A stretch of DNA of 64,000 nt from an uncultured Myxococcales bacterium (GTDB lineage Bacteria; Myxococcota_A; Polyangia; Polyangiales; Polyangiaceae), in contig CALMUT010000120.1 in NCBI GenBank assembly GCA_937872925.1, positions 1 to 64,000 on the forward strand, written 5' to 3'. Shown here piece after piece: positions 1 to 64,000 of the stretch. Numbering within the stretch: position 1 is the stretch's first letter; each line of letters starts with the position of its first letter. The translations under genes were made by a program, and so were the position numbers. Under the pieces are notes generated by a model, which saw nothing but the letters and a program-made list of their open reading frames with translations, was not told where the DNA came from and searched no databases.

Positions 1-3000
1 CGCGGGGGGGCCCCGGGGGCCCTTGCCGGCGGGCTTATCAAGACGTGCCGGGCCTCGGCAAAAACCCTGCTGTCTACCCACGAAAAAGGGGCCGGGGCTT
101 CCCCCGCCACTTTTGACCCGGCGAATCCCGCGCGGCCGCGCACGAACATGGAAATCGCGCAGGCAATCATGTTGGCCAGCGACCCGGAGTTCGCTGGCCC
201 CGCAGCGGAGCCCCGCTTTTTGGTGAGCCGCGACGTGCGGGGTTACGCCATCCCCGCGGGCAACGTGCCCGGCAGCCCCGGCACCGTCGCGGGTCCGTTC
301 TTCGATGGAGACAACGACGGCTTCGCAGACGTCGACGCCTTGGGTCGTTTCCTAAGCGGCCCGGGCACGCTTGCCCCGGTGGACACGCCCTTCCTTGTGC
401 CCGGCCTCGCGCGGCAGCTACCCCCGGATCCCTTTGGCCGCGCCATCGATCCAGGTGGGCAGCCTTTGTATGCCTACCTGGACACCAGCCAGACCTACAC
501 CGCCGCCATGCTACGCGACATGGAGCCGCTCATGGACGTGGACAGCGGCTCCGAGGCCATGGCCGATCTGCTGAGCGGCGCTTTCGCGCTCTACGGGGCA
601 GCGGTCAAGAAGCAGGCGCCCTGGGCCGTTGGCGGCGAGTACGACAGCTTTGACTCGAATAGCTCGCCGATGGCGGATTTGATGCACGCCACGGGCTGGA
701 CCCTGGCCCACAAGAACAGCGATCTGCACCTGAAGTTCATCCAGGAGCTTATCCGGGAACCCGCCCGAGAAAAGGCGGTTGCCCGGGTCGTCGGCGCAGC
801 GCTCAAGGTGAAAGCGATCGCGGACAAATACCCCGACGTGGGACTCGATCCCAGTGTGACCGTGTGGGACGAGATGGCGGAGCTGATCGCCGTGATCAGC
901 AAGAATCCGAAACTGCTAAAGGACCTATTGCGCGCCCTCACCCATGCGGACGTGAAGGCGTACATCGGCCCGTCTTACGCCAAGTACAACGCCTTCAAGG
1001 ACGAGCTGCACTACAGCAGCACCAACCTGAACGGACCGCCCATCAACCTGACCACCGGCGGCGCCGGGGATCCCAGCGTGCCACCGGACTACGCGCAGCC
1101 CGAGACCGGCGAAAACCGCAGCGAGATGCACCGCATCCTGCAGCTGATCCACGACGTGAACGACGTCAATGCTTGCAACAAGGCCGACGCGAAGGTGCGG
1201 CTGAAGATCGGATTGCCCATCAGCTGGCCCCTGGTGGGCAGCGGCTACAAAGAGTGTGAGCTGTTCGTGTTCAAGAACATGGGCATCTTCTACCTGCACT
1301 CGATCCTGGGTAAGGCGAAGCTCGACATCCGCTCGGATTTTCTGAACGACATGATGAGCGCAGCGAAGATCTTTGCGAACCCCGACGACATGATGCAGAC
1401 GTCGGCGGGCATCACGGGCATGGGACTGACGCCGACGCCCCAGGCACTGAACCGCCTGGTGTTTTTCGGGGCGGAGAGCCCGAAATACGATCCGTTCTTC
1501 AGCGGCAAGATGCCAGACCGGGATCCGAACTTCAGCGGCAAGAACGACGACACCAACAAGTTCGTGTCGCGCCTGGTCGAGGCGGTTTCTTCCGCCACCT
1601 GCCCGGAGCGCCCGGTGCAAGACCCGAATGGCCAGCTCGGCACGATCTGGCTTTCGGACTGCAGCCCGAACGTCAAATGGGCCCACAACGGCGAGCCCGG
1701 CAATCCCAACGAGCTGGTGCGCCTGCGCGGCAAGGGCACCATCTTCACCTGGGAGAAATACGAGTTCTACAAGGGCATGCGGCCGATGCTGAAAGCCTTT
1801 GATGACAACGGCTACTCACAGCTGTTCCTGGATCACATCGAGGTGCTGTATCGACACTGGCCCAGCACGAACCACGGCGCTGAATGCAACGACAATGGCA
1901 ACTTCGGCGACAAACCCTGGCTCAAGTACTTGAGCGACGTGGACCGCACGGCCCACAAGATCAATCCGGCCTACAACCCGCGCTGGTGCAACGGCAGCGG
2001 CATCTCCCGCTACGAGCCAATCTTGGCGGAAGCCTTTGCCACGGACTTGCTACCCGCCCTCGGCGACTTGATAGCGCTGATCGACGGCATGAGCGTCAAG
2101 AGCGACCGCACTGGCCAGACCATGGCCGGTCTCGACATCATGGCCGAGCTCACCACGGCCATGTTCGATCCGGACTTCGCGGCCAGCGTGGGCATGACAG
2201 ACCGCGCCGGAAACCCGGGCACAACCTGGTCCAACGGCATCATTCAAAAGCCCCAGTTGACCAACTTCGACCTGTTCGCCAACGCCCTGGCCTCCATCGA
2301 CAAGGCCCTGGTGCCTGGTTCACCACGCTATGTGCGTTGGAAGGCCGGACGCTCCAAGCTCGTCGATCAATTCCTGACCGTCGACGGCGAGGGCCCCAAC
2401 GCGCAGTTCCGCAATCGTGCATTTGTCAAAGCCCTTCCGATCCTGGTGGACGTGCTGCGCGCCCAGCTAAACGCCAACTGCCCGGATCGCGAGACCAATC
2501 CCGCGGCCTGCGTGTGGGCCACGGGGACGAATTCGCCGACGCCCACGTCCATAGCGGAAAAGACCGCGCAGACCTTCGGCGACCCAATGTTCTCGACGTC
2601 AATGCATCTGGTCGATCGCATCAACGAAGACCCGGAAACCCGGGCTGCCCTGCAGCGCCACTTGCGCTACTTGATGCAGCAGGCCAGCGGCAACGACGCG
2701 CTGCACAGCACTCTGACCAGCGCCAGCGACATGATGCAGGTGCTCAGCGACGATCTGAACATGCCGCTGATCTACAAGGCCATCGCCGTCGCCGCGGCCC
2801 CAGAAGAGCCAGTCGGCGACCAGAAGCCCGCCCCAGGCACCGCCGACCGCGTGCTCGAGTTGATGGATGCCCTCAACCGCGAGGTCGACAGCAAAGGCAA
2901 CCCGCGGCCGAATAGCTATGACCCCTACCGCATCATGGACCGCGTGCTCCGGAACCTGGTCACGCCCATGGATCCGGCCAACCCCGACAGCCTCACGCCC

Positions 3001-3183
3001 ATCGAGATCTTCATCGACACCCTGGCCGAAGTGAACCGCATGGACGCGGATGCTCCCCGGGAGCAGCCCATGAGTCCGGAAGATCTCCAGGCCACCTTCG
3101 CCACCCTGCGCGACTTCATGACCGGCCCAACCCGGGGTATGGAGCAAGTGTACGAAATCATGCGCCACCGCAACGGCGACTGA
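1..3183 (+). CDS. Large hypothetical protein, 5' end cut by window edge
   Basis: The frame is open from the first base to the TGA at 3181-3183, and no stop precedes the first ATG at 148, so the true start probably lies left of the window; about 1,060 residues are visible. I do not recognise the family. An Asp-rich segment (DGDNDGFADVD, encoded around 304-336) resembles the calcium loops of thrombospondin-type-3 or dockerin repeats. Cysteines are few, no transmembrane helix is visible, and many short Asn/Asp/Pro-rich loops suggest a folded secreted or periplasmic protein. It is followed after 45 bp by a FadL-type outer-membrane protein on the same strand, so the two may be co-transcribed and act together at the cell surface; that is inference. 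If a start at 148 were real the product would be 1,011 residues, but it would lack a signal peptide. Confidence 0.8.
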   Translation, partial: RGGAPGALAGGLIKTCRASAKTLLSTHEKGAGASPATFDPANPARPRTNMEIAQAIMLASDPEFAGPAAEPRFLVSRDVRGYAIPAGNVPGSPGTVAGPFFDGDNDGFADVDALGRFLSGPGTLAPVDTPFLVPGLARQLPPDPFGRAIDPGGQPLYAYLDTSQTYTAAMLRDMEPLMDVDSGSEAMADLLSGAFALYGAAVKKQAPWAVGGEYDSFDSNSSPMADLMHATGWTLAHKNSDLHLKFIQELIREPAREKAVARVVGAALKVKAIADKYPDVGLDPSVTVWDEMAELIAVISKNPKLLKDLLRALTHADVKAYIGPSYAKYNAFKDELHYSSTNLNGPPINLTTGGAGDPSVPPDYAQPETGENRSEMHRILQLIHDVNDVNACNKADAKVRLKIGLPISWPLVGSGYKECELFVFKNMGIFYLHSILGKAKLDIRSDFLNDMMSAAKIFANPDDMMQTSAGITGMGLTPTPQALNRLVFFGAESPKYDPFFSGKMPDRDPNFSGKNDDTNKFVSRLVEAVSSATCPERPVQDPNGQLGTIWLSDCSPNVKWAHNGEPGNPNELVRLRGKGTIFTWEKYEFYKGMRPMLKAFDDNGYSQLFLDHIEVLYRHWPSTNHGAECNDNGNFGDKPWLKYLSDVDRTAHKINPAYNPRWCNGSGISRYEPILAEAFATDLLPALGDLIALIDGMSVKSDRTGQTMAGLDIMAELTTAMFDPDFAASVGMTDRAGNPGTTWSNGIIQKPQLTNFDLFANALASIDKALVPGSPRYVRWKAGRSKLVDQFLTVDGEGPNAQFRNRAFVKALPILVDVLRAQLNANCPDRETNPAACVWATGTNSPTPTSIAEKTAQTFGDPMFSTSMHLVDRINEDPETRAALQRHLRYLMQQASGNDALHSTLTSASDMMQVLSDDLNMPLIYKAIAVAAAPEEPVGDQKPAPGTADRVLELMDALNREVDSKGNPRPNSYDPYRIMDRVLRNLVTPMDPANPDSLTPIEIFIDTLAEVNRMDADAPREQPMSPEDLQATFATLRDFMTGPTRGMEQVYEIMRHRNGD

Positions 3184-3228
3184 CGCTTCTCCCCCGCTCT
3201 TCCTCTCCCCTCCCCTCTCCGCGAAGCC

Positions 3229-4881
3229 ATGCTGAAGCGTCTATTCCCCGTTGGGCCACCGTTCCGGCGCCACCCCTCGCTCGTCGCGTCGGGACTCGGC
3301 CTTGCACTGCTGACGATCGGCGCTACGGCGCAGGCTGGCGGCCTCTACTTCACGGACCGTGGCGTGCGCCCGCTCGGTCGCGGCGGCGCCTTTATCGCTG
3401 GGGCCGACGACGCGGGCAGCGGGGCCTATAATCCCGCAGGCCTCGCATTCACAGGCAACCAGTTCTTGTTGGATGCCTCGTGGCTCCAATACTCGGCCAC
3501 GTACCAACGCAAAACCGTCGTACGGCAGATCGATCCGAATACGGGCCTTCCCACGGGCCAGGAGTGGGAACAGACCTTTCCCGAGGTCGAGGGCACCACG
3601 CCGGTCATTCCCATTCCGACCATCGTCTATGCGGATCCCTTGGGCAGCGATGACTTCAACTTTGCCCTGGCGGTGTGGGCGCCGTATTCAGCCATCACCA
3701 GCTTCCCGGAAAAAGTCAAAGGACAGCCCGCGCCGCAGCGCTACTCCATCATCTCATTGGATGGCTCCGCACTGGCGATCCCAGGCGTGTACGCGTCCTA
3801 TCGCGCGAGCGAAGAATGGGCACTCGGCGCGGGGATCGAAATGCTCACCGGGTTCTTCCAGACCAGCGTGTACTTCAGCGCCTGCGTGCCCGAGCGCTTT
3901 CTTTGTGCGCCGGAGCAGCCAGAGTACGACACCGCCGCCCAGCTGCGGGTCGGGCCGATCTTTGCGCCCTCGGGTATTTTGGGTGCCATCTACAAGCCCA
4001 CGGAGAGCGTGCGCGTCGGCGCGTCTTTCCACCTGCCCTTCTGGATCCGCTCCCACGCCACCCAGGACGTGCGGCTGGCCAGCGCCGCCGTCTTCGACAA
4101 CGCCAGCGTCAAAGGCGACAGCGCCACCGTGAGCTTCAACCTGCCTTGGACGGCGCGGGCGGGCATCGAGTTTCGCGCCGAGGACGCCCTGCGCGTCGAA
4201 CTGGGCGTGGGCTACGAAGCCTGGAGCATGCACGACCAAATCCTGGTCGAGGGTGACGAACTCGCGCTGGTCAACGTCGCGGGCTTTCCGCCGGAGTACC
4301 AACTGAGCAAGACGGTGATCGAACGCGGCTTTCAGGACAGTTACTCAGCGCGCGTGGGTGCTGAGTACGGCTTCGAGGCCAGCAGCTACCGCCTGGTGGC
4401 ACGCGGCGGATTGATGGCCGAACGCAGCGCCATTCCCAACGAGTACCTCTCGGCCGCCACCATCGACCTGGACAAGCTCGTCGCCAGCATCGGCGGCAGC
4501 CTGCACATCGGCAAGTGGCGCTTCGACGCCGTTTATGCCCGGGTGTTCACCGCGGCGGCGGAAGTCGGTGTACGCGAGCAGCGCATCCCCCAAGTCAATC
4601 CGGTGATCTCGAATCCCCCAGAGACACCCAACTACATCAACGGCGGCAGCTACACGGCGAGCGCCAACGTGATCGGCCTGGGGCTGGCCTACCAATTCGA
4701 TTCACCGGCGCAGCCTGTGACCACGCCGGGCTCCACGTTGCCCGAGCCGCGTCCACGCGAATCGAGTGGCTCCACAGAGGCGACGGAGCCCAAGTCCGCG
4801 AAGCCCGAGACGGAAGACGGCGGATTCGACGAGGCCTTCGAAGAGCTCGGCGAGACCGATCCGCCCAAGAAAAAGAAATAG
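3229..4881 (+). CDS. FadL/OmpP1/TodX-type outer-membrane transport protein
   Basis: The 550-residue product has an N-terminal signal peptide (hydrophobic core about residues 19-36 ending TAQA-G) followed at once by the hallmark of the FadL family: a Gly-rich hatch region with GGLYFTDRGVRPLGRGGAF and SGAYNPAGLAF, including the conserved NPA. The rest alternates in the manner of a beta-barrel and ends a last strand at GLGLAYQF (about residue 488). Members of this family carry hydrophobic compounds such as long-chain fatty acids across the outer membrane. Unusually, about 60 residues follow the last strand, rich in Glu/Asp/Pro/Ser and ending in four lysines, whereas FadL proteins normally end on a C-terminal aromatic. 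It follows the large hypothetical gene by 45 bp and converges on the lytic transglycosylase gene with only 10 bp between stops. Confidence 0.88.
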   Translation: MLKRLFPVGPPFRRHPSLVASGLGLALLTIGATAQAGGLYFTDRGVRPLGRGGAFIAGADDAGSGAYNPAGLAFTGNQFLLDASWLQYSATYQRKTVVRQIDPNTGLPTGQEWEQTFPEVEGTTPVIPIPTIVYADPLGSDDFNFALAVWAPYSAITSFPEKVKGQPAPQRYSIISLDGSALAIPGVYASYRASEEWALGAGIEMLTGFFQTSVYFSACVPERFLCAPEQPEYDTAAQLRVGPIFAPSGILGAIYKPTESVRVGASFHLPFWIRSHATQDVRLASAAVFDNASVKGDSATVSFNLPWTARAGIEFRAEDALRVELGVGYEAWSMHDQILVEGDELALVNVAGFPPEYQLSKTVIERGFQDSYSARVGAEYGFEASSYRLVARGGLMAERSAIPNEYLSAATIDLDKLVASIGGSLHIGKWRFDAVYARVFTAAAEVGVREQRIPQVNPVISNPPETPNYINGGSYTASANVIGLGLAYQFDSPAQPVTTPGSTLPEPRPRESSGSTEATEPKSAKPETEDGGFDEAFEELGETDPPKKKK

Positions 4882-4891
4882 CAGGCGGCCC

Positions 4892-7303
4892 TCAGCCGCT
4901 CGACGGAGTCGTGCCGGAGCCTGCGCTCGGCGCTTCGGGCAGCGCAGGCAGACCTTCGGGAGCCGGGGCGGTGACTGGGAGCAAGGGCGAAGGCGTGTCG
5001 TCCGCATCGGGCTGGCCGCTGGCAACGGCGTTCCCTTTGCGAACGTAGACGACTACGTCGTCTCCGGCCTTGAGCTTCTTGTGACGAGACTTGCGATTGA
5101 TTCGCTCCATCCAGCCGGAGCTGATGCCAAAGCGGCGGCCAATGCGTGCCAATGTTTCGCCCGCTCGGGCATGCACCACCAGGCGCGTCTTGCCATTCTG
5201 CCCTTCGAAGTGTTCGATGAACTCCGGGGACCCCATGATCAGCACCTTGGTTTCATGTGCTCGGAACAGCTGCGCGCCGACGTCCGCGCCTTTTTTTACC
5301 CACGCCTGCAGCGTCATGCCCGAAAGCAAGCGCGCGGTAGGGTCGAGGGCGTTGAAGCGTTCGAGCTCCGCGCTGGAGACGCCCAAAGTGCGGGCGATCC
5401 CCGGCAAGGTATCGCCGTCCCGAACGACGAGAAACACTCGCTCGCGATCGGCGTAGCTAACTTGCACATCCGGCATGACCACCACGTCTGGTGTGCTCAC
5501 GACGCCGGCAGGGCGCGCTTTCGCCGGGACCAGCAACACGTTGCCCGCAGCAAGGGTCTCGTTCGAGCTGAGCCGGTTGATGCGTTTGAGTTGTGAGAGC
5601 GATGCGCCAGAGCTCTGCGCCACGCTTTCCGGAGTGTCGCCAAGTTTGGCCACGACGGCGCTCAGGGCTGGCTCGTCGCTTGAAAGGCGCGGCAACTGGC
5701 TGCCTGCGGTCGCGGCTTTGCCCGGGGGTACGCGAACGTAGTAGCCAGCCGCGCGCTGACCCGGGCGGTTCGGCGGCACGCGCCCAGACAACAACTGGGG
5801 GTTCAGCCGCTCCAGGCTGCTTTCGCTGACTCGCGCCGCGGTAGCGACCACTGAGAGCGGAGTGCCCGGGGGGACCAGTACAGTTTCGAAACGCTCGGCC
5901 GGATCCGCTGCGACGTCGGCGATGCCGAAGGCCTTCTTGTTGTTCATGACAATCGCGATGGCGATGATCTTCGGAACGTAGAGGGTGGTCTCCCATGGGA
6001 TCCCCGCCTCGTGTTTCGAAAGTTCCCAGTAGTCGTTGGTGTTGAACTTCTGGATCGCCCGGGACAGCCCGCCGTGTCCCATATTGTAGCCCGCCATCGC
6101 GAGTTCCCAATTGCCGAACCGCCGGTACAAATCCGACAAATAGCCGATGGCCGCACTGGTGCTGCGCAATGGATCCAAGCGCTCGTCCACCCAGCGGTCC
6201 ACGACTAAGCCGTACATGCGGCCAGTCTCCGGCATGAACTGCCACAGCCCCGCAGCGCCGGCTGGGGATCCAATGGTCGGATTGTGACCGCTCTCGATCA
6301 GACTGAGCCACACCAGATCCGTCGGGAGCCCTGCTTTGGCGAGTTCTGCTTTGAGGGCTGGTGTGAAGCGCCCGCTCTTCTTCGCCCACACCTTCGCGAT
6401 GGCCTTACCCCGAGCATTGTCACGGTAGAACTTCAAGTAGCGGATCACGCGGGATTCCAAGCGCACCGGCACATTCGGGAGCGTCAGGGACCGGATCCAC
6501 TCCGCGGTGACGACGGATTCGTCGGTGCTGGCTTTGGGGGCCAGGCGTGCGTCTGCCGGCAGGCCAGACGCGACCACTTCGGGACCGCCGCTCCGCGGCG
6601 CAACGCTTGGCCAGGCAAACACCGGTTCAAAGCCCATGAGTGGCTTTGGGAATAGAACGCGCTCGGCGTCTCGCAGCGCAGCCAGTTCCGGATCCTCCGG
6701 TTTGGCCTCAAGATCTGGAAGCGTGGGCCCGCCCGCGATCGCGCGGCGCGCAGCGGAGCTGACCTCGGGGCGCGCGGCGCCTTTCGGCAGCGTGGCGCTT
6801 GGCGTCTTCGGGCGCCTGCCCTTGCGGTGACTGGGCGCCTCGGGGGCGTCAACGACTTTGGCTTCAGTTTTCGTCTCGGGCGCGGCCTTGTCCGGCGTGG
6901 ATGCCACGGTCGGCGCGTCCGACGGTCCTTTCGGCTTGTCGCCACCGACACTGCGAGTGCCGGAGCCGGCGCCCGGCCCGATTTGGCCCGCGGCGGGCTC
7001 CCCTTCGGGTTTGCGCGCGGACTCGGCTTTGGCTTCCTCTTTCGAAGCAGAGCGCTTCGCGTCGCTGGGCGTCGCTTTTCTCGGTCGCGCCTGCTTCGAC
7101 GGCGCCTTCTTCGGCTCCGCCTTCTTCGGCTCTGCCTTCTTCGGCTCTGCTTTTTTGGGCTCCGCTTTCTTCGGCTCTGCTTTTTTGGGCTCCGCTTTCT
7201 TCGGCTCAGTCTTCTTCGAGTCGGACTGCTTCGGGGCGGCAAGGCTGGAGGCCGACGCAGCGGTGATCGCAAAAAAGCAGATCAGTGGCCGGAGCGCGCG
7301 CAT
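4892..7303 (-). CDS. mltD: LysM-containing lytic transglycosylase (MltD-like)
   Basis: An 803-residue secreted protein predicted to cleave peptidoglycan. A signal peptide (MRALRPLICFFAITAASASS-LAA) is followed by a lysine-rich low-complexity region: eight five-residue units of the KKAEP type at residues 30-69, then a long Ala/Lys/Pro linker to about residue 250. The SLT domain follows, with catalytic Glu near residue 337 in LIESGHN, then GAAGLWQFMPETG and AMAGYNMG, all standard for family-1 lytic transglycosylases. Four LysM-like segments occupy the C-terminal third (for example GDTLPGIARTLGVSSAELERF and GETLARIGRRFGISSGWMER), which would hold the enzyme on glycan. It lies 39 bp after the ATPase/TPR gene on the same strand, so may share its transcript. 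The gene symbol is by domain similarity only; MltD of enteric bacteria is shorter and lacks the Lys-rich region. Confidence 0.88.
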   Translation of the reverse strand: MRALRPLICFFAITAASASSLAAPKQSDSKKTEPKKAEPKKAEPKKAEPKKAEPKKAEPKKAEPKKAPSKQARPRKATPSDAKRSASKEEAKAESARKPEGEPAAGQIGPGAGSGTRSVGGDKPKGPSDAPTVASTPDKAAPETKTEAKVVDAPEAPSHRKGRRPKTPSATLPKGAARPEVSSAARRAIAGGPTLPDLEAKPEDPELAALRDAERVLFPKPLMGFEPVFAWPSVAPRSGGPEVVASGLPADARLAPKASTDESVVTAEWIRSLTLPNVPVRLESRVIRYLKFYRDNARGKAIAKVWAKKSGRFTPALKAELAKAGLPTDLVWLSLIESGHNPTIGSPAGAAGLWQFMPETGRMYGLVVDRWVDERLDPLRSTSAAIGYLSDLYRRFGNWELAMAGYNMGHGGLSRAIQKFNTNDYWELSKHEAGIPWETTLYVPKIIAIAIVMNNKKAFGIADVAADPAERFETVLVPPGTPLSVVATAARVSESSLERLNPQLLSGRVPPNRPGQRAAGYYVRVPPGKAATAGSQLPRLSSDEPALSAVVAKLGDTPESVAQSSGASLSQLKRINRLSSNETLAAGNVLLVPAKARPAGVVSTPDVVVMPDVQVSYADRERVFLVVRDGDTLPGIARTLGVSSAELERFNALDPTARLLSGMTLQAWVKKGADVGAQLFRAHETKVLIMGSPEFIEHFEGQNGKTRLVVHARAGETLARIGRRFGISSGWMERINRKSRHKKLKAGDDVVVYVRKGNAVASGQPDADDTPSPLLPVTAPAPEGLPALPEAPSAGSGTTPSSG
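7097..7216 (-). repeat. 15-bp tandem repeat encoding KKAEP units
   Basis: Eight contiguous 15-bp units inside the lytic transglycosylase gene encode KKTEP, six copies of KKAEP, then KKAPS. Neighbouring units are almost identical at the DNA level, alternating between two synonymous forms, so copy number could change by slippage without breaking the frame. Confidence 0.85.
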
Positions 7304-7342
7304 GAGCGCTCAGTCGTACCTAGTGCCACCGGATCGGTCAAA

Positions 7343-9466
7343 TCACCCGCTGTTTCCGCGGATATCTTGATTTGTTCGGGCGTCTTCTGGCAGGTCGGCG
7401 CGCCCAAGAAGCGCTTCGCCAGCGCGCACCTGCTTTCGGAGCGACTCGAGAAACGCCCTCTGCTCCGGTTCGTCGTCGGGGCTCTTGGTAGCCAGCGCCT
7501 CGAGGGCCGCCCGATTGAAGGCCAGCCCCAGGGGCGAGCCCTTGTCCAAGTTGAACGCGATGGATTGCCCCAACAGCGCCAATGCATCGCGGCTGCGCCC
7601 TGCTGCGGCCAGGAGATCCGATAGCGCCGCGGCGGAGCGCGCCAGTCCCAGCACATCGCCAAAGCGCTGCTGGGCGCGCACACTTGCCTCCAAACGCTCG
7701 ATGGCCGCGTCGCCGCGTCCACGCAACAACTCGAGACGGCCGAGGGTTTCCCAAACGCGCGCCTGCTCCCGGGGCAGGCTCAGATCACGATAAGCCTCTT
7801 CGGCAGCCAACGCATGTTCGATTCCAATACGCACCGCGTCTTCTTCGCGCCCCGGTCGGGCGTCTACGTGCAAGATCAAGCGCGCCAGCATGTGGTCCGT
7901 CTCCGCCAACTCTTGCCGGGCGACGGCGTTCTGTGGAGTCAGCCTCGCGAAGATTTCGCGGGACTTCTTTAGCAGGTAGTTGGCACGGACCACGTCTCCC
8001 AGACGCACCCACACAGCAGCCTCATCGTTAAGCAGGCGCGCTGCGCCGATGGGATCGTCTGCCGCAAGTAGCTCACGACTCACCCCACTCAGCTCAGCAA
8101 GGGCGCGTTCCAGCGCCTGCTTGTCGCCGATATCGTAGCAAATGCCGCCGCAGAGAGCTCCCAAGTCGGCGCGGAGATCGGAAGGGTCCTGATCCACGAG
8201 CAGCGCTTTGGCTGCGTCCGCGGTGGCGAGAGCGGCTGGCAAGGAGAACTGCTCACTGGGTCCGGCGGCTTGCCACTGGATCCGCGCTCTCGCAGCGAGC
8301 GCTCGGATCCGCAACACGCGTCGCGACTCCGTGCCCGGCACCGCGTCCAGCAATTCCAACGCCTGCTCCGCCAGCGCAAATGCATCGTGCGGCGCGCCCA
8401 TTTCCGCCGCTCGGCGCGCAGCCGCGACGTACTGCTCCGCCGCCAAATCCGAGTCCCCAACCGCGGATGCGTGCCGAGCGGCGCGCAACGGGTCCTCGAC
8501 ACGAGACTGCCTGGTGGGCAAAGCCGGCCGCAGCCTCGACGCTGCGGTCGGCGACTGGACGCTGCCGCTGGGGCTCACAACCCTCCCCTCGTCTTCGGTT
8601 TCCTTGCTGGCGGCATGGCCGAGCAGTTGGGCCAAACGTCGGTGCCAGGCCTCTGCCAAGGATGGCAGGATCGAGCCCAACAGGTGCTGCGCCGCGACTT
8701 GGGGGATCCGAAAACGACCACGTCCCAAGTCTTCGATAGGCAATCCTGCGTCGCGCACGGTTTGTAGCTGTTCGAGCACGGCAAGTTCGTCAGAATCGAG
8801 CAACGCCGCCACGATCGCTGCATCGAAGACCTTTCCGCTCATCGCCGCGGCCCTCAGTACGCGCAGAGCCGCCGGTGGCAAGCTGTCGAATTGTTCCGGA
8901 GCAGGCTCCGCTTCGCCCGCCTCGCCGGCAGCGTCCAAGTCAGCTGGCGACGAGGCACTCTTCACAACGCTGTCCACGCCGCACTGCCGCCGGACGGCTT
9001 CGATCAGCTCCGACACGTCTCCGCTGGGCTCCGCGCCATGGTGGACCAACACAATGGGCGCCTTGAGCCAGCTTCTCTCCCCAAGGACGTCGGTCAACCA
9101 CTGAAGCGTGGCCCGGTCCGCATTTTCAATCCCATCCAGAACGAGTCCTCCGGCTCCGTCCACACACAGTTGATTGAATGCGCGAATGAAGGCCCCCCCG
9201 CGTTGCGACTCCGGCTCCTCGCCCAGTAGTCGCCGGCGCAACCCGGCGCGGAGCTGCGCTGCGGCGCTGTCGAGGATCGGCCGATCTTGCTGCTGCACCA
9301 GCTGCTCGATCCGGGTACGTGCTTCGAGCAGCGGCCCCAGTAGGGAAGATGTCGTTCCACAGTCCACACGCACCACGCGACTGGCCAGATCCGCAGGCGC
9401 CGCCCCCAGGCTCCCGACTACGACGGTGTGCTTCTTGGACCGAACGCGCTGCCAGACTGTTTCCAT
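7343..9466 (-). CDS. Degenerate AAA-type ATPase / TPR regulatory protein
   Basis: The 707-residue product has the layout of the ATPase-TPR half of myxobacterial kinase-linked regulators. The N-terminus reads TVVVGSLGAAPADLAS where a P-loop (GxxGxGKT/S) is expected, so the Walker A lysine and Ser/Thr are missing. A Walker B-like strand survives (GGLVLDGIENAD, about residues 111-122) with a helix and sensor-like strand APIVLVHHG. A winged-helix-like region follows around residues 195-280, and from about residue 330 to the end helical TPR-like repeats dominate. It is divergent from the membrane Ser/Thr kinase gene (193 bp between starts) and 39 bp upstream of the transglycosylase gene. It may be a scaffold that senses cell-wall or kinase signals, but that is inference; nucleotide hydrolysis looks unlikely. 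Confidence 0.7.
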   Translation of the reverse strand: METVWQRVRSKKHTVVVGSLGAAPADLASRVVRVDCGTTSSLLGPLLEARTRIEQLVQQQDRPILDSAAAQLRAGLRRRLLGEEPESQRGGAFIRAFNQLCVDGAGGLVLDGIENADRATLQWLTDVLGERSWLKAPIVLVHHGAEPSGDVSELIEAVRRQCGVDSVVKSASSPADLDAAGEAGEAEPAPEQFDSLPPAALRVLRAAAMSGKVFDAAIVAALLDSDELAVLEQLQTVRDAGLPIEDLGRGRFRIPQVAAQHLLGSILPSLAEAWHRRLAQLLGHAASKETEDEGRVVSPSGSVQSPTAASRLRPALPTRQSRVEDPLRAARHASAVGDSDLAAEQYVAAARRAAEMGAPHDAFALAEQALELLDAVPGTESRRVLRIRALAARARIQWQAAGPSEQFSLPAALATADAAKALLVDQDPSDLRADLGALCGGICYDIGDKQALERALAELSGVSRELLAADDPIGAARLLNDEAAVWVRLGDVVRANYLLKKSREIFARLTPQNAVARQELAETDHMLARLILHVDARPGREEDAVRIGIEHALAAEEAYRDLSLPREQARVWETLGRLELLRGRGDAAIERLEASVRAQQRFGDVLGLARSAAALSDLLAAAGRSRDALALLGQSIAFNLDKGSPLGLAFNRAALEALATKSPDDEPEQRAFLESLRKQVRAGEALLGRADLPEDARTNQDIRGNSG

Positions 9467-9658
9467 CGTTGCTCCGCTTGCTTCTCGCGATATCGTTGAC
9501 GTCGTCCCTCGGTGTTAGCAGCCTCCCGAAGCGAGAGCGACCACCCTGGCCCCGCAAAATCCGCGCGACCCACGGCGCGCCGCTGCCCGCGCAAGGGCTT
9601 TTCGTGGGCAGAAGCTCCGGGTTTACTGCGCCGCCCAGAAGGGTCAGGATGGTTCAGG
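9467..9658. other. Divergent intergenic region between ATPase/TPR and kinase genes
   Basis: A 192-bp region between two outward-reading genes must hold both promoters. I could not pick out a convincing sigma-70 or sigma-54 promoter by eye. No RNA gene or long inverted repeat is visible. Confidence 0.5.
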
Positions 9659-11524
9659 GTGTTTGTTTGTCCTGAGTGCGGGTTGAGTGGGGCTTCGTCG
9701 GGATTCTGTACCGAAGACGGCGCTGCGATGTGCCCGAGCGACGATCCGCTGCTCGGCACGACCGTCGGCCGCTATCGCATCGCTCGCAGCGTCGGGCGGG
9801 GGGGAATGGGCGAGGTCTACCTAGGGGTACAGCCCAGCATCCACAGCCGGGTCGCCGTCAAAGTACTGCACGACTCCGCCATGAGTCGCGCCGTGGTCGA
9901 ACGTTTCTTTTCTGAAGCGCGAGCCGTCAATGTGATCCGCCACGAGAATATCGTGAGCATCATCGATCTGGATGTGCTGCCCGATGGGCGTCCGTACATC
10001 ATCATGGAGTACCTGGAAGGGTGCGCACTGTCCGCTCGGATCGAGGCGGGCCCACCGCTTTCCCTTGAGGACGTCGTACGCCTTGGATCGGACGTAGCAG
10101 ACGCCTTGGAAGCAGCACATGCGCGCGGCATCGTTCATCGAGACTTGAAGCCGGACAATGTATTCATCACGCAAACGGGCCGCGTCAAAGTGCTCGACTT
10201 CGGCGTGGCAAAGCTGGCTCCGGAGGTAAACTCCATGCAGGTGGAGACGCGCACGGGCGCACTGGTCGGCACGCCGCACTACATGTCTCCGGAGCAGGCC
10301 ATGGGACTGGAAGCCGGACCGCAGTCCGACATCTACGCCCTGGGCCTACTGATCTACGAGGCGTTGACGCGCCGGCGCGCCTTCGACGGCGATACGCTCT
10401 ACGCGCTGCTGAAGAAACACGTTGAGGAACAGCCCCCACGGATCCGCGCGCTGCGCCCAGAGGTGCCAGCGGCGCTGGAAGCCGTCATCGATCGCGCCCT
10501 CGCAAAGCAGGCCAGCGACCGCTACCCAAGCGCGGCGGAGCTGCGCCAGGCGCTGCGCAGAGCGTTGCCCAATTTCTCGGATTCACGAGACTCCCTCGGG
10601 GGCAGCCGCCCCGGCATGGGTCCCGGGTCGCCGGTGGCACCCACGATCAGTGACGCGCCGCGCACGCCGCCGGGCTACGCGGCGCCCATCACAGCCGACA
10701 GCCTGGGGCAGACGCGATCGGGCGGGAACACCGCAGGCTGGGCACTGGGGATCGGTGCCATCGGCGGGGTGCTTCTTCTGCTCGTGGCTGTGGTCGTTGT
10801 CGCTGGCGGGGCGTTCTTCATGTACCGCCCGGGCGCGAAACGGAAGCCCGCTACGCTCCCTCCGCACCCAACGCTTCAGCCAACGGCAGTGCCAACGCAA
10901 GCTCCGGGCTCGGCCATCCCGACCGGCTACGTGGGCAGCTACAACATCGTGCAGGGACGCTCGCCAGACGGTACGAACTACACAGGCGAGGTATTGGTCA
11001 CGGAACGTGCGCCGCGACAACTTTCGCTGTCGTGGATCGTTCCCAACTCGCCGACCCTCAACGGTGTTGCCCTGCTGGAAGACGATATGGTCTGTGCCGG
11101 CTGGGCCACGCATCGGGCCTATGGCGTGGTTGTGTATCGTATCGTTGGCAACCGACTGGTCGGCGAGTGGACGACCGCGACGGGCACCAGCGCGCGGCTA
11201 GGAACTGAAGAACTCGAGGGCCCGAAAGGACTGAGCGGCAACTACCGAATCATCAGTTCTTCCGAGCCGATCGCGGGCAAAAGCTACACCGGCAAGGTGC
11301 GCATCACGCCTCGGGGCGAAGTCTACGACGTGGACTGGACGCTACCCCGCGAGCAGTACTCGGGCATTGGCATTCGCGAGGGCAATCTGTTCGTGGTGGG
11401 CTGGGGTGGGCCCGGCAGCGGCGTCATGGTCTATTCCCGCAAAGGTGGCAAAATCCGCGGGCGCTGGGCGCAAATGGGGACCAAACAGAGCCGCGTGGGC
11501 AGTGAGGAATTGACGCGAAAATAG
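9659..11524 (+). CDS. Membrane Ser/Thr protein kinase with zinc-ribbon N-terminus and duplicated outside domain
   Basis: I chose the GTG at 9659 (621 residues) because it places a four-cysteine ribbon (CPECG and, 12 residues on, FCTEDG) at the N-terminus, as in many myxobacterial kinases; the ATG at 9728 would cut it away, and upstream starts add non-conserved sequence. The kinase domain spans about residues 36-300: glycine loop GRGGMGEVY, catalytic HRDLKPDN (Asp near 162), DFG, and APE-like SPEQ. A Pro/Gly linker leads to one transmembrane helix at about 361-390. The outside part has two tandem copies of a roughly 95-residue beta-rich domain (about 425-520 and 525-621) sharing YTG, W, GWG/GWA, VVY/MVY, G-W and GTEEL/GSEEL positions. 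It is a Hanks-type kinase that probably reads an envelope signal. The divergent neighbour is the degenerate ATPase/TPR gene. Confidence 0.9.
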   Translation: MFVCPECGLSGASSGFCTEDGAAMCPSDDPLLGTTVGRYRIARSVGRGGMGEVYLGVQPSIHSRVAVKVLHDSAMSRAVVERFFSEARAVNVIRHENIVSIIDLDVLPDGRPYIIMEYLEGCALSARIEAGPPLSLEDVVRLGSDVADALEAAHARGIVHRDLKPDNVFITQTGRVKVLDFGVAKLAPEVNSMQVETRTGALVGTPHYMSPEQAMGLEAGPQSDIYALGLLIYEALTRRRAFDGDTLYALLKKHVEEQPPRIRALRPEVPAALEAVIDRALAKQASDRYPSAAELRQALRRALPNFSDSRDSLGGSRPGMGPGSPVAPTISDAPRTPPGYAAPITADSLGQTRSGGNTAGWALGIGAIGGVLLLLVAVVVVAGGAFFMYRPGAKRKPATLPPHPTLQPTAVPTQAPGSAIPTGYVGSYNIVQGRSPDGTNYTGEVLVTERAPRQLSLSWIVPNSPTLNGVALLEDDMVCAGWATHRAYGVVVYRIVGNRLVGEWTTATGTSARLGTEELEGPKGLSGNYRIISSSEPIAGKSYTGKVRITPRGEVYDVDWTLPREQYSGIGIREGNLFVVGWGGPGSGVMVYSRKGGKIRGRWAQMGTKQSRVGSEELTRK

Positions 11525-11578
11525 CCCCCGCAACTCCGGCCTCTCCTCGGGTCGGAATCGATCTAAGCTCCGCCGCGC

Positions 11579-12454
11579 GTGGCCCACTCCGACGCAGAAA
11601 GCGCAAAGCTCGCAACCTTCGACGCTCAGCCGCAGGCGGCAAAGGCTCCGGCGCGCCAGCGCGTGCGCGTACTGGTGCTCACCGGACTGGGACTCAACTG
11701 CGAAGCTGAAACCAGTCATGCGTTCCGAACGGTGGGAGCCACACCGGTGCAAGTACACCTTTTGGATTTGCTGGAACGCCCGAAACAACTGCTCGACTAT
11801 CAAATCCTGGCATTCATCGGGGGCTTCGCCTTCGGCGACCACCTCGGCGCAGGATTCGTCTTCGCAAACAAGATCCGGTACCGGCTCTACGACCAGTTGC
11901 TGGCGTTCATCGACTCGGGAGGCTTCGCGCTGGGCGTCTGCAATGGTTTCCAAACCATGACCCGGCTTGGCATGCTGCCGGGCCTCGGCGGGGACTACAA
12001 AACCCCCCGCGCGACATTGGCACCCAACGACCGACCGGGCTACTGGGACGCCTGGGTGAAGCTGCGCTTTGACCCCGAGTCCCCGTGCCTGTGGACGCGC
12101 GGTTTGGAACGCGTGGATCTCCCGGCACGGCACGGAGAGGGCAAACTCGTTTTCGCAGACGGAGCGCAGCAAGCCGTCAATACCGCGCATCTGATCCCAG
12201 CTCGCTACGTCGACGAAGGCGGCCGCCCAACCGAAGCGTGGCCGCACAATCCCAACGGTTCCGCCGGCGGCGCCGCGGGGCTGTGCGATCCCAGCGGCCG
12301 GCTGTTTGGGCTGATGCCCCACCCGGACGCCTACATCTACCCTTTCCAACATCCTGCTTTTCAGCGGGAACTGGCGCAGGGCCGCACTCCTCCGGCGGCA
12401 GGGCTGCAGATCTTCCAGCGGGGCGTCGACGCCGCAGCGGCACTACTCGGCTGA
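11579..12454 (+). CDS. purQ: Phosphoribosylformylglycinamidine synthase, glutaminase subunit PurQ
   Basis: A 291-residue class I glutamine amidotransferase that supplies ammonia to FGAM synthase in purine synthesis (FGAR + Gln + ATP to FGAM). The start is a GTG at 11579; residues 1-28 look like a non-conserved tail, and a start near the GTG encoding V29 (VRVLVLTG) is possible. Family marks are GGFAFGDHLGAG at about 81-92, the nucleophile elbow GVCNGFQ with Cys121, and the His region LMPHPDAYIYPFQHP near the C-terminus. It is larger than the roughly 227-residue Gram-positive PurQ and matches the form that partners PurSL. Its partner subunit lies 44 kb away in this window (56544-59552), so the two are not in one operon. 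Confidence 0.92.
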   Translation: MAHSDAESAKLATFDAQPQAAKAPARQRVRVLVLTGLGLNCEAETSHAFRTVGATPVQVHLLDLLERPKQLLDYQILAFIGGFAFGDHLGAGFVFANKIRYRLYDQLLAFIDSGGFALGVCNGFQTMTRLGMLPGLGGDYKTPRATLAPNDRPGYWDAWVKLRFDPESPCLWTRGLERVDLPARHGEGKLVFADGAQQAVNTAHLIPARYVDEGGRPTEAWPHNPNGSAGGAAGLCDPSGRLFGLMPHPDAYIYPFQHPAFQRELAQGRTPPAAGLQIFQRGVDAAAALLG

Positions 12455-12625
12455 TCCAGATCCGCGCGCCTCCAGGGAAGGATCCAGGGGCGGAAACGTA
12501 GCGCCTCGTGAGAGTTCGGTTTGTTTCGGGATCTGTGGCGACCTGGACCCAGTCGCTGGCTCAGATCGAGGCACGGCTGCCGCGATTTGCCTTGGCACAC
12601 CCCGTCATTTCGAGGGGTTAGCGAC

Positions 12626-12640
12626 TGGCACGGTGGTTGC
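12626..12640 (+). promoter_or_regulatory. Sigma-54 (-24/-12) promoter upstream of sigma factor gene
   Basis: The sequence reads TGGCACG-GTGG-TTGC, matching the sigma-54 consensus TGGCACG-N4-TTGC at all eleven specified bases, with GG and GC separated by exactly ten bases. The predicted transcription start is near 12652, only about four bases before the ATG at 12656. Confidence 0.75.
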
Positions 12641-12655
12641 GAAAGGCCTCCCCCG

Positions 12656-13258
12656 ATGACACACCCCGCCTCGCCACATCCGGACGAAATCCTAGCTAGC
12701 GCCCTCGCCCGCAGCGACGCCGCCGCTTGGCGCCGCCTGGAGCGCGACCACGGCCCTAAGATCCGACGCAGTATCGCCCGGGTGATCCACCGCTTCCCGG
12801 GCCTATGCGCCTCGGACACCGTCGAAGACGTCGCCGCGGAGCTTTCGATCCGCTTGCTAAAGAATCGCGGCGCCAAGTTGACTGCGTTCCGCGTGGGTCG
12901 CGGGCTGACCCTCGAACAATGGCTCATGCGCATCGCAAAACAAGCCGCGTACGATCATGTACGTCGACTCCGTCGGCGTCGCACGGCGCCGCTCGAGTTG
13001 GATTTCGTCGTGGCCGCCGCAGACGATCCCCATGCAGACTGCCTCGCGCGCCAACGTAGCGAATTGCTGCAGTCCGCAGTGAACACGCTTCCGCACAGGG
13101 AGCGCCAACTCTACGACCTCTGCTTTCGCTCACACGAGGAGCCCGAGCGAGCAGCGGAACTGATGGGGATCCGCATCGCAACGGTCTACAGCAAGAAGCA
13201 CAAGCTCATGTCTCGCTTGTCCCGCGTGCTCTCGGACGACGCGGCGCTCGCAGCCTAG
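12656..13258 (+). CDS. Small sigma-70-family (ECF-like) RNA polymerase sigma factor
   Basis: The 200-residue product carries sigma region 2 (DTVEDVAAELSIRLL, then LEQWLMRIAKQAAYDHVRRL at about residues 55-105) and sigma region 4 (LPHRERQLYDLCF and the helix-turn-helix ERAAELMGIRIATVYSKKHKLMSRL near 150-190). The spacing and size fit the ECF-like group that lacks regions 1 and 3. I chose ATG 12656 because it follows a near-perfect sigma-54 promoter and the upstream in-frame sequence is not conserved-looking. Transcription by sigma-54 RNA polymerase would make this a cascade: an activator ATPase switches on a second sigma factor. No anti-sigma gene is adjacent. The FHA-type activator at 14287-15660 is a natural candidate for its control, which is inference. 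Confidence 0.85.
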   Translation: MTHPASPHPDEILASALARSDAAAWRRLERDHGPKIRRSIARVIHRFPGLCASDTVEDVAAELSIRLLKNRGAKLTAFRVGRGLTLEQWLMRIAKQAAYDHVRRLRRRRTAPLELDFVVAAADDPHADCLARQRSELLQSAVNTLPHRERQLYDLCFRSHEEPERAAELMGIRIATVYSKKHKLMSRLSRVLSDDAALAA

Positions 13259-13420
13259 GGCCGGCCCGGCTCGATTCCGCGTGCACGCACCGCGGGCAAC
13301 GCGAAAATGCTTCGCGCATCGCGGGAACGCGGCTACGCAGGGGTGTGCGATCTGGACACAGCGGGCCGGCGTGGCCCAAGAGCCACTGGGAAAAAGTCGA
13401 AGAGCCGGGGAACTTGGCGC

Positions 13421-13436
13421 CGGCATGCCGGTTGCA
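13421..13436 (+). promoter_or_regulatory. Probable sigma-54 promoter upstream of lipoprotein gene
   Basis: The sequence reads CGGCATG-CCGG-TTGCA: the GGCA, the G, and TTGCA match the sigma-54 consensus, with correct GG-to-GC spacing. The predicted start is near 13447, three bases before the ATG at 13450, the same geometry as the site upstream of the sigma factor gene. Confidence 0.6.
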
Positions 13437-13449
13437 GGCCTTCCCAGCC

Positions 13450-14259
13450 ATGCGAACCGCACTCTTCGTTCTTCTCGCCTTCAGTAGCTCCGGTTGCACG
13501 GTCCTGGGTCCCATGCCAATCGTGACGGGTTCCACCGGAGGCATCGAACGCCGCATGGGCGCGGAAGTTCAGGTTGCCGCCACTCCGGGCTTCTACCTGA
13601 GCAAAAGCACCTCGGAGGATCCCGAAGGCGCGCCCGCGCGGCAGCTGGCGGGCTGGCTCGACGTTGGGGAGTTGGTCAGCGCCGAGGGACTGGCCCTAGG
13701 AGGCCGCTACGTGGGCGGCGGCGACGGCGGAGGCTACGGCGAGCCGATGGTGCGCTACCGCCACGGGCTGGACCAAGACGACCGCTTCACATTGCACGCC
13801 GCGGGGTTCGGCACCCTCGCCAGCGGAACGCATCGTGGCGCGTCCTACGATGCCACCCGCGTGGGTGCGGAGTTGGCCATCAATGGCCGCATCTCCCCGG
13901 AAAGCAACTGGCTTGAGCTACACGGCTTCATCGGCGCGGCGGTCCTCGGTTTGAACGCCACAGGAACGTATTGTGTCGCGCAAGGCACTGGCATCGGCGT
14001 GGACTGCAACGAAGATGGCACGGACAGCGTCGTCTCTGGCGAAGTCAGCGGAGCATTCCCAGGCATCTTCGCGGGAGCCGGACTGGACCTAGCGCGGCAC
14101 TTGGACATTCCATTTCACGGTGCGCGTTTGGAAGGCATGGTCGCTGCGGGCACGATGCCAGAAATCCGCAACGGAGAGCGCACGGATACCAAGACGTGGA
14201 CGACGATCGGCCTGGCGCTGACGGTGCGGGCGGGCGCCAGTCAATCCAACAAGAAGTAG
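13450..14259 (+). CDS. Outer-membrane-type lipoprotein of unknown function
   Basis: Starting at ATG 13450 gives a 269-residue protein with a clean lipoprotein signal: MRTALFVLLAFSSSGC, lipid-anchored Cys16. Any earlier start would bury this signal. The mature part alternates Gly-rich and aromatic/charged segments (ALGGRYVGGGDGGGYGEPMVRYRHG, with strands such as FTLHAAGFGTL and TTIGLALTVRAG at the end) in the manner of a small beta-barrel or porin-like fold. A single Cys pair (YCVAQ and VDCNED, about residues 175-187) may form a disulfide. The gene follows the sigma factor by 191 bp and has its own probable sigma-54 promoter. I do not recognise a named family; envelope location is supported by the lipobox, the rest is inference. 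Confidence 0.78.
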   Translation: MRTALFVLLAFSSSGCTVLGPMPIVTGSTGGIERRMGAEVQVAATPGFYLSKSTSEDPEGAPARQLAGWLDVGELVSAEGLALGGRYVGGGDGGGYGEPMVRYRHGLDQDDRFTLHAAGFGTLASGTHRGASYDATRVGAELAINGRISPESNWLELHGFIGAAVLGLNATGTYCVAQGTGIGVDCNEDGTDSVVSGEVSGAFPGIFAGAGLDLARHLDIPFHGARLEGMVAAGTMPEIRNGERTDTKTWTTIGLALTVRAGASQSNKK

Positions 14260-14286
14260 CCCGGCACGCCCGGAGCCGTCGAAGGC

Positions 14287-15660
14287 TTAGCGCCCGGATT
14301 TCGCTTTGAGGCGCTGCAAATGCCGGCGCGCAACCCCTGCCGCAGCAGCGGCGCGGGTGACGTTGCCACCATGTTGCTCTAGCACGTGCTCGACGTAACG
14401 CGCCTCGAACTCGTCTACGAGCTTCTGCCGGGCTTCGGCCAGTGGAAGATCCGAGGCCAACACGCGAGCGATGGCGTCGTTGTCGGATGGCGCCATCGGC
14501 GCACCCATCGGTCGGGCCTGCGCGGGCGAATCTTCACTCGGCACTGAGTCCGCGAGATCCCCAAGCGCCACGCGACGCATGACCGCATTGCGCAGTTCCC
14601 GTACGTTGCCCGGCCAGGCGTAGTCCTCCCAGCGCTTCATCAACTCGGGAGGGATGGCCTCGACGTCGGCGTTCATTTGCGCACAAAAGAACGACACGAG
14701 CAGACGCAGGTCCCCCTCGCGCTCACGCAGCGGCGGGAGTTCGATGCGCGTGACGGCAATGCGGTGAAACAAGTCGTCGCGAAACCGACCGGCAGCCACT
14801 TCGTGATCTAGGTCCCGACGCGTCGCTGCCAACAGGCGCACATTGACGCGGATCGGCCGTTCGCCGCCGACGCGGGTGAGCTCCGAGCGTTCAATGGCGC
14901 GCAGCAGTTTGGGCTGCAGTTCAAGGGGCAGGTCGCCGATTTCGTCGATCAGCAGCGTCCCGCCGTCTGCGCGCTCGAAGACGCCCCGACGCGTGCCGAC
15001 GCTCCCCGTAAAGGCGCCCTTTTCGTGTCCGAATAGTTCGCTCTCGATCAGGCTCGGAGCCACCGCTGTGCAGTCGAATACCACGAACGGCCCCTTCGTT
15101 CGTGTGCCTTGCTCATGCAGCGCTTCAGCTAGCTGCTCCTTGCCGGTGCCCGTCTCTCCCTCAATGATGACGGGTACGTCCGACTTGGCCAGCCGTTCAC
15201 ACAACGGGTACAAGACACGCATCGCTGGGCTGGCACCGATCACCCGCCCGTATTGCACGCCGCCTGGCAGCTTGTGCTCGCGATACGGACCGATTTCGTC
15301 CACGCGCAGGGCCGTGCCACCCACGCGAACGATTTCTGCGCCGCGCAGGAAAGCGTCCACGACGGCTACGCCATCTACAAAGCTGCCATTCGTGGAGTCA
15401 TGATCGCGGATGCGGAGTCGACGCCCGGTGAGTTCCACGCTCGCGTGCCTTCGGGACACGCTGTGATCCGATAGGCGCGCATCGCAGGCAGGGCTCGTCC
15501 CGATCACCATGCGCAAGGTCGTGTCGCCATCGAGCACGAATTCCTTGCCGGTGTCCGGGCCCTCGATCACGACCATGCGGAACGTGCTGGCCGCGAAGGT
15601 GCGTTCGAGCTCCAACGCGACGGTGGAGCTTTGGACCGTGTCGAAGGGGGCCCGCGGCAT
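14287..15660 (-). CDS. Sigma-54-dependent activator with N-terminal FHA domain
   Basis: This 457-residue enhancer-binding protein has an FHA domain at about 28-120 (GTSPACDARLSDHSVSRRHA, then DHDSTNGSFVDG), which binds phosphothreonine and typically couples to Ser/Thr kinases. The AAA+ domain follows: Walker A GETGTGKE at 168-175, the sigma-54-contacting loop GAFTGS at 215-220, Walker B GGTLLIDE ending at Asp239-Glu240, and FRDDLFHRI. A Fis-type helix-turn-helix closes the protein (NVTRAAAAAGVARRHLQRL, about 433-452). The loop ends in Ser rather than the usual Ala. The gene faces the sigma factor and lipoprotein genes that carry sigma-54 promoters and lies downstream of the kinase-ATPase-TPR gene on the same strand, so kinase-to-activator signalling by phosphothreonine is a plausible, unproven circuit. 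Confidence 0.93.
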   Translation of the reverse strand: MPRAPFDTVQSSTVALELERTFAASTFRMVVIEGPDTGKEFVLDGDTTLRMVIGTSPACDARLSDHSVSRRHASVELTGRRLRIRDHDSTNGSFVDGVAVVDAFLRGAEIVRVGGTALRVDEIGPYREHKLPGGVQYGRVIGASPAMRVLYPLCERLAKSDVPVIIEGETGTGKEQLAEALHEQGTRTKGPFVVFDCTAVAPSLIESELFGHEKGAFTGSVGTRRGVFERADGGTLLIDEIGDLPLELQPKLLRAIERSELTRVGGERPIRVNVRLLAATRRDLDHEVAAGRFRDDLFHRIAVTRIELPPLREREGDLRLLVSFFCAQMNADVEAIPPELMKRWEDYAWPGNVRELRNAVMRRVALGDLADSVPSEDSPAQARPMGAPMAPSDNDAIARVLASDLPLAEARQKLVDEFEARYVEHVLEQHGGNVTRAAAAAGVARRHLQRLKAKSGR

Positions 15661-15739
15661 TGCCGGCGCAGTCTAGCCGGCCTGATCCGGAAAAGTGGCC
15701 GCTTGCTTCGCCGGCTGCGGGGATTTTCCGTGAGCGCGC

Positions 15740-15757
15740 TTGCCGACACGTCGGCAA
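15740..15757. promoter_or_regulatory. 18-bp inverted repeat upstream of the FHA activator gene
   Basis: Perfect eight-base arms TTGCCGAC and GTCGGCAA are separated by two bases (AC). The central gap is too short for an RNA hairpin loop, so a dimeric operator is more likely than a terminator. It sits in the 117-bp gap between the kinase gene and the activator gene, next to an AT-rich stretch (15758-15790) unusual for this genome. Confidence 0.5.
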
Positions 15758-15777
15758 CTGTTTGTAATTATTGCGTT

Positions 15778-18700
15778 TTATACATCATTCGGCGAGATCG
15801 CGGGCTTCGCCCACTCCGCGCACAGCCTGCGCAACTGCACGTTCTCCGGCACGTTTTCGAGGAACGCCACGCGTAGTTCGGGGTCGGCAAGCAGGTCTGC
15901 GCGGGCCTGCAGCCGCTCCGCACCGGCGCGGGCCACCGCCGCCGCTTCGCCTCCGCGCCCCAAGGCCACGAGGGCCTGTGCGTGGGTGACCACCAGGAGC
16001 GTTTCTCCGTACTCGATTCCGGAAGCTGCGTGCATCAGGGCTTCGGCTTCAACGCAGTGTGCGACGGCGGCATCCGGCGCTCCCGAAGCCAAGTCGAGGG
16101 CGGCCAGGGCCGCCAGAGCAACGGGCACAAGCGGCGGTGCAGCTTCGCGCAGGATAGCGAGAGCCTGCCGCGCTTCGCTCCGGCCAAGCTCGGTTTTTCC
16201 CGCCCAGAGCGCGATCAACGCCACGGACACGCGAGCGCCTCCCTCGAGTCTGTGGTCGTGGCGCTGGAAGCCCGAGAGCGCCTCGCGTTCCAAGGCAAGG
16301 GCCTCATCGAACCTACCCAACCGACCAAGCGCCAGACCCAGATTGTGCTGGGCGCCTGCCGTGAGGTGTACCAAGTTCAGCCGCTTCGCCTCCCGCATGG
16401 CTTCCGCAAGCATCGCTGCAGCTTGGTCCGGCCGTCCAAGTTCGACAAAGGTACTGCCGATATTGATAGTTTGCTCAAGCACGGCCCGACGGTCGCCAAT
16501 CTGTTCGTGACGAGCGCGACATGCTTCCGCTTCACGTAGGTACTGCGCGCGGTCTCCCGCATTCAAGGCGAAAACCGCGTCCACTGCGTGGCGAGATGCG
16601 TGCACGAGCGGCCCAGTCAGTTCAGGTAGTTCGCCCACGGTCGCACGACACGCCCGTGCCAGCTCAAACGCGCCCACGCGGCAACAGGCCAGCGCCACGC
16701 GGAGAGTGGCCCAGTGGGCCATTTCGGTTGCGCCCGGCAGCGGGGACACGCCCAGCAGGCTTTGCGCCAGTACGTTCAACTGACTCTGTTGTCCGAGGCG
16801 TTGGAGCACCAGCGCCCGTTCCCCAATGCAGGCGAACCACCGCGAATGCCCCACTTCGAGCAAACTCAGGGCGCGGGCGGAATAGTCTGAGGCCTTGCCA
16901 AGGTCCCCGCGCAGTCTTTCCGCTTCGGCCGCCGTCGAAAGCAGCGCACCCTCCAAGGTTGGGGTCGTCGCACTGGCAAGCCCGCGCTGGGCATGGCCAG
17001 CGGCAGCGTCGAAGTCGTTGCCCTCGAGTGCAACGACCGCTGCGCGCAACCAGTAAGGCCCCGCCGCGTCTGGCTCCCCCCCGCGCTCATAGTGTTCCGC
17101 GAGGGTGGACGCGTCCATCTCACCCGCTGCCTCCAGCCACTGGGCAGCCGAAAGATGGCCGCTCCGTCGGTCTGCGTCGGTCAGGGTCTTGGAAGCCGCA
17201 TCACGGATCAGCGCGTGTCGGAAACGGAATTCGACTTGGTCAGGCAAGCGACTCTGCGAACACGCCTCGACGATCTCGCGGTCCTCCAAGGTCTTCAGCC
17301 AGGCACGGACATCATCGTCGACCTCGCCCCCAACCAAAGAACTGACACCGGCCGCCCAAAAATTGGTTCCAAATACACTCGCGGCCCGAAGTACTCGACG
17401 AGCCTCGGGCTCCATCTCTTCCAGGCGGTTCTGCACAACGGCCACCACGCTTCCTGGCACGCCGGGTTCCCGACCCGATCGGCGTGCGCGCACGAGTTCT
17501 TCGAGGAAGAACGGGTTGCCAGCAGCGGTTGCGACAGCCCATGTGACGTGCTCTTCCTCCGCATCGCTGCCCAGCAAGTGTTGCACCAGCTGGGTGGACG
17601 CCCGGCGTGTGAGCTCGGTCACCCGAACCTCCTGCAAATCGTGCTGGCGCCATAGCTGGGGGAACCGTTCGTGCAGCTCTGGCCGCGCAGTCACCACCAG
17701 CGCCAGCGGCAGATCCGCCGCCGCACCCAACACCTCATCGAAGATCGCCAAAGTCGCTGCGTCCCCCCAATGTCCATCCTCAATCGCCACCACGACGGAA
17801 CTGCGCGTGCACAGCGCGCGCAAGGTACGCGTAATCGCTACCTTGAGTTGATCCCCCATGAGAACGGCATTCTGGCGAGCAGCGGCGAGTTCGTGACTGA
17901 CGGAAAGCCCATCGCGAAAGCCCAGCAGTTCACACACAAACTCTGCGGTGAGGGCGACTTGCTCAAGGGCGAGTTCTTCCAGGCGCTGCGCAATGATGCG
18001 ACGGGCGGATTCCGAGTTGGCTTGTTTGCGTAGGCTCAGCGCAGCGCTCATCAGCTCTCGCGCCAGGGACAGTGGGGAGTTCGCCCGAAGTGGGTCAGCC
18101 TGCAGTCGCACCAGACGCGGGGCGTCCCGCGTCGATAAGAGCTCGCGCAGGAACTCAGACATCAATTTGGACTTGCCGATGCCGGCGGGACCACTCACGA
18201 GCACAGCCAGCGCTCGCGGTGTTTCGATCGCGTCGCTGACGATGGCGCGCAAGGTACGGAGTTCACGGTCGCGGCCAACAAGGGGCGCAGCATTGAAAGC
18301 TTCGCTGCGCCCACCCGCGCTTGCCCCCTTGAGTCGATAGTGAGCACCAACGAGTTCGACGGCGAATCGGTTCGAGGCCAGCCCGGCGGTGGTTTCGTCC
18401 ATGTGCACCGCACACCCCGTTTCCGGTAGCATTTGCACGCAGCGGTCGATCCACTCACTGGGCACGGCGCTTTCATAAAGGTGTGCCCAACCACTGGCGA
18501 TGGCCACGGGCCCGGCGGCAGACAGCTGCGCCGCGCGCTGCACCGCCTGCCGCGCCTGATCCGAAGCCGAGCCACGGCCGAAAAACGCGAATGCAACACT
18601 GTGCGCGTCGACTCTCGCGATCAAAGCCTCGGGCGTTGACTCCGATGTGGGCGCGGCATCCTCAGCGGTCTCCAGCTCGGAGCCTTGGCGCTGCGCAACC

Positions 18701-19731
18701 ACGACCGTGACCAAACGCCTCTCGGCCGTGGTCACTGCGCTGTGTCGACGGCTGGAGCGCAGGGACGGTCGCGCTGTCGCCAAGTCGGCGTGCATTTCTG
18801 CCACGCGGTTCGCGGTCGGAGGCCGATCCTCCGGTGATTTGCTCAAGCACGCTTGCACCAGGTGGAACAGCCCAGGCGGCGCGCAAGCGCGCAAACGGGA
18901 AAAATCAGGTTGTGACAGTGCCACCTTCGCGAGTACCGCCAGTGCATTGTCTCCGTCGAAGGCGCGCACTCCGGTCAACGCTTCATACAGAACCGCTCCG
19001 AGCGAAAAGAGGTCGGCGCGACCATCCAAGTCCGACGCACCGTTCGCCTGCTCTGGGGCCACATAGGAAGGCGCACCGACGAGACGGGTCGGCGGCAGGC
19101 TCTTGGCTGCGCCGGGGACCACGGACGTCTTGGCGACAAGCAAGGCGGCACCGAGATCGATCAACTTTGCGCGGTCAGCACTGCCAGCCTGCAGCAGGAT
19201 GTTCGACGGGGATACGTCCCGATGGACGAGGTCGCGGCTATGCAAGTGGGCAAGGGCGGAAGCAACGCGGGTGCCGATTTCGATCACTTCGGGCGCCGAT
19301 AGCGGGCCCCGCTCCAACACCGCGGCCAGCGTCTCGCCGTCTAGCCACTCCATGGCCAAGTAGGGCACGGCGTCCGCGGACTCCCCGTGCGCAACGTAGC
19401 GCACCACGGACGGGTGGTCGCAAAGCGCCAACGCCCGGGCTTCCTGGGACAACCCTTCGGCGGCCCCGGGCGCGGGCAGCGCCATCTTGATGGCGACGGG
19501 ATCCCCAGACTGCTGATCCACGCCTTCGAACAGCTGGCCCATGCCGCCGGTCTTGGCGACGCGGATCAACTCGAAGCGCGACGCGAGTAGTCCAGAGGTG
19601 TTCAACTCTATCGAGTCTACACCAGGGACTCCGTGCGTCTGGCGGGATCCCTTAAGCGCGGCGGGAAAGGCGCGACACCGCGGCTTTCGCGAGCAGTGCG
19701 AGGGTCTGCGCATCCTGTCGCCGGAATGCAT
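15778..19731 (-). CDS. Ser/Thr kinase - AAA ATPase - TPR regulator (PknK-like)
   Basis: The product is up to 1,317 residues. A kinase domain covers about residues 50-310: TGGMGQLFEG, catalytic HRDVSPSN, and LIDLGAA where DFG is expected (DLG). An ATPase module of the AAA/STAND type starts near 480 with LVGRDRELRTL, Walker A GPAGIGKS and Walker B VVVAIEDGHW. The remaining C-terminal 450 residues are TPR-like helices. This architecture resembles PknK-type regulators that link kinase activity to protein scaffolding. The start is uncertain: ATG 19731 or 19713 overlaps the upstream GAF gene by 60-80 bp, and a TTG at 19605 just before the kinase domain would give about 1,275 residues; the first 40 residues do not look conserved. 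It lies upstream of the FHA activator gene on the same strand. Confidence 0.9.
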   Translation of the reverse strand: MHSGDRMRRPSHCSRKPRCRAFPAALKGSRQTHGVPGVDSIELNTSGLLASRFELIRVAKTGGMGQLFEGVDQQSGDPVAIKMALPAPGAAEGLSQEARALALCDHPSVVRYVAHGESADAVPYLAMEWLDGETLAAVLERGPLSAPEVIEIGTRVASALAHLHSRDLVHRDVSPSNILLQAGSADRAKLIDLGAALLVAKTSVVPGAAKSLPPTRLVGAPSYVAPEQANGASDLDGRADLFSLGAVLYEALTGVRAFDGDNALAVLAKVALSQPDFSRLRACAPPGLFHLVQACLSKSPEDRPPTANRVAEMHADLATARPSLRSSRRHSAVTTAERRLVTVVVAQRQGSELETAEDAAPTSESTPEALIARVDAHSVAFAFFGRGSASDQARQAVQRAAQLSAAGPVAIASGWAHLYESAVPSEWIDRCVQMLPETGCAVHMDETTAGLASNRFAVELVGAHYRLKGASAGGRSEAFNAAPLVGRDRELRTLRAIVSDAIETPRALAVLVSGPAGIGKSKLMSEFLRELLSTRDAPRLVRLQADPLRANSPLSLARELMSAALSLRKQANSESARRIIAQRLEELALEQVALTAEFVCELLGFRDGLSVSHELAAARQNAVLMGDQLKVAITRTLRALCTRSSVVVAIEDGHWGDAATLAIFDEVLGAAADLPLALVVTARPELHERFPQLWRQHDLQEVRVTELTRRASTQLVQHLLGSDAEEEHVTWAVATAAGNPFFLEELVRARRSGREPGVPGSVVAVVQNRLEEMEPEARRVLRAASVFGTNFWAAGVSSLVGGEVDDDVRAWLKTLEDREIVEACSQSRLPDQVEFRFRHALIRDAASKTLTDADRRSGHLSAAQWLEAAGEMDASTLAEHYERGGEPDAAGPYWLRAAVVALEGNDFDAAAGHAQRGLASATTPTLEGALLSTAAEAERLRGDLGKASDYSARALSLLEVGHSRWFACIGERALVLQRLGQQSQLNVLAQSLLGVSPLPGATEMAHWATLRVALACCRVGAFELARACRATVGELPELTGPLVHASRHAVDAVFALNAGDRAQYLREAEACRARHEQIGDRRAVLEQTINIGSTFVELGRPDQAAAMLAEAMREAKRLNLVHLTAGAQHNLGLALGRLGRFDEALALEREALSGFQRHDHRLEGGARVSVALIALWAGKTELGRSEARQALAILREAAPPLVPVALAALAALDLASGAPDAAVAHCVEAEALMHAASGIEYGETLLVVTHAQALVALGRGGEAAAVARAGAERLQARADLLADPELRVAFLENVPENVQLRRLCAEWAKPAISPNDV

Positions 19732-20383
19732 GGTCGCGGCGTCCGAGCTCCATCACCGCCAGAAGGTGTTGGGTGGTGGTGATCGGGATCATCGCGACAC
19801 CGCCCAGCTGCCGGGGAGCGCCGATTCTGAGAGCGATCGACCGCTCAACGAAGCCGTGATTCGGAGGCCCGTATACGACGCTTCCCATCCGCGCGACGGC
19901 AAGGGAAGGGTCGTTGGTCTCGATGGTCTGGCCCAGCAGTTCCAGCATGCCGGGGCCGCGCGCGTAGGAGATCTCCGGCATGCCGAAGGGCGTGCGCGAG
20001 CGGTGAATCATCCCGAAAGTAGCCTGGGTGCGGTCCATGGCTTCCCCCAGCAGGAGTAGCAAGACCTCGCTGGCGTCGCTGGCGTCGCGGAACTTGGATT
20101 GAAAACGGTCAAAGGTAAGCCCCGGGCGGCCGAGACGCGGCGCATGGAACCCGGAGCCGCGAGCGCGCTGCACGGCGGCGACTTCGCGCACGTCGCACAG
20201 ACTGCGCCAGCTCTTCCAGCGTGACTCGCGCACCTGGCATTCCGCCGGGATCCGGTCGTGCCACACTCCGCGCACGAGCAAATCGGAGCGCACGGGTCCA
20301 ACGGTCGTTTCGCCGTTGGTCACGTACCACAGGGGCGGCGGGCGCTTGGGTTGGGCAGTGAGGGCGCTTCGTGCAATCAGCAT
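19652..20383 (-). CDS. GYF-like / GAF domain protein
   Basis: I place the start at the ATG at 20383 (243 residues) because a strong ribosome binding site (AAGGAG, 20393-20398) precedes it by nine bases. Residues 15-60 look like a GYF_2-type module (LWYVTNGETTVGPVRSDLL and WKSWRSL), which often binds partner proteins. From about residue 85 to the end is a GAF-like domain (ASEVLLLLLGEAMDRTQATFGMI, then GGVAMIPITTTQHLLAVMELG and a terminal helix), of the type that binds small ligands. The stop overlaps the likely coding region of the downstream kinase-ATPase-TPR gene, so the two are probably translationally coupled and this protein may feed that kinase. No enzymatic motif is seen. Confidence 0.72.
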   Translation of the reverse strand: MLIARSALTAQPKRPPPLWYVTNGETTVGPVRSDLLVRGVWHDRIPAECQVRESRWKSWRSLCDVREVAAVQRARGSGFHAPRLGRPGLTFDRFQSKFRDASDASEVLLLLLGEAMDRTQATFGMIHRSRTPFGMPEISYARGPGMLELLGQTIETNDPSLAVARMGSVVYGPPNHGFVERSIALRIGAPRQLGGVAMIPITTTQHLLAVMELGRRDHAFRRQDAQTLALLAKAAVSRLSRRA

Positions 20384-20392
20384 CTTTCCGGT

Positions 20393-20398
20393 CTCCTT
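20393..20398 (-). promoter_or_regulatory. Ribosome binding site fixing the GAF gene start
   Basis: AAGGAG on the minus strand lies nine bases before the ATG at 20383 and argues against the longer start at 20482. Confidence 0.7.
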
Positions 20399-20498
20399 CG
20401 CGCTGAGAGGTCGCGCGAAGCGAAATTGTCCCCCGCTCTCCACCTGAAGGGCCAAGTTCGCTTCGTCCCACGGCATCCGCATGCCCGTTGGGCAGCAA

Positions 20499-20513
20499 CC
20501 ATCGCTTCGATGG
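20499..20513 (-). terminator. Small hairpin after the MATE gene
   Basis: CCATCG-CTT-CGATGG forms a six-base-pair stem with a three-base loop just downstream of the MATE exporter stop. There is no clear U-run after it, so terminator function is only a suggestion. Confidence 0.35.
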
Positions 20514-20523
20514 AATCACCGCA

Positions 20524-21921
20524 CTAGATGCGGATGTCCCGCCAGCGGCCCCGTTGGAAAACCACGAGCATGAAGGCGGCGCGGCAGATCCAATCCACCA
20601 GGCTAGCCCCCCAAATCGCTGTGATCCCAAGGTTTTCTCGGATCCCCCAGTGCCAGGCCAGAAACACGCGCACCCCCAGGCCAAAGAGGATGGCTGAGAA
20701 AAGTGGCGAGCGCGTGTCGCCGGCGCCGCGCAAGGCCTGGCTCAAGACGATCGACAGCGCCATGAACGGCTGGGAAAGGAACAGGATGGGCAGTGCCCGG
20801 GCCGCCTCGTGCCTCAGCGCGGAACCGTCCATGCCGCTGGGGGTGAACCAGTGCAATAGGGTCGGCCCAAGGAGCCACAGCAGGCACCCGAAGCTGCTGA
20901 GCACAGCCACGCCAAGCAGCGCGCCCAGAAACCCAGAGAGCTGCGCCGCTTTGGGCTCCTGACGTCCGAGGGCTTGGCCGACGACGGCCGCGGTTGCGAT
21001 GCCAAAGCCGTCGGCCGTCATGAAACAGACCGATTCTAGGGTGACCAATGCCTGGTTGCTCGCCATGACCAAGGGCCCAAGGGCGTTGATCACGGCGACG
21101 TAAGCGAGGAAGCCCGTATGGATGGCGACGCGCTCGCCAACCGCGGGCGTGCTGATCGAAAGCACGCGTCGGAACGCGGTGCGAACACGCTGCCACACCT
21201 CACGCCCGCGAGGCAGGCGCAATTCCCAGGCACTGCGCAGCGCAACCAAAAGTAGAACGGCTTCAACGGCCAGTGCCACGGCAGAGCCAATCGCCGCGCC
21301 CCGCACCCCGAGCTCCAACACTCGGCCGTCTCCGGTTTCTACCCCGAAGATCAGGATGTAGCTAACAAGTACGTTCAAACCGTTGGACACGACTCCGACT
21401 AAAAAGGGCGTGCGAGTATTGCCCGCAGCGCTGAGGCAAAGCGCCGCCGTCGTCGCGACGAACATAGATGGCAACGCCCACACCACCACGGACAGATACT
21501 GCTCCGAGAGACCGCGCACGCCTTCGGATTCGGGACCAAGCACTTGCACAATGGGTTTCAGGAACACGGCCACTGCGATGCCAAGGCCAACGCCCAAACC
21601 TGCAGCAAGCAAGAGCCCCGCAAGAACCACATCCCGAGCCTGCTGCTGGTCCCTAGCGCCCACGTGCCTCGCCACGAGCGGGACCACGCCGACCACAGCC
21701 CCAGACAACACGCTGAACAGCGACCAGACCAGGGGGCCCTGCACCTGCATGCTCGCGAGGGCATCTTGGCTGTAGCGACCGAGCAGCACGCGATCGACGA
21801 GAAACACCAGGGTCTGAAGCAAGCTCGTCATGACCGCGGGCCACGACAAGCGCAACAGCGTGCGCACCACCGCAGCCGGCTTTGTTATGCTCTCGCTCGT
21901 GTCAGACGGTTCAGTTCGCAT
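20524..21921 (-). CDS. MATE family efflux transporter
   Basis: A 465-residue integral membrane protein with about twelve hydrophobic helices and the two-fold MATE layout: the first helix pair reads LSWPAVMTSLLQTLVFLVDRVLLGRYSQDALAS, and the second half begins ISTPAVGERVAIHTGFLAYVAVINALG. The family exports drugs, toxic organics or secondary metabolites using a Na+ or H+ gradient; the substrate here is unknown. The ATG at 21921 overlaps the start of the divergent S4-domain gene; in-frame GTG codons around 21866 offer a shorter N-terminus that would remove the overlap. The downstream gap holds a small hairpin. Confidence 0.9.
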   Translation of the reverse strand: MRTEPSDTSESITKPAAVVRTLLRLSWPAVMTSLLQTLVFLVDRVLLGRYSQDALASMQVQGPLVWSLFSVLSGAVVGVVPLVARHVGARDQQQARDVVLAGLLLAAGLGVGLGIAVAVFLKPIVQVLGPESEGVRGLSEQYLSVVVWALPSMFVATTAALCLSAAGNTRTPFLVGVVSNGLNVLVSYILIFGVETGDGRVLELGVRGAAIGSAVALAVEAVLLLVALRSAWELRLPRGREVWQRVRTAFRRVLSISTPAVGERVAIHTGFLAYVAVINALGPLVMASNQALVTLESVCFMTADGFGIATAAVVGQALGRQEPKAAQLSGFLGALLGVAVLSSFGCLLWLLGPTLLHWFTPSGMDGSALRHEAARALPILFLSQPFMALSIVLSQALRGAGDTRSPLFSAILFGLGVRVFLAWHWGIRENLGITAIWGASLVDWICRAAFMLVVFQRGRWRDIRI

Positions 21922-22261
21922 TGATCGATGGTTGTCTGCAGCGCGGATCTACAAGTCCCGTACGGCTTGTACGGATGCGTGTGCCGGCGGGCACGTAAAA
22001 ATCAACGGCAGCTCTGCGCGGCCAAGCAATCCGGTTCGGGTCGGCGACCGAATTGAAGCCGTGGCCCCTCGGGGGCCGCTCGTGCTCGAAGTGCGAAAGC
22101 TCGGAGAAAAACGGCTTTCGCCCCCCATGGCGCGGGAACTCTACGACGACTTCTCGCCGCCGCCTCCACCGAAGGAGGAACGTCCGATGTTGCGACCTCG
22201 TGGCACTGGACGGCCCACCAAGGCAGACGCACGAGCGTTGCGCCGTTTGCGCGGACGCTAG
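21887..22261 (+). CDS. S4-domain RNA-binding protein, Hsp15-like
   Basis: The product (124 residues from ATG 21887, or 120 from GTG 21899) opens with an S4 fold: RIDRWLSAARIYKSRTACTDACAGGHVKINGSSARPSNPVRVGD. The charged C-terminus contains GRPTKADARALRRLRGR, like the tail of Hsp15 (HslR), which binds stalled 50S subunits carrying nascent-chain tRNA. A Pro-rich stretch sits between. No convincing ribosome binding site precedes either start. The gene is head-to-head with the MATE exporter gene, and their possible start codons overlap by 20-35 bp, so at least one start is misplaced or the promoters lie inside each other's coding region. Confidence 0.85.
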   Translation: MLSLVSDGSVRIDRWLSAARIYKSRTACTDACAGGHVKINGSSARPSNPVRVGDRIEAVAPRGPLVLEVRKLGEKRLSPPMARELYDDFSPPPPPKEERPMLRPRGTGRPTKADARALRRLRGR

Positions 22262-22285
22262 CGAGCCGCGTCCGTTTGGGCCGAG

Positions 22286-22819
22286 TCAGTCCAGACTTGG
22301 CGAGACCTGCGCGTCGTTCCGCCGGGGAAGCTTCAGCATGCGAAGCGGAGCTGCAAGCCCACGTGGCGTCACAACTCCTGGCGGCGGCGGCGTACGACCG
22401 GCTTCAGCTGCAGCTTCTTCGCTCTCCTCTTCTTCCTCTTCTTCTTCTTGCTGTTCCGGAGGCGGAGGCGGCTCAGGAGGCGGCGGTGGCGGAGCGATTT
22501 CGGGCTCTGGAAGCGGGGGCGGCGGTGGCGTTGGCGGCGGACTAAATGTGGGCGGCGACGGCTGCGCCACGAACGCAGGACGCGCGCGCTCCATGGGCCG
22601 GTTGCGCGGCGTCGGGGGCGGACGCATCGTGTTGCTCAGCACCGCGGGCTGCTCCTCGTCATCCATCACCACGACGAAAGCGTTGGACGTGCCGCCACCG
22701 AATTTCGGCGGCACCACGAGGGCAACGACGACGGCGTATAGCAGTGCGCCGATGGCAATGCCGATGGCCGGCGTCCAGCGCCAACGCAGTGCCCCAGTCA
22801 TTGTCTGCACAGCCCGCAC
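22286..22819 (-). CDS. Proline/glutamate-rich single-span membrane protein
   Basis: A 177-residue protein starting at GTG 22819, preceded by GGGAG with eight-base spacing. One transmembrane helix is present at about residues 18-36 (AIGIAIGALLYAVVVALVV). After it comes a low-complexity region: runs of Pro with Thr/Glu, then PEQQ followed by eight or more Glu and an Ala/Glu stretch, ending in a basic segment. This fits a tethered periplasmic or cytoplasmic spacer, but no domain is recognisable. It lies downstream of the dus gene (gap 97 bp). Codon bias agrees with the minus strand being coding; the plus-strand alternatives are poly-Gly/Ser shadows. Confidence 0.6.
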   Translation of the reverse strand: MRAVQTMTGALRWRWTPAIGIAIGALLYAVVVALVVPPKFGGGTSNAFVVVMDDEEQPAVLSNTMRPPPTPRNRPMERARPAFVAQPSPPTFSPPPTPPPPPLPEPEIAPPPPPPEPPPPPEQQEEEEEEEESEEAAAEAGRTPPPPGVVTPRGLAAPLRMLKLPRRNDAQVSPSLD

Positions 22820-22916
22820 GGTGTCTGCTCCCTGAGCCAGTCTACCTCAGCCCGGCGCCGGCACCAGCCCCCGTCAAACCCCGCGAAAAGTTTCGACTTT
22901 CCGGGACGGTGCGGCG

Positions 22917-24095
22917 CTAGCCCCCGCTGAACGCGTCTTCGGCGGCGGCTTCGGGCGGGGTGGCGTCGTTCAAATCATCGAGGTAGCCCTCGGGCAACGA
23001 CACCGACTGCGTGCCCGCACCTTTGCCCCGAGGCACGCGCATGGCGCTTGGGGGAAAGGGCTCTGACGGGTCGAGCTCGGCCAATACCGCCACCAGCTCC
23101 GCAAGGGTGCGGACTCGCATCAGATGGCCACGCAGCGCCGCACTCCCGCGAAAGCCCTTCGTGTACCAAGTCGCATGACGCCGGAACTGGCGCATCGCCG
23201 AGCCCTCGCCAAACCAAGTGCTGAGCCGCTCCGCATGCTCCACCATCACCTGGACAACTTCTCCAAGCCGTGGAGGGTCCGCTGGCTGCTTTCCATCAAA
23301 CACCGCAGCAAGATCCCGGAAGAGCCAGGGGCGCCCCAAGCAGCCGCGCCCGACGATCACGCCGTCGCACCCGGTCGTGCGCATCATTCGCAGCGCGTCT
23401 CCTGCTTCCCAAATGTCGCCGTTGCCCAATACTGGGATCCCCACGTGCGCCTTGAGCTGCGCGATCGCATCCCAGTCGGCGCTCCCGTCATAGAGCTGCG
23501 CGGCCGTGCGCGCATGCAAGCCTACGGCAACACAACCTTCGTTCTCGGCGATCTTCCCAGTTTGTAGGTAGGTCAGAAGAGAATCGTCGATCCCCTTTCG
23601 AAACTTGATCGTCACCGGGATCGAGCCCGCGCCACGAACGGCGGCGCCGACGATGGAAGCGAGCAGATTCGGCTTGACGGGAATGGCCGCGCCACCGCCC
23701 TTGCGCGTCACTTTGCGTACCGGGCAACCGAAGTTCATGTCGATGTGGTCGACGCGGCCTTCGCCCACCAGGCGCTTCACCGCTTCTCCGACGTAGTGGG
23801 GATCGACGCCGTAGAGCTGCAACGACCGGGGTGACTCGTCCGGACCAAAGTCAGAGAGCTTGAGCGTCTTTTCCCGACCCTCGACCAAGGGCCGGGCGGT
23901 AATCATTTCGCTGACGTAGAGGCCCGCGCCAAAACGGCGGCACATGGCACGAAAGGGATAGTTGGTCCCCCCCGCCATGGGCGCCAAGACCACCGGAGGC
24001 CAGACCGCCAGCGGCCCAAGCGTCAGCGGCACAAACTCAGACGTTCCCGCGGCCGCAACGTCGGCGTTCTCCGAGCTGATGTACTTGGGATCCAT
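22917..24095 (-). CDS. dus: tRNA-dihydrouridine synthase
   Basis: The 392-residue product is an FMN enzyme that reduces uridines in the D-loop of tRNA. It shows LAPMAGGTNYPFRAMCRRFGA near residue 37, the active-site motif MNFGCP with the catalytic Cys, the substrate/FMN segment RKGGGAAI, GLHARTAAQLYDG, and the FMN-phosphate motif GNGDIW with GCDGVIVGRGCLGRPWLF. The C-terminal helical RNA-binding region is longer than in E. coli DusB and ends in an acidic tail. It starts three bases after the stop of the P-loop gene, so it is the last member of a coupled M14 peptidase - NTPase - dus run. The long form with this motif set recalls actinobacterial Dus proteins. Confidence 0.93.
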   Translation of the reverse strand: MDPKYISSENADVAAAGTSEFVPLTLGPLAVWPPVVLAPMAGGTNYPFRAMCRRFGAGLYVSEMITARPLVEGREKTLKLSDFGPDESPRSLQLYGVDPHYVGEAVKRLVGEGRVDHIDMNFGCPVRKVTRKGGGAAIPVKPNLLASIVGAAVRGAGSIPVTIKFRKGIDDSLLTYLQTGKIAENEGCVAVGLHARTAAQLYDGSADWDAIAQLKAHVGIPVLGNGDIWEAGDALRMMRTTGCDGVIVGRGCLGRPWLFRDLAAVFDGKQPADPPRLGEVVQVMVEHAERLSTWFGEGSAMRQFRRHATWYTKGFRGSAALRGHLMRVRTLAELVAVLAELDPSEPFPPSAMRVPRGKGAGTQSVSLPEGYLDDLNDATPPEAAAEDAFSGG

Positions 24096-24098
24096 GGA

Positions 24099-24674
24099 CT
24101 AAAGCAGGCTCAGCTGAGGCGGCTGGATCCGCTGCCACACCAGGTCCGCGCAGTCGTCGAGCCAGCACTCCCGACGCTCCACCGCCAGCTCGATCGCCCG
24201 CAGATTGCGTGATCGCAGCTCCGCCCGGAGACGCTCTTGCACTGCGAGTTGAAACGCCGGATCCAATGCGCGCACCCCATCGGCACTCGGCGCGCCAACT
24301 ACGGGCACAAAGATCAAAAGCTCGTAGGTCTGCATCCAGGAGTCCACCAGGCGATCGAGATCCGGCTGGGCACCCTGGGAGAGCAAGAGGTAGACGTAAT
24401 TGTCGAGCGCGCTGCGGTCACAGACGACCACCGGGTGGCGGGCGGCCGCCACGAGTTCCTCCGCAATTTGCGTATGGAGGATCCAGGACTGGGCAGCGAC
24501 GCTCGTCGCTTCGTTGATGGGCAAAGGACAGCGCCGGGCGACTTCGTGCACGACTTCCAACACCACGTCCTTGGATTTCAGCTTTGCCGCTAAGCCATAA
24601 CACAGCGTCGTTTTTCCAACGCCGTGGGTTCCAATAAACGCGATCTTCGCGCTCTCCCGTTTGGCAGAATTCAT
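24099..24674 (-). CDS. Small P-loop NTPase (AAA_28/NadR-like kinase fold)
   Basis: A 191-residue soluble P-loop protein. Walker A is GTHGVGKTT at about 15-23; a Walker B-like strand VVVCDRSALDNYVYLL follows near residue 84, typical of the AAA_28 group that includes NadR-type and nucleoside-kinase-like proteins. The C-terminal part has a long helix rich in Arg/Glu. The substrate is not evident. Its start overlaps the stop of the M14 peptidase gene by four bases (ATGA), and dus follows after three bases, so all three are translationally coupled. A role in nucleotide or RNA metabolism is suggested by the dus neighbour, but that is inference. Confidence 0.8.
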   Translation of the reverse strand: MNSAKRESAKIAFIGTHGVGKTTLCYGLAAKLKSKDVVLEVVHEVARRCPLPINEATSVAAQSWILHTQIAEELVAAARHPVVVCDRSALDNYVYLLLSQGAQPDLDRLVDSWMQTYELLIFVPVVGAPSADGVRALDPAFQLAVQERLRAELRSRNLRAIELAVERRECWLDDCADLVWQRIQPPQLSLL

Positions 24675-26395
24675 ACGGACACTTCAAGGGAAGCGCTGAC
24701 GCTGCCAGTTCTCGGACTGCCGACGTCGACCACGACTGTGCCACTGCCTGTCACGGTCCACTCCACGACATGCCGCGCAGTCGAACCGCGGCTGCGCGGC
24801 ACGTGAAAGGCCATCTCGCGACTGCCGAGCCCGCGCCCCCAGCCATCCAAATGCCCGGCCTCCCGACGCAACGATTCGGAGACGCGCATGGCGCTGGGTG
24901 GGTGGATTCCCGCGAATAGCGGCACTGAAAACGGTAGATCTCTTGCGGATTCGAGCACGTAGGTCGGCAAGTATCCCACGTTTTCCACGATCGCCCGCAC
25001 CCGGCTCACCCCCGGGGCGAGGGTTTCGGCGGTCAGGCCCAGTTGCACCCGGGGGGCGAGCGCAGCCACGCGCAGCGTCGCCAGAGACTGAGCGGCACAG
25101 ACGCCCGGCAGTATCTCCGAAGGCGGATTCCACACGCCAAAGCGCGGATCGAACCCACCCACTTCGGCACGGCCCAGTTGCGGGTGTTCGATGGGCGACC
25201 ACGGCGGGAACACGCGGCCGCCATTGTGCTGGCGATCCCAGTCCGCCAGCAGCTTCAGCTCTTCGCGACCCATAGACGTATAGTAGTCGCAGAAGCGCTT
25301 GGGCCGCGGCACGCCAATGCGCGCAAAGAGATCCCAGAGCTCGCAGACGTAGGCGATGCAGCCCCGTTGGTGGTAGGCAAAATCACTGAGGTCGCCGTGA
25401 AGAGCCTTCTCCTCTTCATAGGTGAACTCCTCGAAACCGCTGACCATGGGATAGCCGGTGAGCTCAGAACACCAGCTTTCGATTTGGCGAAACACAGCGC
25501 GATCAAAGTCCGGGAGCTTCTTGTCAGGCGCGTTGCCAAGGGGCCGAATGAAGACGCCACCGAAGGTATGAAAGTTCAGCCAAAAGTACAGATTGGGGCG
25601 GGCGATGGCGGCGCGGATCACCGCCCCGGACTCAACCTCGCTGCCGGGAAACATGCCTGCACCAACCTGCTCTGGCTCCGGCGCCCAGGACCACGGGAAG
25701 TTCCGATTCAGATCTGGGAAGTTATCCGATAGAAAGTGGGGCGCGGGCACGCGCTCGCCGTCAAAGTGTTCAATCCGCCCTTCTGGGTAGAGTTTGTAGA
25801 AGGGACCCGGATCCTCCAAGCTGCGCGGAACCAACGCCTGGGGCGCCTGTGGATGGCATGCCCACTCTCCGGTCGCATCTTCCACGCGCATGAGTAACGC
25901 CCGGCCGTCTCCGTTCATGTCTTCGGCGACCCAACGCGGAGATCCCCCCTGCATGCGCTCGTCCCGAGGCACGGAGCGCACCCAGCGCGCGCTTTGCACC
26001 ACCGCTTCGGCGCCGTCCGGAGACATGCGCGGCATGACATGGAACAGCACATCACGCACAATTGGGCGTAGCGCCGCCGGCACCGCGGAAGAATCTGGAT
26101 CGAGGTGTAGTCGCAACACATCTTCGGCGATCGCCAATGCCACGCTGCTGCCGCATAGTTCGCTGGCGTGCATATTGCCGTCAATCCACACCGCAGGCCG
26201 CGTGCACTCGGGCCGACCGCCCAGGGTCAGAAGCCACAGCTCGCGGCCTTCAGGCGTGGTTGCCAAGGACTCGAGCTTCACGAGTTCGGGAAAGCGCTTG
26301 GCCCAGAGCTCGAGCTGGGTGCACAAGGCTGCGTAGTCGAGGTACTTCTCCCGGAAGCCCTGATTCAGTTCTGACAGCTCGTCATGCGCGGACAT
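24671..26395 (-). CDS. M14 family zinc carboxypeptidase
   Basis: I chose the ATG at 26395 (574 residues, MSAHDELSELNQGF) because sequence further upstream is not conserved-looking and would run into the divergent methyltransferase gene. The M14 site is complete: HASE with His76 and Glu79, distal His276 in NFHTFGG, and catalytic Glu352 in YVCELWD. Motifs for the substrate pocket (DLNRNFPW) are present. After about residue 435 a beta-rich C-terminal domain of some 130 residues follows. No signal peptide is visible, so it may act in the cytoplasm or leave by another route. M14 enzymes trim C-terminal residues from peptides; this group often acts on peptidoglycan-type or unusual peptides. It overlaps the following NTPase gene by four bases. 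Confidence 0.88.
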   Translation of the reverse strand: MSAHDELSELNQGFREKYLDYAALCTQLELWAKRFPELVKLESLATTPEGRELWLLTLGGRPECTRPAVWIDGNMHASELCGSSVALAIAEDVLRLHLDPDSSAVPAALRPIVRDVLFHVMPRMSPDGAEAVVQSARWVRSVPRDERMQGGSPRWVAEDMNGDGRALLMRVEDATGEWACHPQAPQALVPRSLEDPGPFYKLYPEGRIEHFDGERVPAPHFLSDNFPDLNRNFPWSWAPEPEQVGAGMFPGSEVESGAVIRAAIARPNLYFWLNFHTFGGVFIRPLGNAPDKKLPDFDRAVFRQIESWCSELTGYPMVSGFEEFTYEEEKALHGDLSDFAYHQRGCIAYVCELWDLFARIGVPRPKRFCDYYTSMGREELKLLADWDRQHNGGRVFPPWSPIEHPQLGRAEVGGFDPRFGVWNPPSEILPGVCAAQSLATLRVAALAPRVQLGLTAETLAPGVSRVRAIVENVGYLPTYVLESARDLPFSVPLFAGIHPPSAMRVSESLRREAGHLDGWGRGLGSREMAFHVPRSRGSTARHVVEWTVTGSGTVVVDVGSPRTGSVSASLEVSV

Positions 26396-26484
26396 GCTCC
26401 ACAATATCCGCTGCGTGGCGCGGCAAAGCCACTGACTTTCCGACTCCGCCTGACGCGACGCCAAAATTTCGCTAAAATTGGCAG
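26396..26484. other. Short AT-rich divergent promoter region
   Basis: The 89-bp gap between the peptidase and methyltransferase genes holds an AT-rich patch at 26461-26483 with two AAAATT elements eleven bases apart flanked by GCCAA and TTGGC. It probably contains promoter elements for one or both genes. Confidence 0.4.
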
Positions 26485-27528
26485 ATGGTTGGAATCGTCC
26501 CGCAGCCTGCGTATCGCGCGGCGTATCTGGCGCAACAGACGGCGTTTCTGTTGAACTGCCTGGCAGCACACCGAGTGCTGCGTACGCTGACCGGTTTGAA
26601 CCTCGACCCCAGCGCAGACGCCATTGCTTTGGTGCGACGCCGCTACGACGAACTCCTAGAGACGGACCTCGAAAACGTGGAGCGCGGTCTCTATCCCCGA
26701 GCGCTGTTGTTCCAGTTCCCCGTGCGCCAGTACGCCAAACGTCTCCCAAAGCTTGTCTTCGACTTTCCTCGCACGATCCGCCGACTGCGCAAGAAGGACT
26801 TTAAGGACCTGCCTCCGGATGCCAAGCTGGAACACTATCCCGCGTACTTCCGCAGGAACTTCCACTGGCAAACCGACGGCTACTTCAGTGAGCATTCCGC
26901 AGAGCTCTACGACGTCGGCGTCGAGTTCTTGTTCCTAGGCACCGCGGACATCATGCGTCGGCAGGTGATCCCGCCGGTGGTGGAATACCTGCGGGCGCAA
27001 TCCGGCACCGACCGACCGCGGATCCTCGATGTGGCCTGCGGAACCGGGCGCATGTTGCGACAACTCGCCCAGACCCTTCCTGACGCCAAGCTGTACGGGC
27101 TGGACCTCTCGCCCTACTATGTCGCGGCGGCGCGGCGCATGCTGGCATCCGTCAACTCCGAGGCATCACTGGTTGCAGACAACGCCGAGCGCATGCCGTT
27201 CCGAGACGGCTACTTTGACGTCAGCGTCAGTGTGTTCTTGTTCCACGAACTGCCCAAACGGGCCCGCAAGAACGTGCTCGCGGAGATGTTCCGCGTGACC
27301 AAGCCCGGCGGACTGGTAGTGGTGGAGGACTCCGCGCAGTATGTCGAGGCGGAGGCCGTCGCGTTCTTCCTCGATCGCTTCTCGGAGGAATTCCACGAGC
27401 CGTACCATCGGGACTACTTGCGCGACGATCTCCGAGAGCAGCTAACCGATGCCGGCTTCGAAGTGCAGAGCGTCGAACCGTGCTTTGTTTCCAAACGCGT
27501 GGTGGCGAAGAAACCGTTGGTGGGCTGA
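26485..27528 (+). CDS. SAM-dependent class I methyltransferase
   Basis: The 347-residue product has a Rossmann methyltransferase core in its second half: motif I ILDVACGTGRML (about residues 176-187), the acidic ribose contact LYGLDLSPYYV, ERMPFRDGYFDVSVSVFLFHEL (motif IV region) and the KPGGLVVVED post-motif. This pattern fits the ubiquinone/UbiE-like type of small-molecule methyltransferase. The first 170 residues are helical and unlike common methyltransferases, with Arg-rich stretches (FDFPRTIRRLRKKDFKDLP), perhaps a substrate-binding cap. The gene is divergent from the M14 peptidase gene and converges on the propeller lipoprotein gene with one base between stops. The substrate is unknown. 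Confidence 0.88.
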   Translation: MVGIVPQPAYRAAYLAQQTAFLLNCLAAHRVLRTLTGLNLDPSADAIALVRRRYDELLETDLENVERGLYPRALLFQFPVRQYAKRLPKLVFDFPRTIRRLRKKDFKDLPPDAKLEHYPAYFRRNFHWQTDGYFSEHSAELYDVGVEFLFLGTADIMRRQVIPPVVEYLRAQSGTDRPRILDVACGTGRMLRQLAQTLPDAKLYGLDLSPYYVAAARRMLASVNSEASLVADNAERMPFRDGYFDVSVSVFLFHELPKRARKNVLAEMFRVTKPGGLVVVEDSAQYVEAEAVAFFLDRFSEEFHEPYHRDYLRDDLREQLTDAGFEVQSVEPCFVSKRVVAKKPLVG

Positions 27529-27529
27529 A

Positions 27530-29383
27530 CTATTCGCGCTTGGAGAGGATCGCTCCTTGTTCTCCGCCGATCCAAACCACCTGGGCATTCGGCCCCCACA
27601 CCGTGTGCAAGGTGCGGTCGGTGCCGCTCTGCTGAGTGGTCCACGCACTGCCGTCGTAGTGCAAGAGCGCGCCTCCCGTACCCACAGCATAGATATCTGA
27701 CGCGGAACTGCCCCAGATGGCATTCAGTGAGTACATCTCGCCCTCTTGGACCACGCTCCAACTGCTGCCTTGATACTGCAAGATGGTACCGCCCGTTCCC
27801 ACAGCCCACACGTCCGTCGCCGCAGTGCCCCAAACGCCACGCAGCGATTCCTTGGTGGGCGAAACGCCCGGCGCCCACTTGGTGCCGTCGAATTCGATGA
27901 TCACCCCGCCGGCGCCAACGGCAAACGCTCGGCTGGAGTCCGGCGCCCACACAGCCGCAAGATCAGCACCCGTACCACTGGGGGTCTTGCTCCAAGCCGT
28001 TTGATTGAGCAGCCCGAGCACCGTGCCCTTCGTGCCGACGATCCAACCGCTGCCGTTGCCGTCCAACCACACGTCCCGCAGCCACTCGATCGTACCACTG
28101 GTCACCACGTCCCACTGCAAGCCGCCGGTGAAGTGCAGGATCGTGCCGCCCGTGCCCACGGCCCAAATATCCGTCGCACCGAGGGCGTGTGCGCCATAGA
28201 GCGCACGCGACGAACCGGTGGGCTTGGGCTGCCATCCGCCGCCTTGGTTTTGCACGGCGTCGTCACCCACGGCCCAGGCGTCCGTAGCGCTAGTACCGGT
28301 GATCTTCAGCTGGGTACCCGTGGAGCCACCGGTCAGGAAGGTGCGCGCGGCGCCGTCCCAGCGGGCCATGAAGCCGGCGTCGCCGACGGCGAGCACCGCC
28401 GTGTCGGAAAGGCGAATCGCCGCGTTGTACTTCGCGTCCGTGCCCCTGGGCTGGCTTTCAAAGTTCACACCGTCAAAGGTGATGTACGCGCCCAACTCTC
28501 CAAAGAGTCGTATGTCGGTGGGGGAAAAAGCCACCACGGCACCGTAGGCGCCGAGGGACTTATCCTGTTTGGGAGTCCACTTGGTTCCGTCAAAGTGCAC
28601 CGTGAAGCCCCATTGCCCCGCGACCATCACGTTGTCGGGTCCGGAGCCATGCACCGCCCGCAAGTGGTTGATCGGTGTGTAGGCCGGCTGGAGCTTGAAG
28701 TCGGTCCCGTCGAAGTGGACGCGAGCACCGTAGTCGCCGACAGCCCAAGCCTGCCCGTCCTCGGCAACCCACACCGAACGCAGCGAATTGGCCGTGGGGC
28801 TTGTCGGGGTATTCCAACTGCCGGTGTAGTGGAGGATGACGCCCCCCTCCCCCACGACCAGGAAGTTGTCTTGCGCCCGTCCGTAGATGCCAAAAAAATC
28901 TTTTGGCGCGCCGGCCTCCGGGCCGCCGACATCGACCGTGCTCCAGACGCTCCCATCGAAATGCACTACGGTGGCTTCGTCGCCGACGGCCCACACGTCG
29001 TTCGGACCACTGCCCCAGACTGCCCGCAGCGCTTCCGCGGTGCCGACCTCCGACCGTTGCCAACCGGTTCCATCGAAGTGCAAGGCCGTGCCGCGTGCTC
29101 CCACGACCCAAATGTCGTTTTCGGAACTCGCCCATGCACCGTACAGGTGGTTGCCCTGAGGCAGCGGTGACTCCCAGCACCATCCGTCGCTGCTACAAGC
29201 GTCGTAGCTGGTCTGCCCAGCCGCACCCGCGTTTCCGCCCGCCCCAGCAGCGCCGCCTTGCCCTGCGCTCCCGCCACCGCCGTCTTTCTTTGGGTCCGCA
29301 CCAGAATCGTCGCCACACGCGAGGGTCAGACCAAGGCACGCACCAACCACCGCACCAGCGAGCAACAGAGATTTTTTGCTCAA
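27530..29383 (-). CDS. Surface lipoprotein with fourteen propeller-blade repeats
   Basis: I start it at TTG 29383 (617 residues): AGGAG lies six bases upstream, and only this start gives a proper lipoprotein signal (SKKSLLLAGAVVGACLGLTLAC). A short Gly/Ala tether (GGGGSAGQGGAAGAGGNAGAAG) follows. The rest is a run of 40-45-residue repeats with the core pattern L-x-x-VWG-x-x-x-x-DVWAVG-x-x-G-x-x-LHFDG-x-x-W; I count fourteen by eye, the middle ones most diverged. Such blades fold as beta-propellers, and fourteen fits two seven-bladed wheels. It is probably an outer-surface protein that binds a partner or substrate. It follows the Cys-rich lipoprotein gene by 22 bp and is likely co-transcribed. 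Confidence 0.85.
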   Translation of the reverse strand: MSKKSLLLAGAVVGACLGLTLACGDDSGADPKKDGGGGSAGQGGAAGAGGNAGAAGQTSYDACSSDGWCWESPLPQGNHLYGAWASSENDIWVVGARGTALHFDGTGWQRSEVGTAEALRAVWGSGPNDVWAVGDEATVVHFDGSVWSTVDVGGPEAGAPKDFFGIYGRAQDNFLVVGEGGVILHYTGSWNTPTSPTANSLRSVWVAEDGQAWAVGDYGARVHFDGTDFKLQPAYTPINHLRAVHGSGPDNVMVAGQWGFTVHFDGTKWTPKQDKSLGAYGAVVAFSPTDIRLFGELGAYITFDGVNFESQPRGTDAKYNAAIRLSDTAVLAVGDAGFMARWDGAARTFLTGGSTGTQLKITGTSATDAWAVGDDAVQNQGGGWQPKPTGSSRALYGAHALGATDIWAVGTGGTILHFTGGLQWDVVTSGTIEWLRDVWLDGNGSGWIVGTKGTVLGLLNQTAWSKTPSGTGADLAAVWAPDSSRAFAVGAGGVIIEFDGTKWAPGVSPTKESLRGVWGTAATDVWAVGTGGTILQYQGSSWSVVQEGEMYSLNAIWGSSASDIYAVGTGGALLHYDGSAWTTQQSGTDRTLHTVWGPNAQVVWIGGEQGAILSKRE

Positions 29384-29389
29384 ATTAAG

Positions 29390-29394
29390 CTCCT
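29390..29394 (-). promoter_or_regulatory. Ribosome binding site fixing a TTG start
   Basis: AGGAG on the minus strand, six bases before the TTG at 29383. It supports that rare start for the propeller lipoprotein over longer ATG-started reading that would run into the upstream gene. Confidence 0.75.
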
Positions 29395-29405
29395 GAAAGA
29401 AACCG

Positions 29406-31340
29406 TCAACTCGGACCACAGGGCGGACACGTGATGGTCCCACCGCAACCGTCAGCGCCAACGAAGCCGCAGTTGCCGGCGCAGCTCTTAGGCACGCAAC
29501 AGGTGCCGTTGGTGAGACACACCTGAGTGCCAGGACACGAGCCGCAGTTGAGCGTGCCACCACAACTATTCGGCCAGCTGCCGCACTGCTTGTTCTGTGC
29601 CGCGCACGTCGTCGGATTGCAGCAGGTGTTGCTGTTGCAGACCTGGCCCGTGGCACAAGGCCCACAATCCAGGGTGCCGCCGCAGCCGTCGCTGGTCGTG
29701 CCGCAGTTGGCACCGGCTTGTGCGCAGGTCATGGGCGCGCAGCACTTGTTCTTGTTGCAGACCTGGCCGCCCGGGCACGGCCCGCAGTCGATCTGGGTGC
29801 CGCAGCCGTCGTTTGTCGTGCCGCATTCCTTGTTCAGCTGTTGGCAGGTCTTGGCCACGCAGGGCGCACACACGTTAGCTGTGCCAGCACCGCCGCAGAC
29901 CTCGCCGCCCGAGCAAATGCCGCAGTTGAGTTTGCCGCCACACTTGTCGCTGATCTCTCCGCAGTCCTTGCCCTCGGCAGCGCAAGTCGTGGGTGTGCAG
30001 CACACACCCTTGTTGCACTTGTCGTTACCAGTGCAGTCACCGCAGTTGACTTGCCCGCCGCAGCCGTCGCTTTGATTGCCGCAGGTGCTGCCCAGTTGCT
30101 GACAGGTTTTGGGCACACAAGGCGCGCACACATTGGCCGTGCCGGCGCCGCCGCAGTCCTCGCCCGTGGGGCAGGGGCCGCAGTTGACTTGACCGCCGCA
30201 GCCGTCGGAGATGTTGCCGCAATTCTTGCCCTGCGCGGCGCAGGACAGCGGGGTGCAGCACTTGTTGCCGTAGCACTTCAAGTTCGTGGTGCAGTTGCCG
30301 CAGGAGAGCGTGCCGCCACAGCCGTCGTCGGCGCTGCCGCACTCCACGCTGAGCTCCTGGCAGCTCTTGGGAATACAAGCCACGCATACGTTGCTCTGGC
30401 AGATTTCGCCGGGCAGGCAGTTGCCGCACTGCATGTTCTGGCCGGTACAGCTATTTTTGATTGTGCCGCAGTTCGCGCCCTGGTTCGTGCACTCCTGGGG
30501 TGGCGGCGGCGGCAAGCAGGTCCCGTTCTGACAACTCAAACCCGTGCCACAAGCACCGCAGTTCAAAGTCTTCCCGCAGCCGTCAGAAATGACACCGCAT
30601 TCCACCTTTTCCGCAGCGCATGTCGTCGGGGCGCACTGTAGGCAGGTATTGCTCACCGCGTCGCAGGTAAGCCCGGGGCCACACGCTGTGCAGGTAATGT
30701 TGCCTCCACAGCCGTCCGGCATCGTGCCGCAGAGCGCGCCGCTGCAGGTCAGGGGTTGGCAGGGTCCGCACTTTCGGGTCGTGCCGTCGCAGATTTGCCC
30801 CGCCGGGCAAGAGCCACAGTCGATGGCTGTGCCACAAGCATCTTGCACGATGCCGCAATCGGCTCCAGCTGCGGTACACAGGTCGTTCTTGGAACCGCAG
30901 GTGTTGGTCGAGCCACAAATCGTCCCGCCGGTGCACAGCCCGCAACTCACGAATCCGCCGCAGCCGTCACTCACCGTGCCGCAGGTCGCACCTTGATCGG
31001 CGCACGTTTTCGGGACACATCCAGCGCCGCCCGTTCCCGTGGACGCGCCGGTTCCGCCGTTTGCCGCGCCGCCGCCGGCGCCACCGCTGGCAGCACCGCC
31101 GCCGGCGCCGCCGTTTGCCGCACCCCCACCCGCACCGCCCGCGCCGCCACCGTCTGTGCCGGCGTTCGCGCCGCTGCCATTGGCGGAACTGCCGCCGGTA
31201 CCGCTGTCATCTTCTCCAGAACTGCCACAACCGGCGGCCGCCATCGCTCCAAGCAGAGCAGCGCTGACCACAGCCACAACGCGCACTAGCTGTGATGACC
31301 AATGCTTGCGACGACGAGTTGCTGGGTACCGCGCGGTCAT
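29406..31340 (-). CDS. Cysteine-rich repeat surface lipoprotein
   Basis: The 644-residue product starts at ATG 31340 after GGAGGAAG. A basic N-terminus and hydrophobic core end in the lipobox AAAGC (Cys38). Residues about 39-108 are a Gly/Ala/Ser/Asn tether. The remainder is thirteen tandem units of about 40 residues, each with six to eight cysteines in the pattern C-x-P-x-x-C-A-x-x-G-x-x-CG-x-x-x-DGCGG-x-x-x-CG-x-C-x-x-G-x-x-C. Repeats 7-8 and 9-10 are near copies as a pair (both carry GGAGTANVCAP), which shows growth by two-unit duplication. Such density of cysteine implies a disulfide-locked, rod-like extracellular protein. It lies between the IgGFc-like lipoprotein gene and the propeller lipoprotein gene, all on the minus strand. 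Confidence 0.88.
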   Translation of the reverse strand: MTARYPATRRRKHWSSQLVRVVAVVSAALLGAMAAAGCGSSGEDDSGTGGSSANGSGANAGTDGGGAGGAGGGAANGGAGGGAASGGAGGGAANGGTGASTGTGGAGCVPKTCADQGATCGTVSDGCGGFVSCGLCTGGTICGSTNTCGSKNDLCTAAGADCGIVQDACGTAIDCGSCPAGQICDGTTRKCGPCQPLTCSGALCGTMPDGCGGNITCTACGPGLTCDAVSNTCLQCAPTTCAAEKVECGVISDGCGKTLNCGACGTGLSCQNGTCLPPPPPQECTNQGANCGTIKNSCTGQNMQCGNCLPGEICQSNVCVACIPKSCQELSVECGSADDGCGGTLSCGNCTTNLKCYGNKCCTPLSCAAQGKNCGNISDGCGGQVNCGPCPTGEDCGGAGTANVCAPCVPKTCQQLGSTCGNQSDGCGGQVNCGDCTGNDKCNKGVCCTPTTCAAEGKDCGEISDKCGGKLNCGICSGGEVCGGAGTANVCAPCVAKTCQQLNKECGTTNDGCGTQIDCGPCPGGQVCNKNKCCAPMTCAQAGANCGTTSDGCGGTLDCGPCATGQVCNSNTCCNPTTCAAQNKQCGSWPNSCGGTLNCGSCPGTQVCLTNGTCCVPKSCAGNCGFVGADGCGGTITCPPCGPS

Positions 31341-31382
31341 GGAAACTTCCTCCTGGGGCGCAAACTGATGCCCACGTAGATC

Positions 31383-31388
31383 AGTATA
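31383..31388 (-). promoter_or_regulatory. Possible -10 element for the Cys-rich lipoprotein gene
   Basis: TATACT on the minus strand, preceded by GGG, lies 43 bases before the ATG at 31340. I see no good -35 element at 17 bases, so this is a weak call. Confidence 0.3.
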
Positions 31389-31420
31389 CCCGCCCTAGCC
31401 AAAAACGCGACGTGAACCGC

Positions 31421-31440
31421 TCTCACCCGTAGGGGTGAGA
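31421..31440 (-). terminator. Strong hairpin downstream of the IgGFc-like lipoprotein gene
   Basis: A perfect eight-base stem TCTCACCC / GGGTGAGA with loop GTAG lies about 95 bases past the stop of the upstream lipoprotein gene. A run of five U (minus strand) follows fifteen bases later rather than at once, so it may be a terminator or a processing or attenuation structure ahead of the next gene. Confidence 0.5.
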
Positions 31441-31464
31441 CACCGCTGCGCGACACCGCTGCGC
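31439..31464. repeat. 13-bp perfect tandem duplication
   Basis: GACACCGCTGCGC occurs twice with no gap, immediately beside the hairpin at 31421-31440 in the 194-bp space between two lipoprotein genes. Confidence 0.85.
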
Positions 31465-31534
31465 ATGGTGTACGTGCATGTGCGCCGCCGACTCCCAACC
31501 CGCGCGCCGCGCGAGCTGCCGCGAGCGTTGGAGC

Positions 31535-33361
31535 TTAGAACACGAGCGGCGGGGAGATGCGCGCGAGATCCAAGCCGCCGGGATACATATAGGACGTGAA
31601 GCGTCCGTAGCCGTAGACCACGACGCCGAAGGCAGCCGCCGACTCGATGGAATGCACTTCCTTGCCGTCGAGTTGATGACGAGCAACGGAAAAACCCGTG
31701 CTGCCGATCGCTGTGAACTCCGACGCTGGAATTGCGGCACCGTCGAGCTGGACGCTGCTACCCGTAGGCACGACAACATTGATGAAGTTGGTGTCGTAGG
31801 TGCTCGACGCGATGAAGAGGTAGTCCTTGCGGAACTGCGCGGTTGGCACCGCAAGGGAAAGTGACGGGTCCCCCGCCCCACTGGGCACTGAGGCCTGACT
31901 CTGCATCAAGTGTCCAACCAAGATTGGCTTGGTCGCCTTCACGCGAAAGTCCTGAGTCACGTTCTTGAGCTCCAGGGGCGGGTCTTTGGGACCGAGAGTC
32001 ACCTTCGGACTGACCGCAGGTTCAAACTCAAGAGCCGTGCCCTCTTCCAAAGCGACGATCTTCACGACGTGGGGAGACTCACTGGCGAGCGCCGCAGGGA
32101 AGGTTACGAAGTACTCCGTGCCAAGGGTCTCTGCCGGCAGCATCGCGTGCTCGACATGATCGCATGCGTCGGTGGTCGGATCCGGTACGTTGGCGCAGGA
32201 GTGCCCCGCAATGACTTGAACGGGATGCGATGCTTTGACGCGCGTGCCGCTGATGTCAGCACCGAACTGCCCTGCCGCTCCGTCGTGTTTGGACAGGATC
32301 TGCAACACATCACCGCGATTGAGCGACACCGTGCCGTTGCCCTGGGCATCAATGCCGGCGCCCGCGGCAAAAGCGCCGTGGCCAAGGACCTGAACGCTGG
32401 TGCCGTCCTGAGTGGCGGTGACGGCCAAAAAGCCTGCGCGCTTTGGCGCCGCGGGCCAAGTCACCGAGCTATACGTTTCCGTCAGGGCGGTGACCGGAAG
32501 CAGCAGGGAGGCGTCATTGGAGAACGACAGACAGTCGTCACCCAAAGCACCGGGGCCACACTTCTTGCCAATGGGACACGCCGCCGGCACCGGACTGATC
32601 TGATAGCTCAGCGGGCTGAGCTGGTACACGGTCACAGGTTGATCCGTTCGGACGCGGTACGCCCCTCCCGGGACGATCCGGCTCACACCCGGATCCGGCG
32701 GGATCTGACAAGCGTCGACGTCCCCGCCCTTCAACTCGGTCACCCAAGGCAGCTTGATGACCTCCAGCTTCCCTGGATCCACCGAGCGTGTCTCGACGCT
32801 GGTCGCCCCCCGCGTCACGGTAATGGTTGCTTTCGCGTCACCTGCGTTCGCAACCGCTACAGCGTATTCGAAGCCACTCCACACCGGGTTGAGCGTCACC
32901 GTCGGGTAGTAGTCGCAGCCGAGGTAGCTGTTTTCTAGCGCGGGCGCCGCGCAAGCCCCTTTGCAGCCGTCGGGGTCGCACTGCATGCCCTGGGTCGCGT
33001 CACACTCGAAGGTGCCCTCGGTCCCGTCCGAGCGACACCATTTCGCGATCCCGCCTTCACAGCTGCCGATACCCGGAATGCAAGTCACGCAACCCAAGCT
33101 GTCGACACACTTCTTCCCATCCGCTGCACAGTCGACCGCCGGCTCGGTGCTGCTTGGATCGCAAGGCGTTGCAACCCCGCCCTCGCAACGAAACTGGCCG
33201 GGCTGGCAAATGCTGCTGTCGCCGCCGCCACCATCGTTCCCTGCACCGCCGCCGGTGCCGACGACATTAGAGTCGCCCGAATCACTACCGCAAGCGGCGA
33301 AAACGGGCGCCCCGAAAGCTATCGATGCTGCAACTGCCGCGACGCGAATCCACCGTGTCAT
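31535..33361 (-). CDS. Surface lipoprotein with IgGFc-binding-like domain
   Basis: A 608-residue lipoprotein: signal MTRWIRVAAVAASIAFGAPVF with lipobox FAAC (Cys24), a Gly/Asp tether (GTGGGAGNDGGGG), then about 100 residues with paired cysteines (CQPGQFRCEGG, CIPGIGSCEGGIAKWC). From about residue 140 a beta-rich region matches the IgGFc-binding-domain type found in eukaryotic mucus proteins and in myxobacterial surface proteins: VWSGFEYAVAVANAG, YRVRTDQPVTVYQLSP, NDASLLLPVTALTETY, and ASHPVQVIAGHSCANVP. It ends VYGYGRFTSYMYPGGLDL. The likely role is adhesion or binding at the cell surface. The downstream gene on the same strand is the Cys-rich repeat lipoprotein, 195 bp away, with a hairpin between. 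Confidence 0.85.
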   Translation of the reverse strand: MTRWIRVAAVAASIAFGAPVFAACGSDSGDSNVVGTGGGAGNDGGGGDSSICQPGQFRCEGGVATPCDPSSTEPAVDCAADGKKCVDSLGCVTCIPGIGSCEGGIAKWCRSDGTEGTFECDATQGMQCDPDGCKGACAAPALENSYLGCDYYPTVTLNPVWSGFEYAVAVANAGDAKATITVTRGATSVETRSVDPGKLEVIKLPWVTELKGGDVDACQIPPDPGVSRIVPGGAYRVRTDQPVTVYQLSPLSYQISPVPAACPIGKKCGPGALGDDCLSFSNDASLLLPVTALTETYSSVTWPAAPKRAGFLAVTATQDGTSVQVLGHGAFAAGAGIDAQGNGTVSLNRGDVLQILSKHDGAAGQFGADISGTRVKASHPVQVIAGHSCANVPDPTTDACDHVEHAMLPAETLGTEYFVTFPAALASESPHVVKIVALEEGTALEFEPAVSPKVTLGPKDPPLELKNVTQDFRVKATKPILVGHLMQSQASVPSGAGDPSLSLAVPTAQFRKDYLFIASSTYDTNFINVVVPTGSSVQLDGAAIPASEFTAIGSTGFSVARHQLDGKEVHSIESAAAFGVVVYGYGRFTSYMYPGGLDLARISPPLVF

Positions 33362-33445
33362 AGGCCAAGGATAGCGCGCTTCGACGAGTGAGCGAAAACG
33401 ACATCTTCCGTTCGCGCCAATTCCCTGGGGCGCATCCCTTGCACG

Positions 33446-33985
33446 CTATCGCGCACAACCGAGCCGCGCCCGATACGCAAATCGATTAGAAAGCCCCACG
33501 GTTGTGGACTCGATCTTGCCATCTGGCGTCAAAAAATAAGTGGTTGGAAACGCGCCCACGGCATAAGCCTGCAGAATGCCGGCGTCCGCGAGCAGCACAG
33601 GGTATTGGATACCCCGATCGCGAACAAACGCCTGCACGCGGGCGGCGTCGTCGGAGTCAGCAACCACACTGACCAGCACTTGATCGGGCTTCAAGGATTG
33701 AAAAAGCGCGTTCAAGGCCCCGATTTCCAACTTGCAGACGCCGCACCAGGTCGCCCAAAAGTGCAGCACCACGGACTTTCCCCGTAGATCACTCAGGCGC
33801 AGCGAGCCCCCGGATAGATCTTGGAGTTTGAAGTCCGGCGCAACTTCGGCATCACGCGCCAAATGGCCGCGAGTTTGCCACGAAGAAATTCCAACGTAGA
33901 CCAAACCCAGCAGCGCAGCCTGCGCTGCATAGCCGAGGAGACGTCTGCGGGTGGAGCGGGCCGCACTCGCTGACGTTGCACTCAT
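33446..33985 (-). CDS. Membrane-anchored TlpA/ResA-like thiol-disulfide protein
   Basis: A 179-residue redoxin. A basic N-terminus and one helix (LLGYAAQAALLGLVYVGISSW, about 16-36) would hold it in the inner membrane with the domain outside. The thioredoxin fold carries WCGVC (Cys81, Cys84) and the cis-proline loop GAFPTTYFL. The family reduces or oxidises disulfides outside the cytoplasm, for example during cytochrome c maturation, though no cytochrome gene is nearby. Its ATG overlaps the stop of the preceding 95-residue gene by four bases, so it is the last gene of a coupled run from 36249. The disulfide-rich surface proteins encoded next door are possible clients; this is inference. Confidence 0.88.
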   Translation of the reverse strand: MSATSASAARSTRRRLLGYAAQAALLGLVYVGISSWQTRGHLARDAEVAPDFKLQDLSGGSLRLSDLRGKSVVLHFWATWCGVCKLEIGALNALFQSLKPDQVLVSVVADSDDAARVQAFVRDRGIQYPVLLADAGILQAYAVGAFPTTYFLTPDGKIESTTVGLSNRFAYRARLGCAR

Positions 33986-34269
33986 TTCCGACGAGAAGTG
34001 AGCAACGCTTTCACAGCGTGTTTCGCCAATGCTGGCGCGCTCAACATGGTGCGAGCCAGGGACGCTGCAAGCGCCATAGGCGTCGTGCCGTTGGCCTCGA
34101 TGGCGACGCGTTCACCACTTGCGGCATCCTCCATCGCGCCTCGGGCAATCGTGCGTCGTCCATCCGAGCGGATCTCCACGATCATGCGTGCGACCACCGG
34201 AAGCTCGTCTGGCGCGTCCGCGAGCGCCGACTCACGCGACGGTCCCAAGGCATGTTCGCGCTCTACCAT
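33982..34269 (-). CDS. Small hypothetical protein
   Basis: A 95-residue soluble protein with no recognisable family. Residues 25-60 have an alternating beta pattern (VVARMIVEIRSDGRRTIARGAM), and the rest forms an Ala/Leu-rich helix with a basic end (HAVKALLTSRRK). There are no cysteines and no signal peptide. It overlaps the redoxin gene by four bases and follows the gene ending at 34307 by 37 bp, which supports it being real and translated in the same operon. Confidence 0.6.
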   Translation of the reverse strand: MVEREHALGPSRESALADAPDELPVVARMIVEIRSDGRRTIARGAMEDAASGERVAIEANGTTPMALAASLARTMLSAPALAKHAVKALLTSRRK

Positions 34270-34306
34270 GGCCTGAAACTAGCACAGCGAGACGCCCGGG
34301 GCGCTT

Positions 34307-35125
34307 CTAAGGTGTGTCGCCCGGCAGCGATGCGCGGGGTGCTTTTCCGCGCCACGCAACAAAGCTGGGATCCGTCAACGCTACGTCACACTCAGGAGGG
34401 TGAAACGGCCCCACAAATCGCAGCTCGCCCCCGGCAACGTTTTCGCTGACGCGAAGCGCCTCGTGCTGGTCGATGACATACGTCGGCCTCGGGCCTCCGG
34501 CGCTCATCGGCCACGCGTATGCAAGAAAGCGCCGCTCGGCCGCCTCTTCATCGAGAGCAGCGCCGGGCTGCGCAGTCCAGCCACCCTGCAGGGTTGGTAG
34601 GCACACCATGAATAGATACGCGCCAGATTGCGCAGCAGGCCCCTGCTTCGTGTCGTGATAGGGCCCAAAGCCGTGCGACAAAAGCGCGGGCGACAAAGCA
34701 CGCACACCGCGCAAGGGCGACACCCCCGCGAGCTCGCCCAAAAGCCCCGCAGAACCCACGTGATCCCCATCGGGATCCACGAAGCCACGCTGGCGCATGA
34801 CGTCCTCGGCAAACACAATCTGCCGCAGGCGAGACGCAGCCGAGTTGCTCGCGGCAGTATTGCCACCCTGAATGACACCGGGAACGGCTTCTGTGACGAC
34901 AAATCGCAACATCGCAATGCTCGTGATCACGGCAGCCGCAATCCCCCAAGGCTTCAAGCGGGGCGGTCGCAGTCCGCCGCTTGCCAACGTGATCAAGGTG
35001 ACCAACGCTGCCGGCAGTCCCAGCTTCGGCCACATCACGCCAGCCACTCCAATGAGCAGCGCGAAACCAGTCGCGTAGGTGAGCCGAGTGACGGCTCCCG
35101 CGGATAGGGGGGGCACGTCGCTCAC
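34307..35125 (-). CDS. Two-span membrane protein with pilin-like periplasmic part
   Basis: The 272-residue product has two or three hydrophobic helices in its first 75 residues (LTYATGFALLIGVAGVMWP, LPAALVTLITLASG, PWGIAAAVITSIAML). The periplasmic part begins ASNSAASRLRQIVFAEDVMRQ, like the start of pseudopilin-type and DUF2950-type proteins in which a helix of this kind is followed by a small beta domain. Later motifs are GFGPYHDTKQG, GAYLFMVCLPTLQGGW and YAWPMSAGGPRPTYVIDQHEAL. Function is unknown. Its start overlaps the stop of the coiled-coil gene by four bases, and the small hypothetical gene follows. Confidence 0.68.
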   Translation of the reverse strand: MSDVPPLSAGAVTRLTYATGFALLIGVAGVMWPKLGLPAALVTLITLASGGLRPPRLKPWGIAAAVITSIAMLRFVVTEAVPGVIQGGNTAASNSAASRLRQIVFAEDVMRQRGFVDPDGDHVGSAGLLGELAGVSPLRGVRALSPALLSHGFGPYHDTKQGPAAQSGAYLFMVCLPTLQGGWTAQPGAALDEEAAERRFLAYAWPMSAGGPRPTYVIDQHEALRVSENVAGGELRFVGPFHPPECDVALTDPSFVAWRGKAPRASLPGDTP

Positions 35126-36249
35126 TTGCGGGGTGGCTTGCTCGAAACGACAGTCTCCGGGTCCACCGCATCCCCAACCACCGAGTAGCTGCCGAGGGGA
35201 CGTTGCGCCGGATCGGGCTTGCGCTTGAGCGGCGCTTTCGTGACAGCCCCCGCCCCGTCAGGCCGCGGGGCTTGCAGGGGTGGGTGCGGCACCTGCGGCG
35301 ATGTTTGGCGTTCGGTGCCGCGGGACGGTGAAGGCCGAGACGCGACGATCGCCTGTGCCAACTCGTTCGGGGCCGGGGGCACCGTGGCGCGCTGACCCAA
35401 CGCCGCATCGAGTGTCGGCCGATCTCCCTCGGCTACCGGTCCGTCGGACTGAGGCAGGTCGGGCTGGGTCGCACTCGCGGGAACCGTGCGGCGCGGATCC
35501 GGAGGGGCAGTGATGCCCGAAGCACGTAGGACAGCCACCTCATGGCGCGCGTCCGCAACGGCTTGCTCGAGTTGCTTGGCCTTCGCTTGCGCATCGTCCC
35601 GCTGCGCCTGGAGGCGAAGCAAGGTTTCCCGCGCTGCCTCTTGGCCCTGGATGAGTTTCTCGATGCGGTTGAGCAAATGTGCGGGACTCGCGTCCTCAAA
35701 CTCCGTGCCGACGGCCTTGCGCGCAGGGTGGGTATGCGCCGCGCTGCGTTTGAGTTCTGCCAGCTCCGCAATGGCGGCGTCGCGCTCGCGCAACACGCGG
35801 GCAAGTTGCACGTCATGATCCTCCAACACACCCGCCAGGAAGCGGTCCTGATCGTTGATCAAGAACTCGCGTTCCTTTTGCGCCTCGGCACGCACCAGGC
35901 TTAGCTCCTCCTCGAGCAGCGTCACCTGGTTCTTGAGTCCGAGGCGTTGCTCATTGCTGGCACCGAGCATGTCGCGCACGCGGGCGAGTTCCTGATTCAG
36001 GTGTTCGTTGGCATGACGGGCGTCCGCGACGCCGTCGGTCACATGCTGGATCGCGCGGTGCAGCGCGCTCAGACTTGCCTCCGCGCGGTTGCTGGCGGCC
36101 AACACCGCGCCCAGGTCGTTCTCTTTGCGGCCGAGCTCCGCCACCGGGTCGACTCGAATCACTTCGGGCTGACCCAAACCCGGATTGGTGCCACCGGAGC
36201 TTCGGAATTCCGACACCCGTTTCGGTTCGGAGGCCATCTTAGTCAGCAT
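35122..36249 (-). CDS. Coiled-coil protein of unknown function
   Basis: I take the ATG at 36249 (375 residues); ATG 36237 is an alternative, and longer reading frames upstream would run across the divergent hydrolase gene. Residues about 40-240 form long coiled coils (heptad-rich stretches such as LVRAEAQKEREFLINDQDRF and RLQAQRDDAQAKAKQLEQAV). The last 130 residues are Pro/Arg-rich and disordered (RPSPSRGTERQTSPQ), ending YSVVGDAVDPETVVSSKPPRK. No signal peptide or membrane helix is present. It is the first gene of a four-gene coupled run (36249 to 33446) and divergent from the che operon, so a link to chemosensory scaffolding is possible but unproven. Confidence 0.75.
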   Translation of the reverse strand: MLTKMASEPKRVSEFRSSGGTNPGLGQPEVIRVDPVAELGRKENDLGAVLAASNRAEASLSALHRAIQHVTDGVADARHANEHLNQELARVRDMLGASNEQRLGLKNQVTLLEEELSLVRAEAQKEREFLINDQDRFLAGVLEDHDVQLARVLRERDAAIAELAELKRSAAHTHPARKAVGTEFEDASPAHLLNRIEKLIQGQEAARETLLRLQAQRDDAQAKAKQLEQAVADARHEVAVLRASGITAPPDPRRTVPASATQPDLPQSDGPVAEGDRPTLDAALGQRATVPPAPNELAQAIVASRPSPSRGTERQTSPQVPHPPLQAPRPDGAGAVTKAPLKRKPDPAQRPLGSYSVVGDAVDPETVVSSKPPRK

Positions 36250-36385
36250 AGCGGCTCGCCGGGCTACGGGGAATTCCGCTTTGATTCTCGGCCAAATCTC
36301 CCGCAGACCTGCGGCCAGAAGCGGCCACCCGCCTCGTATTTCTAGGCAAAAGCCACGCTCCCTGTGCTCTGCCCGAACTGCTACC
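36250..36385. promoter_or_regulatory. Divergent promoter region of the che operon
   Basis: This 136-bp region must start both the coiled-coil operon and the eight-gene che operon. It contains a 14-bp inverted repeat CCGCAG-AC-CTGCGG at 36301-36314 that could be an operator shared by both directions. Confidence 0.4.
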
Positions 36386-37231
36386 ATGATGCCGCTCATG
36401 CGCTTTCGGGTCCTTGCCGTGCTCCTCGTGCTCGCCCTCGGGGGCTGTGACTCCGGCGACGAGAGTCCCCCGTCGCCGAAGCTCGCACCGCCGAAGCCAG
36501 CGGTGGAGGCTCCCCCGGCGCCCCCGCCGACGCCGAAGAAGACGACCAGCTTCGAATCCAAAGACGGCGCAAGCCTGGCGGGAGATCTGTACCTCGCCAA
36601 ACCGACGGCGCCCGCCGTCGTGCTGGTGCACCGACTCCACGCGGAGCGTGCCGAGTTGGCACCGCTGGCGGAACAACTCGCCCAAGCCAAGAAGCGTTTT
36701 ACGATCTTGAACTTCGATCTTCGCGGGCACGGCGCCAGCCAACCCCCCAAGAAGGACAAGAAGAAGCCCGAACGCTTCGACGCCGACGTGGTCGCTGCCA
36801 TTGAGCACGTGCTTCAAGCGAGCGGGCAAAAGGCCCCCCGAGTGCTGCTCGTGGGCTCTTCCTTCGGAGCAGCGTTGGTGGCCCGCGTAGCCCGAACTCA
36901 GCCGAAAGTGACGGGACTGGCCTTGCTTTCTCCGGGAGCCGCCATCGACGGTCTGGATGTTTACGAGCCCTACGCCGAGGTTCGAACCCTGCCCACATTC
37001 ATCGCGGCCTCCGCCCTAGACAACGTCAGCAAGGCGCCCTTCGAGTCCCTTTCCAAGATGGCAAAGGCCGGCGAGACCAAGCAATACCCGGGCTCCCGTC
37101 ATTCTGCCGGGCACGTGGCAGCGGAGCACCCCGCGCTGTGGTCGGATCTGATCGCATGGCTCGAAAAGCAATACGACGAAAGACCTTCCGAGCGTGTCGC
37201 CCCAAAGAGCGATGAGGACGTGCAGCGCTGA
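36386..37231 (+). CDS. Lipoprotein alpha/beta hydrolase
   Basis: From ATG 36386 the product is 281 residues with a lipoprotein signal (MMPLMRFRVLAVLLVLALGGC, Cys21) and a Pro/Lys tether to about residue 52. The alpha/beta hydrolase core follows: strand VVLVHRLHAE, ILNFDLRGHGAS, and the nucleophile elbow VGSSFG (Ser159), then an acidic region and the catalytic-type histidine in SRHSAGH. It is closest to small serine esterases or dienelactone hydrolases; the substrate is unknown. Its TGA overlaps the ATG of the cheY-like gene by one base, so this envelope enzyme is translated with the chemosensory proteins. It may process a ligand or lipid sensed by the pathway; that is inference. Confidence 0.8.
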   Translation: MMPLMRFRVLAVLLVLALGGCDSGDESPPSPKLAPPKPAVEAPPAPPPTPKKTTSFESKDGASLAGDLYLAKPTAPAVVLVHRLHAERAELAPLAEQLAQAKKRFTILNFDLRGHGASQPPKKDKKKPERFDADVVAAIEHVLQASGQKAPRVLLVGSSFGAALVARVARTQPKVTGLALLSPGAAIDGLDVYEPYAEVRTLPTFIAASALDNVSKAPFESLSKMAKAGETKQYPGSRHSAGHVAAEHPALWSDLIAWLEKQYDERPSERVAPKSDEDVQR

Positions 37232-37635
37232 TGGCCGCGAAGATTCTCGTTGTCGAGGATTCCCTCACCATGCGCACCTTCCTGCGAGGAGCGCTCAATG
37301 GCGATCCGCGTTTGCGCGACGCAGAAGTGATCGAAGCGGAAAGCGGTTTCGAGGCCCTGCGCTTGTTACCCCGGGGTCCTTACCAGCTGGTGATCAGCGA
37401 CATCAACATGCCGGACATCAACGGCCTGGAACTGCTTCAGTTCATCCGCAAGAGCGAACAGCATAAAGACACACCGGTGCTGCTGATCTCGACGCAATCC
37501 TCTGGACGGGATCGTCAGCGCGGGCTCGAACTCGGCGCCAATGCCTACCTGACAAAGCCTTTTTCGGCGGAGTCGCTGTGCGGGGAGGCTCTGCGCCATA
37601 TCGGTGGCGGCGCCCAGGTGCCATCGGATGGCTGA
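37231..37635 (+). CDS. cheY: CheY-like single-domain response regulator
   Basis: A 134-residue receiver. It has the acidic pair in VVEDSLTMR (Glu9-Asp10), phospho-acceptor Asp57 in ISDINMPDING, the Thr in LLISTQ and the Lys in YLTKPF, so all switch residues are present. There is no output domain, so it should act by binding a target, for instance the flagellar motor, a motility regulator, or the HEAT-repeat protein encoded downstream. Its start overlaps the hydrolase stop by one base, and its 3' end overlaps the cheA start by eight bases. Confidence 0.93.
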   Translation: MAAKILVVEDSLTMRTFLRGALNGDPRLRDAEVIEAESGFEALRLLPRGPYQLVISDINMPDINGLELLQFIRKSEQHKDTPVLLISTQSSGRDRQRGLELGANAYLTKPFSAESLCGEALRHIGGGAQVPSDG

Positions 37636-39709
37636 GACCGACAAGGCGCGCGACGAGTTCTACTCCGAAGTCCAGGAGATCATCGAGGGGCTGTCGCGCA
37701 ACTTGCTAGCGCTCGACGGGGCAGTGAAATCCGGAGGAGACGATCCGGCGTTGGTGAATGAGGCCTTTCGCGCCGTGCATACCCTCAAGGGCCTCGCCGG
37801 GCTCTTCGGCGCAACTCGCATGGGCGCACTCTCCCACAAGCTCGAGGACGTGCTCGACCACCTGCGCCTGGGGCGCATGCTGTTGTCTGCAGAAGTCCTC
37901 GACGTTCTATTCCTGTCCATCGATGCTTACCATCAGCTGTTAGGCAGCGAAAAAGCGGGGCTGGACCAACCGCTGTCAGCGGTCGACGACCTATTGGAGC
38001 GGTTGGACGGACTCGGCGCCTTCGCGCGGCCCGAAGGCCCCGCTGGCCTGGAGTACGAGCTCGAGCCCGGCCTGCTGGCGGTGCTGACAGAGTACGAAGA
38101 ACACCGGCTGCGCACCAATATCGAGTCGGGCCTCTCGCTCTACCGACTGCGAGTGCAGTTCGACTTGGCGACGATCGACAAGGCGCTTGAGGACATGAAG
38201 GCCCGCGCCAAGAAGCATGGCGAGATCATCACCTACCTACCCACCGGGGAGGCGCCATCACCGGACACCATCGAGCTCGACCTGCTGATGGCTTCCCGCG
38301 ACGACCTCGCGACCCTGATCGGTTCCCTTGGCGCGGACAACATCGTCATCGAAGAGGTGCCGCGTCGTCGCAGTGCCACGCTGCCTCCACCGTTCTCGCA
38401 GACGCCCGCGCGCATCAGCCTTTCGCCACCCGGGGGCATCGAGTCCCTTGAGCCACCCCCGCAAGACCCCCAAGCATCGTTGCGCTCCGTCGCGCAAACC
38501 GTGCGGGTAGACATTCGCAAGCTGGACCAGCTCATGAACATCGTGGGCGAGCTGGCCATCGTACGCGGCATGCTCGGCAGGGTCTTCGAGCGGGTCCGCG
38601 CCGACGGCAATCGTCCACTCGCAACAGAGCTTCAGCGCCTGCATCGCAGTTTCGAGCGCCGGCTGAGCGAGATGCAGGGCGCAATCCTAGAAGTGCGCAT
38701 GGTGCCACTGGGCCAGGTATTCGACCGTCTTGCGCGCGTGGTTCGCCAAATCAGCAGAGAGCTAGGCAAGGAAATCCGCCTGGTGATCACGGGCGCGGAC
38801 ACCGAGATCGACAAGCTCATCGTCGAAGAGCTGTCGGACCCCCTGATGCACATGATCCGCAACGCTATCGACCACGGCATCGAAACGTCCAGCGAGCGCA
38901 CCCGAGTGGGCAAACCCACCGCGGGCACCATCGCGCTCAACGCCTACCAAAAGGGCAACCACGTGATGATCGAGATCGAAGACGACGGCGCCGGAATCGA
39001 CGCGGACGCCTTGATCGAGCGCGCGTTGCAGCTGGGCAAACTCGGCGCGACGGACATTAGCGAACTCAGCCGCAGCGACATCTTGGGACTGATCTTCGTA
39101 CCGGGACTCACGACCCGAGCCGAAGCCGGCGATCTGAGCGGACGTGGCGTCGGCATGGATGTGGTCAAGACCAACCTCTCCAAACTCGGCGGCGTCATCG
39201 ACGTGCAGAGTGAGGCAGGCATTGGCACGAAGATGACCATCACCCTGCCCATCACTTTGGCGATCGTGGGCGCGCTCATCGTGGAAGTTGCAGGGCAAAC
39301 TTACGCCGTGCCCATGGCCAGTGTTTCCGAGGCAATCGCCTTCGAAGCCAAGGGGCTGCGCCGGGTCGACGGGCGTGAAACCATGTCCCTGCGCGGCACG
39401 ACGTTACCGGTGTGCCGCCTGGAGTCTTTGCTCGGCCTGCGCCCAACCAGTCTTGCGCCGCCACGACAATACGTAGTCGTCACCACCCTGGCCAACCGCC
39501 GATTAGGCCTCGTGGTCGACAACTTGATCGGACAACAAGACATTGTGATCAAGCCGCTCGGCGCCAGCTTGCGTGACGTCCGGGGCTTTGCGGGGGCGAC
39601 CGAGTTGGGCGACCAGCGAGTGGGTCTGGTACTCGATCCAGCCGCAGTCATCGAAGAGGTCTTGGCCACCATCGACAGCGTCGCGGAGGGCGATCGTGAC
39701 CACGCGTAG
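37628..39709 (+). CDS. cheA: CheA chemosensory histidine kinase
   Basis: A 693-residue kinase starting at ATG 37628, inside the end of the cheY gene. The Hpt domain carries phospho-acceptor His51 in AVHTLKGLAG. A P2-like region lies around 165-240, followed by the dimerisation helix pair (VDIRKLDQLMNIVGELAIVRG), the ATPase domain with N-box MIRNAIDHGIE, G1 DDGAGID, and the G2 region GRGVGMDVV, then a C-terminal CheW-like P5 domain. The kinase normally docks to receptors through CheW and phosphorylates CheY and CheB. It contains no receiver domain, unlike FrzE. It is followed by two cheW genes, each overlapping the previous gene. Confidence 0.95.
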   Translation: MAETDKARDEFYSEVQEIIEGLSRNLLALDGAVKSGGDDPALVNEAFRAVHTLKGLAGLFGATRMGALSHKLEDVLDHLRLGRMLLSAEVLDVLFLSIDAYHQLLGSEKAGLDQPLSAVDDLLERLDGLGAFARPEGPAGLEYELEPGLLAVLTEYEEHRLRTNIESGLSLYRLRVQFDLATIDKALEDMKARAKKHGEIITYLPTGEAPSPDTIELDLLMASRDDLATLIGSLGADNIVIEEVPRRRSATLPPPFSQTPARISLSPPGGIESLEPPPQDPQASLRSVAQTVRVDIRKLDQLMNIVGELAIVRGMLGRVFERVRADGNRPLATELQRLHRSFERRLSEMQGAILEVRMVPLGQVFDRLARVVRQISRELGKEIRLVITGADTEIDKLIVEELSDPLMHMIRNAIDHGIETSSERTRVGKPTAGTIALNAYQKGNHVMIEIEDDGAGIDADALIERALQLGKLGATDISELSRSDILGLIFVPGLTTRAEAGDLSGRGVGMDVVKTNLSKLGGVIDVQSEAGIGTKMTITLPITLAIVGALIVEVAGQTYAVPMASVSEAIAFEAKGLRRVDGRETMSLRGTTLPVCRLESLLGLRPTSLAPPRQYVVVTTLANRRLGLVVDNLIGQQDIVIKPLGASLRDVRGFAGATELGDQRVGLVLDPAAVIEEVLATIDSVAEGDRDHA

Positions 39710-40196
39710 CCTGACCAGGCGGCCCCGTGCCGACGAGCGCCTCAGCGGTGCGCTCGCACGGGAGCTCCTGGTATTCTCCCTCGCCGGAGAACTGTATGGT
39801 GTGGACCTGGCGGGCATCCGGGAAATCTTGACGCCGCCACCGATTACGCTGGTGCCGCGGGCGACGCCGGACGTGCTTGGGGTGTGCAGTGTGCGCGGTC
39901 TGTTGGTCACGGTGGTCGACCTGCGGCGACGTCTCAACGTGGACGCCGCCACAGGCACACGACGAACGCGGATCTTGCTGGCACCGGCGCGCGACGACGA
40001 AGTCGTCGGTCTGGTCGTCGACGAGGTGAAACACGTCTTGCGATTGAACGACGCGGAAATCGAATTGGCGGCGGGTGTACTTGGCGGAGACGTCTCCGAA
40101 CATGTGATGGGAATAGGAAGGCCAGCGGGCGGTCCGGTGATCGTGCTTTTGGACATCCGTTCCCTCGTGACGAGCGGGAAGGAAACCAGACAGTGA
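39696..40196 (+). CDS. cheW: CheW-type coupling protein, first copy
   Basis: A 166-residue CheW starting at GTG 39696, fourteen bases inside cheA. After a 25-residue Arg-rich tail it has the CheW fold: LLVFSLAGELYGVDLAGIREIL, VTLVPRATPDVLGVCSVRG, VVDLRRRL and VGLVVDEV. It couples receptors to CheA. Its TGA overlaps the start of the second cheW. The basic N-terminal extension is not typical of CheW. Confidence 0.93.
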   Translation: MTTRSLTRRPRADERLSGALARELLVFSLAGELYGVDLAGIREILTPPPITLVPRATPDVLGVCSVRGLLVTVVDLRRRLNVDAATGTRRTRILLAPARDDEVVGLVVDEVKHVLRLNDAEIELAAGVLGGDVSEHVMGIGRPAGGPVIVLLDIRSLVTSGKETRQ

Positions 40197-40699
40197 CTAC
40201 GGCGCGACATCGTCCAGATCCGGAAAAGAGCCTCGTCGGCTTCCTGGTAGGCACCGTGCACTACGCTGTGCCCATCAGCTCCGTCCGGGAGATCGTCAAC
40301 CCCCTCGCGGTGGTGGGCTTGCCCCATGCGCCCCCGGCGGTCACTGGAGTTGCCGACCACCGCGGAGAGGTCGTGCCCATCGTCGACCTGCGGCGCCGCT
40401 TTGGCTTGGAACCAACCACCGACAGTCGCCGCGCAAAGTGGATCTTGGTGGACGTGGAGCGCCGCATCGTCGGTCTCCAGGTCGACGCCGTGACTGAGGT
40501 CTTCGGCACCGGCGGGGCAGAACTACGCAGCGCGCCACTTTTGGGCGACGGCGACGTGCACCGGGGGATCCTCGGCGTGACCACTTATGACGACGCCATG
40601 GTCTTCGTGCTGGATGTGGGCAGCTTCGAGCAACTGACGGCACCGTTGGAACAACAGGGTCTGCTGGCGTCGAGCGCCCCGCCGAAGGCATCGGGATGA
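40193..40699 (+). CDS. cheW: CheW-type coupling protein, second copy
   Basis: A 168-residue CheW from GTG 40193, preceded by AAGGAAA. Motifs include LVGFLVGTVHYAVPISSVREIV, GLPHAPPAVTGVADHRG, VVPIVDLRRRF and VGLQVDAVTEV. It differs clearly from the first copy, so the pair is not a recent duplication; two CheW proteins may build arrays of different receptor content, which is inference. It overlaps both neighbours by four bases. Confidence 0.93.
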   Translation: MTTARHRPDPEKSLVGFLVGTVHYAVPISSVREIVNPLAVVGLPHAPPAVTGVADHRGEVVPIVDLRRRFGLEPTTDSRRAKWILVDVERRIVGLQVDAVTEVFGTGGAELRSAPLLGDGDVHRGILGVTTYDDAMVFVLDVGSFEQLTAPLEQQGLLASSAPPKASG

Positions 40700-42786
40700 G
40701 CGGCGCCCTGCGCGACGCCTTGCGCGAAGAGGACCCGGAGACGCGACGCAAGGCAGCGGCGCAACTCGGCAGCTACGGCGGTAGTGACATCGCAGAGCTG
40801 TTGACCAGCGCCCTGGGCGATGCGGATTGGCGCGTTCGCAAAGAGGCGGTAGGTGCTGCGATCAATCACACAAGTTCGGCCGACGTGATCCCCGTTCTGG
40901 TCGACGCGTTGCGCCCCGGGGAAAACGTCGGCCTGCGCAACGCGGCCGTAGAAGCTCTGGCCGGCCACGGCGAAGACGCCATCCGCGCACTGTCCCTGGC
41001 CATTCCGTCCCTGGACGCGGACGGTCGGAAGCTTGCTGTCGATTCCGTGGCACGCGGCGGGCACCCCAGCGCGCTCATTCTACTGCGTTCGCTGATTGCG
41101 GACGACGACCCGAACGTGCGGGTCGCCGCCATTGAAGCCGTGGCCAGCGTCGGCAGCGCCTGTGCCAGCGAAGCCGTTGCGCTGCTTTCCGGCTGCCTGC
41201 GCGCGCCAGAGCTATTGGCGCGCCTTGCGGCGCTCGAAGGACTCAATCAACTCCACGCCGTGGTGCCCTTCGAAGAAGCGCGTGACCTACTCTCGGAACC
41301 CATGCTGGCACCCGTCGCGACCATCGCTGCCGGTCGGACCGGTGATCCGCGCGCCGCGGAATTGCTCAAAAACGAACTCCTCGGGGCTCCACCGGAGCGC
41401 GTCGGCCTGCTCGCCGTGGCGTTCGCGGACTTGGTCGAGTCTTCCGACGAATCCCAGGCGGCGGCCCGGGCAGCGCTGCAAGAAGTCGGACCCATCGTGA
41501 GCGCCCACCTCGTGCAGCTCCGCACTTCTCCCGACGTTGAGGTACGGCGTGCATCGATGGTCGTTCTCGCGCTGGTTTCTGACCAAGCAGCCGTCGACGC
41601 GATTTTCGACGGCTTGAACGACGAAGCGCTGCACGACGCCGCAGAGTACGCGGTCGATCTCTTGGGCGGCGCTGCTGACCTAGCGCTGTCGGCCCGGGCG
41701 CAGCGCGGCGCGCCGGAAGAGCGTGCGTTGGCGCTCGAACTCTTGGCACGCCGCGCGACGGCACAGCCAGCCGCCAGCGTTTCCGCGGCCATCGTCAGCG
41801 CCCTCGACGCTTCCGAGCACGTGGTACAGCAAGCCGCCCTCGCCGCCGCTGCTACCGCGGGCGGCGCTGAATGCGTGCCGAAAGTCGCACGCATTTTGGC
41901 GCAGTCCGAAGGCACTAGCCACCGCACGCCCGCAGAGACCGCCCTCTCGGCCCTTGTCGCTCGCTACCCGGAGAGCGCACAGGGACTGAGCGAAGCGGAG
42001 CATGGCAGCGCCGCGGTTGCCATTGCCATCGCCGCCAGCCCCCTTTCAGTGCGCGGGTCTCGCGAGCAGGACGCGGGGTTCCTGGTATCGCTGCTTTCGA
42101 GCGACTCGCCGCACCTGCGACGCATCGCCCTCGACGCCTTGGCAGGCCTGCGACATGCGTCTGCGCTCGACGCGGTCAGTTTTGCCATCAGTGACGAAGA
42201 GCTTGAAGTGCGGCTCGCCGCAGTGCGCGCCCTGGGCCGTTTGGCGAGCGCAGACAACCTCGACGAAGTACTCCCGCAGTTGCTCGATCTGGTCCGTAGC
42301 GACCTCAGCACAGAAGTGCGCGCCGCCGCGACCGAATCCCTGGGCCGCATCGCCGATGCCCGGGTGCTGCCCGCCCTGCGCGAGCTGCTCAAATCCGAAA
42401 GCGCAGCGTTGGCAGTTGCCGCCGTCGAAGCCCTCACTGGGCGCGCTGACGCGGAACGCTCCGGAGCGCTCGTCGATGCCCTCGCCAACCGAGAACCAGA
42501 GGTGGTCAAAGCCGCCATGCGCGGTTTGGCTCGCCCCGGCGATGCCCGCGCCCAAGCCCATTTGGGTGTCTGTCTGGATCACGACAACTGGGACGTTCGG
42601 CGGCTCGCGGCGGACTTGCTGGGACGCAGCGGCGAGACAGGCGCCATGGGTCTGTTGCGCGCACGCTTGACGACTGAACGCGAAGCACTGGTGCGCGAAG
42701 CGCTGGGCCGCGCCCTCGAGAGTCTGGAATCGGCCCGCGGCCTGCGCCACACCGTACCGCCCAAACCTCGCGAAAGGCCGCGGTGA
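40696..42786 (+). CDS. HEAT-repeat protein of the che operon
   Basis: A 696-residue protein made almost wholly of about 20 HEAT/PBS-lyase-type helix pairs, with the recurrent core LLxxALxDxDWRVRKEAVxAL and variants (for example SDEELEVRLAAVRALGRLA and HDNWDVRRLAADLLGR). There is no signal peptide or membrane helix. Such solenoids bind other proteins. In Myxococcus xanthus the Che7 HEAT protein Cpc7 is known to interact with a CheY partner and to affect development, so a similar CheY-effector role is a reasonable hypothesis here. It sits between cheW and cheR, overlapping each by four bases. Confidence 0.9.
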   Translation: MSGALRDALREEDPETRRKAAAQLGSYGGSDIAELLTSALGDADWRVRKEAVGAAINHTSSADVIPVLVDALRPGENVGLRNAAVEALAGHGEDAIRALSLAIPSLDADGRKLAVDSVARGGHPSALILLRSLIADDDPNVRVAAIEAVASVGSACASEAVALLSGCLRAPELLARLAALEGLNQLHAVVPFEEARDLLSEPMLAPVATIAAGRTGDPRAAELLKNELLGAPPERVGLLAVAFADLVESSDESQAAARAALQEVGPIVSAHLVQLRTSPDVEVRRASMVVLALVSDQAAVDAIFDGLNDEALHDAAEYAVDLLGGAADLALSARAQRGAPEERALALELLARRATAQPAASVSAAIVSALDASEHVVQQAALAAAATAGGAECVPKVARILAQSEGTSHRTPAETALSALVARYPESAQGLSEAEHGSAAVAIAIAASPLSVRGSREQDAGFLVSLLSSDSPHLRRIALDALAGLRHASALDAVSFAISDEELEVRLAAVRALGRLASADNLDEVLPQLLDLVRSDLSTEVRAAATESLGRIADARVLPALRELLKSESAALAVAAVEALTGRADAERSGALVDALANREPEVVKAAMRGLARPGDARAQAHLGVCLDHDNWDVRRLAADLLGRSGETGAMGLLRARLTTEREALVREALGRALESLESARGLRHTVPPKPRERPR

Positions 42787-43670
42787 GCTACCTGCGGCCG
42801 CCAGGACCGCGCGCACGGCTTCGCCCCGAAGAGTTTCGTCTGCTGCGCGATCTGATCAACGAACACGCCGGTCTCGTTTTCGACGATGGCGCCATGTACT
42901 CTTTCGAGCGGCGTCTCTCGGAACGGCTGACAGAACTCGATCTGAGCGGCTTCATGGAGTACTACAAGTACCTACGCTTCGCGGTACGGGGCGCCGCGGA
43001 GTTGGACGAAGCCACCGACGCGCTGACGACGAAGGAAACCTATTTCTTCCGGCAGGACTACCAACTCCGCGCCTTTGACAACGAGCTGCTGCCGCGCTTC
43101 GTTCGAGAGAATCAAGCACGACGACGCATGACGATCTGGAGCGCCGGTTGCTCCACTGGCGAAGAAGCCTACACCCTGGCCATGATGACCCGGGAGCACC
43201 CAAAGCTCGTGGATTGGGACGTGCGCGTGATTGGCACAGACATCTCCAAATCGTGCGTGGCCGCCGCCCGGCGCGGCGTCTACCGAGAGACCTCCTTCCG
43301 CACCACCCCCGATGACACCCGGGAGCGCTATTTCGAGAAGGTGAGCGGCGGCTGGCGTATCCACGAAGATCTGCGAAAATCCACCCACTTTGGCCAGGTC
43401 AACCTGCTCGACGCCCATAAGGCGTCCATCGTGGGGCGGGTGGACGTTGTGTTCTGCCGCAACGTGCTGATCTACTTTGACGTTGGCTCCCGACGGAGAG
43501 TCATCGACAATCTGTACCAGCGCCTACTGCCGGGCGGGTATCTGCTGCTGGGCCATTCTGAATCCCTAATCAATGTTTCGACTGCGTTCGAGCTCGTGCA
43601 CCTCAAAGAGGATCTGGTCTATCGCAAGCCTATCGCATCCGGTGGGCTGGACTTCGGGCTGCTGACATGA
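42783..43670 (+). CDS. cheR: CheR receptor methyltransferase
   Basis: A 295-residue methyltransferase from GTG 42783. The N-terminal helical domain (RLRPEEFRLLRDLINEHAGLVF) is followed by the SAM site SAGCSTGEEAYTLAM, VIGTDISKSCVAAAR, and the signature DVVFCRNVLIYFD with LLPGGYLLLGHSESL. It methylates glutamates on chemoreceptors to adapt signalling, so its presence predicts receptors encoded elsewhere. There is no C-terminal TPR extension. It overlaps the HEAT gene and cheB by four bases each. Confidence 0.95.
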   Translation: MSYLRPPGPRARLRPEEFRLLRDLINEHAGLVFDDGAMYSFERRLSERLTELDLSGFMEYYKYLRFAVRGAAELDEATDALTTKETYFFRQDYQLRAFDNELLPRFVRENQARRRMTIWSAGCSTGEEAYTLAMMTREHPKLVDWDVRVIGTDISKSCVAAARRGVYRETSFRTTPDDTRERYFEKVSGGWRIHEDLRKSTHFGQVNLLDAHKASIVGRVDVVFCRNVLIYFDVGSRRRVIDNLYQRLLPGGYLLLGHSESLINVSTAFELVHLKEDLVYRKPIASGGLDFGLLT

Positions 43671-44731
43671 CCGTTCCTGATCGCCTACGCGTGCTCGTCG
43701 TGGACGACTCTGCGGTCAATCGCCGGAGCATTTCCGAAGCACTCTCCAAGAGCTCCGACGTTGAGGTCGTCGGCAAGGCAGCCGACGGCGAAGAAGCCCT
43801 ACGGCTAGCGCTGCTATTGCGCCCCGATGTGATCACATTGGACTTGGAAATGCCGCGTATGGACGGCTTCACGTTTCTGCGCATCTTGATGAGTCGCCAG
43901 CCGACGCCTGTGGTGGTCGTTTCCAGCTACAGCCAAAAAGAAAATGTCTTCAAGGCCTTGGAGTTGGGCGCCCTCGACTTTGTTGCGAAGCCGGAGAAGG
44001 GCGCGTCCTCTGAGCTCGCCAGCATTCGTACGGAGCTGATCAACAAGGTCCTGTCCGTACGCAGTCTACGACCCAGCACGCTCAGCGCGCGGCCAAGGCT
44101 CGAAAGCTTTTCAAAGTTGACAGTCATGCCCGCACCGCGGGTACGCGAGCTCACCGCGCCCAAGCGCGTCATTGGCATCGCCTCATCGACAGGGGGCCCC
44201 ACAGCGCTCATCGAGGTGTTCTCCAAGCTGCCCGACGACTACCCCAACGCGCTACTGGTCGCGCAGCACATGCCCGAAAAGTTCACCAAGACCTTCGCGC
44301 AACGGCTGGACAAGCGCTCCCGACTCGCCGTCTCCGAGGCCGAGGATGGCGACGTCGTCGGCGCCGGGTTCGGCTTCATTTGCCCAGGGCGCCGCTGCAT
44401 GGAAGTCGAGCCCGAGGGCACGGACCGCCTGCGCGCCCGTGTGCTCGCCCCGCTAGAATCGGACCGTTATGTTCCCAGTGCCGACCGTCTGTTCCGCAGC
44501 CTGGCCCGCGTCTTTAAGGAACGCGCCATCGGCGTGATCCTGACCGGCATGGGAGACGACGGCGTGCTTGGCGCACGCGACATCATCGACGCCGGTGGCA
44601 CCGTAGTCGCTGAAAGTGAAGAGACCGCGGTCATCTACGGCATGCCCGGCTCTGCGGTGCGCGCCGGCGTCGTGACTCGATCCTTGCCCATCGGCAAGAT
44701 CGCCGACTACATCGCGGGTCTGAGCGAATAG
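43667..44731 (+). CDS. cheB: CheB receptor methylesterase/deamidase
   Basis: A 354-residue two-domain protein. The receiver has VVDDSAVNRR and phospho-acceptor Asp59 in TLDLEMPRMDG with FVAKPEKG. The C-terminal esterase has the triad: Ser in IASSTGGP, His in VAQHMPEKF, and Asp in TGMGDDGVLGA. Phosphorylated CheB removes methyl groups added by CheR. It is the last of eight overlapping genes; the HtrA gene begins 78 bp later with its own ribosome binding site. Confidence 0.95.
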   Translation: MTVPDRLRVLVVDDSAVNRRSISEALSKSSDVEVVGKAADGEEALRLALLLRPDVITLDLEMPRMDGFTFLRILMSRQPTPVVVVSSYSQKENVFKALELGALDFVAKPEKGASSELASIRTELINKVLSVRSLRPSTLSARPRLESFSKLTVMPAPRVRELTAPKRVIGIASSTGGPTALIEVFSKLPDDYPNALLVAQHMPEKFTKTFAQRLDKRSRLAVSEAEDGDVVGAGFGFICPGRRCMEVEPEGTDRLRARVLAPLESDRYVPSADRLFRSLARVFKERAIGVILTGMGDDGVLGARDIIDAGGTVVAESEETAVIYGMPGSAVRAGVVTRSLPIGKIADYIAGLSE

Positions 44732-44809
44732 AATTTGCCCCATTGCGGGAATGAAGCAACGCCAGCGCCGGTTACGCGACCAAGACGACAACGCGACTCA
44801 GAAGGAACC

Positions 44810-46285
44810 ATGCGCACCGCGGCCCTCACGCAACTTCCCCCCCGTCGACCGGCACTGCTCCTCGCATTCGTGCTTTCAGCGGCGGGCTGTGCGCGCCCCC
44901 CAGCCCCACCCCACGGCAACGCTGCCGCCACCGCCGAAGGCCAGCAGGCCGCGGCGAGCCCCCAAGTCCTGCCCACTCCCGGGCTAGCAAAGGTCGGGGG
45001 CACCGCGGTGATCGCCGACGTGGTGCAGCGTGTGTTGCCCTCAGTGGTCAGTATTTCGTCGACCCGCGTTCGACGCTTGCCCCAAAACGCCGATCCCTTC
45101 CACCGTTTTTTCGGCCCCGACGGTCCGCCGGGCGAGTTCCGCCAGCAGGGGCTCGGCTCCGGCGTCGTGGTCGCCGACGACATCATCGTCACGAACCACC
45201 ACGTGGTGGCCGACGCCGACGAGATCAAGGTCACCACATCGGACAATCGCGATCTGGAGGCCAAGCTCGTGGGTTCCGACAAGAAGAGCGATCTGGCCGT
45301 GCTGCGTGTGGCCGGCGGCAAGCTCAAGCCCCTGAGCTTCGGCGACTCATCACGCCTGCGCCTCGGCGACGTGGTGCTGGCCATTGGCAATCCCTTCGGC
45401 GTGGGTCAGACGGTGACCATGGGGATCGTCTCTGCCAAAGGCCGCGCCGACGTGGGCATCGTCGACTATGAAGACTTCATTCAGACGGATGCCGCCATTA
45501 ATCCGGGCAATTCCGGCGGCGCCTTGGTCGACATGGAGGGCCGTTTGGTGGGCATCAACACGGCGATCCTTTCCCGCAGTGGTGGCTATCAGGGCATCGG
45601 CTTCGCCATTCCCAGCAACATGGCCAAACCGATCTTGGACAGTCTGCGGCAGCGCGGACGCGTCGTACGCGGCTGGCTCGGCGTGACGATTCAAGATCTG
45701 GACAAAGACTTGGCCATCGCTATGGGCCTCCCGGACACCAAGGGCGTGTTGATCGCCGACGTGCACAGCGCAGGTCCCGCCGCAAAGGCCGGTTTAGAAC
45801 GCGGCGACGTGGTACTTAGCATTGACGGGCAAATCGTCGATTCCACAGGCCGCCTGCGCAACGTGATCGCAGCATCGGGCTCGAAGAAGACCGTGCGTGT
45901 CGAACTGCTACGCAGTGGCAAGAAGCGCAGCTTCGATGTTGCCCTCGGCGAGATCCCCGAAGAAGCTCGGGCCGCCACCGCGCCCGGCGCTGGAAAGACC
46001 GAGCCCGCCCTCGAAGGCGCGCGCATCGAAGCGCTGACCCCTGCCGCTCGCGCACGCTTGCGCATCGACCCGAAGGTCAAACAAGGTGTGGTCGTCACGG
46101 ACATCGAGCGCGGCAGTGCTGCTGCGGGCTCCGGCCTGCGTCCCGGCGACGTGATCCTGCAAGTGAATAAGAGCCCCGTCACTTCGCCAGGTGATTTCCG
46201 CGCCAAGTTTGGCGCCGCCAAGGCCCGCGCGCTCCTGCTCGTGCACCGCGCGGGCGCCACGATCTTCGTGGTGGTAAAGAAATAG
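44810..46285 (+). CDS. HtrA/DegP-type serine protease, lipoprotein form
   Basis: A 491-residue protease from ATG 44810, with GAAGGAA upstream. The signal ends at AAGC (Cys27), so it is anchored by lipid rather than free in the periplasm. The trypsin-like domain holds the triad His131 (TNHHVV), Asp161 (KSDLAVL) and Ser235 (GNSGGAL). Two PDZ domains follow (about 285-375 and 395-485; GWLGVTIQDL and KQGVVVTDIERGSAA). It is a protein-quality-control protease of the envelope. It may be a separate unit from the che operon, 78 bp upstream. Lipid anchoring is less common in this family, and the protein would be near the inner face of the outer membrane if sorted there. Confidence 0.93.
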   Translation: MRTAALTQLPPRRPALLLAFVLSAAGCARPPAPPHGNAAATAEGQQAAASPQVLPTPGLAKVGGTAVIADVVQRVLPSVVSISSTRVRRLPQNADPFHRFFGPDGPPGEFRQQGLGSGVVVADDIIVTNHHVVADADEIKVTTSDNRDLEAKLVGSDKKSDLAVLRVAGGKLKPLSFGDSSRLRLGDVVLAIGNPFGVGQTVTMGIVSAKGRADVGIVDYEDFIQTDAAINPGNSGGALVDMEGRLVGINTAILSRSGGYQGIGFAIPSNMAKPILDSLRQRGRVVRGWLGVTIQDLDKDLAIAMGLPDTKGVLIADVHSAGPAAKAGLERGDVVLSIDGQIVDSTGRLRNVIAASGSKKTVRVELLRSGKKRSFDVALGEIPEEARAATAPGAGKTEPALEGARIEALTPAARARLRIDPKVKQGVVVTDIERGSAAAGSGLRPGDVILQVNKSPVTSPGDFRAKFGAAKARALLLVHRAGATIFVVVKK

Positions 46286-46292
46286 CCCGGGA

Positions 46293-46508
46293 CTACTCCG
46301 GCGGAACCGGCGCGGCGGCGCAGCGTTGGTTCTGGAACGAACCATCTGCCTGCGGCACCTGCTCGAAACACGACAGGGTGCAGACTCCGTTCGTTTGGTA
46401 GTCGTATTGCATCAGGTACGTCTTGCCGGCCACGGGTGCAAATCGCACCGCTGCCCTGCAGCTCCCATCGCTCGCCCGGAGGCGCGGGGCCCGCGGCCGC
46501 AGGGGCAA
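46293..46508 (-). pseudogene. Remnant of a lipoprotein-type gene (C-terminal end only)
   Basis: The last 50 codons read like the folded end of a secreted protein (CRAAVRFAPVAGKTYLMQYD, then VCTLSCFEQVPQADGSF, ending RCAAAPVPPE), with four cysteines. Upstream the frame becomes Arg/Pro-rich without a start signal, passes a TTG at 46508 and stops at about 46557. No signal peptide is possible. The simplest reading is that the 5' part was lost, probably when the region carrying the GMC gene was placed next to it. A genuine 71-residue protein from TTG is the alternative. Confidence 0.4.
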
Positions 46509-46573
46509 GCCCGGGGCGGCCTGAGCCGCAAGAATCCCAGCAAAAACCCGGTAGAATCACCTTCGCCGTTGCG

Positions 46574-46598
46574 TTCTGTACGTTCTGCGTTTACAGAA
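46574..46598. promoter_or_regulatory. Inverted repeat over the GMC oxidoreductase start codon
   Basis: TTCTGTA and TACAGAA are perfect seven-base arms separated by eleven bases; the right arm ends on the A of ATG 46598. Its size and place fit a repressor operator of the TetR or similar dimeric kind. Confidence 0.5.
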
Positions 46599-49063
46599 TG
46601 TTCATGCAGACGGCTCACCTGCCCCTGGCGCAAGACGCCCCCACCCCGGCCTCTCCCCGCGCCGAGCTCCCTCGGGCCCAGCTGGGTGAGCGCCACGCTC
46701 GCATCGCGCTGGCGCTCGCCGAGGCCGCCCTGCCCGCGGGTTACGGTATCCCCGGCGGTTCGGCGGAGACCATCGTGCGCTTCGAACAGATGCTGCACTT
46801 GCTCGGGGCAGATCTCACCCGCGCCGTGCGCGGCGCCCTGACGCTGATCGATGCGGCTAGCCTGCCCCTGTATCGCGGGCGCTTCAGCGAGATGACGCTG
46901 ACCGAGCGCCAGCGCATGCTCGCAGGTTGGAACGAAAGCGGGTCCAAGCAGCTGCGCTGGGCCCTGCGCATGATCTTGACGCCGCTCAAGGCCGCACACT
47001 TCGACGACGATCGCATGTTCGAACACGTTGGCTGCAGACGGCAGGTCGATGCGCCCAAGCTGATCGAAACCGAGCGTTGGATGCAAGGCGTGGTCAACGG
47101 ACGCGAGGTCGAAGACGATCTCGAACTCGAGTGTGAAGTCGTCGTGATCGGCACCGGCGCGGGCGGCGCCGCGGTCGCCTATGAGCTGGCTCGCCGCGGT
47201 CGCGCCGTGCTCATGGTGGAAGCGGGCGACTATCACAAGCGTACTGAGTTCAACGGCAGGCCAACGCTGGCGTACTCTAAGATGTACGTCGGGCGCGGAG
47301 CCACGGTGGCTCTCGGCAACGTGGCGGCGCCGGTTTGGGCGGGCCGCACCGTGGGAGGCACCACCACCGTGAATTCCGGGACCTGCTACCGCGCACCGGA
47401 GCGCACCCTCAATCGCTGGGGCGAGCGCTATGGCCTGTCGATGCTGTCCCGGGACCGCCTCGACCCCTACTACGACCACGTCGAGCGCATGCTGCAAGTC
47501 ACGCCCGCCGACCCGAAGTATCTGGGCGGCTCTGCGCGGGTCATTGCTCGTGGCGCGGAAGCCCTGGGCCTGAGCCACGCGCCCCTGCGACGCAATGCCC
47601 CCGACTGCGACGGCCAGGGTGTGTGCTGTTTCGGGTGCCCCACAGGCGCCAAACGCAGCACCGACGTCAGTTACGTGCCGGCGGCGTTGTCCCACGGCGC
47701 GCACTTGGTGACAGCTGCCAATGTCGATCGCGTGGTGATCCGCCACGGGCGCGCCTGCGGCATCGAAGCACGGCTGCGCTCGGGCAGCAGCTTGCGCGTG
47801 AAAGCCGACAGCGTCGTCGTCGCCGGCGGCGCGCTGCTCACACCGCTGCTCCTGCGCCGAAGCGGCGTGTTGCGACGCAGCCGCTACCTGGGCAAGAACC
47901 TCTCGATTCACCCCGCTACCAAGGTGCTCGCGCTCTTCGACGAAGTCATCGACATGTCCCGGGGGATCCCCCAGGGCTACTCCATCCATAGCCTGCATGA
48001 TGACGGCATCCTGTGCGAAGGCGCCTCCGTCCCCATGGACGTGGCGGCCATCGGCGTGCCCTGGGTCGGCGCCGAGTTCATGCACCTGATGGCGAACTAC
48101 ACGCACCTGGCTAGCTTCGGTTTGATGGTGCAAGACACCAGTCGCGGCGAGGTCTTCGCGGGCCCCCGCGGCGTGCCCATCATCCGCTACGATCTGAATC
48201 GCTTCGATCTCGAGCGTATGCAGCGCGGCATGGCGCTGATCGCCGACGTATTCTTGAAAGCCGGCGCGACACGAGTGCTGCCTTTTGTGCACCGCGACGC
48301 CATCTTGAGCAACGCCGCGGACGTCGAACGACTGCGCCGACGGCGGCTTGCGCCCGGCGACTTCGAGGTCAGCGCGTTCCACCCCTTGGGCACCTGCCGC
48401 ATGGGTACGGATCCCGAAAAGAGCTGCGTGGGGCCGGACCACGAAGTGCACGACACCGAGGCACTCTACGTCGTCGATGGCAGCGCGGTGCCGTCCAGTC
48501 TCGGCGTCAACCCGCAGCTCACGATCATGGCGCTGGCACTTCGGGCCGCAGAGACCATCGACGCGCGCCTCGACCGGCCCCAACGCGGCATCGCCGCGCC
48601 CCTACCCGAGGCGCGCGCGGGCTTCGAGTTCGCGGAAACCATGCAAGGCAGCTGGACTCGTTTCGAAGACGACACCGAGCGCCCGCTGTCCTTCACGATC
48701 CGTGCGCAGTCCCGCAGCTTGGGAAGCTTCGCGCAGCAGCGCGAAGTGCGCATCAGCGGCGTGCTCAGTGCAGACGGGCTAGCGACGTCGCGGCCTGCCG
48801 AAGGCACCCTAGGCATGGACCTCTTGCGCACGGGCAAGCTGCCCTACGTGCTCAGCTTTACCGGCGACGACGGGCGCAACTACCGCTTCGTGGGCGAAAA
48901 GCGCTTTCAGCTCCGGGCGCCGCTGTTCTCCATGACGCATCTGCCGGGACGCCTGCTCGACGACGCCGACGAGGAAATCGGCGCAGCCAGCGTGGACTTC
49001 GATTTCAGCGGCGATCTCTGGCAATTCTTGCGCAGTTTCGCCCTCACTCAGGTTGAGGCTTAA
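46598..49063 (+). CDS. GMC-family FAD oxidoreductase (large form)
   Basis: An 821-residue flavoprotein. The first 180 residues are an extra helical domain (AALPAGYGIPGGSAETIVRFEQML). The FAD Rossmann motif GTGAGGAA starts at Gly185 and the protein continues with VGGTTTVNSGTCYRAP, the Cys-rich GVCCFGCPTGAKRST, a second FAD segment VVAGGALLTP, and the C-terminal GMC signature HPLGTCRMG with VVDGSAVPSSLGVNPQLTIMALA, giving the catalytic His region. After about residue 665 a roughly 150-residue beta-rich tail follows. This large form resembles sterol or long-chain alcohol oxidoreductases. There is no signal peptide. Its TAA overlaps the next gene's ATG by one base, so the two are coupled; an inverted repeat covers the start. 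Confidence 0.88.
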   Translation: MFMQTAHLPLAQDAPTPASPRAELPRAQLGERHARIALALAEAALPAGYGIPGGSAETIVRFEQMLHLLGADLTRAVRGALTLIDAASLPLYRGRFSEMTLTERQRMLAGWNESGSKQLRWALRMILTPLKAAHFDDDRMFEHVGCRRQVDAPKLIETERWMQGVVNGREVEDDLELECEVVVIGTGAGGAAVAYELARRGRAVLMVEAGDYHKRTEFNGRPTLAYSKMYVGRGATVALGNVAAPVWAGRTVGGTTTVNSGTCYRAPERTLNRWGERYGLSMLSRDRLDPYYDHVERMLQVTPADPKYLGGSARVIARGAEALGLSHAPLRRNAPDCDGQGVCCFGCPTGAKRSTDVSYVPAALSHGAHLVTAANVDRVVIRHGRACGIEARLRSGSSLRVKADSVVVAGGALLTPLLLRRSGVLRRSRYLGKNLSIHPATKVLALFDEVIDMSRGIPQGYSIHSLHDDGILCEGASVPMDVAAIGVPWVGAEFMHLMANYTHLASFGLMVQDTSRGEVFAGPRGVPIIRYDLNRFDLERMQRGMALIADVFLKAGATRVLPFVHRDAILSNAADVERLRRRRLAPGDFEVSAFHPLGTCRMGTDPEKSCVGPDHEVHDTEALYVVDGSAVPSSLGVNPQLTIMALALRAAETIDARLDRPQRGIAAPLPEARAGFEFAETMQGSWTRFEDDTERPLSFTIRAQSRSLGSFAQQREVRISGVLSADGLATSRPAEGTLGMDLLRTGKLPYVLSFTGDDGRNYRFVGEKRFQLRAPLFSMTHLPGRLLDDADEEIGAASVDFDFSGDLWQFLRSFALTQVEA

Positions 49064-50088
49064 TGACCACCACGACCCTGTCCGACGCCGCCCTCTCCGA
49101 GCAGTACGCTATCATGCGCGACTGGAATGCCGTGCGCTTCGACGGCAGCCAGAGCGGTCACGTCGAGAGCTACTTCATCAAGCTGAACAGCCCCGACGAG
49201 CGCCGCGCGCTGTGGCTCAAGGCGACCATCCTGAAGAAACATGGCTTCGAAGCCGTCGCCGAAGCGTGGGCCATCGCCTTCGAACGCGGCGCGCCCAGCG
49301 TGGGTGCCAAGAACGAAACCCCCTTTGTCGATGCAGAATTTTCCTCAGAGCGCTATCAGGTGCGAGTCGCCCAGATCGAAATGGAGAACGGCCGCACCCG
49401 CGGCAGCATCGAGCACGAAGAGCGCCGCATCGAGTGGGATCTCACGTTTTCAACCGACGTGGCGGCGCTGGTGCCCTTCCCATACATGAAGATGTACGTT
49501 GCCAAGCTACCGAGCAGCAAGCTAGTGACTCCCAACCCAGACTCAGCCTTCTCCGGCCACTACAGCGTAAACGGCGCGCGCGTGGAAGTGGACGCTTGGC
49601 GCGGCATGCAAGGCCACAACTGGGGCCGGGGCCACGCCGAAAAGTACGCCTGGGCCCACTGTAACCAGTGGCACGAAACCGACGATCTCGTGGTCGAAGG
49701 CCTCACCGCCCGCGTGCGCGTCGGCCCGATCTTGGCACCACCCCTCACCTTGCTCTGCGTGCGTCACCGCGGCGTGCGCTTCGACTTGAATATGCCCGGG
49801 TCCCTGCTGCGCAACCGCGGCGACATCACTCCGCGCAGCTGGCGCTTCACCGCCACAGGCCCGCGCGCCCGCGCCGAAGGTGAACTCTTCGCTGCCACCG
49901 ACGACTTCGGCGGCCTCTATTACGAAAACCCCGATGGCGCGATGACCTACTGCCTCAACTCGAAAATCGCCGAGGCACGCCTCAAACTCGAGCTCGGCGG
50001 CCGCCCCCCGCTGACCGTCACCACCCGTTCCGCCGCCCTTGAGATCGGCACCCGCGACCCTGGGCACGGGGTGCGCATGTTGGTGTGA
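49063..50088 (+). CDS. CrtC/AttH-like lipocalin-type protein
   Basis: The 341-residue product has the diagnostic GHNWGRGHAEKYAWAHCNQW (GHNWG at 184-188) seen in tocopherol-cyclase, AttH and hydroxyneurosporene-dehydratase (CrtC) type proteins, which fold as two lipocalin-like barrels and act on isoprenoid or other hydrophobic substrates. Other marks are a substrate-facing N-terminal segment (GHVESYFIKLNSPDERRALWLKATI) and LYYENPDGAMTYCLNSKIAEA. No signal peptide. It is translationally coupled to the GMC oxidoreductase, suggesting successive steps on one lipid or isoprenoid substrate; which one is not evident from the sequence. Confidence 0.75.
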   Translation: MTTTTLSDAALSEQYAIMRDWNAVRFDGSQSGHVESYFIKLNSPDERRALWLKATILKKHGFEAVAEAWAIAFERGAPSVGAKNETPFVDAEFSSERYQVRVAQIEMENGRTRGSIEHEERRIEWDLTFSTDVAALVPFPYMKMYVAKLPSSKLVTPNPDSAFSGHYSVNGARVEVDAWRGMQGHNWGRGHAEKYAWAHCNQWHETDDLVVEGLTARVRVGPILAPPLTLLCVRHRGVRFDLNMPGSLLRNRGDITPRSWRFTATGPRARAEGELFAATDDFGGLYYENPDGAMTYCLNSKIAEARLKLELGGRPPLTVTTRSAALEIGTRDPGHGVRMLV

Positions 50089-50169
50089 CACCCCGAACGC
50101 CCCGCCGGAGGGTCGTTGTTGTTTGCTATTCGCGTTGGCTGTGCACGAGCCCGGTGCTAGGGCTTAGGC

Positions 50170-51402
50170 ATGAGGAGTGGAAAGGCGCTGTGGGGCTCGG
50201 TAGTGCTTGGCTGCGCCGCGCTGGGCGTGCTGGCATGCGGCAGCTCCGATGACGGCGGCGGCACTGGGGGTGCGGCGGCGGGCGGGACTAGCAGTGGTGG
50301 ACAAGGGGGTGTTGCCACTGGCGGTACGAGTTCGGGCGGAGCAGCGGGTAGCGGCACCGGTGCGTCGGCGGGTGCAGGCGGCGGCGCGGGTGTGGGTGGC
50401 GCGGCGGGTGCGGGCGGCGGCGCGGGCGTGGGTGCCGCAGCGGGCGCGAGCGGTGCGGGAGGCAGCGGAGGCAGCGGAGGCAGCGGCAAGATCGGCCCGC
50501 TGGTCGTCGTGACCTTCAACACCGGCACGTCGAAGGACCTCAACCACGACGCCGACAAGAGCGACGGCTACACAGACAACGAAGCCAAAATCTCGGATCA
50601 ACAATACGGCAACGGGCTTTCGTGGCAGACGGCAGTCGATGGGACGAAGCAGTGGCTCGCAGCGCTCAAGCCAGACATCATCGTCTTCCAAGAGCTCTTC
50701 CACAGCGCCGAGTGCGCCAACATCCCTTCGCAATTCCACAAGGGTTTCGTGTGTGAAACCTGGAAGAGCGGCGACCCGACGGTGGTGAACGTGATCCTCG
50801 GTTCGGACTACCAAGTGGCGTGCCACTTGGACAAACCCGACAAGTGTGCGGCGGTCAAGAAGAGCGTCGGCTCTTTCGTGGGCTGCAGCGGGGATCTGTG
50901 TCTGAACGGTCTCGACGGCGCGAAGATCCCCAACTGCGGCGGTGGCTCACGCGTCGGCCGGGGCACGATCCAACTCGCGTCGGGCGGCGCGCTCAGCATC
51001 GTGAACGTACACGGCACTTCCGGCTTTTTGCCGGCGGATCAGCTCTGCCGCGTCAAGCAGGTGGAGCACGTCTTTGTCGACATGGACGGCAAGCCCGCGG
51101 CCAACGGCACACGCAACGTGGTGCTCGGCGATCTGAATACGGATCCCGGGCGCGCCACCCTGCTGGACTTGAGCGCACAGCGTTGGAACGACTTCGTGGG
51201 CCCCGGCAAGAAGTTCCAGTTCATCACGGCTGTGGGGCCGACGGCGCTGCCCACCTACAACGTGCTCAACATCGATCACGTCATGAGCGACACCTTCGCC
51301 GGCACCTGCTGGCACGCCGGTGTGAGCCCCGGACACCCAAACGTTCTGAACTGGACCTACTTCGACCACAAGCCCGCGGTCTGCACCATCAACGAGCTGT
51401 AG
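50170..51402 (+). CDS. Lipoprotein of the endonuclease/exonuclease/phosphatase fold
   Basis: A 410-residue lipoprotein: signal ending LGVLAC (Cys23), then a tether of some 90 Gly/Ala/Ser residues. The catalytic domain starts near residue 115 and carries family motifs: VVVTFNTGTS, DIIVFQELFHS (metal-binding Glu), IVNVHGTSGF, VVLGDLNTDP (Asp and Asn), and NIDHVMS with FDHKPAVC near the end (catalytic His). The fold includes DNase I-like nucleases, sphingomyelinases and inositol phosphatases. Eight or more cysteines imply disulfides, as expected outside the cell. A secreted nuclease or phosphodiesterase acting on prey or biofilm DNA or lipids is plausible; the substrate is not set by sequence. 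Confidence 0.82.
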   Translation: MRSGKALWGSVVLGCAALGVLACGSSDDGGGTGGAAAGGTSSGGQGGVATGGTSSGGAAGSGTGASAGAGGGAGVGGAAGAGGGAGVGAAAGASGAGGSGGSGGSGKIGPLVVVTFNTGTSKDLNHDADKSDGYTDNEAKISDQQYGNGLSWQTAVDGTKQWLAALKPDIIVFQELFHSAECANIPSQFHKGFVCETWKSGDPTVVNVILGSDYQVACHLDKPDKCAAVKKSVGSFVGCSGDLCLNGLDGAKIPNCGGGSRVGRGTIQLASGGALSIVNVHGTSGFLPADQLCRVKQVEHVFVDMDGKPAANGTRNVVLGDLNTDPGRATLLDLSAQRWNDFVGPGKKFQFITAVGPTALPTYNVLNIDHVMSDTFAGTCWHAGVSPGHPNVLNWTYFDHKPAVCTINEL

Positions 51403-51409
51403 CCGTCGC

Positions 51410-52489
51410 TCAAAACGCGAACTTGCCGAAGCTGTTCAGATCCTTGAATGCTTGGATCAGGCGCGCCGCCATTTCCTTTTCGCCCAAGTGCAGCCAGCCA
51501 CGAGGGTCGATCTTCTTCTTGTTCGGCTTATCGTCGCCCTCGGGATTGCCGATCTGGGTCTGCAGATAGGCGGTGTTGTCGTCCATGTACTTGCGGATCG
51601 GGTGCGTGAACGCCCACTGGGTGTCGGTGTCGATGTTCATCTTGATCACGCCGTAGGAAACCGCTTCCTTGATCTCTTCCGGCGTGCTGCCGGAGCCCCC
51701 GTGGAACACGAAGTTCACGGGCTTCTTGTCTTTGAGGCCGCGCGCTTTGGCGATGGCGTCTTGGCTGTTCTTTAGAATCTTCGGTGTGAGTTTCACGTTG
51801 CCGGGTTTGTACACACCGTGGGTGTTGCCAAAGCTGGCCGCGATGGTGAAGGCGCCCACCTTGCTCAGCCGGTCGTAGGACTCAAGCACTTCCGAGGGCT
51901 GCGTGTAGAGGCGTGAGTTGTCGATTTCGGAGTTGTCGACCCCGTCCTCTTCGCCGCCGGTCACTCCGAGCTCGATCTCCAGCTGCATGTTGATCTTGCT
52001 CATGCGCTCCAACACGCGGGCACAGATCGTCAGGTTCTCGTCCAAGCTCTCCTCAGAGAGATCAAGCATATGCGAGCTGTACAGCGGCTCACCGTGCTTC
52101 TCAAAGTACGCCTCACCGGCGGTGATCAGACCCTCGACCCAGGGCAGCAGCTTCTTGGCGCAGTGATCCGTGTGCATCACGACCGGTACTCCGTACGCCT
52201 CCGCGACTATCCGTACGTGGTGTGCGGCTGCAATCGAGCCCGCAATGGCGGCGCGCTCGCCGGTGTTGTCCAAGAACTTACCGGCGTAGAAGTGCCCGCC
52301 GCCTTGAGACAGTTGGACGATGATCGGCGACTTTGCGTCGCGCGCCGCCGCCAGCGCCGCGTTGACACTGTGGCTGCCAATCACGTTGACGGCGGGAAGC
52401 GCGCATTCCGCCTCCTTGCAGTAGGCGTAGAGCTCGGCGAGCGCTTTACCGGTTACGACACCTGGGCGTAGTTTCATCGCGGTAGTCAT
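51410..52489 (-). CDS. fbaA: Class II fructose-bisphosphate aldolase
   Basis: From ATG 52489 it has 359 residues, the same as E. coli FbaA; ATG 52477 is a close alternative. Zinc and substrate motifs are complete: LPAVNVIGSHSVNAAL, VVMHTDHC (Asp, His), the Glu-rich ELGVTGGEEDG, NTHGVYKPGNVKL (zinc His), FVFHGGSGS (zinc His) and IKMNIDTDTQW. The enzyme splits fructose 1,6-bisphosphate into DHAP and glyceraldehyde 3-phosphate. It stands alone, converging on the nuclease-like lipoprotein gene with seven bases between stops and divergent from the PHA-system gene. Confidence 0.96.
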   Translation of the reverse strand: MTTAMKLRPGVVTGKALAELYAYCKEAECALPAVNVIGSHSVNAALAAARDAKSPIIVQLSQGGGHFYAGKFLDNTGERAAIAGSIAAAHHVRIVAEAYGVPVVMHTDHCAKKLLPWVEGLITAGEAYFEKHGEPLYSSHMLDLSEESLDENLTICARVLERMSKINMQLEIELGVTGGEEDGVDNSEIDNSRLYTQPSEVLESYDRLSKVGAFTIAASFGNTHGVYKPGNVKLTPKILKNSQDAIAKARGLKDKKPVNFVFHGGSGSTPEEIKEAVSYGVIKMNIDTDTQWAFTHPIRKYMDDNTAYLQTQIGNPEGDDKPNKKKIDPRGWLHLGEKEMAARLIQAFKDLNSFGKFAF

Positions 52490-52602
52490 GATCGCTGTGG
52501 TAACCGAGATCCGCGCGATTGCAAATGCGGCGCCCCGGAGGCCTGCCCCGGCCGCTGCGCGCAAGGCTTGCGTCGGCGCCGCGCCTCGACGATGTTGCCT
52601 CT

Positions 52603-52917
52603 ATGGCCTTCGAACTAGAGCAAAAACACTCATTTTCCGTGGAAGAAGCCCGGGAGCGGATTGCGGCCCTCGGGGAGTACCTGCAGAACAAACACGGCCT
52701 CGCCGTCACCTGGACCGGGGACACCACCGCCAAGATCAGCGGCAAGTACTTGGTCGTGACCATCGAAGGCAGCGTCCTTGTCCAGTCCGACAAGGTTTCG
52801 TTCAGTGGCAAGGATCCGGGCATGCTTTGGCGCGGCAAGGCCAAAGACTACCTGAGCCATAAGCTAAGCAAGTACCTCGACGCGGGGACGAAACTCGACG
52901 CGCTGCCGCGTCGATGA
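52603..52917 (+). CDS. Polyhydroxyalkanoic acid system family protein
   Basis: A 104-residue protein from ATG 52603. It reads FELEQKHSFSVEEARERIAALGEYL, then VTWTGDTTAKISGKYLVVTIEG and LSHKLSKYLD, which matches the small PHA-granule/PHA-system family (PF09650-type) often found near granule genes. No granule synthase is nearby here, so the role is uncertain; a general small lipid- or granule-surface protein is possible. Longer in-frame starts upstream are Arg/Pro-rich and overlap the divergent aldolase promoter, so I rejected them. Confidence 0.8.
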   Translation: MAFELEQKHSFSVEEARERIAALGEYLQNKHGLAVTWTGDTTAKISGKYLVVTIEGSVLVQSDKVSFSGKDPGMLWRGKAKDYLSHKLSKYLDAGTKLDALPRR

Positions 52918-52941
52918 ACGCCCGTCCGGGGGAAACACAGC

Positions 52942-54807
52942 TTAGGCCGTATCCGACGGAGGGGCTTGGCCCTCAGCGCTCACTCGGTGTCGCACGAGTT
53001 CTCGGCTGTAGGCATGCAGGACCGCTTCGTAGTTCAGCAACCCGACGATCCGTTCAGGGTCAGTGGAATCCATCACTGGCAGCTCCGGGTAGTGTGAAGA
53101 TGCGAATCGTTTGAGGGCAACATCTAGGTGGTCATCGATGCTGACCGAAACGAACGGAAGCGCACAATCTCCTGCGATGGCGATGCGCCCGAGGTCTTCA
53201 TCAAAGAAGAACGAGCGTAGCGTGTCCATTGTCACCAAACCGATCTTGGTGCCATCGCTCCTGACCACAGGAAACACCGCCTTGTCACTGTCCGTCGCAT
53301 GGCGCAGCAGCGCCGCCACCGGTGTGGACTCGGGCACCGGTTCCACCCTTGCGTCAGCGTCATAGACGTCGCCGACACGAACATGCGACAAGATGTCCAT
53401 GACGTACTCCGCGCCATGTGCGGGCGAATCCCGGCGCGTGGACACCTGCGCAGGAAACAGCGTGAAGCGCTGCATCAGAGTGACCGTCACGACCTCTGCC
53501 AGCATGATCGGGACGAGCAAGTCGTAGCTCCCCGTCATCTCTGAGGCCATGACGAGAGATGAAATCGGGGCATGGGCAACACCACCGACGAAGCACGCCA
53601 TCCCGACAATGACAAACGCCCCGGGCTGGGCAACCACCTGGGGAAACCAGGAATGAAATGCCTGCCCAAAGGCGCCCCCCACGAAGCCGCCGATCACCAC
53701 CGAAGGGCCGAAGACGCCCGCGGTGGCCCCCGAACCCACGGTCAGGGTGGTGGTGAGGATCTTCACCCCAGCGTAGCCAAGAAGCAGCGTTGCGCCCCAC
53801 AGCCCCACGGGAGAAAACTTGCCGCTGGGCACCAGCAGTTCCTGGATCCAGCCGTAGCCAACCTCGAAGGATTGCGGCACGACCAGTGCAATCAGGCCGA
53901 CCGCAAAACAGCCTAGGAACGTTTTCAGTGGGGCTGGCCAGGAGAGCCTTGCCACAACTTGGTCGCGAAACCACGCGAATACCTGGATGTAGATCACACC
54001 GACCAGCGCTGCCCCAAACGCCATGGCCAAGTACAGCGGCAGCTGCCGGGGATCGAAATCGTAGTGGCCGGCTGTCTTGAAGATGTGACCTTCACCGAAG
54101 ATCATCGTGAAGACCGAGTAGGCAACCACCGAAGAAAGAACCGTCGGAACCAGTCCCTCCACTTCGAAGTCGTCCTTGTACAGCACCTCCACCACGAACA
54201 GCGCCGCGCCCAGCGGCGTTCGGAAGATCGCAGAAACGCCACCAGCAGCGCCTGCTAGGAGAAGCAACCGCTTCTCGCGCGTTGTGAGTTTGAGCGCTCT
54301 CCCAATCAGCGTGGCCAAAGACGCTCCTGCCACCGCCGTCGGCCCCTCGCGACCGGCACTGCCCCCCGTGCCGATCACGATAACGGAGCTGAGAGCCTTC
54401 AGGATGACGTGGCCAAACTTCTCGTCTGGCCCCCCACGATGGAATCGCTTGATCAGTGCATCAGTTCCGTGAGGTTCGTTTCGAGAAAGACGCGTCGTCA
54501 GCATGCTCGCGATCGCCCCCCCGACAGCAGGGATCAAAGGCAAGAGCCATGGACGCCAAACCAGCGCGAGAGGATCCGAAAACAGGCTGTGTTCCCCGGC
54601 GGGTTCGATGAGCCGAAATCCGCTTGCGTGCACAAGAGTCAGCTGGCGCAGCGCATCCATGCCGAGAAAGATCACCGCAGCAGCCAGCCCGGACACAACT
54701 CCGGCGATGAGTCCCAGTCCAACCCACCTGCTGACGGCACGGACTTCGAACAGTCGGGCAAACGCTCCGATGTCCGCGAGGGTCGGGATCCCAGGGAGAG
54801 CCTTCAT
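52942..54807 (-). CDS. ClC-type chloride transporter/channel with CBS domains
   Basis: A 621-residue membrane protein (ATG 54807). The ClC core includes GTGGSAGREGP (Glu of the gate), LFVVEVLYKDDF, TTTLTVGSGATAGVFGPSVVIGG and a twelve-plus-helix hydrophobic profile. The last 150 residues form two CBS repeats (VVRSDGTKIGLVTMDTLRSFF, LPVMDSTDPERIVGLLN), which bind adenine nucleotides. In ClC exchangers a second inner Glu follows the helix-H Glu; here the residue after the first Glu is Val (VVEVL), as in many channels, so proton coupling may be lost. It stands between the PHA-system gene and the fibro-slime lipoprotein gene, with a 21-bp tandem duplication upstream. Confidence 0.9.
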   Translation of the reverse strand: MKALPGIPTLADIGAFARLFEVRAVSRWVGLGLIAGVVSGLAAAVIFLGMDALRQLTLVHASGFRLIEPAGEHSLFSDPLALVWRPWLLPLIPAVGGAIASMLTTRLSRNEPHGTDALIKRFHRGGPDEKFGHVILKALSSVIVIGTGGSAGREGPTAVAGASLATLIGRALKLTTREKRLLLLAGAAGGVSAIFRTPLGAALFVVEVLYKDDFEVEGLVPTVLSSVVAYSVFTMIFGEGHIFKTAGHYDFDPRQLPLYLAMAFGAALVGVIYIQVFAWFRDQVVARLSWPAPLKTFLGCFAVGLIALVVPQSFEVGYGWIQELLVPSGKFSPVGLWGATLLLGYAGVKILTTTLTVGSGATAGVFGPSVVIGGFVGGAFGQAFHSWFPQVVAQPGAFVIVGMACFVGGVAHAPISSLVMASEMTGSYDLLVPIMLAEVVTVTLMQRFTLFPAQVSTRRDSPAHGAEYVMDILSHVRVGDVYDADARVEPVPESTPVAALLRHATDSDKAVFPVVRSDGTKIGLVTMDTLRSFFFDEDLGRIAIAGDCALPFVSVSIDDHLDVALKRFASSHYPELPVMDSTDPERIVGLLNYEAVLHAYSRELVRHRVSAEGQAPPSDTA

Positions 54808-54864
54808 GGCGACTGGATTTCGCGCACCATGGGGTGCCGAGCGCAAGGCCCAAGCGCATGCCGT

Positions 54865-54906
54865 GGGAATGCCCGACTGGTTGACGGGAATGCCCGACTG
54901 GTTGAC
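54865..54906. repeat. 21-bp perfect tandem duplication upstream of the ClC gene
   Basis: A 21-bp unit beginning GGGAATGCCC and ending GGTTGAC is repeated exactly once with no gap, 58-99 bases before the ClC ATG. It could be a duplicated operator or a recent slippage event. Confidence 0.85.
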
Positions 54907-54944
54907 CTAGATCAGTGGCAGTGGACCGGAAACGAGCATCATGC

Positions 54945-55895
54945 TCAGCGCGGCTCAGGCACGGTCGTGCCGCAGTCCACGAAGTCCAGGTTCGTGTCGA
55001 TGCGGAAGTTGCTCTCGCTGGTGTGACGTTCAGCGTGGAAGAGAGCTAAATCATAGGCCTTGCCTATGCTGATACCGAGATTGGCGGCTTCGGCGTCGAG
55101 GCTGATCTGAGCTTGTTGCATCGGGTGTAGCCCGCCTAGGTCGATGGCCAGCTTGCCGTTGATGAACACCCACAGGTCGTCGTCACCCTGAAATCGGAAG
55201 GTCTCCCCACCCTTGTAGTTGAAGCGGGTGTGCACTTCCGTCGTGAAGTGGAAGTTATGCGGGTTGCCTTGGTCGCCGAAGCCCGCTCCGTCTAGGGGGA
55301 AAAACGAATTGTCCTCGAAGGTAAACACGCCGTTTTCGGGCACCAGGAAGAAGTAGACGACAAAGGCTTCGTTCTTGCCCGCAGTGTTGACGTACCACTC
55401 GCGGAAATTCGCTGGGTTCGTGGTATGTGCGGTGCCGCCGGAATGGGCGTAAACGGGCTTCTGATCGGAGCCCAGATCGCTTTCGACGATGCCTTGCAGG
55501 CCGTTGCCTGTGAAGGTCTGAAAATCCGGATGGCCTCCCGCGGCGCCGTCTTTGAAGTCGCGGACCACTCCGAGCAATACCGAACCGCACTCACCGAGAT
55601 CCGGCGCCGTGCCCGTGAACTCCGGCCCGAGCTTCCACGCGCCGCGATCGGACTTGGTGAAGCCGACGGGAATACCGTCGGGCCCAAGGGGAAAGCCGCC
55701 GCCCTTACCGCCGCCACCGTCGCTGGCGCCGCCGCCACCATCGACCGCGATCACGTTGCCGCCAGAGCCTCCGTTTCCGCCTCCGCCGGTGCCTGGATTG
55801 TTGAAAGCGCTCTTGCCGCCCTCGTCAGAACCGCACGCGCCGCAGATCAACGCCAAGCCCGCTACCGCGACCACCTCTCGTCTCAGCCCCGTCAT
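54945..55895 (-). CDS. Fibro-slime domain lipoprotein
   Basis: A 316-residue lipoprotein (signal to ICGAC, Cys21) with a Gly/Asp-rich tether to about residue 66. From about 95 to 310 it matches the fibro-slime/PA14-like domain: a front part with ECGSVLLGVVRDFKDG, HPDFQTFTGNGLQGIVES, then FFPLDGAGFGDQGNPHNFHFTTEV, the carbohydrate-loop motif FRFQGDDDLWVFINGKLAIDLGG, and DLALFHAERHTSESNFRIDT. These domains are frequent in myxobacterial and Fibrobacter surface proteins and bind carbohydrate. It is divergent from the cyclophilin gene (136 bp). Confidence 0.88.
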   Translation of the reverse strand: MTGLRREVVAVAGLALICGACGSDEGGKSAFNNPGTGGGGNGGSGGNVIAVDGGGGASDGGGGKGGGFPLGPDGIPVGFTKSDRGAWKLGPEFTGTAPDLGECGSVLLGVVRDFKDGAAGGHPDFQTFTGNGLQGIVESDLGSDQKPVYAHSGGTAHTTNPANFREWYVNTAGKNEAFVVYFFLVPENGVFTFEDNSFFPLDGAGFGDQGNPHNFHFTTEVHTRFNYKGGETFRFQGDDDLWVFINGKLAIDLGGLHPMQQAQISLDAEAANLGISIGKAYDLALFHAERHTSESNFRIDTNLDFVDCGTTVPEPR

Positions 55896-56031
55896 TGCTC
55901 CAGTGTAGCAGCCCCGGCCGCGCGATTGCCAAAGCCGCTCGCGGCCCCGGTTTCACGGACAATAGTGGGGGGTGCGCTCCGCCGCGCGAAGATGTTATGA
56001 GGGGCGCGGACTCTGAGCGAGGAGCAGAAAC

Positions 56032-56550
56032 ATGGCGAACCCCACAGCAACCTTCGAGACCTCCCTGGGTAACTTCACAGCGGAAATCTACCTAGACAAG
56101 ATGCCGCTCACTGCGAAGAACTTCCTCGACCTAGCAAAGAGCGGCTTTTACGACGGCCTGCACTTCCATCGAGTGATCAAGGGCTTCATGATCCAATTCG
56201 GGTGTCCACATTCGAAGGATCCGAATAGCGGCCGCGCCGGAACGGGCGGCCCGCCCCACGGCACGATCCAGGACGAACACCCCGCAGAGCACAAGCTCAG
56301 CAACGAGCCGCTCACCTTCTCGATGGCCAACACGGGAAGTCCGAACAGCGGCGGCTCCCAGTTCTTCATCAACACGGTGCACAACCACTACCTGGACTGG
56401 TTCACGCCCGGTCAGTCGAAGCATCCGGTATTCGGCAAGGTGACCTCCGGCGCAGACGTCGTGAAGAAGATCGAAACCACACCGACGGGCGCCGGCGACC
56501 GCCCAAAGACGCCGGCGCAAGTGATCAAGGTCAGCGTCGACGGCTATTGA
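56032..56550 (+). CDS. ppiB: Cyclophilin-type peptidyl-prolyl isomerase
   Basis: A 172-residue PPIase without a signal peptide, so cytoplasmic, starting after GAGGAGCAG. It carries the catalytic FHRVI, MIQFGCP, the GTGGP loop, and SQFFI with DWFTPG and VFGKV. The enzyme speeds proline isomerisation during folding. Its 3' end overlaps the 3' end of the convergent purSL gene by seven bases. Confidence 0.95.
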
Positions 56551-59500
56551 GCGGATTTGTAGCTGGCTTTTAGTATCGCCACGTCGCGGTCGATCAGCAC
56601 GCGACCGCAGCGGCGCACCACGAGCTTGGGCTCTTGGGTCACCAAACCGACGCGCTGAACGGGCCTGCCCGCCAGTAGCGTCTCAAAGGCGGCCGCATCC
56701 GGCGGCGCTACCGTGACAACAAAGCGCGCGTTGGACTCGGAAAACAGTGCGGCTGCCGGAGTGAGGGCATCGTCCGGCAGCTCTACGTCCATGCCCAGCT
56801 CCGCCGCCATCGCCATACGTGCAAGACACAGCGCCAACCCGCCCAGCGCAGGCGTCGCGGCGCTGCGGATCAGCCCGGCGCCCGTGGTGAGGGCGAATGC
56901 GCGATACAGCAACCGCGCCGCGGCTAGGTCGACCTGTGGCACAGCGTTCCCCACATAGGGCGCCGCATCACCTAACTTGGCGCGCAGACCTCGCGACGCA
57001 CCGAGGTGCCGATAGTACTCGCTGCCACCGAGCTCGTCGGCGGTTTGGCCCACCAGGTAGACGAGCTCACCTGCTGACTTCGGATCGAGGGTCACCGCCG
57101 CAGCAACGTCATCAATCTGCCCGATCGCGCTCAGCAGCAACGTTGGCGGCACACTGACGCGCACTCCCCCCATGGTAGAGTCATTCTTCATCGAGTCCTT
57201 GCCGCTGATCAGCGGCGCGCCGTAGGCCAGGCAAGCGTCGTAAAGCCCGCGGCAAGCGCGCACGAGCTGCGCAGCTTTGTAGGCGCCATCGGGGTTTGCG
57301 TCGCTTTGCACCGGGTCCGGCCAACAGAAATTGTCGAGCAGCGCCACCCGCGAAAGGGGCGCGCCCGCACACAGCACCCGGCGCACCGCCAGATCGACCA
57401 CGCTGGTTGCCATAGCGTAGGCGTCAATGTCCGAATAGAAGGGATTGACGCCCTCACTCAGGACGTAGCCGCGTTGACCGCCATGTTGTAGCAGCAGCAC
57501 GCTCGCCTCCGCAGGCACATCCGCAGCGGCGCCCACGAAGGGCTTGACCACGGTCAGTGCTTTGACCTCGTGATCGTAGTGCCGAGCGATGTGTTCGTTC
57601 GACGCGATGCCAAAGCGCGCCAACATGGCTTCGGCCGTGACCGAGAAATCCTCGGTTTCGTCCAGGGTCGGTTCTTCGAAACGACGCTCTTCGTGACGTG
57701 CCACGATCTGGAGCTGCGGATTGCCCTCGTGCAGGAACTCCATAGGCAAGTGCACCACTGTTTCCTCGCCATAGAGCACGTGGAAGACGCCCGAATCAGT
57801 AAACTCGCCCAGCACCGTCGATTCGACTTCGCGCCGTGCCGACAGCGTCAAAAGCGCCTCCACTTTTTCCGGCGGCACCGAGAGCGTCATGCGCTCTTGG
57901 GCTTCGCTGACCAAGATCTCCCAAGGCGCGAGCCCCGCGTACTTCAGGGGCGCCAGCTTCAGGTCCATTCGAACGCCACCAGGCTTTTCGGCCATCTCGC
58001 CCACGCTCGACGATAGCCCGCCCGCGCCGTTGTCGGTGATGGCAGTGTAGAGTCCGGCGTCCCGCGCCTCGAGCAAGAAGTCAAACATGCGACGCTGTGT
58101 GATCGGATCGCCGATCTGCACGGCCTGCACCGGAGCCGACTCGTCGAGGGCGGCCGACGAAAACGTGGCGCCGTGAATGCCGTCTGCGCCGATGCGACCA
58201 CCGACCATCACGATCTTGTCGCCGGGGCGCGCTGCTTTCTCGTGCCCTGGGCGATCCACCACAGTCACCGGCAAGCGCCCGACCGTGCCGCAGAACACCA
58301 ACGGCTTGCCCACGAAACGCGCGTCGAATAGCTCCCAGCCGCGAGCGTAGGGCACGCCGCTCTGGTTGCCGCCGTCGATGACGCCGTGGTGCACGCCGTC
58401 CCGGATACGGCGGGGATGGAGCAAACCTTTGGGCAGCTCCTGGTCCCAGTCCGGTGCGGCGAAACAATAGCCCCAGACATTGCTCAGGAGTTCGGCCCCT
58501 AGGCCCGTGCCAAAGGGATCCCGGTTGACGCCCACGATGCCCGTCATGGCGCCACCGTAGGGGTCGAGAGCACTCGGCGAGTTGTGCGTCTCTACTTTGT
58601 AGACCAGATGGTAGTCCGCATCGAAAGCCACGACGCCGGCGTTGTCGTGAAAGACGCTGATCAAGAAGGGGCCGTCGGAACCATCAGCGGCCTTTTCCAC
58701 CGCCTTCGTCGCGCCGCGGATGTAGCGCTTGAAGATGCCGTCGATGGTTTCGTCGGGTTTGCCGGGCTCGCTGTAGCGAATGGCGGCATTGAAGATCTTG
58801 TGTTTGCAGTGCTCGCTCCAGGTTTGCGCCAAACACTCCAGTTCGGCGTCCGTTGGCGCGCCGCCCAGCCCGACGGAGCGACGCGCTTCGCTCTGCGCCG
58901 CCGCCAAGAAGTGCTCGCGAATGACACGCATTTCCCCCAGCGTCAGGGCAAGCAGGCGGGTCTTGCTCAGTTGGACGAGGGCGTCGTCGTCATCAGGCAG
59001 CGCCACGGTCTCGGTAGGCCGGCTGCCCTCACCCAATACCCGCGGGACGCGTAGATCCGGCGCGGCGCCGCTGAGCTCTTCGCGCGTCTTGACGTCGATG
59101 GTCTCGATCACGGGATTGGCGAGCAGACCCAGCGCGATGCGCTTCGCGGCCCCCGCATCAATGCCTTCGAAGAGATACAGCGTGGACGTAAACACGGCAG
59201 CGTTCGCAGGCAGCGCACGCTGCAGGGTATCGCCGACGGCCACCAACGCGCTCTTTCCAACGGGATCCGTCACACCCGGTTTGTGTCCTACCGTGACGGC
59301 CACGTCGAAGGGTCCGTCATCGAGACGCCCGCGCGCACCGCGTTGCAGCACGGGATCCACCAACTCGCCCAATACCGTATCGGCTTCCGCAGGCGTCATG
59401 TCGCAAAGCACGCGATACACGTCGCGGGTGCGCACGCGGGTCGGCGTGATGCCCAGATAGCGCTCGGCCGCCCTGCGAACGGCGTCTGCCCGCGGGTCCT

Positions 59501-59552
59501 TGTGCTCTGGGCGAATGCCCACTTCGAAACGCTCGACGACAAGTTCGGTCAC
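56544..59552 (-). CDS. purL: FGAM synthase PurSL (PurS fused to PurL)
   Basis: I start it at GTG 59552 (1,002 residues) because GGAAAGGA lies six bases upstream; sequence further upstream is not conserved-looking. The first 80 residues are a PurS-like dimer domain ([35 protein letters not shown]). The PurL part follows with [17 protein letters not shown] (active-site His), [26 protein letters not shown], and the second half ATP/phosphate motifs. The enzyme makes FGAM for purine synthesis together with PurQ. No PurQ domain is fused; purQ is at 11579-12454. The stop overlaps the convergent ppiB gene. Confidence 0.95.
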
Positions 59553-59558
59553 AACGGG

Positions 59559-59566
59559 TCCTTTCC
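59559..59566 (-). promoter_or_regulatory. Ribosome binding site fixing the purSL GTG start
   Basis: GGAAAGGA on the minus strand, six bases before GTG 59552. It rejects the longer reading from 59648. Confidence 0.8.
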
Positions 59567-59660
59567 GAGTGGCGCGAGGGTAGCGCCAATCCTGCTTTGG
59601 ATCGGTGCTTTTTTGCGCGCCGGCCAGGGGGCGGTGGCCGGGGGACAAATGGCGCGATCG

Positions 59661-59675
59661 CCGGCGTTTCGCCGG
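59661..59675 (+). other. Hairpin in the trxA 5' region
   Basis: CCGGCG-TTT-CGCCGG gives a six-base-pair stem in the 176-bp divergent gap between purSL and thioredoxin, 54 bases before the trxA start. It may be an mRNA leader structure; no function is evident. Confidence 0.35.
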
Positions 59676-59728
59676 GCCGGCGAACCCTTTGGGGAGGCCA
59701 CGGGCTCTGACTGGAAGGAGAACGCGAC

Positions 59729-60103
59729 ATGACTGTGAATCTGACCGAAGCCAGCTTTGAAACTAGCGTCGAAAAGGGCATCGTACTCATCGACTGGTGG
59801 GCCCCCTGGTGCGGACCCTGCCGTGCGTTTGCACCCATCTACGATCGCCTGGCGGCCCAGCACCCGGACATCACGTTCGCGAAGATCAACACCGACGAGC
59901 AGCAATCCCTCGCCGCGTCGTTTCAGATCCGAGCCATTCCCACGCTGATGGCCTTCAAGGACGGCGTGCTGGTGTTCGAGCAGCCTGGTGTGATGCCCGC
60001 CCTTGCCCTGGGGCAGCTAGTCGAAAAACTGCGCAAGCTCGACATGGCAGACGTGAAGAAGAAGCTGGCGGAGCACGACAAGGGGCACGCAGCCAGCGCA
60101 TGA
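59729..60103 (+). CDS. trxA: Thioredoxin
   Basis: A 124-residue thioredoxin with WCGPC (Cys28, Cys31), the buried Asp22, cis-proline loop AIPTLMAF and the KDG turn; starts after AAGGAGAA. It reduces cytoplasmic disulfides. A 15-residue charged tail (DVKKKLAEHDKGHAASA) extends past the usual 108-residue fold. Confidence 0.95.
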   Translation: MTVNLTEASFETSVEKGIVLIDWWAPWCGPCRAFAPIYDRLAAQHPDITFAKINTDEQQSLAASFQIRAIPTLMAFKDGVLVFEQPGVMPALALGQLVEKLRKLDMADVKKKLAEHDKGHAASA

Positions 60104-60182
60104 CCAGCAACAGCGCACGCGGGCGCCTCGGACGTGGACGGCAGCGCTAGCGCAGCGGCGACCTTCGACTTATGTTGCCGAG

Positions 60183-60965
60183 GTGACCGCTGATCTCGTT
60201 TCCCGCGCCAAGTCCGGCGACTCCGAAGCCATGCGCCGGCTGTTGCTTGAGCTCGGGCCGAAGGTACATCGCTTCGGCCTCAAGCTCTGCCGCTCCGCGG
60301 AGGATGCGGAAGACGCCACCCAGGAAACGCTACTGCACCTGGCAACGCGGCTCGGGGACTTCCAGGAACGCGCCGCGCTCTCCAGCTACGCCCGCGCCCT
60401 GGTCCGCAGCGCGTGCCACCGCAAGCGTCGCGGGCTGAAGAACCAGCCCCACGAACCTCTCAGTGAAGCGTTGACGGACCGCGACGAAAGCCCGGAGCAA
60501 CGCGTAGCCAAGCGCGAACTATCCGATCAGGTCACACGTGCCCTGGATGCATTGCCCACGGAGTACCGCGAGGTGCTTTGGCTTCGAGACGCGGAAGGCC
60601 TGACCGCACCGGAGGCCGCCGAAGCCCTGGGCGACACCGTCAGCGCCATCAAGAGCCGCCTGCACCGCGCCCGCAAGGCGCTTAAAGACGCGCTGCTGCC
60701 GGTATTGGCGCCCTCGGTTCCCACGGGCAGCTGCCCGGACGTGGCTGAGCTGCTCTCGCAAAAACTCGAAGGCGAGCTATCCCAAGAGGCGTGCGCGGAA
60801 ATGGAAGCCCACTTGCGCACCTGCGACCATTGCGACGCGGCGTGCGAGGCGCTCAAGCACGCACTCGCGGCGTGCCGCAGCGCCAGCGATCAGCCAGTTC
60901 CGGATACCGTGCGACGGGCCGTCGAGGTTGCCCTCGCGGAGTACCGCGCCGCCGCGTCCACCTAA
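60183..60965 (+). CDS. ECF sigma factor with C-terminal zinc anti-sigma-like domain
   Basis: A 260-residue protein from GTG 60183. Sigma region 2 (residues 3-80: VHRFGLKLCRSAEDAEDATQ) and region 4 (120-172: LDALPTEYREVLWLRDAEGL and the helix-turn-helix AAEALGDTVSAIKSRLHRARK) are typical ECF. Residues 180-235 add a zf-HC2/ZAS module: CPDVAELL, then His210-x3-Cys214-x2-Cys217, which is the zinc site of ECF anti-sigma factors. So sigma and its likely sensor or inhibitor are one chain. Fused arrangements of this kind are known in some ECF groups. Thioredoxin is next door, and zinc-Cys sites of this kind respond to redox state, so thiol control is a reasonable hypothesis. Confidence 0.9.
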   Translation: MTADLVSRAKSGDSEAMRRLLLELGPKVHRFGLKLCRSAEDAEDATQETLLHLATRLGDFQERAALSSYARALVRSACHRKRRGLKNQPHEPLSEALTDRDESPEQRVAKRELSDQVTRALDALPTEYREVLWLRDAEGLTAPEAAEALGDTVSAIKSRLHRARKALKDALLPVLAPSVPTGSCPDVAELLSQKLEGELSQEACAEMEAHLRTCDHCDAACEALKHALAACRSASDQPVPDTVRRAVEVALAEYRAAAST

Positions 60966-61000
60966 GGAAACGCGAACTTACCGCGGGCATGCGGCTGCGG

Positions 61001-61024
61001 TAGCGCTCCGCCTCGGGAGCGCTA
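61001..61024. terminator. Nine-base-pair hairpin after the sigma factor gene
   Basis: TAGCGCTCC and GGAGCGCTA pair perfectly around the loop GCCTCG, 36 bases past the sigma factor stop and 20 bases before the next ATG. There is no U-run, so it may be a terminator of the Rho-assisted type or a leader structure for the module that follows. Confidence 0.5.
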
Positions 61025-61043
61025 AACATGCTACGGTCTCGAC

Positions 61044-61247
61044 ATGGACCACCTGGCGCAAGCCAGCCGCATTCAAACTGAGCGGTTTCGCCAAATGACA
61101 CCCGGCCAGCGCTGGACAGCGGCACGGCGGCTGTACTGGTCGATGCGCCGCTTGAAAGAAGCGGGCGTGCGTGCTCAGCATCCCGACTGGTGCGACGACC
61201 GGGTTCGCGCCGAGGTGAAAGCGCTGTTCCTGCGTGCCAGAGACTGA
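61044..61247 (+). CDS. Small partner protein of the nucleotidyltransferase module
   Basis: A 67-residue basic helical protein: ASRIQTERFRQMTPGQRWTA, RRLYWSMRRLKEAGVRAQHPDW and EVKALFLRARD. Small proteins of this pattern are commonly found directly before a nucleotidyltransferase-fold gene in diverse genomes. Its stop lies fourteen bases inside the next gene, so the two are coupled. By analogy with MNT/HEPN or AbiE-type modules it could be the antitoxin or regulatory half, which is inference. Confidence 0.7.
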   Translation: MDHLAQASRIQTERFRQMTPGQRWTAARRLYWSMRRLKEAGVRAQHPDWCDDRVRAEVKALFLRARD

Positions 61248-61803
61248 CCTCGTCCTTCTCTTTACCCGTCGTCTTGAGGACGCTGGGTTCATCTACATGA
61301 TCACGGGCAGCGTGGCTGGCGTGTTCTACGGAGAGCCGCGCGTGACCCATGACGTCGACCTGGTTCTGGCGGCGCCCGCCAAGGACGCTGGGCGAATCGC
61401 CGCCGCGTTTCCCCTCGACGAATTCTACTGCCCACCTGAGGAAGTGATCGTTCAGGAAGCACTTCGACCACAACGCGGCCACTTCAACTTGATTCACCAC
61501 GAAACCGGCTTCAAGGCGGATATCTACTTGGCGAATCGGGATGAGTTCCATCGCTGGGCGCTGAGCGAGCGCCAGCAGGTGGCAGTCGACGATTGGCATG
61601 TGCACCTCGCACCCGTCGAGTATGTCATCGTTCGTAAGCTGGAGTACTTCCGTGAGGGTGGCTCCCAGAAACACCTGAGCGATATCCAAGCGATGCGCCG
61701 CATCTCGGGGGACCAATTGCGCAGTCCGATTCTGGAGAAATGGGCGCGCCGAGTCGGCGTCTGGGAGCAGTGGGAGCTCCTCGCTGCCCGGGAGGCCGAC
61801 TAG
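61234..61803 (+). CDS. Nucleotidyltransferase-fold protein (AbiEii/MNT-like)
   Basis: A 189-residue protein from GTG 61234 with the polymerase-beta-like nucleotidyltransferase signature GSVAGVFYGEPRVTHDVDLVL (split here as GSVAGVFYGEPR and THDVDLVL): the GS and the DxD metal pair are present, with a third acidic candidate in FKADIYLANRDEF. The C-terminal helical part reads YVIVRKLEYFREGGSQKHLSDI, as in many nucleotidyltransferase toxins and in stand-alone DUF-type transferases. The substrate is unknown. Coupled to the small upstream gene, it may be a toxin-antitoxin or abortive-infection pair. Confidence 0.82.
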   Translation: MPETDLVLLFTRRLEDAGFIYMITGSVAGVFYGEPRVTHDVDLVLAAPAKDAGRIAAAFPLDEFYCPPEEVIVQEALRPQRGHFNLIHHETGFKADIYLANRDEFHRWALSERQQVAVDDWHVHLAPVEYVIVRKLEYFREGGSQKHLSDIQAMRRISGDQLRSPILEKWARRVGVWEQWELLAAREAD

Positions 61804-61839
61804 AGCCTATGTCCACCTAGGCCAGCGTTGCGCGCGAAC

Positions 61840-62340
61840 TCAGCGCCCCGCCGCGTCATCGATGGCCGCGGCCAGGCTCGCCTCGTCGACGCTGTCCGTG
61901 CCCACCCAGACCACGTTCCCGCTCTTGCCCACGACGAAGGTCGCGGGCAGCTCCGCAATGCGAAATCGCCCGGCCAAGACCGCGCCACGGTCATACAACA
62001 CCGGAAACGTGAGCCCATACTGGCTGACCATTTCGCGAGCGTCCCGCTCGCTCTCGTCCACACTCACGCCCAGGAAGCGCACGTCCGGGCGCTCTTGAGA
62101 CAGCGCTTGGGTCGCGGGCAGAGTCTTGCGGCACGGCACGCAATACTTGGCGAAGAACTTCACCACCACCACGCTGCCGCCGAGCTGCTTCGTATTGATG
62201 GTTGACCCGGAAAGGTCGGCGCGCCGGAACTCGGGCAAGGGACGCGACAGCAACGGACTGGCGGCGCTGGGCGGTGGTGCCGCTGCGCCGCCGCAGCCCA
62301 TCAGCGACAGGGAAATGACCAGGATCGTAATCAACCGCAT
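61840..62340 (-). CDS. TlpA-like thiol-disulfide lipoprotein
   Basis: A 166-residue lipoprotein (signal to LMGC, Cys16) with a thioredoxin-like domain: YCVPC (Cys67, Cys70), FLGVSVDESERDA and cis-proline loop ELPATFVV. It acts outside the inner membrane as a thiol-disulfide exchanger. It stands alone between the nucleotidyltransferase gene and the kinase gene. It differs from the redoxin at 33446-33985 in anchor (lipid rather than helix) and in active site (CVPC rather than CGVC). Confidence 0.9.
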   Translation of the reverse strand: MRLITILVISLSLMGCGGAAAPPPSAASPLLSRPLPEFRRADLSGSTINTKQLGGSVVVVKFFAKYCVPCRKTLPATQALSQERPDVRFLGVSVDESERDAREMVSQYGLTFPVLYDRGAVLAGRFRIAELPATFVVGKSGNVVWVGTDSVDEASLAAAIDDAAGR

Positions 62341-62424
62341 GGAATGCGCGGAGCCTAGTGCAATCGCGGCACGGGATCGACGCCGCTGACTCGATCCGCG
62401 TGCAACCGGCCCCTACCGCATCGA

Positions 62425-63750
62425 TCACTGCCCGGCCGGCGTGCAGCGCAGCGCCACGACCACCGCCACCGCGACCATCACGAGCAGCAGCAACAAGAGC
62501 CCCGCGCGACGCCAGCCCGCCGTCGTCCGCACCGGCTGTGAAAGCGGCGCGGGCGCGGGCGGAGCGGACCCGGGCGGCTCGGAGCGTTGGAATGCGCTAC
62601 CGCCAGCGCCATCGTCGGAGGCAGGCGCGGCCTGTGGCGGTGGCCCCTCGGCGACTGGCTTTGCGGCGAGGTGCGGATCGTCCACCGTCGGCTCCAAGCT
62701 CACGCGCTCGGGCTGTGCGGGCTCGGTGTCCGCGCTGCCGTCCACGATGGGGCCCAGGGCCCGCGTCGGCGCGCCGCGCGCAACCTCGGGTAGCTTGGCG
62801 GCTTCGGGCATGGGCTGCGTGGCCTCCGCGATGGCCGTGCCCGTGGTCATCGGGCGCGCGGTGATCTTGGCGATCCGCTCCACCACCGCGTTGGCGCGCT
62901 CCCCGACCACCGGCGCGAGGGCTTGCGCCAGCTCGACCACGCTGCCGAAACGCTTGTCTCTATCCGGCTCGAGGCAGCGGTCCACCGCAGCGTACAGCGC
63001 TTCGGGCAGATCGGGCACGAGTGCGCGCAGGTCTTCGCGTTTGCCTTGGGGGATCTTGCCCAAGATCTCTTCGAGCTCTTCCCCGTCAAACGGTGGCTTC
63101 CCCGACAGCAATCGATACAGCACGCAGCCCAAAGACCAGATGTCCGCGCGGGCATCGACGGTGCGTGAGCTGTGCAGCTGCTCCGGCGACATATAGCGCG
63201 GTGATCCCAGGAACACGCGTGCACCCGTGAGCTTGGACTGGCTCTTCGTCGACTTGGCAATGCCGAAGTCCAAGACTTTGACGCGTGCCGAACCGTCCAG
63301 ACGCTTCGCCAAGAACAAATTGCCGGGCTTCAAGTCTCGATGCACCAAGCCGCGAGCGTGGGCCTCAGCCAGCCCGGTGCAGGCTTCCAAGATCCAGTCC
63401 ACTACTTCTTCGAACGCTACCGTCGTGCGCTCCCGGAGCACGGCGGAGAGATCTTCCCCCTCTAGGTACTCCATGACCATGAAGGGAGTGCCATCTGCGC
63501 GGCGCCCCACGTCATGCACGCGCACGACGTGATCGCTCTGCAGCCGTGCCAGCACCCGCGCCTCGCGGAAGAAACGCTGCTCGGTCTCCGCATCCGCCAG
63601 CACGCCCTCTTTGAGCAACTTGATGGCCACGCGCTGGCCCAGCTCTGCGTGGCGCGCGGCCACCACCACGCCCATGCCGCCGCTGCCGATCACCCGCTCC
63701 ACGACGTATTTCTCGCCGATGCGCGCCCCCGCTTCGACCTCCGCGACCAT
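62425..63750 (-). CDS. Ser/Thr protein kinase with C-terminal membrane anchor
   Basis: A 441-residue Hanks-type kinase. The kinase domain spans about residues 12-280: GSGGMGVVV, VAIK, HRDLKPGN, VLDFGIAK (intact DFG), SPRYMSPEQ, and ADIWSLGCVLY. A Pro/Ala/Glu-rich region of about 115 residues leads to a single helix at about 417-437 (AGLLLLLLVMVAVAVVVAL) with only a few residues outside, so unlike the kinase at 9659 it has no outside sensor domain. It is tail-anchored, with its activation likely through partner proteins. It lies 84 bp upstream of the TlpA lipoprotein gene on the same strand. Confidence 0.93.
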   Translation of the reverse strand: MVAEVEAGARIGEKYVVERVIGSGGMGVVVAARHAELGQRVAIKLLKEGVLADAETEQRFFREARVLARLQSDHVVRVHDVGRRADGTPFMVMEYLEGEDLSAVLRERTTVAFEEVVDWILEACTGLAEAHARGLVHRDLKPGNLFLAKRLDGSARVKVLDFGIAKSTKSQSKLTGARVFLGSPRYMSPEQLHSSRTVDARADIWSLGCVLYRLLSGKPPFDGEELEEILGKIPQGKREDLRALVPDLPEALYAAVDRCLEPDRDKRFGSVVELAQALAPVVGERANAVVERIAKITARPMTTGTAIAEATQPMPEAAKLPEVARGAPTRALGPIVDGSADTEPAQPERVSLEPTVDDPHLAAKPVAEGPPPQAAPASDDGAGGSAFQRSEPPGSAPPAPAPLSQPVRTTAGWRRAGLLLLLLVMVAVAVVVALRCTPAGQ

Positions 63751-63893
63751 GCGCTTGTTCCACTAGCGCAGCGGCGGCGACGGCGGAAGCGAAACGGCGA
63801 GCGGGCCCACCACGCACACTTCCGACCGGCGGAACGCTTCGTTCGCAGGTTCCTGCGCGAACGCGCTTGGCGAGATGCGTGCGCGCCCTCGCC

Positions 63894-64000
63894 TCAGCGG
63901 CGCAGCTCTCGGCGCTGCTCGGCCCGGGCTTCCACGTCGGCGCGACGGAAGGCAAACTTCTTGTAGCGCCCTTCTGCCCAGTCCGAAGTGCGATCGTCAA
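63894..64000 (-). CDS. 3' end of a hypothetical gene cut by the window edge
   Basis: On the minus strand a reading frame runs in from the right edge for 34 codons to TGA at 63894-63896 and ends DWAEGRYKKFAFRRADVEAR followed by AEQRRELRR. Its Arg/Glu/Ala codon use and the clean stop look like a real gene end. No family can be named. It is 143 bp upstream of the kinase gene on the same strand. Confidence 0.5.
   Translation of the reverse strand, partial: DDRTSDWAEGRYKKFAFRRADVEARAEQRRELRR

Follow-up and report, generated by a model that had tools for sequence, protein, structure and literature searches.

A conserved sigma-54 core promoter next to the start codon of an ECF-type sigma factor gene suggests a sigma-54 to ECF relay

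In a 64,000-nucleotide stretch of DNA from an uncultured Myxococcales bacterium (the window), an exact sigma-54 core promoter lies almost on the start codon of an ECF-type sigma factor gene. The promoter is conserved in relatives of this gene, as is the Ala-Ala C-terminus of its product. We consider it probable, at about three chances in four, that the promoter works and drives a leaderless ECF mRNA as part of a pulse-like relay. An enhancer-binding activator would trigger the sigma-54 RNA polymerase to start at about 12652. Translation would begin at the AUG on the 5' end of an mRNA almost without a leader, and the resulting ECF sigma factor would then switch on its own gene set. No recognisable anti-sigma gene lies alongside, and the amount of the sigma factor would probably be set by sigma-54-dependent synthesis and by degradation via its Ala-Leu-Ala-Ala end, which together would make the relay pulse-like. 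The evidence comes entirely from sequence. It shows the site, its conservation, the tail and the leaderless layout across the lineage; the transcription start, activation, degradation and regulon are inferred. The features discussed below are as follows.

11579-12454, + strand: PurQ-like glutamine amidotransferase gene, upstream synteny marker (GATase_5, E 2.3e-72; 73% DNA identity in the sister species)
12549-12557 and 12620-12628, no strand assigned: perfect 9-nt inverted repeat; one of its arms overlaps the -24 element
12626-12640, + strand: sigma-54 core promoter, -26 to -12 (exact consensus, conserved in the ortholog and the family)
12641-12646, + strand: GAAAGG at -11 to -6, corresponding to an AT-then-GG block conserved in promoters of the family (column counts from 30 of them)
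12652-12655, + strand: predicted transcription start and 4-nt leader CCCG (from the position of -12 and the ATG pile-up at other sites)
12656-13258, + strand: ECF-type sigma factor gene, product of 200 aa, a divergent paralog within a class-wide family (Pfam/NCBIfam, ortholog, tree)
13238-13255, + strand: C-terminal DAALAA, ssrA-like tail and candidate Clp degron (family Ala-Ala counts, tmRNA tag)
13420-13436, + strand: second sigma-54-like site, 13.7 bits in the matrix scan, its -26 base departing from consensus
14287-15660, - strand: gene for an FHA, sigma-54 activator (GAFTGS) and Fis-type HTH protein (Pfam)

The sequence TGGCACGGTGGTTGC at 12626-12640 on the forward strand contains the -24/-12 core (TGGCACG-GTGG-TTGC). 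The original prediction had claimed a match at every specified base with correct spacing, and this is borne out: 11 of 11 specified bases are exact, and the GG and GC doublets lie 10 nt apart within TGGCAC-N5-TTGC, as required of a sigma-54 site. It is the only exact consensus match in the window and the top-scoring site there, reaching 16.2 bits with an approximate matrix. The 9.39-Mb draft assembly contains 14 exact sites versus 3 for the reversed pattern; the latter count gives a chance expectation of about 0.02 exact sites per 64 kb. RpoN itself is encoded in the genome (Sigma54_DBD, E 2.9e-64).

The downstream gene has the ECF layout, with regions 2 and 4, no region 3 and a length of about 200 aa. 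Sigma70_r2 was detected by Pfam above its cut-off (E 4.7e-8), NCBIfam sigma70-ECF scored 49.8 bits (cut-off 42.9), and Sigma70_r4_2 reached 25.5 bits, just below its cut-off of 25.7. Among 59 relatives searched, one from the same genus has an ortholog at 60% and many homologs stand at 30-38%, and a search of named genomes found one distant ECF, in Devosia only. A profile search covering 140 genomes across the phylum detected family members only in the class of the window, in 14 of its 29 genomes and at no less than 174 bits; the next matches, at most 114 bits, came from other classes and carry neither the promoter nor the tail. In the tree, the window gene groups with its ortholog in a duplicate clade on a long branch within the family; inner support is modest. 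Alternative starts ahead of the ATG, TTG at 12521 among them, were rejected, because homology to the ortholog starts at the aligned ATG and the upstream frames differ apart from the promoter.

In the sister-species genome (G001), the PurQ-like gene is kept upstream of the ortholog and the intergenic DNA is no longer alignable; within it TTGGCACGGCGGTTGCG is retained, with the ATG at +6. Because this syntenic ortholog keeps the promoter in otherwise unalignable DNA, we conclude from the comparison that the match at 12626-12640 is not due to chance. A sigma-54 site of at least 11 bits was found within 200 nt upstream of 28 of the 36 homologs, and three more have slightly weaker ones; the background at this threshold is 47 sites in 515,850 positions, true sites included, or about 2% per gene. 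Two divergent in-class matches (L206 and L217) showed no clear sigma-54 site. Of the 52 sigma70_r2 genes in the genome, only three are preceded by a site scoring 13 bits or more: two family members, namely the window gene and its canonical paralog (contig 197), and an ECF gene on contig 36. The promoter thus recurs in the ortholog and in most homologs and is nearly absent from the other sigma genes of the genome, which supports the sigma-54 to ECF-type sigma cascade originally proposed.

Counting C12640 as -12, the transcription start is predicted at 12652 and the ATG (12656-12658) falls at +5, in agreement with the earlier estimate of a start about four bases before the ATG. GAAAGG would then lie upstream of the start and outside the mRNA, as had been supposed. 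To place this layout in context, ATG positions behind other sites were counted, with gene starts predicted mechanically in the genome-wide counts. In this genome and that of the sister species, 25 ATGs opening at least 60 codons were found at +1 to +8 of 59 sigma-54-like sites, some of which are chance matches (59 versus 30 for the reversed pattern); the density there is 53 per 1000 positions, versus 4-13 elsewhere. In a 1.26-Mb sample of long contigs picked irrespective of sites (L221-L280 plus the window), 16 of 77 sites have a long-ORF ATG at +1 to +6, versus 1/50, 0/74, 1/43 and 0/46 for reversed or permuted matrices. Across the class, the consensus is followed by an ATG at +1 to +6 279 times versus 77 times at +21 to +26; elsewhere in the phylum (111 genomes) the corresponding counts are 294 and 346. 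Among the class matches listed outside the family of the window gene, 52 of 78 ATGs lie at +3 or +4 (hand tally). The pile-up at +2 to +6, in the genome and in the class, argues for the leaderless transcript of the original prediction and supports the short-leader layout at sigma-54 sites as a class-level trait.

A published criterion predicts leaderless genes by a TANNNT box some 12 bp ahead of the start codon (Zheng et al. 2011, PMC3160421). The same signature occurs in this genome, where TANNNT boxes show a peak exactly at -12 relative to the start codon (the -14 to -11 bin holds 39 of 470 genes versus a background of about 8, in the 1.26-Mb sample). About 10% of genes also look leaderless by this signature, at sigma-70-type promoters. 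The peak therefore suggests that leaderless expression is a general habit of the lineage and not a peculiarity of the window gene. Unlike the sigma-70-type boxes described by Zheng et al., -24/-12 promoters abut start codons here too.

GAAAGG matches a conserved promoter block. In 30 family promoters, positions -10 to -4 read roughly C-W-A-G-G-G-G, with C at -10, A or T at -9, and G at -7 in 60% and at -6 in 76%. Since most of these promoters have start codons far downstream, GAAAGG appears to be part of the promoter, and its assignment as a Shine-Dalgarno site was rejected. Were it a ribosome site after all, the sigma-54 promoter could be real while the main transcription came from a farther-upstream sigma-70-type promoter and produced a longer mRNA. 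GAAAGG lies 9 nt before the ATG, a plausible Shine-Dalgarno distance, and leaders with ribosome sites occur in many relatives: leaders in the family are either very short (ATG at +3 to +9), mostly without a ribosome site, or 11-85 nt long with one. However, the GG at -7/-6 is also conserved where start codons lie 20-85 nt downstream, which assigns it to the promoter, and relatives with the ATG at +3 or +4 (L023, L028, L035 and L049) mostly have no GAAAGG-like sequence. The exceptions with short leaders are the window gene, L018 and L026, in which the purine run lies ahead of the predicted start. We therefore regard transcription from a distant sigma-70-type promoter as unlikely.

Canonical members of the family carry clusters of TGT(G/T)ACGC and GCGT(C/A)ACA repeats upstream of -24 (e.g. 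L193, L026, L028, L035 and L040). The core repeat occurs 49 times in 30 upstream regions, versus a mean of 1.9 and a maximum of 6 in mononucleotide shuffles, and the clusters look like activator binding sites, to which we putatively assign them. No such TGTKACGC cluster was found upstream of the window gene, its ortholog or a few other members. The search for the canonical motif at the window gene turned up only the inverted repeat CCAGTCGCT / AGCGACTGG, a candidate regulator site that could be a chance occurrence; it has no counterpart in the upstream DNA of the ortholog.

The missing enhancers would fit the view that 12626-12640 is a chance match or an unused relic and that the gene is unrelated to sigma-54, as would the number of matches with up to two mismatches in the window (39 versus 34.6 expected), which is at chance level. 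Against this, the site is exact, scores best in the window and is conserved both in the 60% ortholog, where no other intergenic DNA aligns, and in most of the family, and we hold a chance match or relic to be very improbable. Most simply, the window gene and its ortholog would be duplicates that retained the sigma-54 core and the tail and changed their activator. Polymerase with sigma-54 can remain at a promoter as a closed complex, and the site is near the start codon, but a role as a roadblock or repressor over the start region, and not as the promoter of the gene, is scarcely credible, because in long-leader family members the site lies well ahead of the start codon and is accompanied by enhancer-like repeat clusters, as fits activation.

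The nearby activator of the original prediction, encoded at 14287-15660, is not favoured as the regulator. It is no neighbour of the ortholog in the sister species and so has no special claim to this role, and it remains only a candidate. The loop motif of this protein is GAFTGS, where GAFTGA is usual.

Proteins of the family end in Ala-Ala in 27 of 29 cases, 13 of them in Leu-Ala-Ala, versus 3 of the 49 other sigma70_r2 proteins of the genome; these three include the one further sigma-54-driven ECF that was found. The tmRNA tag of the genome is ANDNAIEALAA, and the window sigma factor likewise ends in ALAA. Pfam gave no match, anti-sigma domains included, for the gene downstream of the window sigma gene or for five genes neighbouring canonical members; anti-sigma factors of unknown type may escape such a scan. 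A similar case is SigmaAntA of Streptomyces, an orphan ECF with a C-terminal Ala-Ala that is degraded by ClpXP and whose ending is present in 67 of 71 orthologs (PMC7142297). By analogy with this protein of the same ending, the ssrA-like tail of the window sigma factor probably marks it for Clp degradation. The two share the conserved Ala-Ala end and, as far as the scanned genes show, the lack of a recognisable anti-sigma partner; degradation was demonstrated for SigmaAntA and is a prediction for the window family. SigmaAntA differs in belonging to an antimycin gene cluster of Actinobacteria, and the accessible part of that report does not describe sigma-54 control.

The wiring proposed here resembles that of HrpL of Pseudomonas syringae, an ECF sigma factor transcribed by sigma-54 with HrpR/HrpS (PMC5263251). 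The likeness, an ECF sigma gene under a sigma-54 promoter, is in wiring only. The hrpL gene differs from the window gene in organism group and in having known activators and upstream sites, and neither a class-wide Ala-Ala tail nor a leaderless layout is described in the portion of that report available. A 2025 survey of sigma-54 regulons lists sigma-factor genes among the enriched classes and, in its accessible part, mentions no ECF family (PMC12316311). We found no report in the open-access literature of the ECF family of the window, or of leaderless transcripts from sigma-54 promoters in this class or in myxobacteria. Each element has precedents: sigma-54 to ECF relays, orphan ECFs degraded by Clp, and leaderless mRNAs. 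The family of the window gene would join the first two throughout a class, and its sigma-54 promoters often abut start codons.

A wider generalization is plausible but tentative, and we rate it a little below even odds. The ECF family of the class may dispense with an anti-sigma factor and be controlled only by synthesis (sigma-54 with a TGTKACGC-type activator) and destruction (the ssrA-like tail), and the class may express its sigma-54 regulon largely from leaderless mRNAs; the window gene would be a duplicate that kept promoter and tail and changed its activator. Such control would be a simple, testable design for regulating a sigma factor that has no anti-sigma partner. The peak of ATGs at +3/+4 points to a reliance of sigma-54 regulons here on leaderless translation, and it could strongly aid annotators in finding sigma-54 genes and correcting start codons in these genomes.

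Several minor observations were made at other sigma-54 sites. Outside the family, an ECF gene of the same genome (L114; G000, contig 36, site at 5539-5553) has an exact sigma-54 site upstream and ends in LRAA. Directly downstream of the window sigma gene, the second sigma-54-like site CCGGCATGCCGGTTGCA is followed at +4 by an ATG (13450) that opens a lipoprotein-like gene (13450-14259). Elsewhere in the genome, exact sites mostly precede genes with lipoprotein or pseudopilin-like N-termini (L002, L004, L005, L006, L009, L012, L013 and L015), several of which have their ATG at +2 to +6.
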